From: Chloroflexota bacterium
GTDB lineage: Bacteria > Chloroflexota > Dehalococcoidia > GIF9 > UBA5629
DNA length: 35,796 nucleotides
NCBI GenBank assembly: GCA_016875925.1
Contig: VGOO01000003.1
Span: forward strand, 1-35,796
Direction: 5' to 3'
The translations under genes were made by a program, and so were the position numbers. Positions 1 to 35,796 of the stretch are shown here, one piece after another. A model generated the notes under the pieces. The model ran no database searches. It had not been told where the DNA came from and saw nothing but the letters and a program-made list of their open reading frames with translations. The first letter of the stretch is position 1. Every line of letters starts with the position of its first letter.

Positions 1-1266
1 ATCGCTAGAAAGGACGGGAGCAGGGGATTTGCAGAAGCTACAATTTCCCTGGTGCGAAATGAGAAGGGTGAAATCGTTGGCTTCCGGGGAGTTGGCAGGG
101 ACATCACCGAGCGCAAGAAGGCGGAAGAACACAGGCGCCAACTGGAGCTAAAGGCTCAGGTCTCCAGCCGCCTGGCTTCCGTGGGCGAGATGTCAGCAGG
201 AGTAGCCCACGAAATCAATAACCCGCTCACCGCTGTCACCGGCTATGCCCAACTGCTCCTGGACAGGGAGGATATACCGCCTGACGCGAGGAAAGACCTG
301 GCAGCTATCAACGACGGTGCCAGGCGTGTAGCCGGCATTGTGCAGAGACTTTTGACCTTCTCCCGCCAGACTAAGCCGGAGCGAAAGTACGTTGACATCA
401 ACCAGCTTATAGAAAGCACCCTCGTGCTGCGGGCTTATCACCTGAGGACGAACAACATCAAGGTCACCACCAGCCTTGCCCTCGACTTGCCTCAAACCAT
501 GGCTGACCCGGGCCAAATCCAGCAGGTGCTGCTCAACTTAATCGTCAATGCCGAGATGGAGATGAAATCGGCTCATGGCAAGGGCAGGCTCACCATAACC
601 ACGGAGAAAAGCGACGGCACTATAAAGATATGCGTCAAGGACGATGGCCCGGGGATAAAGCCTGAGCTAATGGACAGGATATTCGACCCCTTCTTCACCA
701 CCAAGGAGGTAGGAGAAGGAACTGGCCTGGGCTTGAGCCTGTGCTACGGCATAGTAGCCGAACACAATGGCAAGATATACGCCGAAAGCAAGACGGGCAA
801 AGGGGCTACCTTTATCGTGGAGCTGCCCGTAGTCACGGAAATAGAAACATCGGATGCGCCTGAGCCTGCTGCTGACGAGCCTGAGAGGGTGGGCAAAGCC
901 AGGATACTGGTGGTTGATGACGAGCAGGTAATCAGGGACCTGGCGAAACGGATGCTGGCTGGAGAAGGCTACCAGGTAGATACCGTGGACAACGCCACGG
1001 ATGCTTTGAAAATGATTGAAGGGAAGAGATACAACCTCATCCTGCTGGACGTCAAGATGCCTGGGATGAGCGGGCCTGAGCTATACCGACGAATCCAGAA
1101 GATAGCCAAATCGCTGGCAAAGAGGGTGGTGTTTGTCACCGGTGATGTCATGAGCGCGGATACTGACAGGTTCCTCGCCGAGACTAAAGTTGCCCACGTT
1201 GCCAAGCCCTTCGATGCTGCGCAGCTAAAGAAAGAGGTGAAGCGAGTGCTGAGCGAAGAGCAATAG
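1..1266 (+). CDS. Hybrid sensor histidine kinase/response regulator, 5'-truncated by window edge
   Basis: The reading frame is open from base 1, so the GTG at 52 in the ORF track is not the real start; 421 residues are visible. The visible N-terminus is the end of a PAS domain ([13 protein letters not shown]). A HisKA domain follows with the phosphorylatable His in AHEINNPL, then a HATPase_c domain with an N-box (LLNLIVNAE), G1 (DDGPGIK) and G2 ([11 protein letters not shown]). The last ~120 residues form a receiver domain (ILVVDDE, phospho-acceptor Asp in LLDVKMPG, and the conserved Lys in AKPFD). No transmembrane segment is visible in the part present. A C-terminal receiver without an HPt domain is typical of cytosolic hybrid kinases that pass phosphate to, or are buffered by, their own receiver. 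The input signal and any output partner lie outside the window. The domain call is secure. Confidence 0.93.
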
Positions 1267-1341
1267 AAGACCATATCCTGCTGCACTATTAGCCTGTCTT
1301 GTTCACCACCATGTTAGCCGCACTCCCAACCCAAACCGCTA

Positions 1342-1372
1342 TTGACTTCGCCTCGAGCCAGTATGCTATACT
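1342..1372 (+). promoter_or_regulatory. Predicted promoter of the cobalamin riboswitch/btuF unit
   Basis: There is a TTGACT -35 element (1342-1347) and a TATACT -10 element (1367-1372). The spacing is a long 19 nt, but the -10 is preceded by TGC, giving an extended -10. The predicted start near 1379 lies just upstream of the riboswitch aptamer. This is inferred from consensus only. Confidence 0.5.
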
Positions 1373-1384
1373 AATCGCAAACTG

Positions 1385-1540
1385 AATAAAGCGTTAGGGG
1401 TGCCTTCGGGTGACCGAGGGCTTAATTGGAACGCAAGTCGGCGCAATTCCGGCACAGTCCCGCCTACTGTGAAAGTCAGGACGCCAACCCTGTAAGCTTT
1501 ATCTGCCTCCGCGGAGTAGGGGGTGGGATTTGTTGTTTGA
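1385..1540 (+). ncRNA. Cobalamin (B12) riboswitch
   Basis: The leader carries the recognisable conserved elements of the cobalamin aptamer: GGTGCC near the 5' end, GGGCTTAATTGGAA followed by AATTCC, the core GCACAGTCCCGCCTACTGTGA, and a B12-box-like AGTCAGGACGCC at 1473-1484. It is followed by a terminator and then a gene for a BtuF-like corrinoid-binding protein, the classical arrangement for B12-repressed uptake. GGGATT at 1525-1530 can pair with AATCCC at 1543-1548, which is the left arm of the terminator, so it is a candidate antiterminator. The aptamer boundaries are estimated by eye. Confidence 0.88.
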
Positions 1541-1542
1541 TG

Positions 1543-1582
1543 AATCCCCCTGTTCCACATGGGCAGGGGGATTGTTTTTATT
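1543..1582 (+). terminator. Rho-independent terminator forming the riboswitch expression platform
   Basis: AATCCCCCTG (1543-1552) and CAGGGGGATT (1564-1573) form a perfect 10-bp stem around an 11-nt loop, followed by GTTTTTATT. It lies between the aptamer and the btuF ribosome binding site, so bound cobalamin most likely stops transcription before the gene. Confidence 0.9.
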
Positions 1583-1597
1583 ATGAGGAGGTTTGCC

Positions 1598-2623
1598 ATG
1601 AAAAAGTACATCTACAGCATTCTGACACTCACGGCCATCACCTGCCTGACGCTTACCCTTGCCTGTACGCCAACTCCCACTTCACCACCTACTGCACCGC
1701 CACCACCTCCTCCATCACCAACACAGGAGAAACCACCGCCGCAGGCAGCACCGCAGGAAGAGCTGCCCACCTTCCCAATCACAGTCACCGACGACCTGGG
1801 CAGGAAAGTGACCATCCAGAAACTGCCCCAGCGCATCGTTTCGCTGGCTCCCAGCGTCACCGAGATGCTGTTTGCCCTGGGGCTGGACGATAGAATCGTG
1901 GGCACCACCGACTACTGCGACTATCCAGAAGCAGCCAAATCAAAAACCAGGGTCTCCGGCTACAGCACGCCAGACCTGGAGAAAATCGTCGCCGTACAGC
2001 CAGACCTGATAGTGGCAGAGTCCATACATGAGAACACGGTCCTTCCCGCTCTGGAGAAGCTGGGGCTGCCCGTCTTCGTCACCTTCGCCACCTCTATCGA
2101 CGTGATACTGAACGACATCACCGTCATCGGGCAAATCACCGGCAAGAGCAAAGCAGCACGGAAACTGGTCAGCGACATGACCAACCAGATAGACGCTGTC
2201 ACCTCCAGAACATCAGCGCTGGCTGCCAAAGACCGCCCCGGCGTGCTCTATGTTGTCTGGTTTAATCCCATCTGGACCATGGGCTCCAAAACCTTCACCG
2301 ATGACCTGATTGCCAAGGCCGGCGGCACAAACGTGTTTTCCGCTGATTTCGAGAAGGCGCGCGTAGTCTCGCTGGAAGCAGTGGTCACCAAGAACCCACA
2401 GGTCATCCTGGTAAGCGCCATGGCTACCACCGCAGACCTGGTCTATAACAGCATCAAAAAGGAGACCAGGCTGGCCGGCGTGGATGCCATCAAAAACAAC
2501 CGCGTCTACAAGATAACCGACTCCAACCTTATCGAACGCCCTAGCCCCAGAATAATCCAGGGACTGGAAGAGGTAGCCAAGCTGATACACCCGGAGATAT
2601 TCGGGACAGGAGATTCAAAATAG
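1598..2623 (+). CDS. btuF: Cobalamin/corrinoid ABC transporter substrate-binding lipoprotein (BtuF-like)
   Basis: I start at ATG 1598 because GAGGAGG lies just upstream. The ORF-track start at 1559 sits inside the terminator hairpin and is untenable. The 341-residue product has a signal peptide ending near TLAC (probable lipid-modified Cys23), a Pro/Thr-rich linker, and a helical-backbone periplasmic-binding domain of the BtuF/FhuD type starting at VTDDLGRKV, with RIVSLAPSVTEMLFALG and GTTDYCDYP matching the BtuF/FepB-like family. It would capture corrinoid outside the membrane for a BtuCD permease. The riboswitch upstream specifies cobalamin rather than a siderophore. No permease or ATPase gene follows; the next 300 bp are repeats. 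The transporter must be completed by genes elsewhere. Confidence 0.9.
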   Translation: MKKYIYSILTLTAITCLTLTLACTPTPTSPPTAPPPPPPSPTQEKPPPQAAPQEELPTFPITVTDDLGRKVTIQKLPQRIVSLAPSVTEMLFALGLDDRIVGTTDYCDYPEAAKSKTRVSGYSTPDLEKIVAVQPDLIVAESIHENTVLPALEKLGLPVFVTFATSIDVILNDITVIGQITGKSKAARKLVSDMTNQIDAVTSRTSALAAKDRPGVLYVVWFNPIWTMGSKTFTDDLIAKAGGTNVFSADFEKARVVSLEAVVTKNPQVILVSAMATTADLVYNSIKKETRLAGVDAIKNNRVYKITDSNLIERPSPRIIQGLEEVAKLIHPEIFGTGDSK

Positions 2624-2671
2624 AAATGCAACTCTCGCGTCAACACGTCGTGAGGCCTCCCAAATAATTAA

Positions 2672-2777
2672 TTGTCATCGCGAGGAGCAAAGCCCCGTGG
2701 CGGTCCCTGCCTGGGCAGATACTTGTGCCTTACGGGGAATTGCGAGTCCTTCAGCGGAAGGACTCAGTCAGAATGAT
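2672..2777 (+). repeat. Dispersed intergenic repeat, first block
   Basis: The block runs from TTGTCATCGCGAGGAGC to CAGAATGAT. Its right part holds a perfect hairpin, GAGTCCTTC (2744-2752) and GAAGGACTC (2757-2765). From memory, elements with ends like TGTCATTGCGAG and CAGAATGACA are frequent interspersed repeats in Dehalococcoidia and some deltaproteobacterial genomes. Only one copy is in this window, so the repeat status rests on that recollection and on the internal palindrome. No ORF here is credible. Confidence 0.5.
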
Positions 2778-2819
2778 AGGAGAACGACAGAAAAATGCTC
2801 GAGGTAACAAGACAAACAA

Positions 2820-2924
2820 TGTAGGGACAGACCTGAAGGTCTGTCCGCGGATGGGTCCAACGTGAGTCAGGTTTTTAAACCTGTCCGCCATTCCTGCGGG
2901 CGCGCCTGAAGGTACGCCCCTACA
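2820..2924 (+). repeat. Dispersed palindromic repeat with 7-bp terminal inverted repeats
   Basis: TGTAGGG (2820-2826) and CCCTACA (2918-2924) are perfect inverted ends. Inside are a perfect 9-bp hairpin GGACAGACC/GGTCTGTCC with loop TGAA (2825-2846), and a second, imperfect one, GGGCGCGCC-TGAA-GGTACGCCC. The motif CCTGAAGGT occurs in both. The structure is that of a small non-autonomous palindromic element. Together with the previous block it fills the 317-bp gap between btuF and the propeller gene, in which I see no gene. Confidence 0.6.
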
Positions 2925-2940
2925 ATATCCCGATATAAAG

Positions 2941-5900
2941 ATGGGCATATCCATGAAAAACAGATTTAAGAGACCAATCGGCCTGCTGGTCATTGCCATA
3001 GCGATTATAGCCAGCATAATACCAAACACATACCCTCGCCCAGCGCTGGCCGACCCTGGCGTTCTGAAGTGGGACCGTGCCTACACGCCTGGGAGCATCG
3101 TTACCAAGAATGACATCGCCAGCCCCTGCGAGGTCAACCGCATCGCCATCGGCTCGGACGGCAAGACTTTTTACGCCGTAGACATCCCCAATGCAGACAA
3201 TTCCGCTGGCAGCAACGCCCTTTACAAATCAACAGATAGCGGCATAAGCTGGGGCGATAAAATCGGCCAGAACTTGTATCAAAGCATGTCCCCTGCTGAA
3301 CAAGCCAACTTTCGCATCTGGAATCTGGCAACTGCCCCCGATGACGTAAATTTCATAGCCGTGGTCACCAACAACGCTATCAGCAATCTACCACGAAACA
3401 TCTGGGTATCCAGCAACGGCGGCTCCCAGTGGCACAACACCAATTTCAGTGGCCCCCATAACATCAACGCCATCGATATCTCCTCAAACTACGCCAGCCA
3501 TGACATTTGCATCGGCACCAGAGACGGCAATGGCAACGGCAATGTCTGGGTTCTGAATGGCCCAGATTACCTCACCTGGGCAGACCAGGCATTCACCGGA
3601 GACATTATGTCCCTGGAGTTTTCTCCCTCATACCAAAACGACTTTGCCATTGCTCTTGTCTATTCAAATGCCAAGGGAACATACGTTAATGTGGGATTCC
3701 ATGACGTTAACCAAAGCTCCACCAACTGGGTAGCCTCTTATGGAGGCTCCCCCCCTGAAATCACCGCTGGCGCTGCCAGCACATCACCTAATGCCAGCCA
3801 GATTATCACCGCAGGCCTGGAGTTGCCCAGCGACTTCTCCGGCCAATCCCCCAGCTTGCGTCGCTATTACATCTGCACGGACGATGCAGGAGTCACTGGC
3901 CAAGCCGGCATTTACCGCATAGACAACACCCACTTGTACAACCTGATGAAAGCCACACCGACAAAACGGATTTGCACCATTGCTTACCACGGCACATTTG
4001 CTTCTGGCAAGCTATTAGCCGGCGAGGTGTTGGGCAACACCCGCGCTGCCACCGTCATGACATGGTTCACCGATTCGCCCACCACCTGCCCCATACCCTG
4101 CTGGTATCCCGCTCTAAAGCCAGCCACCGGCGCCGCCGGCAGCGATAGCTGTGCCGGCTCGGGCTACGGCAACGCCCAGGTCGCATGGTCTCCCGATGGT
4201 TCAATCGCCTATGCAGGCACCGCCAGCAGCGCCCCACTGCGCCCCGGCCCCGATTGGCCAACGCCATATCTAACAGGACAACCACTGGACGAATCGGCCT
4301 TCTCGCTTAGCCGTAATAACGGTGAGACCTGGAATCAGCTCGCCCTGATAGACACCCAAATCAGCCGCTTCACAGACATCGCCCCAGCACCCAATTGCTC
4401 GACCCTCTACCTAGCTTCTGTAAGTGACAATGTCAATTGTTCAGGATTCGACAGCGTCTGGCGTAGCCAGGGTTCACCCCTGGGCAACGATTGGGAACGC
4501 GTACTCTGCCAGCTAACCACAGCGCAGGATTGCGCCATCGGACAAACAGACAACGCCATTCTGGGGCTGGCCGGCAACAAACCTGATGGACAAATTGTTT
4601 TCTGGGCAGCCGTAGGTACCACCAAACTCATGTGGTCGCCAGACTTCGGAGATTACTGGACCAATATAAATACCAGGCTAGCCATACAGGACATGGCACC
4701 AGAGGACAGCAAGACCCTGTACCTCCTCAGCCCCGACGGCTGGGTGCAGAAGTTCAGTTATAGCGGGACTGGCTGGGTTCTGGAGCAGAACACGCTAACA
4801 GAGCTCGGTGCTGCTTACAGCATCGCCACCGCCTATACCGGAATAACGCCGGACAACCACAAGGGACATGTAATCGTGAGCGGGACTGGCGTCGGGCCTT
4901 ATGACGTTGCCTATTCCATAGACGGTGGGAATACCTTCAGCCATGTTCCCACCTCGCTTCCCACGCAAGGAAACACGCTGGTGGTCGCCAGTTCCGCCTA
5001 TAGAAGCGATGGCTATATCCTGGCTATAAACTCAGGTGGCATGTACGCCTGTGGCATCTACTCCGGAACCGACGAGTGGGAAACATGGTGGGGCGGTATC
5101 GCCTGGCCCACCCCGGTCACCAGCCTGGCCATATCCCGCAACTACAGCTTCTACTTCTGTGAACCAGCTACCTGGGCCTCAGCCACGCCCTACGTCAGAT
5201 GGTCAGCAGCTCTCGCAGGCTTAGACCCAACCGTTTCGCTGGGAACAGCAGACCAACCAACCAGAAGATTCAGGATATGCGGCGGCATGGAATTGGGTGA
5301 CCCTATAACCATCTGGACTATCGACCAGCAGCCCTACAATCCTCCCCAGGGTGGAGTTTGGAATTACACCGACACGCTGGCATGGAACGGCCCCAGGCCA
5401 GTGGCACCGATATCAGAGGCAGCTGTGGACTGCGACCCTGTCTCCGGCAGGGCTGGCCAGATAGATTTGCAATGGAAGCCTATCTCCCTATCTCGCGGAT
5501 ATCGAATCGAGATAGCCAAGGACGAAGACTTTGCCCTGAAGGTCGCTGACATTGGCAATATATGGGGAGGAAAGACCTCATCTCTCAGCCCGATTCCCGC
5601 TCCTACCACATATGCCCCTTACGTGCCGCCCGACCTCGATGCTCCGGCTTTAGTCATCCCGCCAAGCGGTGGCACAGTAATAGACGCCAATGGTAATACC
5701 TGGAATGTGCCCCCGCTGGAAGCCAACCACACCTATTACTGGAAGGTCACTGTTCAGGATGTTGTCACCGGCGATGCCATCACCAGCCCGTCATCATGGC
5801 GCGAGATATTCAAAGTACGGCCCGGCCTGCCAGTCAACGCTAAATACCTGGGACCGCAACTGCTGTCTCCCAATAATGGTTGCATCGGTTGCAGCATCAA

Positions 5901-6252
5901 ACCGGCATCATTTTCCTGGTCGCCTTTCCAGGGGACAACCAGATACAGGTTCGTACTGGCCAAAGACCCGACTATGACCGAGGTCATCACGGACACCGAA
6001 GTCAACACCACAGCCTATGAATTCAGCGGCATTCTGGAACCTGGCATCATCTACTTCTGGCGCGTAAAAGCACTTGAACCGTTCCCCAGCGACTGGAGCC
6101 CCACTTTTTGCTTCCAAACGCAACCCAATCCTGTTCCACAATCCACACAAAATTCGCCAGCAGTTCCGGCTTGGACATGGGCAATTATCATCATCTGCCT
6201 GCTCATAGACATTGCCTTACTCACCTTCATCCTCCACCGCCGCTTGCGATAG
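2941..6252 (+). CDS. Secreted BNR/Asp-box propeller protein with Fn3-like repeats and C-terminal membrane anchor (putative S-layer-type protein)
   Basis: This is a 1103-residue surface protein; starting at ATG 2953 would give a tighter signal peptide, and neither start has a clear SD. A signal peptide (LLVIAIAIIASIIP, cleavage near ALA-D) leads into a long beta-propeller region with Asp-box motifs (STDSGISW, SSNGGSQW, SRNNGETW, SIDGGNTF). A CPIPCWY motif and a second Cys-containing loop may form disulfides. The last ~250 residues hold two Fn3-like modules (YRIEIAKDEDF and YRFVLAKDPTM), followed by a membrane helix (WAIIIICLLIDIALLTFIL) and RRLR, placing the bulk outside the cell. It is paralogous along its length to 8549-11734 and over the propeller to 31199-32884. 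BNR-repeat proteins of this size are the putative S-layer proteins of Dehalococcoides; a structural surface role is inferred. Confidence 0.85.
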   Translation: MGISMKNRFKRPIGLLVIAIAIIASIIPNTYPRPALADPGVLKWDRAYTPGSIVTKNDIASPCEVNRIAIGSDGKTFYAVDIPNADNSAGSNALYKSTDSGISWGDKIGQNLYQSMSPAEQANFRIWNLATAPDDVNFIAVVTNNAISNLPRNIWVSSNGGSQWHNTNFSGPHNINAIDISSNYASHDICIGTRDGNGNGNVWVLNGPDYLTWADQAFTGDIMSLEFSPSYQNDFAIALVYSNAKGTYVNVGFHDVNQSSTNWVASYGGSPPEITAGAASTSPNASQIITAGLELPSDFSGQSPSLRRYYICTDDAGVTGQAGIYRIDNTHLYNLMKATPTKRICTIAYHGTFASGKLLAGEVLGNTRAATVMTWFTDSPTTCPIPCWYPALKPATGAAGSDSCAGSGYGNAQVAWSPDGSIAYAGTASSAPLRPGPDWPTPYLTGQPLDESAFSLSRNNGETWNQLALIDTQISRFTDIAPAPNCSTLYLASVSDNVNCSGFDSVWRSQGSPLGNDWERVLCQLTTAQDCAIGQTDNAILGLAGNKPDGQIVFWAAVGTTKLMWSPDFGDYWTNINTRLAIQDMAPEDSKTLYLLSPDGWVQKFSYSGTGWVLEQNTLTELGAAYSIATAYTGITPDNHKGHVIVSGTGVGPYDVAYSIDGGNTFSHVPTSLPTQGNTLVVASSAYRSDGYILAINSGGMYACGIYSGTDEWETWWGGIAWPTPVTSLAISRNYSFYFCEPATWASATPYVRWSAALAGLDPTVSLGTADQPTRRFRICGGMELGDPITIWTIDQQPYNPPQGGVWNYTDTLAWNGPRPVAPISEAAVDCDPVSGRAGQIDLQWKPISLSRGYRIEIAKDEDFALKVADIGNIWGGKTSSLSPIPAPTTYAPYVPPDLDAPALVIPPSGGTVIDANGNTWNVPPLEANHTYYWKVTVQDVVTGDAITSPSSWREIFKVRPGLPVNAKYLGPQLLSPNNGCIGCSIKPASFSWSPFQGTTRYRFVLAKDPTMTEVITDTEVNTTAYEFSGILEPGIIYFWRVKALEPFPSDWSPTFCFQTQPNPVPQSTQNSPAVPAWTWAIIIICLLIDIALLTFILHRRLR

Positions 6253-6289
6253 ACAACAGCACAAACAAGAATACCCATACACTTGACTA

Positions 6290-6318
6290 TCGACAATTGT
6301 CCCGTGTAGCACTATAAT
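6290..6318 (+). promoter_or_regulatory. Predicted sigma-70 promoter immediately before the Ig-like protein gene
   Basis: TCGACA (6290-6295) and a consensus TATAAT (6313-6318) are separated by exactly 17 nt. Transcription would start near 6325, leaving a leader of only about 8 nt before ATG 6333. The ORF-track TTG start at 6318 overlaps the -10 hexamer. Confidence 0.6.
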
Positions 6319-6332
6319 TGTTTGTTAGAGAG

Positions 6333-8489
6333 ATGAGATTTCTTCATCAGCATAAGTCCACACCTGACGGACTACTTCTCAGGATAATTGCCCATCTGCT
6401 ACCCGTCATGTCCTTATTGATAGGCATCAGCCTATCGCTGGCAAGCCCAGTGCAGGCACAGCCATCCATCTACCCCTCCCCCCTGCCCAACGGCCAGGTT
6501 GGCACACCCTACACCACAAATCTTGTTGCCACAGGAGGCTCGCCACCCTATACATGGAGCATCATCAGCGGAGCTTTGCCACCGAATTTGACATTAAACG
6601 CAGCAAGCGGCACCATCTCGGGCACCCCGACTACAGCAGGGACTTTTAGCTTCGTTGTAAGAGTCACCGACTCAGCAGCAGGCACTGGACAGCAGGGTTT
6701 TTTCATCACCATCACCTCGCCACCATTGACATTCCTCACCAGCAGCCTGCCTGACGCCAAGGAAAACACTACCTACGCTACAACGGTAAGTGTCAAGGGA
6801 GGAACTGCACCCTACACCTACTCCATCGTTGGCGGCTCGCTGCCTACGGGATTAAAGCTGTCAGCAACCACTGGCCTTATCTCTGGCGTCCCCGCCAAAG
6901 GCACCGCAGGCACCACCAGCTTCGTCATCGGTGTTACCGATAGCTCTTCACCGCAGCTTTCCGGCCAGCAGAGCTTCACCCTGCTCATAGAAAAGGGGGC
7001 TTTCGAACCGCTGGTCACCATCGGCAGCGGCTTGAAAGCAGGCGAGACCAAGGTCATCGCCGGCACCCAGCTCGTAGCCACGCTACGTGGTGGCGAATCA
7101 GTGCGTCTCTCCATGGAGCTGGGCACCAGAACAACGGTAGCCGTTGACCAAATCGTCAATCACCCAAACAAGAGCGATGTCAGATACAGGGCTGAAGTAG
7201 ACAAAATGACGGTGAGCGAAACCTCCCCATCAATCGAGTTCCCCTACTATGCTGAATACAAGATAGACTTCGAGGCCGACCCCTCTGACGTCACCCAGCT
7301 TTCAGGCTCTGGCTGGTATAAGGAAGGTTACACGCTAAGATCCACCGCCCCAGAACAGGTCACCACATCTGACAAGCCAGGCACGCAGTACCGCTTTTCT
7401 CAGTGGGTATTGCCCACGGGAGAAACCCAATCAGGCAGAGACCTGAAGCTGACCGTTGAAGCGCCCGGTACCTGTGTTGCCAGGTACGATACCTACTACC
7501 AGCTCACCCTTATCTCGCCCTACGGCGACCCACAGGAAAGCGCATGGTATAAAGCAGGTAGTCAAGTAGAGTGGCAAACTGATACCAGGGAAGTCAAAAT
7601 ACCGGGCATCCTTGGCGTCTTCGGTGGCAAGATGAAACCGCTTAAGAGCAGCGACACCGTTCTCATGGATGGCCCCAAGACAGTTGAGGTGAAATGGGCA
7701 CCAGACTATACCATGCCCATGCTTCTGATACCGCTGGCAGTGTTACTGCTTACGGCAGGTATCTATGGCCTGTATCGGCTAGCAAGCCCACGACCCAAAC
7801 CCACGCCCTGGGCTCCACCAGCGTGGGCTCCACCCCAGATGATGTACCAACCACCTCCACCACCTCAGACCACGGTAGTATTGATGGGAGGAGAACAACA
7901 AAAACAACTGCCACAATCAACCAAAGAACAGCTCATGGAAAAGTTCGGTGAGCTTCTGGACAAGTACGGAGAGGAGATCAAGACTACTCTGCAAGCCGGC
8001 CAAGGCCCAGCATTGCCTGCTGCAGATACCCTCAGAGTGGAGAAGAGCCTGCCCCTAGGAGAAACCGCACCACCACCCACGGTCGAGGCTGAGTTCGCTC
8101 CTGCTGAAGCCACAGAAGGAACCCTGCTCTGCAACTTCGCCTCCAAGAGACTGCTACGAGCAGTTGCCGGAAATTGGAAACAGACAGGTACCAGGCCAGC
8201 TTCTACATCTGGCGAAGAACCGCCCGAAAGTACTGCCTTCGTCGTCGTCTGGTCCAGGGATATATACCAGGAATGGGAAATCTTCAACTGCTCCCTGCCA
8301 CCATCCCATAAAGGGACACACGAGGGCGAAACCCAGACGGTATACACCTTGCTCAATACCATCACCGAAGAGAGAACCTACGAAGCAGAAGAGGAGATAA
8401 CCCCACCCAAGCCTCACTACACCGATGGCATGCCACAAGTCGATGTATCCGCTAAACAGATAGTCAATCCAGACGAGCTTCCTGACTAA
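6333..8489 (+). CDS. Membrane protein with extracellular Ig-like (He_PIG) domains and a long cytoplasmic tail
   Basis: I choose ATG 6333 over the TTG at 6318 because the latter lies in the promoter. The 718-residue product has a signal peptide (LLPVMSLLIGISLSLASPVQA), then two putative-Ig (He_PIG-type) domains recognisable by TGGSPPYTWSI...GSL/GALP...LSGVPA-type motifs at about residues 45-220. A region with GWYKEGYTL and AWYKAGSQV follows, resembling the divergent InlB B-repeat family. A single membrane helix (MLLIPLAVLLLTAGIYGLY) at about residues 460-480 is followed by RPKP and a Pro-rich stretch. About 230 further residues are predicted to be cytosolic and match no family I recognise. It sits between two propeller paralogues with gaps of 80 and 59 nt and is probably co-expressed with them as a surface-assembly partner. 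Confidence 0.78.
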   Translation: MRFLHQHKSTPDGLLLRIIAHLLPVMSLLIGISLSLASPVQAQPSIYPSPLPNGQVGTPYTTNLVATGGSPPYTWSIISGALPPNLTLNAASGTISGTPTTAGTFSFVVRVTDSAAGTGQQGFFITITSPPLTFLTSSLPDAKENTTYATTVSVKGGTAPYTYSIVGGSLPTGLKLSATTGLISGVPAKGTAGTTSFVIGVTDSSSPQLSGQQSFTLLIEKGAFEPLVTIGSGLKAGETKVIAGTQLVATLRGGESVRLSMELGTRTTVAVDQIVNHPNKSDVRYRAEVDKMTVSETSPSIEFPYYAEYKIDFEADPSDVTQLSGSGWYKEGYTLRSTAPEQVTTSDKPGTQYRFSQWVLPTGETQSGRDLKLTVEAPGTCVARYDTYYQLTLISPYGDPQESAWYKAGSQVEWQTDTREVKIPGILGVFGGKMKPLKSSDTVLMDGPKTVEVKWAPDYTMPMLLIPLAVLLLTAGIYGLYRLASPRPKPTPWAPPAWAPPQMMYQPPPPPQTTVVLMGGEQQKQLPQSTKEQLMEKFGELLDKYGEEIKTTLQAGQGPALPAADTLRVEKSLPLGETAPPPTVEAEFAPAEATEGTLLCNFASKRLLRAVAGNWKQTGTRPASTSGEEPPESTAFVVVWSRDIYQEWEIFNCSLPPSHKGTHEGETQTVYTLLNTITEERTYEAEEEITPPKPHYTDGMPQVDVSAKQIVNPDELPD

Positions 8490-8548
8490 CCCCATAACCT
8501 GTCTGGCCTGACAAATAATTCCACTTCCCAATCATAACTCTAACAACG

Positions 8549-11500
8549 ATGCGCAGATTTAAAACAGGGTTACTTCACAAACCCGATAGAATTCACCGAA
8601 AGAGGCAGGTTCTTAAACCCGCCAGCCATCTCCAACAGCTCGTACTAACCTTGGCTTTATTCATAGCTGTCTGCCTTAGCCTCTTTCCTGCTTCAAACTC
8701 AGCCCAGGCTGACACTCTAAAGTGGACCGTGGTTGACACACCCAGCGCCCAAAATAACATTGTCCTAAGCCCATCCGAGGTCAATGCCATCGCCATCGAC
8801 CGTGATGGCAGAACCTTCTACGCTATCGATATACCCAACGGCAAGGTATTTAAATCAGTCAACAGTGGTATTGGATGGGATAATATCACGACGATTTTGA
8901 CCAACGCCGGCGCCGTTATGCCGGCCTGGCACATAGCACTAGCACCGGATAATCCCAACTTCGTAGCCATAGTAACCAGCACCGCCGCTGCGCCCAGAAG
9001 GGTTTTTGTCTCGGTCGACGGGGGTAACAATTGGCATGACACCAACTGCACAGCCACCAGCAACATCAGCGCACTTGACGTGTCACCAAATCGGAACGGC
9101 TACAACGTCATGGTTGGCACCAGAACCGGAGCCGGCAACGGTGATATACTCACTTACAGAGCCGTAGGCATGGACAACTGGGCATCCCAGGGATTTATCG
9201 GCGATGTTCTGTCAGCCAGGTTTTCGCCCAATTATGCCGCAGATGCTAGCCTGGTAATCGTTGCCGCTAGAGCCACCGGTACCACTATCAATCTTGGCAT
9301 TCACGACCCGGCCGCCAATACCACCAACTGGAGTACCTGGAGCCCAGTAGAGGTGACCACAGGAGGTGCCGGCACTTCACCAACCTCAGCCAACATTATA
9401 AGCGCCGACTTGGAACTCCCCATAGATTTTTCCGGTCAGGCTCCTTCCCTGCGCCGGTTCTACGTCAGCACTGACGCCCCTGTACCCAACGCCGGAATCT
9501 ATCGCTTCGATGATACCGCAGGCTACTTGCTCATGCCTGCCGCATCCACCAAGCGGATTTCCAGCATCGCCTATTTCGGCACCTATGCATCGGGCAAACT
9601 GCTGGCTGGAGAGGTTACAGGCAACCCAAACTCAGCGCAGGTCAATACCTGGTTCACCGATGCTCCTACCACCTGTCCTATCCCCTGCTGGTACCAGGCT
9701 AAGAAGCCACCCACCGGTGCCGCCGGCACAGATGCTTGTGCCAGCTCAGGCTACGGTAACGCCAAAGTCGCCTGGTCAGCCGATGGTTCAGTTGCCTATG
9801 CTGCTACCGCTAGTAGTCTTAGCCTGATTCCTGGTCCCAACTGGCACACTCCATACCTAACAGGAGAGGATTTTGATGAATCGGCATTTTCCATCAGCCG
9901 AGATAACGGTCAACTCTGGAACCAGCTAAGCCTGATAGATACAGGAATCAGTTTCCTCTCAGATGTAGCTGTTTCAGCTAACTCTGATACCCTGTACCTG
10001 GCATCCATCAACAGCCATGCTGGCTGCAACGGCTTTGACAGCCTGTGGCGAGGCCATGGCCAGTCCACCTACAAGACCTGGGAACGCGTGCTGTGCCTAA
10101 CCGCCACCACCAATTATACCCTCGTCAGGATGAACCAGGCTAAACCGCAGTCTGTTTTCCTGGGCATCTGTTCCACTGCTAACCTGTATGCATCGCTAGA
10201 TGGAGGCCAAAGCTGGCAAAATATCTTCCCCGGCATCAACGTAACTGACTTCGCAGTCTCACAGGGCAAGACAGCATTACAAATATACGTGCTGGAAAAC
10301 AACTATGTGTGCAGAGCTGAAGGCAGCTTCCAAGCCTGGCAATGGAAACAGAAAATGGACACCGGATTGGCAACAGGACATTCCATAAACGTCTCGCCCA
10401 ACGGCATCATCACCGTGGGCGATGCTGGCGAGGGTAAGGTAGCCTTCTCTGCAGACAATGGCAACCAGTTCATCAGCCTCCCCCCTGTGCCTGCGCCAGG
10501 TAACATTCACGCTGTCGCCGACCCCAGAATCACAAAATACATCGTCATTTACGCCGGCAGCGACAGCCCTGGTGGCAACATCGACGCATGGGTGGTCGGC
10601 GCCACTCAGAACTGGATAGATATGGGAGCGCCACAGCGAAGTACCTACGGGCTGGCTCAAGGCGGAACGCTATACGGCGCCTGGTCAAAAGGCGGGAACA
10701 GCGGAGTCAACCGCACGCTGAACCCTGAGTCCCTGGCAGCTACCTTTGTAGAATGGGATAACCTCACCGCTGGCCTACCCGCTGGCGTGGTCTTCACCAG
10801 AGAGCCATCATCGCTGAAAATATCAGGAAGCGTTGACCTCTGGGCCATCGATAACCGCCCATACACAGCTAACACCGGCAGACTCTGGGTTTTCTACGAT
10901 TGCTTCGGTGTTGGCCCCCAAATTACAACGCCGCCAAGCCGGGAATTGCTTTTGGCAGCCCCTACCCCAATAGCACCAGCAGCCAATGCCATCATGCCGA
11001 TAGACCATGACAAAGGCACTATCGCCGACATTGTATTCAGATGGAGACATCCTACTCAGGCACGAAAATATGAGCTGCTGGTGGCCAAAGACAAAGAGTT
11101 CAGCCAACTGGTTACTCAGCAGCCCATAATTCCGGACAGCCCGCTCATGCCCACCTGGACGCTATCCGCCAAGGAAATAGCGCTGGAACCCACCTCCACC
11201 TACTACTGGAAAGTGCGAGTCACGCGCGATGCCACCAGCGAACCCGCCGAAGGCCAGTGGTCAGAGATAATACCCTTCTCTATAGCCGCAGCGCCAGAGA
11301 AAGAGCTATCTGCCCCCGGTCCCGAGTTGCTCACGCCAGCCAACGGCGAAACTATGGTTAACCAATCACCATCCTTTACCTGGCAACCAGTAAGCGGGGC
11401 CAATAAATATGAACTCACCCTGGCTAAAGATAGAAACCTGAAACAGCCAATCATTAGAGCCCAGATCTCCGGGACAGCCTATCAATATGATGGGACATTA

Positions 11501-11734
11501 GAACCAGGCAGAAGCTACTCCTGGCAGGTGAAAGTGATTGAGCCCCTCGTCAGCCAGCCCAGTCCCCTGTTCAGCTTCACTGTGTCACCGGAGCCCGCCA
11601 AACCACAGCAGAAAACAGATGGCATACCACAGACGGTAAACATAGTTACCCTGCTCTGGATAGCCATACCACTTCTCATAGTCATAATTGCTATCATCTG
11701 GCTCATCGCAGCACGAAACCGCTCCTACCGCTGA
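8549..11734 (+). CDS. Secreted BNR/Asp-box propeller protein, second paralogue, membrane-anchored
   Basis: This 1061-residue paralogue of 2941-6252 has the same order: signal peptide (long basic n-region, then LVLTLALFIAVCLSLFP, cleavage near AQA-D), propeller with Asp boxes (SVDGGNNW, SRDNGQLW, SLDGGQSW), the CPIPCWY motif and downstream Cys loop, two Fn3-like modules (YELLVAKDKEF, YELTLAKDRNL), a C-terminal helix (LLWIAIPLLIVIIAIIWLIA) and RNRSYR. The two proteins align throughout (for example SPSLRR[YF]Y and GKLLAGEV), so they arose by duplication flanking the Ig-like gene. No clear SD precedes ATG 8549; it may be translated from an operon message. A structural or adhesive surface role is inferred from the family; no catalytic sialidase residues were identified. 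Confidence 0.83.
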   Translation: MRRFKTGLLHKPDRIHRKRQVLKPASHLQQLVLTLALFIAVCLSLFPASNSAQADTLKWTVVDTPSAQNNIVLSPSEVNAIAIDRDGRTFYAIDIPNGKVFKSVNSGIGWDNITTILTNAGAVMPAWHIALAPDNPNFVAIVTSTAAAPRRVFVSVDGGNNWHDTNCTATSNISALDVSPNRNGYNVMVGTRTGAGNGDILTYRAVGMDNWASQGFIGDVLSARFSPNYAADASLVIVAARATGTTINLGIHDPAANTTNWSTWSPVEVTTGGAGTSPTSANIISADLELPIDFSGQAPSLRRFYVSTDAPVPNAGIYRFDDTAGYLLMPAASTKRISSIAYFGTYASGKLLAGEVTGNPNSAQVNTWFTDAPTTCPIPCWYQAKKPPTGAAGTDACASSGYGNAKVAWSADGSVAYAATASSLSLIPGPNWHTPYLTGEDFDESAFSISRDNGQLWNQLSLIDTGISFLSDVAVSANSDTLYLASINSHAGCNGFDSLWRGHGQSTYKTWERVLCLTATTNYTLVRMNQAKPQSVFLGICSTANLYASLDGGQSWQNIFPGINVTDFAVSQGKTALQIYVLENNYVCRAEGSFQAWQWKQKMDTGLATGHSINVSPNGIITVGDAGEGKVAFSADNGNQFISLPPVPAPGNIHAVADPRITKYIVIYAGSDSPGGNIDAWVVGATQNWIDMGAPQRSTYGLAQGGTLYGAWSKGGNSGVNRTLNPESLAATFVEWDNLTAGLPAGVVFTREPSSLKISGSVDLWAIDNRPYTANTGRLWVFYDCFGVGPQITTPPSRELLLAAPTPIAPAANAIMPIDHDKGTIADIVFRWRHPTQARKYELLVAKDKEFSQLVTQQPIIPDSPLMPTWTLSAKEIALEPTSTYYWKVRVTRDATSEPAEGQWSEIIPFSIAAAPEKELSAPGPELLTPANGETMVNQSPSFTWQPVSGANKYELTLAKDRNLKQPIIRAQISGTAYQYDGTLEPGRSYSWQVKVIEPLVSQPSPLFSFTVSPEPAKPQQKTDGIPQTVNIVTLLWIAIPLLIVIIAIIWLIAARNRSYR

Positions 11735-11859
11735 TACCCCACCACTCCCACCAATTTTTCCTAGGTGGCACCTGCCCACAGGTGCATCATCCTGCGGTAC
11801 AAACCATTACGGTCACCTGTAGGCGAGTGACACGTAGGAATGGCCATCAGGGTCGTGCT

Positions 11860-11887
11860 ACTTGAAACTTGTGACTTGCAACTGTCA
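11860..11887 (+). repeat. Degenerate 7-bp tandem repeat (ACTTGNN)
   Basis: ACTTGAA, ACTTGTG, ACTTGCA and ACTGTCA follow one another head to tail. The reverse-complement version of the same heptad occurs at 32894-32921 after the third propeller paralogue. The rest of the 243-bp gap holds a short palindrome, GCACCTG-CCCA-CAGGTGC (11768-11785), with no T-tract. Confidence 0.5.
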
Positions 11888-11890
11888 TTT

Positions 11891-11919
11891 TTGCTTTCCA
11901 CTCCGATATGACATACAAT
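11891..11919 (+). promoter_or_regulatory. Predicted promoter for the MoxR/VWA pair
   Basis: TTGCTT (11891-11896) and TACAAT (11914-11919) have a 17-nt spacing and give a leader of about 50 nt, which contains CAGGAGA before ATG 11978. The -35 match is weak. Confidence 0.4.
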
Positions 11920-11977
11920 TAGCCACGGTGAAGTGGGTGCAAAACGAAGAGCAAATAACACAGGAGACAAATAACTC

Positions 11978-12835
11978 ATGAGAAATGACGGCTTTGACCA
12001 ATTCAAAGGCTCCCACGACTACGTAACTTCCGAACCGCTGCGAAACGCCGTAAACGTTTCCATAGCGCTGGGAAGACCACTGCTCGTTCGCGGCGAACCG
12101 GGAACTGGTAAGACACTCCTGGCGCACAGCATTGCCAAGGGTCTGGGCAAGAATCTCATAGTATGGAACATAAAATCCACCACCAAGGCTCAGGAAGGCC
12201 TTTACGTTTATGACACTGTACAAAGGTTGAACGATAGCCGCTTCGGCGACAAAGATGTCTCCAACATCAAGCACTATATCAAGCTGGGCAAACTGGGACA
12301 GGCGTTCACCTCCAAAGAACAGGACGTACTCCTCATCGACGAAATCGACAAGGCAGACCTGGAGTTTCCCAATGACTTGCTCAACGAGCTTGACGAAATG
12401 AGCTTCTACATACCAGAGACAAACGAGACCTTCAAGGCAATCCACCGTCCCATAGTAATCATCACCAGCAATGCCGAAAAGGAGCTTCCCGATGCCTTCC
12501 TCAGGCGCTGCATCTTCCACTACATCGAGTTCCCCGACCCATCCCTGATGGAGGAAATAGTCAGAGTGCATTACCCGGACCTAAAGAAAAGCCTGCTGGA
12601 ACAGGCCATGTCCGCCTTCTATTCCCTGCGCCAGATCGACCAGTTCCGCAAGAAACCATCCACCAGCGAGCTGATAGATTGGATCCACGCCATCCTGGCC
12701 AGCGGCATCGGCAGCATAGACCCCGCGAAAGAGTTGCCGTTCCTCAGCACTCTTATCAAGAAGGAATCGGACTATAACCTCTTCATGACTACCTACGCTA
12801 AGAGAAGACAACTCAAAGTATCAGAGACATCTTAG
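11978..12835 (+). CDS. MoxR-type AAA+ ATPase
   Basis: The 285-residue protein is a stand-alone AAA+ module. It has Walker A GEPGTGKT (Lys45), Walker B LLIDEIDKA, sensor-1-like IVIITSN, and an arginine-finger candidate in DAFLRRC. No signal peptide or membrane segment is present, so it is cytosolic. MoxR ATPases act as chaperones or activators and are usually encoded next to a VWA protein, as here: 12860-14026 follows 24 nt downstream. AGGAGA precedes the ATG at a slightly long 11-nt spacing. Better-known MoxR/CoxE-type pairs help insert metal centres or activate enzymes; no client enzyme is visible nearby, so the client is unknown. Confidence 0.9.
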   Translation: MRNDGFDQFKGSHDYVTSEPLRNAVNVSIALGRPLLVRGEPGTGKTLLAHSIAKGLGKNLIVWNIKSTTKAQEGLYVYDTVQRLNDSRFGDKDVSNIKHYIKLGKLGQAFTSKEQDVLLIDEIDKADLEFPNDLLNELDEMSFYIPETNETFKAIHRPIVIITSNAEKELPDAFLRRCIFHYIEFPDPSLMEEIVRVHYPDLKKSLLEQAMSAFYSLRQIDQFRKKPSTSELIDWIHAILASGIGSIDPAKELPFLSTLIKKESDYNLFMTTYAKRRQLKVSETS

Positions 12836-12859
12836 GTAACGCTATAGCCGAAGGGAAAC

Positions 12860-14026
12860 ATGTTCACCGATTTCTTCTATACCCTCAGGGAAAGAAGTGT
12901 CCCCGTCTCGCTCACCGAATGGATGGCACTGATGGAGGCACTCTCCAAGGGCTGCATCACCAACTTGGATGAATTCTACTACCTGGCACGCGCCATCCTG
13001 GTGAAAAGCGAAGCCTATTACGACCAGTATGACGTAGCCTTCCAGGAATGCTTCAAGGGCATCCAGGTCCCTCCGGAAATTACGGAACAGATTATGGAGT
13101 GGCTCAAAGACCCGTTCAATCGCTTACAGCTCAGCCCAGCGGAAATGGCCCTATTAGAAACCATGAGCCTCGATGAGCTGATAGAAGAGTTGGAGAAGAG
13201 GCTGCGAGAACAGGACGAGCAACACGATGGCGGAAATTACTGGATAGGCAGAGGCGGCACATCGCCCTTCGGGCATTCAGGCGCCCACCCCGCCGGCTTC
13301 AGGCTCGGAGGCTCTGGAGGTGGCAGGAGCGCCATGAAAATCGCCGAGGAGAGAAAGTTCCGCAACTACCGTCATGACTTAACCCTAGACGTACGCCAGA
13401 TCAAAGTAGCCTTGAGGCAGTTACGACAGTTAAACCGTATTGGTCCTGAAGAGCTAGACCTGGATGGCACCATAGATGCCACCTGCAAGAACGCCGGAGA
13501 ACTGGAGTTTATCTGGAAACGCAGCCGTAAGAACGCGGTGAAGCTGCTACTGCTGATGGACGTGGGAGGCTCAATGGAACCTTTCGCTCACCTCTGCAGC
13601 CTGCTCTTCTCCGCTGCCCATTCCAGCAGCCACTTCAAGGACTTCCAGTATTACTACTTCCACAACTGTGTTTATGATTATCTCTACAAAGATATTGAGC
13701 GCCGCGACAGAATAGGCATCGACCACGTGCTGCGCACCACTGAATCAGATTACAAGGTGGTGCTGGTCGGTGATGCCTGCATGGCATCATCGGAGTTGAT
13801 TGATTCTCTTGGCTCTATCTACTACTACGAACGCAACTACAGGCCAGGCATCGCCAGGCTAAAGCAAATAGCCCAGCACTTCACCCACTGCATCTGGCTC
13901 AATCCAGAATCCAAAAGCTACTGGAACCATCCTACCATCGCCGCCATTGCCAAGGTCTTCCCCATGTACGAGCTTACTATCGAAGGCCTGGGCCAGGCCG
14001 TCAAAAAGCTCATCGTTAAACGCTGA
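12860..14026 (+). CDS. VWA domain-containing protein (CoxE-like), partner of the MoxR ATPase
   Basis: The 388-residue cytosolic protein has an acidic helical N-terminal half, a Gly-rich linker around residues 130-155 (GSGGGRS), and a C-terminal VWA-like domain beginning near residue 225. The metal-ion-dependent adhesion site reads DVGGSM (Asp234), where the family usually has DVSGSM, so the first MIDAS serine is replaced by glycine. Further conserved-looking segments are FHNCVYDYLY and LVGDACMASSEL. It lies 24 nt after the MoxR gene and is certainly co-transcribed. The pair is expected to remodel or metallate a client protein. The function is known only at family level. Confidence 0.86.
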   Translation: MFTDFFYTLRERSVPVSLTEWMALMEALSKGCITNLDEFYYLARAILVKSEAYYDQYDVAFQECFKGIQVPPEITEQIMEWLKDPFNRLQLSPAEMALLETMSLDELIEELEKRLREQDEQHDGGNYWIGRGGTSPFGHSGAHPAGFRLGGSGGGRSAMKIAEERKFRNYRHDLTLDVRQIKVALRQLRQLNRIGPEELDLDGTIDATCKNAGELEFIWKRSRKNAVKLLLLMDVGGSMEPFAHLCSLLFSAAHSSSHFKDFQYYYFHNCVYDYLYKDIERRDRIGIDHVLRTTESDYKVVLVGDACMASSELIDSLGSIYYYERNYRPGIARLKQIAQHFTHCIWLNPESKSYWNHPTIAAIAKVFPMYELTIEGLGQAVKKLIVKR

Positions 14027-14071
14027 AGCCTATCGCCCCTCATTTCCACCACCTGCCTTGCTCAGCAACCC

Positions 14072-14103
14072 TTAATAATTCATTAACATTTTGGGGATAT
14101 ACT
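14072..14103 (+). promoter_or_regulatory. PhoP-box-like direct repeat and -10 element, site A
   Basis: TTAATA-ATTCA-TTAACA (14072-14088) is an 11-bp-phased direct repeat, followed after 9 nt by TATACT (14098-14103). It precedes the zinc-ribbon gene. The geometry is identical to sites B, C and D, and the spacer ATTCA is the same as in site D. Activator sites of OmpR-family regulators typically sit at this distance from the -10. Confidence 0.65.
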
Positions 14104-14185
14104 GTAAGTATAGGCTTGAATCTACAGCAGTGTGCCGTATGAAGGAAATTATGCGTTGATGGTCCTTACCAGGAGGATGACGGAT

Positions 14186-14458
14186 ATGCGGCAAATACAT
14201 TTCTGCCCTAATTGTGGTGTACCTGTTGCTTATGTCGGGAGATTTTGCGGCAACTGCGGTGGCAATTTGAACCAATGCCAGCGGCCGCCAATTTGTAATA
14301 ACACCAGCACAGTTCCCCAAGTGCAGCCCAAAACCTCCAAAGGCACCGCAACACCAATGCGTACTGAGATTCTCAAGCTGATGGCAAATCTGTTAGAAAA
14401 GCCCTCTAATACAACAAGAATCCCCAATAATCGAACTGGAACACCCTCTAAAAATTAA
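14186..14458 (+). CDS. Small zinc-ribbon protein
   Basis: I start at ATG 14186, 9 nt after AGGAGG; the ORF-track GTG start at 14132 lacks an SD. The 90-residue product begins with a zinc ribbon built from two knuckles, CPNCG and CGNCGG (about residues 7-27), followed by a Thr/Asn/Pro-rich, probably disordered tail with one helical patch (ILKLMANLLEK). There is no signal peptide or membrane segment. Its promoter carries site A, so it is probably co-regulated with the two-component system. The zinc-ribbon family is common and uninformative about function; it could be a nucleic-acid or protein adaptor. A fifth Cys pair (CQ...IC) lies just after the ribbon. Confidence 0.7.
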   Translation: MRQIHFCPNCGVPVAYVGRFCGNCGGNLNQCQRPPICNNTSTVPQVQPKTSKGTATPMRTEILKLMANLLEKPSNTTRIPNNRTGTPSKN

Positions 14459-14486
14459 CAGGATTTTAACATTGGCCTGTTATCAT
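14455..14486 (+). promoter_or_regulatory. PhoP-box-like direct repeat and -10 element, site B
   Basis: TTAACA-GGATT-TTAACA (14455-14471) has the 11-bp phase, with TATCAT (14481-14486) 9 nt downstream. The first half-site overlaps the stop codon of the zinc-ribbon gene. It drives the small secreted protein gene. Confidence 0.7.
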
Positions 14487-14525
14487 GAGGCTATACTGCA
14501 TATAAAGGAGGTAAGCAAGACGGAA

Positions 14526-14978
14526 ATGTGGCGAAGCAAAAAGTTCATTCTGGTCATGGTTTTGGCTGCTGTACTATTAGTTGGCAGCATCGGCGGCATA
14601 GCCTTTGCTGCTGACAACGGTGATAGCAACCAGCCCAAGGCTCGAAATGGAGCTATGCTGGACAAAGTTTGCGAAATCTACCAGCAAAAGACAGGAGTCG
14701 CTATCGACAAAGAAGTGCTGAAAGAGTCATTTGCCCAGGCCATGAGCGAGATGCGACCTCAGACTTCACCAGCGCGCACCGGGAAGGGCCCCGAAGCCAT
14801 GCAAGACCATCTCAAGAAACTGGTCGACGATGGCAAGATAACCCAGGAACAACTTGATGCGCTTAATAAATGGTGGGAATCAAGGCCTGACGTCCCGCTT
14901 GGCTTCGGCCCTGCCGCAGGTCCCGGTAAATTCCGTGGTATGGGTGGACCGTGTGTCCCACCTCCACCGGCAGAATAG
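14526..14978 (+). CDS. Small secreted protein of unknown function
   Basis: I choose ATG 14526 over the TTG at 14472 because the latter overlaps the promoter and AAAGGAGGT lies between them; the 14-nt gap from SD to ATG is long. The 150-residue product has a clean signal peptide (FILVMVLAAVLLVGSIGG, cleavage near AFA-AD). The mature part is a short helical domain with VCEIYQQKTGVAIDKE and LVDDGKITQEQLDALNKWW, then a Gly/Pro-rich tail ending in VPPPPAE. The GKITQEQ-type helix resembles DUF2680-like extracytoplasmic proteins, which I cannot confirm. It is preceded by site B, followed by a strong terminator, and lies directly upstream of the regulator/kinase operon. By analogy with CpxP/Spy-like accessories it could be a secreted modulator or stress product of that system. 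Confidence 0.75.
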   Translation: MWRSKKFILVMVLAAVLLVGSIGGIAFAADNGDSNQPKARNGAMLDKVCEIYQQKTGVAIDKEVLKESFAQAMSEMRPQTSPARTGKGPEAMQDHLKKLVDDGKITQEQLDALNKWWESRPDVPLGFGPAAGPGKFRGMGGPCVPPPPAE

Positions 14979-15017
14979 GAAACACACCTAGCACAGACAT
15001 ATCGAAGTCACCACAAC

Positions 15018-15053
15018 AAGAAAAGAGGGGGGAATAAGTCCCCCTCTTTTCTT
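15018..15053 (+). terminator. Strong Rho-independent terminator, likely bidirectional
   Basis: AAGAAAAGAGGGGG (15018-15031) pairs perfectly with CCCCCTCTTTTCTT (15040-15053) around an 8-nt loop. The A-rich and T-rich flanks allow termination on either strand. It isolates the secreted-protein gene from the regulator operon. Confidence 0.92.
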
Positions 15054-15092
15054 ATCACAACAACAGCAACAGGCTCATGAAATAGCCCGCCC

Positions 15093-15124
15093 TTAACATT
15101 TACTTAACATTTGCGGTATAACAT
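15093..15124 (+). promoter_or_regulatory. PhoP-box-like direct repeat upstream of the regulator operon, site C
   Basis: TTAACA-TTTAC-TTAACA (15093-15109) has the 11-bp phase; the surrounding repeat is CTTAACATTTA/CTTAACATTTG. Nine nt downstream is the weak hexamer TAACAT; alternative -10 elements are TATAAC (15117) and CATAAT (15122). It implies autoregulation. Confidence 0.65.
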
Positions 15125-15159
15125 AATAGGAGCCTGCACAATCACAAAGGTATACATAC

Positions 15160-15855
15160 ATGTCAGCTAACAGAGTACTTGTAGTTGATGACGACACCAA
15201 AACGGTGGACTTGGTCAAGCTCTACCTGAACCGAGACGGCTACCGAGTCTTCACCGCTCAGAATGGCATTGAGGCACTACGCTTGGCCAGGGAGAGTCAC
15301 CCCGACCTTATCGTCCTCGACCTTATGTTACCGGGCATTGACGGGCTTGAAATCTGCCGCAGGCTAAGGAACGAATCAGACGTGCCCATAATCATGCTCA
15401 CCGCCAGAACCACTGACGAAGACAAGCTGACAGGCTTGGACATGGGCACAGATGACTATGTAACCAAGCCATTCAGCCCCAAAGAGCTAGCCGCCAGGGT
15501 GCGGACAGTCCTGAGACGTCTCCCCGGAGAACGCGGTCCTAACGAGATCAGACATGGCGACATAGTGGTAAATTTCCCAAGACGGGAAGTATCACTTGCC
15601 GGCAGACCCCTGCACCTTACCACGATTGAATTCAAACTACTGGCAACTATGGCCAAGGAGCCTGGCAGAATTTTCAGCCGTGCCCAGCTTGTAGAAAAGG
15701 CCCTTGGCTACGACTTTGAAGGAAATGACCGAACAATCGATGTGCATATCCTCAACCTTCGCCGAAACCTCGAGCCAGACCCCAAGCGCCCAAAGTATAT
15801 TAAAACCGTGTACGGCGATGGCTACAAACTCGCTGAGATAGCAAATGATACATAG
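15160..15855 (+). CDS. OmpR/PhoB-family response regulator
   Basis: The 231-residue protein has a receiver domain (acidic VVDDD, phospho-acceptor Asp54 in VLDLMLPG, switch Thr in MLTART, conserved Lys in TKPFSP) and a C-terminal winged helix (about residues 130-228, with [15 protein letters not shown] and [16 protein letters not shown]). It overlaps the kinase gene by 11 nt, indicating a translationally coupled pair. The 11-bp-phased TTAACA repeats at four nearby promoters fit the tandem binding mode of this family and match the half-site published for Bacillus subtilis PhoP. I therefore infer that it controls its own operon, the two small genes upstream and the exporter downstream. AAAGG lies 9 nt before the ATG. 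Confidence 0.95.
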
Positions 15856-17257
15856 CTTGCAATTTCGCCTTCTGGCAGCTTTTGCTCTTGTGATTCTAAT
15901 CACTATTAGCAGCATATTCTTCCTTATCAGCCAAGCCACCATAGCAGAAGTTCGCCAATTCGGAGAGAGGTTCGAACGCGCATATACTGGCAAGATGAGA
16001 GCCGACCTATCCCGTTACTACTCCACACAAGGAGGATGGGAAGGCATTCAACCTGTGGTAGAGCAATGGGGCGAATTATATAAGCAACGCATCATAGTAA
16101 CCGATATTACAGGCACGACAATTGCCGATTCCAAGAAAGAGCTAGTAGGCAAACCTTATTCTCCTGATTCACCTGGCATGCTAATACAAAGCCCCCGTAA
16201 GGGAGCAGAAGATACCGGCACTGGTACTGAGGGCTTCGGAAGACTGCTACAACCCCCCTGGGAGCGAGAAACGATAGGCATGCTCTATATTAGCCCGGGG
16301 CTTTTAGCAGATTCAGAGCGAGTTGCCCTGCAAATCATCTACAGCAAAATAGGCCGTTTCTTCCTCTGGGGAGGCTTGATAGCAGTTGGTATCGCTCTGG
16401 CAATAACGTTCTTCATGTCACGACGAATTCTCTCCCCGGTCAGAGCGCTCACCGCCGCTGCTCAAAGCCTGGGACGCGGCGATTTCTCCCAACGGGTACA
16501 AATCAAAGACAAGGGTGAGGTAGGGGAACTTACCAATGCCTTCAACTCCATGGCAAGCGACCTGGAGCGTGCCGAGTCATTGCGACGCAATATGGTAGCA
16601 GATGTAGCCCACGAGCTGAGAACCCCGCTTTCCAACTTGCGCGGCTATCTCGAGGCAGTTCACGACGGGATTATCAAACCAGATGTGGATACCATCCACT
16701 CCCTCAATGAAGAAGCAATGCTGCTATCACGGCTGGTCGACGACCTCCAGGAACTCAGCCTGGTTGAGGCAGACAAAATAAAGCCAACCCGCCAACCCGA
16801 ACAAATAGCTGACCTCATCAAACAGGCGATGGCAACGACACAATCTCAAGCTACAGCAAAGGGTCTATCTTTGACAGCAAACTTGCCTGACAACCTGCCA
16901 CCAGTCGATATCGACCAGCAACGAATCGCTCAGGTTCTGCACAATCTAATAGAAAATGCCATTGCCCACACCTCTGAAGGCGGTACCATTACAATCGATG
17001 CCAGGGAATGCCAGAACTGGGTCCAGGTAAGCGTCACCGACACCGGAGAAGGCATCCCGCCTGAGGACCTGCCTAATATCTTTGAGCGTTTCTACCGCGT
17101 GGACAAGTCCCGAGCCAGAGCCACCGGCGGTACCGGCCTAGGCCTTACCATCGCCAAGCGCTTGGTCGAAGTTCATGGCGGCAAAATCGAAGTTCAAAGC
17201 GAGCTGGGCAAAGGGAGCCGCTTTACGTTTACCATCCCTGTATTTGCCCAATCTTAA
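15845..17257 (+). CDS. Membrane sensor histidine kinase, partner of the OmpR-type regulator
   Basis: The 470-residue kinase has TM1 at about residues 9-29 ([16 protein letters not shown]) and an extracytoplasmic sensor of about 135 residues containing [17 protein letters not shown]2 ([19 protein letters not shown]) at about residues 173-195 is followed by a HAMP domain, a HisKA domain with [13 protein letters not shown], and HATPase_c with [22 protein letters not shown] and [12 protein letters not shown]. This is the PhoR/WalK/BaeS architecture without a PAS domain. The ATG overlaps the regulator's 3' end. The ligand cannot be read from the sequence; a role in envelope stress or phosphate sensing would each fit part of the context. 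Confidence 0.95.
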
Positions 17258-17285
17258 CAATTCATTAACAGTTTTCTGCTATGAT
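17254..17285 (+). promoter_or_regulatory. PhoP-box-like direct repeat and -10 element, site D, before the exporter operon
   Basis: TTAACA-ATTCA-TTAACA (17254-17270) is a perfect half-site pair at 11-bp phase, followed after 9 nt by TATGAT (17280-17285). The first half-site includes the stop codon of the kinase gene, as site B does for the zinc-ribbon gene. It should drive the four-gene export operon. Confidence 0.72.
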
Positions 17286-17320
17286 TAGCAGTCACATATC
17301 TCGACTCCAATTCAACCCGA

Positions 17321-19276
17321 ATGAAAGCCTTACGAATGAATAACAAAACGCTACTGAAAATCATGGCATCGATGATGGCTATCTGCGCCATCATCCCGCT
17401 TGGCATAGGTTGCGTCGCTAAAAAGTCCACGCCAGCACAACCGACACAGACAGTCGCCATACAGCGTGGCAATTTGACAATATCTGTACCGGTAGATGGC
17501 AATTTGGTAATGCCCCAGGCTTTTGACCTCCGTTTCGGCACACCAGGCGATGTCAGGGACGTACTGGTAGAAGAAGGAGACCACGTAAAAGCAGGAGCAA
17601 TACTGGCAATGCTGGACAACACCACGCAGAGATTGGACATCCAATCGGCCAACGCCTCTTTGCAGAGAATCTTAAGCAATCTCTACCAAACCGTGCCACG
17701 TCTGCCCCAATTTCCGAACCAACTTTACGATGTCAACACGGTGACTACGACTACTACTACAACTGTTTGGGATTGGCGTGAAGGGTACGATTCTCTGGGT
17801 AATCCCATAACCGATTCTCCACTTCCTGGCGGGAATCAAGGATACATCGGAGTTCCCAGTACCGTTACCACGACCACGACCAGGACTACTATTAAAGCAA
17901 TACCAAATACTCTCCATTCAGATACCAGTTATCCATTTTACTACCCCAACCACACAGCCTTGATAGCGTTTGCCTGGGCACAAGAAGCGCTCTCCAGAGC
18001 AGATGAACTGTTTCAGTCTAAGAATTACGCCGACGCAGAATCTGAACTATACGTAGCCGCAAATGACCTGGAAACCTGCGCCAAAATAATCGAGGACACC
18101 ATTACTAACCCACAGTCGGGATTAGGCGGCTCAGGACCCCTCCCCGAGCAGGATGACCTGACATTCCTGCTCCAGCAGAACGAACCATTATCTGTAAGCT
18201 TCATCCTGGAATTACAACAACTGGTTGAGCTAATCAAGCAATGCCAGGCAGACATGGAGAAGGTCCGCTCCTTGACCACGGAGGGAAAAAACGACGAGGC
18301 CAAATCCTTATTTGCCACCATCCAGGGCAAGATGAAAGACATAGGCAAGTCAATCCTGAACAACGTCAACTTGATTGAAAAGCGCCACGTAGGCATGGTC
18401 TACGGCAAGAACATATGTCTCTACCTGTACAAAGCCGCTGACGACAGCCTTAATGAAGCATTTGCTGCAATTGAAAAGGGCAGTATCGATTCGCCAGAGT
18501 TCAAAAACAATCTACGCGTGGCCCAGCACCGGATGGCACTCTGCAACGCTGTTTTGGGGAGCAACGACTATGTATTGCAGCATGGCCTCTCTCTGAAAGC
18601 TGAGCACCAATACAAAGTGGACCTGCAGAAATCACTGGTAAACCTTGGAAACAAGCAGGACGATTTCCTAAAAACAATAATACTTGCGCCTTTTGACGGC
18701 ACGGTAGTCAGCGTAGGAGTAAAGAAAAACGACGTCCTATCCGCCCAGGACTATTCCTCCAAGGGCACCATCCAGATTGTTGATACAACGGCTGTCAAAT
18801 TCGAGGGGCTAGTTGACGAAATTGACATCCTGAAAGTTAAAACTGGACAAAAGGCCACCATTACCGTAGATGCCATACCCAATAAAGTATTTACCGGCAT
18901 AGTGTCGTTCATTTCCCCTTACGGTGAGGCAGGCACGTCGAACGTTGTTAAATTTGCTGTGACCATACAGCTTGACCCCACCGATATAGAGCTAAAGGGA
19001 GGTCTCACCGCCACAGCCGATATCGCCATAGAAACTGTTGATAACGTTGTATTGGTACCACTCCGAGCTATAAGCAGCACTGCTCAGGGTGTCTTTGTAA
19101 CCGTCATAGACGAGACAACAGGTCAGACCGAAAAGCGCGAGGTCACCCTCGGTAGGCAAAACTTGCAGTTCGCCGAAGTGTTGTCTGGCCTTGAAGAGGG
19201 GGAGAGAGTAGTGATGGAGGTCAAAATCACCGGAGCACCGGTCGTTCAAGGCTTCCCACGCCCATCAGGAAGATAG
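17321..19276 (+). CDS. HlyD/MacA-like export adaptor lipoprotein, first of two
   Basis: The 651-residue protein (or 646 from ATG 17336; neither start has a clear SD) has an N-terminal signal ending at LGIGC, suggesting lipid attachment at Cys31. The biotinyl-lipoyl-like half-motif VLVEEGDHVKAGAILAMLDN at about residues 85-105 is separated from its partner (IILAPFDGTVVSVGVKKND, about 450-470) by some 340 residues. That insert holds Thr-rich stretches (VTTTTTTTV) and TPR-like helices (ADELFQSKNYADAESELY). The C-terminal beta-barrel and membrane-proximal part (TGIVSFISPYGEAG, GGLTATADIAIE) is typical of MacA-like adaptors. It is followed after 5 nt by a paralogue and then MacB-like genes. The insert is far longer than the usual coiled-coil hairpin and would replace TolC contact in a monoderm. 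Confidence 0.87.
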   Translation: MKALRMNNKTLLKIMASMMAICAIIPLGIGCVAKKSTPAQPTQTVAIQRGNLTISVPVDGNLVMPQAFDLRFGTPGDVRDVLVEEGDHVKAGAILAMLDNTTQRLDIQSANASLQRILSNLYQTVPRLPQFPNQLYDVNTVTTTTTTTVWDWREGYDSLGNPITDSPLPGGNQGYIGVPSTVTTTTTRTTIKAIPNTLHSDTSYPFYYPNHTALIAFAWAQEALSRADELFQSKNYADAESELYVAANDLETCAKIIEDTITNPQSGLGGSGPLPEQDDLTFLLQQNEPLSVSFILELQQLVELIKQCQADMEKVRSLTTEGKNDEAKSLFATIQGKMKDIGKSILNNVNLIEKRHVGMVYGKNICLYLYKAADDSLNEAFAAIEKGSIDSPEFKNNLRVAQHRMALCNAVLGSNDYVLQHGLSLKAEHQYKVDLQKSLVNLGNKQDDFLKTIILAPFDGTVVSVGVKKNDVLSAQDYSSKGTIQIVDTTAVKFEGLVDEIDILKVKTGQKATITVDAIPNKVFTGIVSFISPYGEAGTSNVVKFAVTIQLDPTDIELKGGLTATADIAIETVDNVVLVPLRAISSTAQGVFVTVIDETTGQTEKREVTLGRQNLQFAEVLSGLEEGERVVMEVKITGAPVVQGFPRPSGR

Positions 19277-19281
19277 ATAGC

Positions 19282-20985
19282 ATGATGACAAGAGGAAATA
19301 TTTTCATAGTCGCCATAACGGTAAGTCTGATTTCTCTGCTGTTCAGTGGTTGTGGTAAAAGTGCTGCACCTGTCGGCAAGACCTTCGAAGTAAAAAAAGG
19401 AGACCTGAACATCACCATATCCACCGACGGCTACCTTACGATGCCTAACCAGTTCGACCTCAAGTTTGGGACCACAGGACAGGTCGCCGAAATACTGGTA
19501 GAAGAAGGAGAGCAAGTAAAACAGGGTGCCCTGTTGGCCATGCTCGATAACACATCACAGAAAAACGCAATTAAAACAGCACTGTTTGATATACAGACGG
19601 CAAGGAGCAACATAACACTGGGATGTGGCACAGACCGCATTCCTTACACCTATGCCGACCTGAGCGTGCCCCGCTTAATGAAAGAGGCACAAAGAGACAT
19701 AGACAAGGCTATTGGCTATTTTGAGCAGGGGAACTACAAAGATGCCGGTTACTGGCTGGTCATGACCTACTTCGACGTCGAGGTGTGCGAGGATTTAATC
19801 AAGTCCAGGCCTGATGCTGCTGCGCTGGCCGGGATACAGTCAAATTCAACTTACTATCCGGATATCAACGCCGGCAGCCCTTCGCCTCCACCAGAGTATA
19901 TTGATATGGTCATCTCCTACCTGCAGAATTACCGCGCCAGGCTACTGGATATTTCCCGGCTACTGAAGGCTGGCTCCTACGCAGAAATCAATCCTAAACT
20001 CGAACAAGTGCACCTGGATATGCGTACAGTATCACAACTGGCTGTAAGCACAGTATATAAGAAAGGTAGAAGCATGTTCGAGTACCCTGATACAGCTACC
20101 AGCGCTGACTTCCTCCAGGTCGCTATACGCCAACTACAGGAGTTGGAGAAATACATTGCCCAGGATAATGCCAACCCTGTAGAAGCTGCCAAGAAGCTGT
20201 ATATTGCCAAGGTTAGCCTACTGGTGGGCAAAGATGTCCTGGAAAACCAGACGCGTATCTTCGAGAGCGGAGGCAGCATCAACTGGAAGACATTAGAACA
20301 ATACAACATCGACCTGCAAAGCGCGGAGATGGGTTTATATAAAAACAAGCAGGAAATCATGAAGACAGTCATCATAGCCCCTTCCGACGGCGATGTGGTC
20401 AGCGTTGACCTCAAGAAATCTTATGTCCTCTCCGCACAGGACTACTCAGCGCGAACGGCCATCAAGCTCGTCGATACAAGTACTATCAAATTCCAGGGGA
20501 CAGTAGACGAGATAGATATTGCTAAAGTAAAACCCGGGCAAAAGGCGCGAATAACCATAGATGCCGTGCCTGACAAGACATTCACCGGTACGGTGAAATT
20601 TATCTCCCCATTCGGCACACAGACTGGCAGGGTCATTAAGTTCGCCGTCACCATAGAGATGGACCCCACCGATGTCGAGTTGAGAGGTGGCTTAAGTGCT
20701 ACCGCCGAAATCAGCATATACAACGCCAAAGACGTGTTGCTGGTTCCCGTATCAGTGATTGCCACCACACCGGCAGGACCTGTAGTAGCAGTAGTCAATG
20801 AGGCCACAGGCCAAGTTGAGAGAAGGCGAATTACCATCGGCATGCAGACATTCGAGTTTGCTGAAGTGCTTTCCGGTCTTAAGGAAGGCGAAAAAGTACA
20901 GGTGATAAGCCAGGAAGCCATTAGAAGCCCGTCCGCCACACAGCAGCGTCCGGGTGCGCCAGTACCCATGCGCCTTATCAGATAG
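19282..20985 (+). CDS. HlyD/MacA-like export adaptor lipoprotein, second paralogue
   Basis: The 567-residue paralogue of the preceding gene has a lipobox FSGC (Cys24), a half-lipoyl motif ILVEEGEQVKQGALLAMLDN, a helical insert (YFEQGNYKDAGYWL), the second half IIAPSDGDVVSVDLKKSYV, and barrel segments TGTVKFISPFG and GGLSATAEISIY. The insert is shorter than in its neighbour and lacks the Thr-rich stretches. The gene starts 5 nt after the first, with AGGAAG upstream, so the two are co-translated. Two non-identical adaptors serving one ATPase/permease suggest either a heteromeric collar or two alternative adaptors. Substrate unknown. Confidence 0.87.
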   Translation: MMTRGNIFIVAITVSLISLLFSGCGKSAAPVGKTFEVKKGDLNITISTDGYLTMPNQFDLKFGTTGQVAEILVEEGEQVKQGALLAMLDNTSQKNAIKTALFDIQTARSNITLGCGTDRIPYTYADLSVPRLMKEAQRDIDKAIGYFEQGNYKDAGYWLVMTYFDVEVCEDLIKSRPDAAALAGIQSNSTYYPDINAGSPSPPPEYIDMVISYLQNYRARLLDISRLLKAGSYAEINPKLEQVHLDMRTVSQLAVSTVYKKGRSMFEYPDTATSADFLQVAIRQLQELEKYIAQDNANPVEAAKKLYIAKVSLLVGKDVLENQTRIFESGGSINWKTLEQYNIDLQSAEMGLYKNKQEIMKTVIIAPSDGDVVSVDLKKSYVLSAQDYSARTAIKLVDTSTIKFQGTVDEIDIAKVKPGQKARITIDAVPDKTFTGTVKFISPFGTQTGRVIKFAVTIEMDPTDVELRGGLSATAEISIYNAKDVLLVPVSVIATTPAGPVVAVVNEATGQVERRRITIGMQTFEFAEVLSGLKEGEKVQVISQEAIRSPSATQQRPGAPVPMRLIR

Positions 20986-21016
20986 CCAAATTGCCCAGTA
21001 TGATGTGAGCGACACA

Positions 21017-21133
21017 ATGGAACCACAGAAGAGAACGCCAAAAAAGTCCCCCCCATCTTTGCGAGTCCTGATGCAACCCGGACAAAGCGAACTCTATACC
21101 ACCGCATCTCTAGAGACCAGCGAAAATGATTGA
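21017..21133 (+). CDS. Possible 38-residue leader ORF coupled to the macB-like gene
   Basis: In the 140-bp gap within the exporter operon, an ATG at 21017 opens a basic peptide beginning MEPQKRTPKKSPPS and ending at TGA 21131-21133. It overlaps the ATPase start in ATGATTGA. That overlap would permit translational coupling, and the ATPase itself has no good SD. The ORF also lacks an SD and resembles nothing I know, so it may be chance. Confidence 0.3.
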   Translation: MEPQKRTPKKSPPSLRVLMQPGQSELYTTASLETSEND

Positions 21134-21794
21134 AATTGAAAAAATAAGCAAGATATACGATTTAGGCTCGGTAAAGGTAACCGCCATTGACAACATATCT
21201 CTCCGTTGCCATCAGGGAGAGTTCATCTCCATCATGGGAGCCTCCGGCTCCGGAAAATCCACTGTGATGAACATACTTGGCTGCCTTGATAGCCCAACAC
21301 ACGGAAGCTACCGTCTGGATGACCAGGATGTCAGCAAGCTTAACGACGACCAACTAGCCAAGATAAGAAACAGCAAGATAGGCTTCATCTTCCAGTCTTA
21401 TAACCTCTTGCCTAAAACCACAGCATTGGCTAACGTGCAATTACCGCTAATCTACGCAGGCACAGACCACAGAAAACAGCGCGCCATAGAAGCCCTGGAG
21501 GCTGTGGGTATAAGCAAAAGAGCGCATCACCGCCCATCTGAGATGTCAGGCGGGGAACAGCAACGTGTGGCCATCGCTCGTGCCTTAGTCAATAACCCAT
21601 CGATAATCCTGGCTGACGAACCGACCGGAAACCTCGATACTACAACGAGTCATAGCATAATGTCCATTCTATGCGAGCTAAATAGAAAAGGTATTACCAT
21701 AGTCATCGTAACCCACGAGGAAGATATAGCAGCATTCACGCACAGGACTATCTATCTGAGGGACGGGAAAATCACCGACGAGAAAAGAAGATGA
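21126..21794 (+). CDS. macB: ABC transporter ATP-binding protein, MacB/LolD type
   Basis: The 222-residue ATPase has Walker [11 protein letters not shown]-loop [12 protein letters not shown] signature MSGGEQQR, Walker [13 protein letters not shown] and the switch His in VTHEE. Its compact size and motif set place it in the MacB/LolD/FtsE group of type VII ABC systems, which drive mechanotransmission rather than classical substrate translocation. It overlaps the permease by 4 nt (ATGA). In this genome the ATPase and permease of MacB are separate polypeptides, as is normal in Gram-positive-type systems; the symbol is given by family resemblance. Confidence 0.93.
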
Positions 21795-22996
21795 ACATCT
21801 GGGAGAGCATCAAAACGGCCTGGCAGTCTATATTCGCCAATAAAATGCGCTCATCACTCACCATGCTCGGCATCGTTATCGGCGTCAGCGCAGTAGTCCT
21901 GCTGGTGGCGCTTGGCCAGGGATTCCAGGTCAACATGAAGACGACTTTCGAGAATATGGGCGCCAGTGCCCTCTACATATCAAGCTCGACAGACAGGGCG
22001 GTAAAAAGCGTGCGGGAGCTAACACTTGAAGACGCCCAGGCTTTGGCAGACCCAAAGATGGCCCCATCGATAGCCGTGGTCTCTCCCACGCTAAGCAAGA
22101 GCGTCAGTATCCAGTATGGCAACAACAACGTAACCACGCAGGGAATAGGTGTCACACCTGTGATAACACAGATAAGGAACTATACCATGGACAAAGGTCG
22201 GTTCATCACCGAGCAAGATAACGCAACCAGGCAGAATGTGGTAGTTCTGGGCTACCAGACTGCCCTTGACCTGTTCGGCAGCGAGTCCCCAATAGGCAAG
22301 AGCCTGCGCATTGATGGCATCAAGTTTCAGGTTATAGGCACAATCCAAAGGCTCGGTGGATTCGGAGGCGATGGCTACGCACTGATGCCACTCACCACCA
22401 TGCAATCTAAACTGGTGGGTGGCAACAGCATCGGCCAGATTGCCGTAAAGGCCGTCAGCCCCGACCAAGTGGACTCCGCAATCGCCGAGATGACCAGCAT
22501 CATAAGAGCCAGGCATTACATCAGACCCGGGGCACCAGACGACTTCACCATCAGGGACATGCGCGAGACGCTGGAGAGCATGCAGCAGACATTGGCGAGC
22601 TTTTCCATCTTCTTGGGTAGCGTTGGCGCTATCTCGCTCCTCGTTGGTGGCATCGGCATCATGAACATCATGCTGGTCTCGGTAACAGAGCGCACCCGTG
22701 AAATAGGTATACGCAAAGCCATTGGAGCCAGGCGCCGTGACATTCTGCTGCAGTTCCTTATCGAAGCCGCCGCCCTCAGCTTCACAGGCGGCTTGATAGG
22801 CCTACTCCTGGGGCTGGCTGGCTCATCGCTAATGCGCAACATTCCCATGGGCAACATGACCATCAGTGCAATTATTTCGCCAACCATTGTGATTATTGCT
22901 CTTGCCGTATCGATAGGAACAGGGCTAATATCAGGAACTTACCCAGCTTCCCGCGCCGCCAGGCTCGACCCCATCGAATCCCTGCGTCACGAGTAA
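21791..22996 (+). CDS. MacB-like ABC transporter permease (MacB_PCD plus FtsX)
   Basis: The 401-residue permease has the type VII topology: TM1 (SSLTMLGIVIGVSAVVLLVALG) right after a short amphipathic start, a large extracytoplasmic MacB_PCD domain (about residues 45-270), and three C-terminal helices of the FtsX domain, with GAISLLVGGIGIMNIMLVSV and the conserved ERTREIGIRKAIGARRRDIL loop. It overlaps the ATPase gene by 4 nt. With the two adaptor lipoproteins it should make a MacAB-like machine exporting, for example, a peptide, lipid or siderophore; the substrate is not indicated. It ends the operon. Confidence 0.94.
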   Translation: MNIWESIKTAWQSIFANKMRSSLTMLGIVIGVSAVVLLVALGQGFQVNMKTTFENMGASALYISSSTDRAVKSVRELTLEDAQALADPKMAPSIAVVSPTLSKSVSIQYGNNNVTTQGIGVTPVITQIRNYTMDKGRFITEQDNATRQNVVVLGYQTALDLFGSESPIGKSLRIDGIKFQVIGTIQRLGGFGGDGYALMPLTTMQSKLVGGNSIGQIAVKAVSPDQVDSAIAEMTSIIRARHYIRPGAPDDFTIRDMRETLESMQQTLASFSIFLGSVGAISLLVGGIGIMNIMLVSVTERTREIGIRKAIGARRRDILLQFLIEAAALSFTGGLIGLLLGLAGSSLMRNIPMGNMTISAIISPTIVIIALAVSIGTGLISGTYPASRAARLDPIESLRHE

Positions 22997-23015
22997 CACC
23001 CACCACACGCGACCA

Positions 23016-23044
23016 TAGACAGCCGAGAGGCTTAAGTCTATAAT
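23016..23044 (+). promoter_or_regulatory. Predicted promoter of hpt giving a leaderless mRNA
   Basis: TAGACA (23016-23021) and consensus TATAAT (23039-23044) have a 17-nt spacing. The GTG start of hpt at 23051 is 7 nt beyond the -10, exactly where transcription should begin. Confidence 0.65.
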
Positions 23045-23050
23045 ATTGCG

Positions 23051-23569
23051 GTGGTTTCGGGGCCGCGGGTATTACTTTCCAAGAACCAAATCAAGAAAGC
23101 CGTTGCCAGGCTCGCTGCTGAAATCAGAAAGGACTACCAGGGAAAACAGCCTCTGCTCATCGGCATTCTGAAGGGCTCATTTGTCTTCATGGCTGACCTG
23201 GTTCGACAACTGGACATGCCGGTGGAGATGGACTTCGTTAAGGCATCCAGCTACGGTGCAGGCAAGGAAAGCTCCGGGAAAGTACACGTAGTGCAGGGGC
23301 TGAAAACGCCGATAAGAGGCAAGGATGTCATACTGGTCGAAGACATAATAGATACCGGACTGACGGTATCCGTCGTCATGGATTATTTACGCAAGAAAAA
23401 ACCAGCATCCCTGAAGCTCTGTGCCCTGGCAGACAAGCCCTCCAGACGGGAGGTGCCAGTGTCCATCGATTACCTCGGATTCACCGTGCCCAACAAATTC
23501 ATCGTGGGCTACGGAATAGATTGGAACGAGCAATACCGCCACTTGCCCGATATATGCTGTATAGATTAA
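23051..23569 (+). CDS. hpt: Hypoxanthine phosphoribosyltransferase
   Basis: The 172-residue enzyme transfers phosphoribose from PRPP to hypoxanthine or guanine in purine salvage. The PRPP-binding motif VILVEDIIDTGLT is intact, as are LLIGILKGSFVFMADL near the N-terminus and GYGIDWNEQYRHLPDI at the C-terminus, all standard in bacterial HPRTs. The length is normal. GTG 23051 is the only sensible start; no SD precedes it and a promoter -10 lies 6 nt upstream, so the message is probably leaderless. It is followed 22 nt later by adenine deaminase, a functional neighbour because adenine is converted to hypoxanthine, the substrate of this enzyme. Confidence 0.95.
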   Translation: MVSGPRVLLSKNQIKKAVARLAAEIRKDYQGKQPLLIGILKGSFVFMADLVRQLDMPVEMDFVKASSYGAGKESSGKVHVVQGLKTPIRGKDVILVEDIIDTGLTVSVVMDYLRKKKPASLKLCALADKPSRREVPVSIDYLGFTVPNKFIVGYGIDWNEQYRHLPDICCID

Positions 23570-23591
23570 TAACAAGCAGACAATAATAATA

Positions 23592-25304
23592 ATGAAGAAA
23601 TCAATAAGTCTAGCCAAGCTGCTCTCCGTGGCACGAGGGGACACACCTGCTGATTTAGTGTTGAAAAATGCCAGAATAATAAACACCTTCGTAGGCATCA
23701 TCGAAGAAGGTTGCATAGCCATTTGTGGCGATAGAATCGCCGGCACCGGCAATAACTATAACCAAGCCAAAGAGATAATCGACCTCAAAGGCGCTTACGT
23801 GGCACCCGGCCTGATAGACGGCCACACGCATATCGAAAGCTCCATGCTGCATCCCGCCCAGTATGCACTGGCGGTGGTACCCAGAGGTACTTCAGCCCTG
23901 GTCACAGACCTCCACGAAATAACCAATGTGGCAGGCTTCGAAGGAATCAACTTCGTGGTAAACTGGGCACAGAAGCTGCCACTGGACATGTTCTTCATGG
24001 CGCCGTCCTGCGTGCCAGCCACCCACATGGAAACTGCCGGCGCCAAGATGGATGCCTCCGACATCAAGAAAGCGCTCAGGCTGCCCAATTTCTTGGGACT
24101 TGGCGAGATGATGAATTTCCCCGGAGTAATAAATGGCGATAAGCATGTCCTGAGCATCATAAATGCCGCCAAAGGCAAAATCATCAACGGCCATGCCCCA
24201 GGAGTCACTAACAAGCATCTCACCGCTTACGTGGCAGCGGGAATTTCCTCCGACCACGAATGCACCACCACAGAAGAGGGCAGAGAAAAACTAAGGAGAG
24301 GCATGTACCTGATGATACGTGAAGGTTCCTCAGCAAAAAATCTGGACGCTCTCCTCCCGCTGGTCAACGATAAGACTTACAAACGATGTCTCCTGGTGAT
24401 AGATGACAGCAGTTGTTCCGATTTGCTTAACGATGGAGATATCGATTCTGTGGTCAGGAAAGCAATCCAGAAAGGCCTCGACCCCATACGGGCAATCCAA
24501 CTAGCCACCATCAATGCCGCCGAGCACTTCAGGCTCTACGACCGAGGTGCTATTTGCCCTGGCTATGTTGCCAACCTCATCACCATCACAGACCTACCCA
24601 AGCTAGAAATAGACATGGTCTTCTACAAAGGACGGCTGGTCGCCCGAGAAGGAAATCCCCTGTTCAAACCGCCCAGGATATCAGCAACAGAAATGGCTGA
24701 CACCATCCGCATCAAACCCTTCAGCGTTAATGCCCTTAGCATCCCTGCAAAAGAGGAAACATTCCCTGTCATCGAGATCGTCCCAGGCCAGATAATCACC
24801 AAGAAAAGGGTGGAAAGAATCAAAATTGAAGACGGAGCCATCATCCCGGACATAGATGAGGACATCCTCAAACTAGTCGTAGTAGAAAGACACAAGGCCA
24901 CAGGCAACATAGGCCGCGGACTAGTCAAGGGTTTCGGCCTCAAGCGCGGCGCGCTGGCATCATCCATCGCCCACGATTCCCATAATATAGTGGCGGTGGG
25001 TACCAACGACTATGATATATATAATGCAATCAGGGAAATAGAGAGGATGCACGGCGGCTTGGTGGTCTGCAGCGATGGCAAAATACTGGCATCGCTTCCA
25101 CTCCCAGTTGCTGGCTTGCTTTCACCAGAGCCACTGGAAACAGTAGTAGAAAAGTTCGAAGAGATGGAGAAGACAGCCGCGGGATTAGGCTGCCTTCCAC
25201 CAACACCATTTGCCCTGCTTTCCTTCATTGCCCTCCCCGTCATCCCAGAACTGAGACTGACAGACATGGGCATAGTTGATGTGCTGGAATTCAAACTAAT
25301 CTAG
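23592..25304 (+). CDS. ade: Adenine deaminase
   Basis: The 570-residue amidohydrolase converts adenine to hypoxanthine and ammonia. It shows the metal-binding signature GLIDGHTHIESSM, a second metal-site region GHAPGV, SSDHECTT, and the C-terminal segment SIAHDSHNIVAVGTND, characteristic of Ade rather than of cytosine deaminase or dihydroorotase. The length matches the bacterial family. It lies 22 nt after hpt; the two form a short salvage route from adenine through hypoxanthine to IMP. No obvious SD precedes the ATG, only an AT-rich stretch. Confidence 0.95.
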   Translation: MKKSISLAKLLSVARGDTPADLVLKNARIINTFVGIIEEGCIAICGDRIAGTGNNYNQAKEIIDLKGAYVAPGLIDGHTHIESSMLHPAQYALAVVPRGTSALVTDLHEITNVAGFEGINFVVNWAQKLPLDMFFMAPSCVPATHMETAGAKMDASDIKKALRLPNFLGLGEMMNFPGVINGDKHVLSIINAAKGKIINGHAPGVTNKHLTAYVAAGISSDHECTTTEEGREKLRRGMYLMIREGSSAKNLDALLPLVNDKTYKRCLLVIDDSSCSDLLNDGDIDSVVRKAIQKGLDPIRAIQLATINAAEHFRLYDRGAICPGYVANLITITDLPKLEIDMVFYKGRLVAREGNPLFKPPRISATEMADTIRIKPFSVNALSIPAKEETFPVIEIVPGQIITKKRVERIKIEDGAIIPDIDEDILKLVVVERHKATGNIGRGLVKGFGLKRGALASSIAHDSHNIVAVGTNDYDIYNAIREIERMHGGLVVCSDGKILASLPLPVAGLLSPEPLETVVEKFEEMEKTAAGLGCLPPTPFALLSFIALPVIPELRLTDMGIVDVLEFKLI

Positions 25305-25324
25305 AAAAACGGAGGTTCCATGCA

Positions 25325-26284
25325 ATGAAAAGAAGCCGACTTTGCGACCTGTTGGGAATTGAGTTTCCTATAATCCAGGGGGGAATGGTCTGGATTGCCA
25401 ACGTCGAACTGGCCACAGCAGTCTCTAATGCCGGCGGCTTGGGACTCATCAGCCACACAGCAGAACTGGACAAGAGCGGCAACCAGGTAGCTAGCTTAAT
25501 ACAGCAGATTAAGAAAGCAAGGAGTCTGACCTCCAAACCCTTCGGTATAAACCTGCCGCTGCAAATGCCAGGCATTGAAGACCTGATAGACACTGTCATC
25601 AGAGAACAGGTGGACATAGTGGTTACGGCTGCCGGAAACCCCGCCACTTTTACCGGCCGTCTCAAAGAAGCAGGCATAAAAGTTCTCCACGTTGTCGCTT
25701 CTGTAAAACACGCCCAGAGCGCAGAAAAGAAGGGGGTTGACGCAGTTATTGCCGAAGGGTACGAAGCTGGAGGACACAACGGTCTGGACGAGCTTACCAC
25801 CTTCGTTCTCGTCCCGCAGGTAGTAGATGCCGTCAAGGTTCCTGTAGTGGCAGCCGGCGGTATTGCTGATGCCAGGGGGATAGTGGCAGCCTTGGCGCTA
25901 GGCGCTGATGGAGTACAGATGGGCACCCGTTTTGTAGCCACCACCGAATGTATCGCCCACCAGAACTTCAAAGAAGCCATAGTAAAAGCTAGCGATACAG
26001 ATACCGTTATCACCGGCAGAAAAATAGGGCCTACCAGGATATTAAAGAACCCCGTAGCGGAAAAACTGCTGAAAATGGAAGCCTCTGGAGCCTCGGCCGA
26101 GGAGATGAACGCCTTTATCGGGCCGGAGAGCCGCTCCCGACTAGGTCAGGTAGAAGGCGACATGGTAAACGGCCAGGGACACTGCGGCGCTATCGCTGGA
26201 ATGATAAAGGAGATTCAGAGCGTCAGCAACGTAATGCAAAGCATCATTAAAGACTACGATGCAGTAGTTAGAAGCCTGGTGTAA
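25325..26284 (+). CDS. FMN-dependent oxidoreductase, FabK/nitronate monooxygenase family
   Basis: The 319-residue TIM-barrel flavoprotein begins with the family hallmark FPIIQGGM, and has KPFGINLP, AEGYEAGGHNG (phosphate-binding and catalytic-His region typical of this family) and AAGGIADARGI with ALGADGVQMGTRF. This family includes enoyl-ACP reductase II (FabK) and nitronate monooxygenases (formerly 2-nitropropane dioxygenases). The overall pattern is closer to FabK, but no fatty-acid synthesis genes are nearby, so I do not give a symbol. GGAGG lies 8 nt before ATG 25325. It follows ade by 20 nt and may be the last gene of that operon. Confidence 0.88.
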   Translation: MKRSRLCDLLGIEFPIIQGGMVWIANVELATAVSNAGGLGLISHTAELDKSGNQVASLIQQIKKARSLTSKPFGINLPLQMPGIEDLIDTVIREQVDIVVTAAGNPATFTGRLKEAGIKVLHVVASVKHAQSAEKKGVDAVIAEGYEAGGHNGLDELTTFVLVPQVVDAVKVPVVAAGGIADARGIVAALALGADGVQMGTRFVATTECIAHQNFKEAIVKASDTDTVITGRKIGPTRILKNPVAEKLLKMEASGASAEEMNAFIGPESRSRLGQVEGDMVNGQGHCGAIAGMIKEIQSVSNVMQSIIKDYDAVVRSLV

Positions 26285-26305
26285 CAAAAGATACCAGCAT
26301 GCAGG

Positions 26306-26698
26306 CTAACCGGCTTTTTTAGCTTTGGTTCGGCTGCTCTGCGCCAGTACCCTTATCCCCTCAAGTAAATCCTGGCGCCTGCAATCTTTTGTAAGGTACC
26401 AGCTAGCGCCAGCAGCCAATGCACCACCCACATAATCACCATAAACCGTCAGAAATAAGACCTTCACATCCGGGAGGCTCTGCTTTATGCGCTTGGTTGC
26501 CTCGGTGCCATCCATCACCGGCATCTGAGCATCCATAAGTATCACGTCTGGACGCAGTTCCTCTGCCTTGGCCACAGCATCCAGCCCGTCGGTCGCCTGT
26601 CCTATTACCTCGATATCAGGCTGCGGCTCAAGAATGCTCTTAAGCCCTTCCCTGACTACTTCATTGTCGTCGACCAACAGTATCCTTATTTTTTCCAT
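26306..26698 (-). CDS. Stand-alone receiver-domain response regulator
   Basis: I start at ATG 26698, with GGGAGG just upstream on the minus strand, instead of 26749. The 130-residue product is a single receiver domain with LLVDDN, phospho-acceptor Asp56 in LMDAQMPVMDG, and a NarL-like sequence throughout. It ends in a basic tail (SSRTKAKKAG) where a NarL protein would have its linker and HTH. The switch Lys is present in YLTKDC. It lies 198 bp downstream of a full NarL-type regulator on the same strand and looks like a paralogue that has lost its output domain. It could act as a phosphate sink or a competitor in dimerisation. Confidence 0.88.
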   Translation of the reverse strand: MEKIRILLVDDNEVVREGLKSILEPQPDIEVIGQATDGLDAVAKAEELRPDVILMDAQMPVMDGTEATKRIKQSLPDVKVLFLTVYGDYVGGALAAGASWYLTKDCRRQDLLEGIRVLAQSSRTKAKKAG

Positions 26699-26856
26699 TA
26701 TGCCTCCCATAATACAGGAACTAGTCCTCTCGCAAAAACGTAAATCCAACTCGCTGGCATCGAAGCTAACTTCTCATTTATCAGTTTACCTTCCACAATT
26801 CAATTCACAATCAGGACAACGGATGGTTTTACCATAGAAATGGAATGACCCTGAGA

Positions 26857-26896
26857 TCATACTTTCTGCCGATGCATGAGTCATACTTCAGTATGA
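26857..26896. repeat. CATACTT direct and inverted repeats (operator candidate)
   Basis: TCATACTT occurs at 26857-26864 and again at 26881-26888, 24 bp apart. The second copy forms a perfect palindrome TCATACT-TC-AGTATGA (26881-26896) directly after the stop codon of the NarL-type gene. There is no T-tract, so a terminator is unlikely. The position between a LuxR-type regulator and the next gene suggests a binding site. Confidence 0.4.
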
Positions 26897-27541
26897 TTAA
26901 AGGCTGATAATGCCCCTCTTCAGCGCCTCAGTCACCGCACCTGTACGGTCATTCACGCCCAGCTTCTGGAATATGTTGCTGATATGTGTTTTCACCGTAC
27001 TCTGGGAGATGTGGAGCGCAGCGCCTATCTCCTTGTTGGCAGCGCCTTTAGCCATAAGCTGCAATACCTCCAGCTCACGTTCGGAAAGCTCGTCGCCCGA
27101 AGGAGCCCTGCGGGACAATTCCGTCAAACGATCCAGTACCTTGGATGCTACTACCGGCTGGATTAGTGATTCACCAAGATGAACAGCCCTTATCGCCTTG
27201 AACAAATCTTCCCTGGGGGCATCTTTCAGTAGATACGCCCTGGCACCAGCCGCAATTCCCCGAAAGATGTAATCATCATCGCTATAAGTAGTCAATATCA
27301 CAAATTTTGTATCCGGTTTGGCTTCTCTTATCTGGTTCATAGCCTCTACACCATCCATCTCTGGCATGCGCAAATCCATGAGAACCACGTCAGGGCTAAG
27401 TTCTTTGGCCTTGCTGACTGCCTCTGTCCCGTTCTCCGCCTCCCCCACTACCACAAAGTCGCGTTCACGCTTTAGCATAGACAAAAGCCCTTCCCGTACA
27501 TACGGATGGTCATCGGCAATAAGTATTTTTATAGGCTCCAC
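26897..27541 (-). CDS. NarL/LuxR-family response regulator
   Basis: The 214-residue regulator has a receiver domain (LIADDH, Asp56 in LMDLRMPEMDG, switch Lys in YLLKDAP) and a C-terminal LuxR-type HTH at about residues 150-212 (LSERELEVLQLMAKG, HISQSTVKTHISNIFQKLGV). It overlaps the upstream kinase gene by 13 nt on the same strand, so it is its cognate regulator. It resembles the LiaR/DegU/NarL group; target genes cannot be read from sequence, although the CATACTT palindrome just downstream is a candidate site. Confidence 0.95.
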   Translation of the reverse strand: MEPIKILIADDHPYVREGLLSMLKRERDFVVVGEAENGTEAVSKAKELSPDVVLMDLRMPEMDGVEAMNQIREAKPDTKFVILTTYSDDDYIFRGIAAGARAYLLKDAPREDLFKAIRAVHLGESLIQPVVASKVLDRLTELSRRAPSGDELSERELEVLQLMAKGAANKEIGAALHISQSTVKTHISNIFQKLGVNDRTGAVTEALKRGIISL

Positions 27542-29649
27542 GATTGCACCTCCTGTCCAACAGGCAACACCACCCTGACCAACGTTCCTTTTCTCTTTGT
27601 GCTCTGTAATTCAAAAGTACCACCTAGACCTCTGGCACGCTCTTGCATACTGGTAAGCCCAAACCTGCGTTCTTTCCTAGTAGTTTCACCGATAGTCTCT
27701 GGCTTAAAGCCGACTCCGTCATCGCGCACGGTCAATGTTACCAACATGTCATCGAAACCCAGACTAACCTCCACTAAAGTAGCCCTGGCATGTTTCCTCA
27801 CGTTGGTCAATGCCTCCTGACAGATACGCAAGAGACCAGCCTCCAAATCTGGGGATAGGTCTCGTCGTTCTCCTGTTATAGCAAAACGAGCATCAATACC
27901 CGTCTCGTGAGCAAACCTGACCACTTCCTGCTTCAATGCGTCGGCAAGCTTGACCTTCTCCAGAGCCTGCGGGCGCAAATTCCAAACTGAACGCCGCGCT
28001 TCAGCAAGGCTCTTACGCGCCAGACTCGCTGCCTGCGCAATATGCCGCTCCACATCCTTGCTACCATGGCTCAGCGATTGTTCTGCAGCCTCTAGCTGAA
28101 GAATGATGCCGGTGAAACCCTGAGCCAAGGTATCATGGATTTCTCTCGCCATGCGGTTGCGCTCTTCCATCACTGCAATCTGACGCGTTTCAGCATAAAG
28201 ACGAGCATTCTCTATAGCCACTGCAAGCTGGTCAGCAATAGTCTGGGCGGTAAACACATCAGCCTCACCAAAGGCGTCTAACTCCGTGCTCTCTATATCA
28301 AGCACACCCAATATCTCATTGCCTATCTTCACCGCCACCGCCAACTCAGCCCTGATATCGCTTAATTCTTTGACCGGTCGATACCTTGGCTCCTTACTAA
28401 CATCGTTGGCCAACAGCACATCCCCAGTTTTGGCCACCCAACCCACAACCCCTTCCTCATCCACTTCCAGCGGCACGCTTACTGGAATCACTCCTCCCTG
28501 TCCACTAACGCTAAGCGCCTTAAGCGCTAACTTCCCAGACCCCGGCTCAAACAAAAAGATATTCACATTATGGTAATGGAAAGTCTCACGAAGCATGTTG
28601 CCAACGTAAGGTATCAGCTCATCCAGCTCTACGATGGAACTGATTCGGCGGCTAACCTCATTTATGGTGCGCAGTTGTTCAGCACGCTGCCGCTCCTGCC
28701 TGGTCCGCTCCTCTACCTTCTGCTCCAAGTTGCTGTAAGATTCCTTTAATGCCCTGGCCATAGCATTGAATTGTTCGGATAGTTGTTGAAGCTCATCGCC
28801 AGTCTCCACTTTGATGCTATAGTCCAGTTGTCCTTTCCCTATGACTTCTGTGCCTCTGGTGAGTGCTAAAAGCGGCCGTGTGATTGCCCTAGAAAGCAAG
28901 AAGATGACCACAGCAGCCAGGAGAATCACGCCAATGCCAACCGCAAAGAAGATCAATTGCGCCTTTTCCATCTGCTTCTCGATGTACTCGGTAGTAGCCG
29001 CCACCGTGGCAGCTATCTCGCGCTCTGCATCCTCAGCCGGCGCTAGGTACTCGTCAGTATAGGTAGCAGCAGCTACTACAAGATTTGTACCCGGAACAGA
29101 GATGCAGTGCATATACTTTCGCCTGGGGTTTTTCTGCTCATCTTCGCCCCAGGTGTAGTAGCCGGAAGCGTCGCCATGGATACCACGCTCCACGATGCTT
29201 AAGAACTGAGAAGGCTCACCGGCTATTTTGTTCAATTGGGTACCCACCATCTTAGGGTCCGGATGGAAAACCACCCTCAGCGTATCATCGTAGACCATGG
29301 TGTGGCCTGTTTGCCCCACGCTCTGCACGGCGATATCCCTCAACTCCTTATCATCCGCCAGCCGAGACATGTCCAGATTTGGATGGAATTGCAGATAAAT
29401 ATCCATCTCAGCAGCAATAAACAGTGCCTTGCGTTGTATTAATGTCCTTGCCATTCCCTCCAAAGCCGAAAAACTGGTACGCACCACGCTTTCGCCCATG
29501 CGAGCAGTATTATCCCTGGCACGATAGCCCACTTCATAAATGCTACGCGTAGCTATAGCACTGATAACACCCAGGGAAATGAGCATCAGCGCTAGGAAGG
29601 GAATGAGAATCTTGCCCCTCAGCCCGATTGCTATTTTACGCTTGGGCAT
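27529..29649 (-). CDS. Membrane sensor histidine kinase with Cache, HAMP, GAF and HisKA_3 domains
   Basis: I prefer ATG 29649 (GGGGG 6 nt upstream; MPKRKIAIGLRGK start). ATG 29676 is also possible, whereas 29748 would overlap glyQS. The ~706-residue kinase has TM1 (ILIPFLALMLISLGVISAIA), an extracytoplasmic Cache-like sensor of about 200 residues (GQTGHTMVYDDTLRVVFHP, DASGYYTWGEDEQ), TM2 (LIFFAVGIGVILLAAVVIFLL), HAMP, a coiled coil (EQKVEERTRQERQRAEQL) and a GAF domain. The HisKA_3 domain carries REIHDTLAQG, and a HATPase_c domain follows (EALTNVRKHA, DDGVGFKPE, GLTSMQERARGLGG). The DHp type matches the NarL regulator encoded next. GAF and Cache together suggest two separate inputs. It begins about 37 nt after the glycyl-tRNA synthetase gene. 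Confidence 0.93.
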   Translation of the reverse strand: MPKRKIAIGLRGKILIPFLALMLISLGVISAIATRSIYEVGYRARDNTARMGESVVRTSFSALEGMARTLIQRKALFIAAEMDIYLQFHPNLDMSRLADDKELRDIAVQSVGQTGHTMVYDDTLRVVFHPDPKMVGTQLNKIAGEPSQFLSIVERGIHGDASGYYTWGEDEQKNPRRKYMHCISVPGTNLVVAAATYTDEYLAPAEDAEREIAATVAATTEYIEKQMEKAQLIFFAVGIGVILLAAVVIFLLSRAITRPLLALTRGTEVIGKGQLDYSIKVETGDELQQLSEQFNAMARALKESYSNLEQKVEERTRQERQRAEQLRTINEVSRRISSIVELDELIPYVGNMLRETFHYHNVNIFLFEPGSGKLALKALSVSGQGGVIPVSVPLEVDEEGVVGWVAKTGDVLLANDVSKEPRYRPVKELSDIRAELAVAVKIGNEILGVLDIESTELDAFGEADVFTAQTIADQLAVAIENARLYAETRQIAVMEERNRMAREIHDTLAQGFTGIILQLEAAEQSLSHGSKDVERHIAQAASLARKSLAEARRSVWNLRPQALEKVKLADALKQEVVRFAHETGIDARFAITGERRDLSPDLEAGLLRICQEALTNVRKHARATLVEVSLGFDDMLVTLTVRDDGVGFKPETIGETTRKERRFGLTSMQERARGLGGTFELQSTKRKGTLVRVVLPVGQEVQSWSL

Positions 29650-29686
29650 CTGTAGCCCCCATTTCTCATTGTTCATGAGCCTGCTA

Positions 29687-31057
29687 TCAATCCTCTCTAG
29701 TGCCGACTGCTTTGGCTGACCACGTGGGCTGAGTGGTAAAAGCCTCACCGCTCAACTTTGCCTGCAAAGTGGATACCAAGTCTCGCAGAGGCAGTCTTAT
29801 CTGTGCCATGCCATCTCGCTCCCGTATGGTGACCTGCTTATCCTCCAAAGACTGAAAATCGATAGTGACGCAGAATGGCGTGCCAGCCTCATCCTGGCGA
29901 CGGTACCGTCTGCCTATGCTCTGGGCATCATCATACTGCGTCATAAAATGACGGTGCACCTCGGTATATACCTCCCGGGCCATCGGCACCAACTTCTCAT
30001 TGCGGCTCAGTGGCAGGACAGCCACCTTGATAGGAGCCAGGGCAGGATGTAACCGCAAAACCACCCTGGTCTCGCCTTCAGCAATATCCTCATCATAGGA
30101 GTCCACCAGGAAAGCCAGCACCGAACGGTCAACACCCGCCGAGGGTTCGATAACATAGGGGACATACCGCTCATTCGTCTCTTCATCGAAATAATCCAGC
30201 CCCTTCCCGCTGTGCTTGGCATGTTGAGCCAGGTCGAAGTCTCCCCGGTTAGCCACTCCCTCCAACTCAGACCAACCCATAGGAAACAGATACTCGATGT
30301 CGTAGCAGTCTTTGGCATAGTGAGCCAACTCTTCCTTACCATGCCGACGCAGGCGCAAGTTCTCCTTCTTGATGCCCAACTTCAGATACCAGTTGAAACG
30401 TTCCTTCACCCAGTAGTTGAACCACTCGTCATCTGTATCCGGCTTGACGAAGTACTCTATCTCCATCTGCTCGAATTCCCTGGTACGAAAGATAAAGTTG
30501 CCGGTTGTTATCTCATTGCGAAAGGACTTGCCTATCTGAGCAATGCCGAAAGGCAGCTTCTTGCGCATGGTGGAGCGCACATTTTCGAAATTGACAAAGA
30601 TGCCCTGCGCCGTCTCTGGCCGCAGATACACTACATTGGCATTGTCCTCCACAGGACCCATAAAGGTCTTGAACATCAGGTTGAACATCTTGGGTTCTGT
30701 AAGTTCTCCGTCGCAATCAGGACACTTTTCGCCGCTCAGTTGGTCAGCCCGCCACCTCAGGTGGCAGTTCTTGCATTCCACCAGCGGATCGGAAAAACCT
30801 TCCACATGCCCGCTAGCCACCCATGCCTGGGGATGCATCATAATACTGGCATCTATGCCAACCACATCATCCCGCTCCTGCACCACAGCCCGCCACCAGG
30901 CATCTCTCACATTTCTCTTCAGCTCTACTCCTAGAGGCCCATAGTCCCAACAACTGTTCAGCCCACCGTAAATCTCGCTGCTGGGAAAAATAAAACCCCG
31001 CCGCTTGCATAGCGAAACAATCTTATCCATATCAACTTTACGTTTCTCTTCAGGCAA
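29687..31057 (-). CDS. glyQS: Glycyl-tRNA synthetase, single-chain dimeric type
   Basis: The 456-residue class II synthetase charges tRNA-Gly. It is the alpha2 type found in Firmicutes, Chloroflexi, archaea and eukaryotes, with [20 protein letters not shown] at the N-terminus, motif 2 at [22 protein letters not shown], motif 3 at [10 protein letters not shown], and a C-terminal anticodon-binding domain ([16 protein letters not shown]). A Cys-rich insertion (CKNCHLRW...CPDCDG) is a likely zinc site. The start is TTG 31057 with AGGAG about 9 nt upstream; ATG 31030 is an alternative. The length is normal. Genomic pairing with the sensor kinase just downstream is probably incidental. Confidence 0.96.
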
Positions 31058-31082
31058 CTCTTATCTCCTCAGGATTTCTGAA

Positions 31083-31111
31083 AGCTTATCAACTTTACCT
31101 ATTAGTGTCAA
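31083..31111 (-). promoter_or_regulatory. Candidate promoter for glyQS
   Basis: On the minus strand, a perfect TTGACA (31111-31106) is followed after 17 nt by a poor -10, TAAGCT (31088-31083). It lies 26 nt upstream of the TTG start. The weak -10 keeps confidence low. No T-box structure was recognised in the short leader. Confidence 0.3.
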
Positions 31112-31198
31112 AGACTCACACTCGTCTTCTCGCTATAGCCAGGCTTCAATCAAATCATGGTGGATTGAAAGGTGACAGTCAGCTACAATACTAGTAAG

Positions 31199-32884
31199 GT
31201 GAATAAGCCGAGACCGCTCAAAAAAACCTTAAAACTACTAGCTATCATCTCCCTTGTTACTCTAGCAGCCGCATCGTGCGGACCTAACCTGCCACCTGTC
31301 ACCCCTCCACAACCCACCCAACTTACCCTACCATCCCCACCACCAGAACCACCCCCAGACAACACAGCACCAGAGACCATAATCAACAGCAGCCCTGGCA
31401 AAACCGTCAACCAGAACGCCGTCACCTTCCAATGGACAGGTACGGATGATAAAACGCCCACACCCGACCTGACCTACTCCTGTTACCTTGCCGGCTACGA
31501 TGCTGATTACTCCCCATTCACCAGCGATACCACCAAGACTTACTCCAACCTGCCAGATGGCACCTATACATTTTATGTCAAATCCAGAGACGCCGCCGGC
31601 AACGAAGACAAAACACCAGCCAGTGTGGAGTTCACCGTCCAAACTATCAAGCCATCGCCTGTCACGCCAGCAGCCCCGGTAGACAGCAGTCTGCTCATAG
31701 TCCCCAATAGCAATGTCAGCCATATCGCAGTTGGCCCCGATGGTAAAGCCATATACGCCATCGATGCCTTCAACGCCAAACTGTACAAGTCGGAGCAAGG
31801 CGGCTTTGGCTGGATTGACTCATCCAAAGGCATCGGTGGAGCCTCCGCCTGGGACGGACTTGCCGTAGCACCTGATGATGCCAATGTGGTCGCCATAATT
31901 GCCGATAGTGGCACCGAAGTCTATTTATCCACCAACGGTGGCACTAGCTTCTACCGAATGGGGCTGGCCGGCACACTCAAGGCTAGCGAACGGGCTAAAT
32001 GCCTCGCCCTCTCACCAGTCTATGGCCAAGGCCGGCGTGAACTGGCTGTGGGCACCTCCACAAGCAATGGTGGCGGTAGAGTCCTGCTCAGCATAAGCTC
32101 TGGTATGAGCACTGCTTGGGCAGACATCAGCACCGGAGTCAGCGGTTGGCTACCTAGCAGCCCTCCCATAGCTGGCGCCGATGTCTTCGCCATCAAATAC
32201 TCTCCCTCCTTCCCATCCGATGGCACGCTCCTGGCTATAGTCGCCAGCAAGCCACCGCCAGATACCGACGATACCTATCTCTACATCGGTTTCAAAGATA
32301 TGGGCACCAGCAACATCGTCTGGAACTCCTTTCCCGGCTATCCTGTAGAAATATGCCAGCCTGGAAGCGATAGCCCAGGCACACCACTCACCTACGCTGA
32401 CCTAGCCCTACCCGCAGACTACAACGGTGCCAACCCTGCACATCGCCACGTCTATGCTTGCTGGACAGACAATCCAGCAGGGTCAACATCTGTAGGCAAT
32501 CCCAATGACAGTGTCTATCGCCTCGATGATACCATCGTCTACAGGCTGCTGGTACACAACGACGTAATCTGCAGTCTGGCACACTATGGTAGGTTCAGCC
32601 GCGGCAAGCTGCTTGCCGGCGCCTTAAACGCCAGGCCAGGTACCTTCGCTACAGGCCCACAGGTTTACTTCAGCTTCAACCCACAATCTGCATACCCCGC
32701 CTGGCAGGAAAGCCGTAAGCCCCCAACCGGCCCAGGCCAGGCACGAGTCGCCTGGTCTCCCGATGGCAACCTGGCCTATTGCGGCACAAGCTCCACTGCT
32801 CCAGGTGGCCACGACCAGAGCGCTTTCTCTATTAGCCGCTACAACGGCCTTACCTGGAACCAGACCGGACTGATAGACCTCTAG
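31199..32884 (+). CDS. Lipoprotein with N-terminal Ig/Fn3-like domain and half-length BNR propeller (third paralogue)
   Basis: I choose GTG 31199 because it gives a compact lipoprotein signal (RPLKKTLKLLAIISLVTLAAASC) and a TACAAT -10 at 31184-31189 lies just upstream; the ORF-track start is GTG 31172. After a Pro-rich linker comes one Ig/Fn3-like domain (VTFQWTGTDDKTP, GTYTFYVKSRDAAGN) at about residues 45-140. The rest aligns with the N-terminal propeller half of the two large paralogues (IYAIDAFNAKLYKSEQ, KLLAGALN, RVAWSPDGNLAYCGT), with Asp boxes STNGGTSF and SRYNGLTW. It stops at WNQTGLIDL, exactly where the others continue WNQ..LIDT for about 580 residues. It lacks the Fn3 pair and C-terminal helix, so the lipid replaces the membrane anchor. 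It also lacks the CPIPC Cys loops. Confidence 0.8.
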   Translation: MNKPRPLKKTLKLLAIISLVTLAAASCGPNLPPVTPPQPTQLTLPSPPPEPPPDNTAPETIINSSPGKTVNQNAVTFQWTGTDDKTPTPDLTYSCYLAGYDADYSPFTSDTTKTYSNLPDGTYTFYVKSRDAAGNEDKTPASVEFTVQTIKPSPVTPAAPVDSSLLIVPNSNVSHIAVGPDGKAIYAIDAFNAKLYKSEQGGFGWIDSSKGIGGASAWDGLAVAPDDANVVAIIADSGTEVYLSTNGGTSFYRMGLAGTLKASERAKCLALSPVYGQGRRELAVGTSTSNGGGRVLLSISSGMSTAWADISTGVSGWLPSSPPIAGADVFAIKYSPSFPSDGTLLAIVASKPPPDTDDTYLYIGFKDMGTSNIVWNSFPGYPVEICQPGSDSPGTPLTYADLALPADYNGANPAHRHVYACWTDNPAGSTSVGNPNDSVYRLDDTIVYRLLVHNDVICSLAHYGRFSRGKLLAGALNARPGTFATGPQVYFSFNPQSAYPAWQESRKPPTGPGQARVAWSPDGNLAYCGTSSTAPGGHDQSAFSISRYNGLTWNQTGLIDL

Positions 32885-32893
32885 CTAGCAGTC

Positions 32894-32921
32894 TGAAGTT
32901 ACAAGTTTCAGGTTTTGCCAC
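32894..32921 (-). repeat. Degenerate 7-bp tandem repeat, reverse-complement copy
   Basis: TGAAGTT, ACAAGTT, TCAGGTT and TTGCCAC are consecutive heptads. On the minus strand they read AACCTGA, AACTTGT, AACTTCA, matching the ACTTGNN heptads at 11860-11887. It begins 10 nt after the shortened propeller gene ends. Confidence 0.45.
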
Positions 32922-33034
32922 TTGCATCCTGAATCTTACATCTCACTCTTGCCTGTTGTTCAATAGCGACTGTGGCTGCACTGGTTGTCGAATGCAGTAG
33001 TTCCCACCAATGCATATATGAGCGGAAATAACTG

Positions 33035-33043
33035 TGATATAAT
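33035..33043 (+). promoter_or_regulatory. Extended -10 promoter of the repeat lipoprotein gene
   Basis: TGATATAAT is a perfect extended -10 element (TGn plus TATAAT). No good -35 was found at 16-18 nt. The predicted leader is about 53 nt and ends with AGGAGGT (33091-33097) before ATG 33103. Confidence 0.5.
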
Positions 33044-33102
33044 GCGCTGAAGCATTCGTCAGTTTCCTGGCTGTCAAATAGTAATTACGCAGGAGGTTTA
33101 GC

Positions 33103-34851
33103 ATGAAGAACCTGGTGGCCCTCTTAGTGGTCGCTCTTGTTCTCGTTGGCTCTGGATGTGTTCCACCGACACCTATGATGGTAGAGCCGGAAACACCGGC
33201 GGATGGCAGTGCTGTGGGCTCCCTGACGCCGGTCTTGGCCTGGAGTTGTACTGCTGTAGCTACTTCTTACCATGTGCAAATCGCCGAAGACGCCAATTTT
33301 CAAGCGATAACTGTTGACGCTGCCAGTGTCAACAGCCCAACCTACACAGTGCCCTCTGGCACCTTGAAACACGGGCGAACATATTTCTGGCGGGTGAGCG
33401 CCAGCAGGGCTGGGCAGACATCGGGCTGGTCGCCCGCATGGTCTTTTAAGACCATTGGTGGAGGCCCTGCTGCCGGGGGGATATCAGTCTACGCCACTCT
33501 GGATGGAACACCGTGGACTGGTGCCGCTGACTTCACCGTGACCGGTCCTACTACCAGGTCTGGTGCTGCTGTGCCGAGCAACTTCACCGATTTGTCTCAA
33601 GGAACCTACACGGTCACATATAATTATGGTGGCCCGGCGGGGGCATCGCTGGCCAGCATCACCCCATCTCCAACGCAAAATCTAACTGCTGGTAGTTCAC
33701 TGGCATTCACCTTGAATTTCCACAGGCATTCGACTTCTAATATCAACGTCAGCGCCACTCTCGATGGTGCTGCTTGGTCTGGCGCTGTGGACTATACGCT
33801 AAGCGGGCCTTATAACGATTCTCATCATTCAGTGCCGGCCAGTTTCCCTGGATTGCCGTCTGGAACTTATACTCTGAGCTACAACGGAGGTGGCCCGGCT
33901 GGAGCTACCTTGACCAGCATTTCGTCGGCGCCTACACAAAGCCTTGGTTTAGGAGGGAATATCAATTTTACCTTGAACTTCACCCATCAGACCTTTGGCA
34001 ACGTGATTATAAATACTACACTGAACGGCGCACCGTGGTCGGGACAGGTAGCCTACAATTTGCACGGCCCTGTCACGGACTATCATGGCGCTGTGCCACA
34101 GACTTATCCCAATATGCCCTCTGGTATCTATACTCTGAGCTACTACGGCGGTGGACCAGCTGGTGCCACATTGGCCAATATCACACCATCGCCATCCCAA
34201 ACATTGTACAAAGAAACTACCATAGTGTTCAGCATGAACTTCTTCTCGCAACCACAAGCTGGCACCATAATAGTCAATGCTACGCTCGATGGTGCTCCGT
34301 GGCAGGTAATGCCTGGCTCCGGTAGCATCAATTACACCATCAACGGGCCAAAGGTTGATTCCAACCATAATGTCCCTGAGACTTTCAGCAACATGCCAGC
34401 AGGCATGTATACGCTTTCCTATAACTCTGGAGGCCCTATAGGGGGAGCGTTGGTAGGCATTACACCTTCCCCAAGTCAGGCACTGTCGCCTGGCGGCACT
34501 ATCGCCTTCACCTTGAACTTCCGAGCACAGGCTAAAGGCACTGTAGAAGTCAGCGCTACCTTGAATGATGAGCCATGGTCAGGTCCTGTGGGTTATGTGC
34601 TGCAAGGACCCTACGTAGAATCCGGACATTCAGTGCCACAGGTCTTTAGCAATGCGCCTGCAGGAGGCTACTCTGTGAGCTATAGCTCAGGCGGGCCACC
34701 AAGCGCTGTATTTGAAGGCGTTATGCCACCATCCCAGATGTTGCCCGCTGGTGAAAATATCAGATTCACTTTAAGATTTAGATTCAAGGGAGTGGAACCG
34801 CAACCGATGCCCGGACCTATACCAGGACCCATTCCCGGGCCACTGAAGTAA
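33103..34851 (+). CDS. Surface lipoprotein with one Fn3-like module and five tandem ~80-residue repeats
   Basis: The 582-residue product has a lipoprotein signal (LLVVALVLVGSGC) and an Fn3-like module at about residues 30-120 (TSYHVQIAEDANF, YFWRVSAS, SGWSPAWSF). This module resembles the two at the C-termini of the large propeller proteins. Five tandem repeats of 79-85 residues follow, each running from a ATLDG.PW core through a G.Y[TS][LV][ST]Y..GGP turn to a FTLNF end. The tail is Met/Pro/Gly-rich (GPIPGPIPGP). All-beta repeats of this sort suggest a stalk or adhesin projecting from the membrane. Start and SD are clear (AGGAGGT, 5 nt spacing). Repeats 1-3 are near-uniform; repeat 4 has a short insertion (VMPGSG) and repeat 5 has diverged most. 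Confidence 0.85.
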   Translation: MKNLVALLVVALVLVGSGCVPPTPMMVEPETPADGSAVGSLTPVLAWSCTAVATSYHVQIAEDANFQAITVDAASVNSPTYTVPSGTLKHGRTYFWRVSASRAGQTSGWSPAWSFKTIGGGPAAGGISVYATLDGTPWTGAADFTVTGPTTRSGAAVPSNFTDLSQGTYTVTYNYGGPAGASLASITPSPTQNLTAGSSLAFTLNFHRHSTSNINVSATLDGAAWSGAVDYTLSGPYNDSHHSVPASFPGLPSGTYTLSYNGGGPAGATLTSISSAPTQSLGLGGNINFTLNFTHQTFGNVIINTTLNGAPWSGQVAYNLHGPVTDYHGAVPQTYPNMPSGIYTLSYYGGGPAGATLANITPSPSQTLYKETTIVFSMNFFSQPQAGTIIVNATLDGAPWQVMPGSGSINYTINGPKVDSNHNVPETFSNMPAGMYTLSYNSGGPIGGALVGITPSPSQALSPGGTIAFTLNFRAQAKGTVEVSATLNDEPWSGPVGYVLQGPYVESGHSVPQVFSNAPAGGYSVSYSSGGPPSAVFEGVMPPSQMLPAGENIRFTLRFRFKGVEPQPMPGPIPGPIPGPLK

Positions 34852-34866
34852 CGATAGAGCCAGCGG

Positions 34867-35784
34867 TTATGTGCTCCTCACTAGTAGTATTGGGCTGTTA
34901 GCCCCGCCCAATACCTTATCGGCTATGCTTCCCAGCGCCCAACGGCCAAGCCCTGAGCGACCATGCGTAGCCATTACAAGAAGGTCGAAATTGTTCTTGT
35001 TGGCGTAGCCAATGATGGCCTCGGCTACATTGCCTGTAGGCACTTCTGTGTGTGTGGTTAGGCCTTCTCGCTTTAACTCATCTTCCACCTTGCTCAGGTA
35101 GGTCTGGCATATCACTTTGCAGCGTTTGGTCTCGTAATCCAGGTATTCTTCCCAGGTCATGGGTGTAGGTGGAGGATAAGTGTAAGGGGGAAAGAATAAT
35201 TCGCAGACTCGGAGCAGGGTAAGCTCAACAGATTGCTTTCCAAATTGTTCGGCTAGCTTGCCAGCATCTTCTAGCGCCTTTTCTGCCCGCTCTGAGCCAT
35301 CAAGAGGCACCAGAATCTTCATCTTTTGGCCCTTTTTGTGCAGGCCTTTCTTGGAAGCGCTGGCCCTGATGAGCCATACTGGCACAGGCGACTCTTGAAG
35401 TACTTTGTCAGCAACGCTACCTCGTACCCAGCGCTTGACCCCGGAAAGGCCATGGGTAGCCATCACAATCAAATCCATTTTGCTCTTCTTGGCATAGTCT
35501 ACGATGGCATCGGCTGCTTTCCCCATCACTACCTTGGCCTCTGCCGTTTCGTGATACCTCTGCTTGCTCGCTAGATGGTTAAGATAGTCTTGAGCAGCAG
35601 CCCTAGCTTCTGATTCGATTTTATCCTTGAAAGCAGTTTTGGCCATGATAACTTCCAGCGGTTGAACTGCATACAGAAAAGTTATCGCAACAGGGTTGTT
35701 GGCTGTGGTAAGTGCCTCGACATGTGGCAGCACGCATTCAGCAACATCTGAACCATCGAGTGGAACCAGTATCTTGCTATACAT
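34867..35784 (-). CDS. Tandem universal stress protein (two UspA domains)
   Basis: The 305-residue cytosolic protein consists of two Usp domains (about residues 1-145 and 152-305), each beginning ILVPLDGS. Both carry the ATP-binding G2xG9xG[ST] pattern (THGLSGVKRWVRGS and THGRSGLGRWALGS), so both halves may bind nucleotide. The minus-strand SD AAGGGGG precedes the ATG by 5 nt, and the window ends only 12 nt beyond the start. It converges with the repeat lipoprotein gene 15 nt away, with no terminator hairpin recognised between them. Usp proteins affect survival under starvation and stress; no specific role can be assigned. Confidence 0.95.
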   Translation of the reverse strand: MYSKILVPLDGSDVAECVLPHVEALTTANNPVAITFLYAVQPLEVIMAKTAFKDKIESEARAAAQDYLNHLASKQRYHETAEAKVVMGKAADAIVDYAKKSKMDLIVMATHGLSGVKRWVRGSVADKVLQESPVPVWLIRASASKKGLHKKGQKMKILVPLDGSERAEKALEDAGKLAEQFGKQSVELTLLRVCELFFPPYTYPPPTPMTWEEYLDYETKRCKVICQTYLSKVEDELKREGLTTHTEVPTGNVAEAIIGYANKNNFDLLVMATHGRSGLGRWALGSIADKVLGGANSPILLVRST

Positions 35785-35796
35785 AATTTCCCCCTT

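Follow-up and report, generated by a model that had tools for sequence, protein, structure and literature searches.

The window analysed here is a 35,796-nucleotide stretch (contig VGOO01000003.1, assembly GCA_016875925.1) from a Chloroflexota bacterium of the class Dehalococcoidia, whose source assembly comprises 1.68 Mb in 169 contigs with a contamination of 5.13%. It carries three large open reading frames on the + strand, described in an earlier note on this DNA as two giant surface propeller proteins bracketing a membrane protein with Ig-like domains. An ORF check of the window found them exactly where they had been placed, with the strand and architecture described, and topology predictions bore out the surface and membrane location of all three proteins. 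The first, P1 (2941–6252, 1103 amino acids, with an alternative start at ATG 2953), comprises a signal peptide, a tandem propeller, two Ig/Fn3 domains, a C-terminal TM helix and an Arg tail; its N-terminus is non-lipobox, the anchor being the C-terminal TM helix. The third, P2 (8549–11734, 1061 amino acids), has its propeller at about 8723–10897, its Ig/Fn3 domains at about 10964–11584 and its TM helix at about 11642–11725. P1 and P2 are 41% identical and belong to different ortholog groups, namely OG1, which is linked to btuF, and OG2, which lies 3′ of the middle gene. The source genome holds at least three more large members of the propeller family.

Upstream of P1, outside the region that the earlier note covered, lies a + strand gene for a BtuF-like substrate-binding lipoprotein (1598–2623). 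It is preceded on the same strand by a cobalamin riboswitch aptamer (RF00174; 1381–1506; Rfam score 40.5 bits against a gathering threshold of 31.5, E = 2.6e-8) and by an intrinsic terminator forming the expression platform (1543–1573), which a terminator scan and RNA folding resolved as 13 pairs followed by GTTTTTATTA. The btuF start is ATG 1598, after the SD sequence GAGGAGG at 1585–1591; a start at 1559 falls inside the terminator. The protein matches Pfam Peripla_BP_2 (E = 2.8e-41) and, in the PDB, vitamin B12-binding proteins (5ysc, E = 1.4e-27; 1n2z, E = 7.8e-19). Because it scored below the NCBIfam BtuF equivalog cut-off (106.7 bits vs 234), its ligand was assigned from the riboswitch and the cob context.

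The end of btuF is separated from P1 by 317 bases, in which we found neither a second riboswitch or remnant of one nor, by terminator scan, a + strand terminator. Since this gap holds no second riboswitch, co-transcription of btuF and P1 in the window was assumed; with no riboswitch of its own, P1 would therefore depend for its control on read-through from btuF. The gap contains REP-like intergenic repeats (2640–2940) at the place where other genomes have a second riboswitch. A second riboswitch–btuF copy, 89% identical to that of the window, was seen on L201 (G000:C111); its upstream gene is the same as in the sister-species locus L142, and L201 is probably a sister-species contig in the bin.

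The middle open reading frame, P5, spans 6318–8489 on the + strand and encodes 723 amino acids if counted from TTG 6318. A sigma-70-like promoter, TCGACA-17-TATAAT (6290–6318, + strand, 11/12 match), lies before it, and because TTG 6318 overlaps the −10 element the start is more probably ATG 6333, giving a gene of 6333–8489. The product has a signal peptide, two He_PIG Ig domains (Pfam E = 9.7e-27), InlB-like repeats, a TM helix (about 7710–7784), a Pro-rich linker, a conserved helix TxEQLMEKFGELL (about 7920–7994) and a cytosolic beta domain containing C and H residues (about 8133–8381). The InlB repeats are backed by Dehalococcoides proteins that are homologous at profile level and match Flg_new_2 (E = 3e-13 to 1e-9). 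In a structure model the TM helix falls at residues 460–484, the cytosolic helix at 530–554 and the beta domain at 601–683, so that the description of a protein with extracellular Ig-like domains and a cytosolic tail holds. This tail is strongly conserved, both in the helix motif and in the invariant residues C605, C658, H664 and H668 (numbered from TTG 6318), a set that looks like a metal site and may bind metal. Profile searches with the cytosolic tail (residues ~525–723) produced no meaningful match to a known family, and a fold search with P5 returned only generic Ig/cadherin and SraP matches.

Immediately 3′ of P2 are a MoxR-like AAA gene and a CoxE-like VWA gene (11978–14026); the same pair follows P5–P2 in L129 (11107–13161), and the AAA protein 3′ of P2 weakly matches the bpMoxR of MoxR–vWA–propeller systems (E = 0.0015). 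Further along the window, 31172–32884 encodes a 570-amino-acid lipoprotein consisting of an Ig domain and the first part of a propeller only, and similar ORFs of ~525–610 amino acids recur across most genomes of the taxonomic family.

The propeller family and its Dehalococcoides relative

An AlphaFold model of P2 (mean pLDDT 83, from a 30-sequence alignment) has a signal helix at residues 25–44, 49 strands over residues 59–783 that make up a tandem beta-propeller, two Ig/Fn3-like domains at ~806–912 and ~922–1012, and a C-terminal TM helix at 1032–1059 with a short Arg-rich tail. Pfam gave weak, sub-threshold matches of P1 and P2 to Sortilin/BNR and Ig_Rha78A_N. The nearest solved relatives in a PDB profile search with the propeller family were a GH74 xyloglucanase and sortilin; the best bacterial Foldseek matches were GH74 xyloglucanases and double-propeller sensor domains, at global TM-scores of only 0.2–0.3, and the NF045728 glycosylhydrolase profile matched below its cut-off. 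Asp-box tandem propellers of the GH74 xyloglucanase and sortilin/Vps10 type (PMC2716378) have the Asp-box motif and a double or large propeller fold in common with P1 and P2 but are remote from them, and the catalytic context is absent here.

The propeller family was found in all 30 genomes of the taxonomic family, with 2–18 matches per genome, and its named relatives come from lake and sediment MAGs of Dehalococcoidia/Chloroflexi. Because the family is very large and most of its members have no B12 link, homology within it is by itself uninformative on B12. One full-length member (L010:1161–5045, G000:C73) is broken by a single in-frame TGA and has a long cytosolic tail, unlike other members; another is encoded on L187, a contig binned as Woesearchaeota that is likely misbinned.

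A scan of the class gave three single-contig genomes of 1.36–1.52 Mb with 19–28 reductive-dehalogenase matches each, and in each of these rdhA-rich genomes there is one remote propeller homologue of about 1000 amino acids beside rho. The published Dehalococcoides S-layer peptide is AGIIDVPATADDATK (PMC6646388). In the G121 homologue, AGIIPAPTTASDAYK aligned to this peptide with 10 of 15 residues identical, exceeding all 300 shuffles, and because of this alignment the rho-adjacent homologue can very probably be identified with the putative S-layer protein. From the rdhA content together with the peptide match we infer that the three genomes are Dehalococcoides. The S-layer role of the Dehalococcoides protein is itself putative.

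The homology to this protein that had been proposed for the propellers proved remote but full-length: hhalign of the window family against it gave a probability of 100% and E = 9.5e-65 over 902 columns at 21% identity, and the Dehalococcoides homologue matches Pfam BNR and fn3. The architecture of the Dehalococcoides mccartyi S-layer protein (DET1407/Q3Z6N3, BNR/Asp-box) is also that of P1 and P2, namely a signal peptide, an Asp-box propeller, two Fn3-like domains, a single C-terminal TM helix and an Arg tail. Unlike P1, the Dehalococcoides S-layer gene is a single copy adjoining rho and is linked to neither a riboswitch nor btuF. Riboswitches have been reported upstream of tceA and S-layer genes (PMC5102406); searches with Rfam and with our own covariance model found none of the cobalamin class ahead of the S-layer gene of Dehalococcoides (L110:12068–12342).

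One gene away from the Dehalococcoides S-layer gene is a caspase-like TM protein with a double InlB repeat, which the P5 profile matches across the InlB–TM half. Homology of the neighbours thus extends to that half and not to the remainder, as the head of the Dehalococcoides protein is caspase-like and a cytosolic tail is missing from it, whereas P5 has an Ig head and a cytosolic tail. Secreted neighbours of this caspase-like kind (C14/C13), each with a TM helix and an InlB repeat pair, lie at L110:6487–8016, L111:5785–7314 and L112:5755–7287. The same neighbourhood as that of the Dehalococcoides S-layer gene, a pyrG–fsa–rho block, occurs at L013:1749–6837 (G000:C13), where it is flanked by a TM lipoprotein with only the Fn3 pair and by a secreted Ig-repeat protein.

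Two conserved gene units

All 15 genomes seen with an OG1 propeller have a BtuF gene directly 5′ of it, and one of these genomes is from another taxonomic family. A separate tblastn test placed BtuF upstream of 10/10 OG1 loci and of 0/53 loci of OG2 or further propellers. Six riboswitch elements served to build a covariance model, which was run over 163 sequences and detected riboswitches 5′ of all OG1 loci with upstream sequence, the match in G004 being weak and partial; in G083, which is from the other taxonomic family, a riboswitch precedes the related BtuF–propeller locus. With this model a riboswitch was found upstream of 10/10 OG1 loci and of 0/52 other propellers in the L120–L190 set (Fisher, 9e-12), the linkage counts coming from related genomes, mostly MAGs, that share ancestry and are not phylogenetically independent. 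The riboswitch stands immediately before the propeller gene in six of these ten OG1 loci, and in at least four genomes btuF and P1 are each preceded by a riboswitch. Within the literature searched, no title or abstract of the papers in which Dehalococcoid, cobalamin riboswitch and BtuF all occur describes a riboswitch–btuF–propeller unit.

Genome-wide, in the genomes of the taxonomic family that were searched, this riboswitch family precedes only the BtuF–propeller locus and an operon of btuF2 with a FecCD-type permease and ATPase; in Dehalococcoides it precedes a cbiZ-like gene, a name given on visual reading of its sequence. Of the 30 family genomes, 29 lack CbiD (it was found in 6 of 14 controls), and these bacteria are therefore most likely corrinoid salvagers.

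P2 behaves differently. In a tree of 74 propeller-family members it falls in an OG2 clade of 14 with support of 100, and P1 lies in a separate deep clade. Thus the two genes are paralogues, as had been proposed, but old ones, and a recent tandem duplication is ruled out. Of the 14 OG2 members, 12 visibly lie 3′ of P5 and two run into a contig end; at one of the latter, in G001, the P5 tail can still be seen. Counting all data, P5 and P2 are adjacent in 18 genomes, so that the idea of a dedicated membrane partner is borne out for P2; a few genomes (G020–G023) have P5 with no adjoining P2. The pair is often immediately 3′ of cobT–cobS–cobU, the genes for nucleotide-loop assembly: counting same-strand, Pfam-verified genes, and P5–P2 loci with 3 kb or more of sequence upstream, CobO/T/S/U were upstream of 5/8 OG2 (P5–P2), 2/8 OG1 and 0/24 other propeller loci. 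No cob genes were found near P5–P2 at L124 and L131, and no riboswitch was found directly before P5 or P2.

P1 was seen beside P5–P2 only in the window and in G029, which is from another genus and has a reverse-strand DegV-like gene between P1 and P5–P2. P1 and P5 lie deep in separate contigs in G003 (C1 of 279,695 bases and C13 of 58,160 bases) and likewise in G022 (C3 of 359,809 bases and C9 of 191,726 bases). A three-gene operon as the unit was rejected on this restricted occurrence and on the separate promoter match before P5. We conclude that the region consists of two separately conserved gene units side by side, riboswitch–btuF–P1 and P5–P2.

A probable B12-linked surface propeller

As its gene family is always paired with btuF and the riboswitch, P1 is probably part of B12 scavenging. 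The reading that we favour, at slightly better than even odds (about 0.55), is that P1 captures corrinoids at the cell surface as a TM-anchored propeller repressible by B12, and that P5–P2 is a separate module. When corrinoid is scarce the terminator would not form, so that both the lipoprotein BtuF and the propeller P1 would be made. P1 would be secreted and held by its C-terminal TM helix, with the tandem propeller, raised on a stalk of two Ig/Fn3 domains, capturing extracellular corrinoids or corrinoid-carrying material. These would then be handed to BtuF and on to a BtuCD transporter whose genes lie elsewhere, under a riboswitch of the same family. P2 would be a surface propeller made constitutively, with P5 holding or positioning it; through its Ig/InlB ectodomain, its conserved cytosolic helix and its Cys/His domain, P5 may connect the surface layer with the cell interior.

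In Bacteroides, the seven-bladed propeller BtuG is exposed at the cell surface, is under riboswitch control and has a femtomolar affinity for B12 (PMC6143338; structure PMC10404256). Like P1, it is a surface beta-propeller encoded, together with B12 transport genes, in a locus that has a cobalamin riboswitch; however, BtuG is a single-propeller lipoprotein that caps outer-membrane BtuB, whereas P1, far larger, has a tandem Asp-box propeller, an Ig/Fn3 stalk and a TM anchor, and its partner gene is btuF rather than BtuB. No homology of P1 to BtuG (3DSM) was found, the PDB profile search giving GH74/sortilin instead; any capture of corrinoids by P1 would be BtuG-like in role, not by descent. The lineage that carries P1 is regarded as having no outer membrane. 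Net charge, considered as a marker of a BtuG-like acidic face, was not diagnostic. The P1 locus also resembles btuF–btuCD uptake operons in having a cobalamin riboswitch upstream and a BtuF-like binding protein, but has the giant propeller in place of their permease and ATPase; a btuF2–btuCD operon with the same riboswitch is present in these genomes.

A bolder version, which we hold only tentatively and consider rather doubtful as a whole, makes P1 the extracellular corrinoid receptor of bacteria that lack an outer membrane, a riboswitch-controlled tandem Asp-box propeller on a TM anchor that feeds BtuF and arose independently of BtuG, with P5–P2 as a second, constitutive propeller assembly recruited to cobTSU clusters, whose cytosolic Cys/His domain would couple capture to the interior.

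P1 might instead be repressed by B12 and yet not bind it, acting as an adhesin or docking protein that attaches starved cells to corrinoid producers or particles. The giant modular ectodomain with its Ig/Fn3 domains and TM anchor would suit such a role, and linkage to the riboswitch and btuF would suit any starvation response; however, the gene that invariably adjoins P1 is that of a substrate-binding protein and not of other adhesion functions, which points to the uptake path itself, and we regard the docking role as unlikely.

Slightly less likely again is the model of the earlier note, in which P1 and P2 form a two-component S-layer lattice with P5 as their shared membrane anchor. The full-length homology and common architecture with a Dehalococcoides S-layer-annotated protein that ranks among the most abundant proteins (PMC5102406) argue for it, as do the InlB–TM part that P5 shares with the neighbour of that protein's gene and the conservation of the P5–P2 pair. 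A link to btuF and a B12 riboswitch would be unexpected for a structural coat, though, and B12 control of P1 argues against its being a constant one. The bracketing arrangement, moreover, is confined to the window and G029, and 2–18 family matches per genome suggest varied surface roles. The lattice in which two paralogues bracket one membrane protein is not supported, given the tie of P1 to btuF and the riboswitch and its distance from P5–P2 in G003 and G022; P2 and the paralogues with no B12 link could still be S-layer proteins. It is improbable that the propellers act on or bind glycans as proteins of the GH74/sialidase-like Asp-box type, as the Foldseek, profile and NF045728 matches might suggest, given the low TM-scores, sequence matches confined to the Asp-box region and loci at which no glycan-use genes were noticed and the context is cobalamin salvage.

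Dehalococcoidia are widespread corrinoid salvagers, and Dehalococcoides depends on imported corrinoids for dechlorination (PMC4285132). A riboswitch–btuF–propeller unit with P1 as a corrinoid-capturing surface propeller is a direct, testable candidate for the concentration of corrinoids at the surface of cells without an outer membrane. Proteins that are annotated by homology as 'S-layer BNR' may likewise serve in nutrient capture.

Follow-up and report, generated by a model that had tools for sequence, protein, structure and literature searches.

The exported protein and its neighbourhood

The window, that is the whole stretch of 35,796 nucleotides analysed here, is contig C3 in the genome of a Dehalococcoidia bacterium and carries on its forward strand a gene for a 150-aa exported helical protein resembling DUF2680 (14526-14978), which we call SP. 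The assignment is based on translation, homologues, a structure model and Pfam. A ribosome-binding site, AAAGGAGGT, can be read at 14504-14512, and AAAGGAGG is kept as ribosome-binding site in the upstream regions of SP homologues. As the first-pass annotation of the window had claimed, SP lies directly before a regulator/kinase pair: an OmpR/PhoB-family response regulator (15160-15855; Pfam Response_reg and Trans_reg_C) comes next, and its gene overlaps by 11 bases with that of a sensor histidine kinase (15845-17257), to which Pfam assigns an extracytoplasmic PAS-like domain, HAMP, HisKA and HATPase. Then follows a MacAB-like efflux operon (17321-22996; Pfam and NCBIfam) with two HlyD/MacA-type adaptors, a MacB-like ATPase (21126-21794) and a permease (21791-22996). 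On the other side of SP there is a small zinc-ribbon-like ORF (14186-14458), which has weak DZR matches and a homologue in the congener (G001). The window also contains large related secreted proteins (2941-6252, 8549-11734 and 31172-32884) whose weak matches are Sortilin/BNR-like and Ig-like; in another genome, a related protein (L109 in G042) is preceded by an exact copy of the promoter box described below.

The signal peptide proposed for SP from first reading is recognizable in residues 1-28, with an n-region MWRSKK, a hydrophobic core and a predicted cleavage site AFA/AD. Similar signal peptides are read in 20 SP homologues, and reading the SP sequence revealed no lipobox. The export signal is strongly supported by computation. 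The mature part consists of a short domain and a Gly/Pro tail. When modelled by AlphaFold with 20 homologues, helices are predicted at 37-56, 62-76, 89-101 and 107-119, forming two hairpins, the second of which is GKITQEQLDALNKWW, while the tail is disordered. The model would agree with the short helical mature domain claimed before, with a pLDDT of 75-82 over most of the core and a mean of only 60. A Foldseek search of this low-confidence model against the PDB gave no match with E below 2.5. SP is 91% conserved in the congener and about 40-71% in many relatives. A disulfide C49-C143 was considered and set aside; both cysteines are found in many members, one or none in several.

After SP comes an intrinsic terminator (15018-15053) with a 15-bp stem, a folding energy of -28.8 kcal/mol and a z-score of -6.6, so the strong terminator noticed earlier is real by these measures. 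Strong hairpins also lie between SP and the regulator in 14 of 15 orthologous loci. SP therefore probably forms a transcript of its own.

The promoter box TTAACA-N5-TTAACA

Is there any signal in the promoters that ties SP to the adjacent regulator? An exact TTAACA-N5-TTAACA, TTAACAGGATTTTAACA, lies in the SP promoter (14455-14471), and a -10 element TATCAT (14481-14486) follows it after 9 nt. A second exact copy, TTAACATTTACTTAACA, precedes the regulator gene (15093-15109), where it may serve autoregulation, and is kept in relatives; a third, TTAACAATTCATTAACA, precedes the efflux operon (17254-17270) and is kept in the congener. There is also a one-mismatch copy before the zinc-ribbon-like ORF (14072-14088), again kept in the congener, which makes this ORF a possible further member of the regulon. 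The whole genome (G000; 1.68 Mb, 83% complete) has only four exact copies, three of them at the SP locus; the fourth (C85:1224) precedes a small membrane/envelope protein. The congener retains all five boxes, the four exact ones and the one-mismatch copy. If up to two mismatches are allowed and the window is taken alone, four boxes are seen against 1.6 expected, which is not significant. The membrane/envelope protein behind the fourth exact box (L055:631-1191 in G000:C85; L116 in G001:C31) has repeated TTTET/Tyr-rich stretches and is conserved in the congener.

For the conservation of the box, 22 SP upstream regions were compared. One locus (L024), where the neighbour of SP is a different regulator (47% identity), was set apart and is without the box, leaving 21 loci of the same type. 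The box is found with at most two mismatches before SP in 18 of these, a score that shuffled upstream regions reach in 1.6% of cases. It lies 58-83 bp before the start codon in 17 of the 18 box-bearing loci, and in relatives a TGnTAnnAT-like -10 element follows about 9-10 nt after it. The regulator promoter has the box with at most one mismatch in all 17 same-type loci. Twelve relatives together hold 18 exact boxes, 11 of them at the SP locus; those elsewhere include copies before the envelope protein just described (in G001) and pstS (G008), together with some chance-looking ones, and in G042 a secreted repeat protein with an exact box before it is encoded some 3 kb away from the kinase. With an exact box so rare in the genome and its position conserved across homologues, the suggestion that SP has its own boxed promoter holds.

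In B. subtilis, PhoP likewise has TTAACA as its half-site. Could SP be a phosphate-stress protein in a phosphate-starvation (Pho) regulon? The direct repeats with an 11-nt period at the SP promoter do have the geometry of a PHO box (PMC4415409), and similar tandem TTAACA repeats stand before pstS in relatives. There (L126-L132), the pstS gene comes after a paralogous kinase, with two or three tandem TTAACA-like repeats in the pstS promoter; in these bacteria, such repeats are probably the genuine Pho boxes. However, this pst-linked kinase is a paralogue with about 40% identity, and it coexists with the SP system in three genomes (G023, G042 and G043). The SP-linked regulator has no pst/phoU linkage, the operon at its locus is an efflux operon, and neither PhoU nor PstS was found in the 83% complete genome G000. 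The missing PhoU and PstS, together with the coexistence of both systems elsewhere, make the Pho reading very unlikely. The repeats before pstS beside the paralogous kinase also mean that the half-site is not unique to the SP-linked regulator; by comparison of promoters, it is common to related regulators. The grounds for assigning the box to this regulator are therefore that it occurs in the promoter of the regulator itself and that it is enriched at the SP locus.

Two-component linkage and family of SP in Chloroflexota

Most close homologues of SP keep the gene order: 17 lie directly upstream of the same-type regulator. For two more the contig stops there, and another genus has three that are oriented divergently to a regulator/kinase pair of a different kind. 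A two-component system adjoins SP in all 20 close homologues that could be assessed. About half of the distant SP loci also adjoin one, in several gene orders and including other classes of the phylum; two distant homologues (L095 and L097) lie behind what reads as a PadR-type regulator and a membrane protein. The idea that homologues always neighbour a two-component system is thus right for the close ones that could be assessed and fails for about half of the distant ones. Since paralogous SP-linked systems coexist in single genomes (G000 and G004; G034, G052 and G055), there are at least three distinct SP-linked systems. A shared box was sought by eye in these paralogous systems with no clear result. 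One paralogue in the analysed genome (L008, G000:C8:10264-11130) has several GKITQEQ-WW-SRPD repeats and stands beside its own regulator/kinase pair, and similar multi-repeat versions occur in G001, G004 and G010.

The linkage has its limits. Of the 30 best regulator orthologues, 18 stand without an SP neighbour, which marks SP as an accessory to the system rather than one of its core components. Then might the adjacency be just an accident of inherited gene order, with SP unrelated to the regulator? Many of the loci are related by descent, and several genera do not show the linkage, as an accident would allow. But SP and the regulator have a rare box in common, the linkage occurs in several gene orders and at least three paralogous systems, and it recurs at phylum level; what is more, a random gene is expected within 1.5 kb of a regulator in only an estimated 4-5% of cases (20 loose regulator candidates in 1.68 Mb). 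We consider such an accident extremely improbable. The rare common box, its conservation and the adjoining two-component systems place SP very probably in the regulon of the regulator, and that the regulator controls SP is the claim we hold most firmly. The first-pass annotation had described SP as wired to the kinase. At the regulatory level this stands, through the box, the position, the synteny and the paralogous systems, while reporting back to the kinase is only suggested, by a weak co-evolution signal.

To which family does SP belong? Sequence searches against Pfam, NCBIfam and the PDB gave no confident family for it. The profile of DUF2680 (PF10925), against which the protein was to be checked, aligns with its second hairpin and scores 14.4 bits, a likeness below the curated cut-off of 25. 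Matches at E up to 0.1 are seen in 10 of 20 aligned homologues, and the cut-off is passed by multi-repeat or distant ones (L094, 65.6 bits; L098, 60.7; L030, 27.0; L025, 25.8). As SP itself is below the cut-off while several homologues match or pass it, SP is, judged from its sequence, a divergent branch related to DUF2680. The profile is too insensitive as a phylum-wide probe and was found in three of 301 genomes. For LTXXQ (PF07813), no match was listed for SP or the 20 homologues at E up to 0.1, which bears out the earlier remark that the sequence is unlike CpxP/Spy. B. subtilis has one DUF2680 member. Our literature searches found no function described for DUF2680-type proteins, and nothing relevant on secreted or two-component proteins of Dehalococcoidia or Chloroflexota. 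The box and the synteny now suggest for this divergent DUF2680 branch a role that can be put to the test, in a Chloroflexota regulon of the stress type.

Possible roles of SP and comparison with known systems

The box, the synteny, the terminator and the export signal of SP are strongly supported by computation. What scenario do they give? The PAS-domain sensor kinase would phosphorylate the OmpR-type regulator, which would bind at the -35 position, where the TTAACA half-sites stand in tandem (11-bp period), and would activate SP, the regulator-kinase operon itself, the MacAB-like efflux operon and a few other genes of the envelope. Binding of the regulator to the box is inferred from the promoter sequences. 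SP would then be exported and act beyond the membrane, as a small helical factor with a protective or chaperone-like function; we infer this effector role, in which it protects or chaperones something there. As a whole, the best explanation, which we regard as reasonably probable, is an autoregulated regulon of the envelope-stress type with SP as its exported product.

There is a further question of concern, does SP also act on the kinase? One answer is that it is purely a downstream effector, a chaperone-like, scavenging or surface protein that never touches the kinase. Orthologues of the kinase also occur with no SP next to them, some of the SP homologues lie away from any kinase, and Spy of E. 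coli, a target of BaeR, is not encoded beside baeSR (PMC7657598). On the other hand, SP is repeatedly linked physically to several paralogous kinases, and SP distances show a partial correlation with those of the kinase ectodomain. With regulator and kinase-core distances removed, the partial r over 17 loci is 0.33 (Mantel p 0.03, jackknife 0.27-0.39), while SP distances hardly track the kinase core (0.10) or the regulator (-0.03) over the same number of loci. This co-evolution signal is weak and suggestive only. The purely effector role thus seems about evenly balanced between true and false.

The other answer is that SP is a feedback factor like CpxP or ZraP, whose binding to the PAS ectodomain would damp (or prime) the kinase. 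The layout and the co-regulation of SP and kinase fit this, as does a partial correlation confined to the ectodomain. The ectodomain model (pLDDT 82) is PAS-like, flanked on one side by a long N-terminal helix and on the other by the second membrane helix. Its best PDB matches are WalK/YycG entries (probability 0.99-1.00, E 0.006-0.035), followed by DcuS and other extracytoplasmic PAS domains, and none reaches E 0.001; the nearest type as modelled, WalK/YycG, is one with known accessory proteins (PMC7355866). Against feedback are the weakness of the co-evolution signal and the absence of SP beside some orthologous kinases. Contact of SP with the kinase is thus speculative, and a feedback role, in which SP would also tune the PAS ectodomain and close the loop as CpxP and ZraP do, is a tentative proposal that we rate below the balance point. 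More tentative still is its extension to the phylum, that Chloroflexota DUF2680-like hairpin proteins might be accessory subunits that bind the ectodomains of several paralogous systems and close feedback loops, as a convergent counterpart of CpxP/ZraP. If feedback is true, the CpxP/ZraP design would have arisen a second time, from another protein family. As a separate observation, the congener kinase (L039:6807-8336, G001) has its second membrane segment duplicated (...LSPVR twice), which is either real or an assembly artefact.

Among known systems, E. coli BaeSR, whose OmpR-family regulator controls its own genes, the small exported protein Spy and the efflux operon MdtABCD (PMC7657598), resembles the reading of SP as a regulon product: a regulator, a small exported protein and an efflux operon with membrane-fusion proteins come under one regulator, as is probable at the SP locus. 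However, Spy belongs to the LTXXQ family and is encoded away from its regulator, whereas SP is unrelated in sequence and lies beside its probable one; the E. coli pump is of the RND type, while that at the SP locus is a MacAB-like ABC pump. With CpxP-CpxRA (PMC4160245) and ZraP-ZraSR (PMC10848872), the SP locus has in common a small exported helical protein encoded beside the two-component genes that control it, as they would control SP, and a kinase with an extracytoplasmic sensor, which in CpxA is PAS-like (PMC11078701). It differs in that SP has no LTXXQ match and lies upstream of the two-component genes in the same direction, not divergently, and kinase inhibition has been shown for CpxP while for SP it is speculative. 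A third comparison is WalK, which is tuned by the accessory proteins YycH and YycI (PMC7355866). Its extracellular PAS domain is the nearest to the modelled ectodomain of the SP-linked kinase, while YycH and YycI belong to another family, reside in the membrane and act as activators of the S. aureus kinase.
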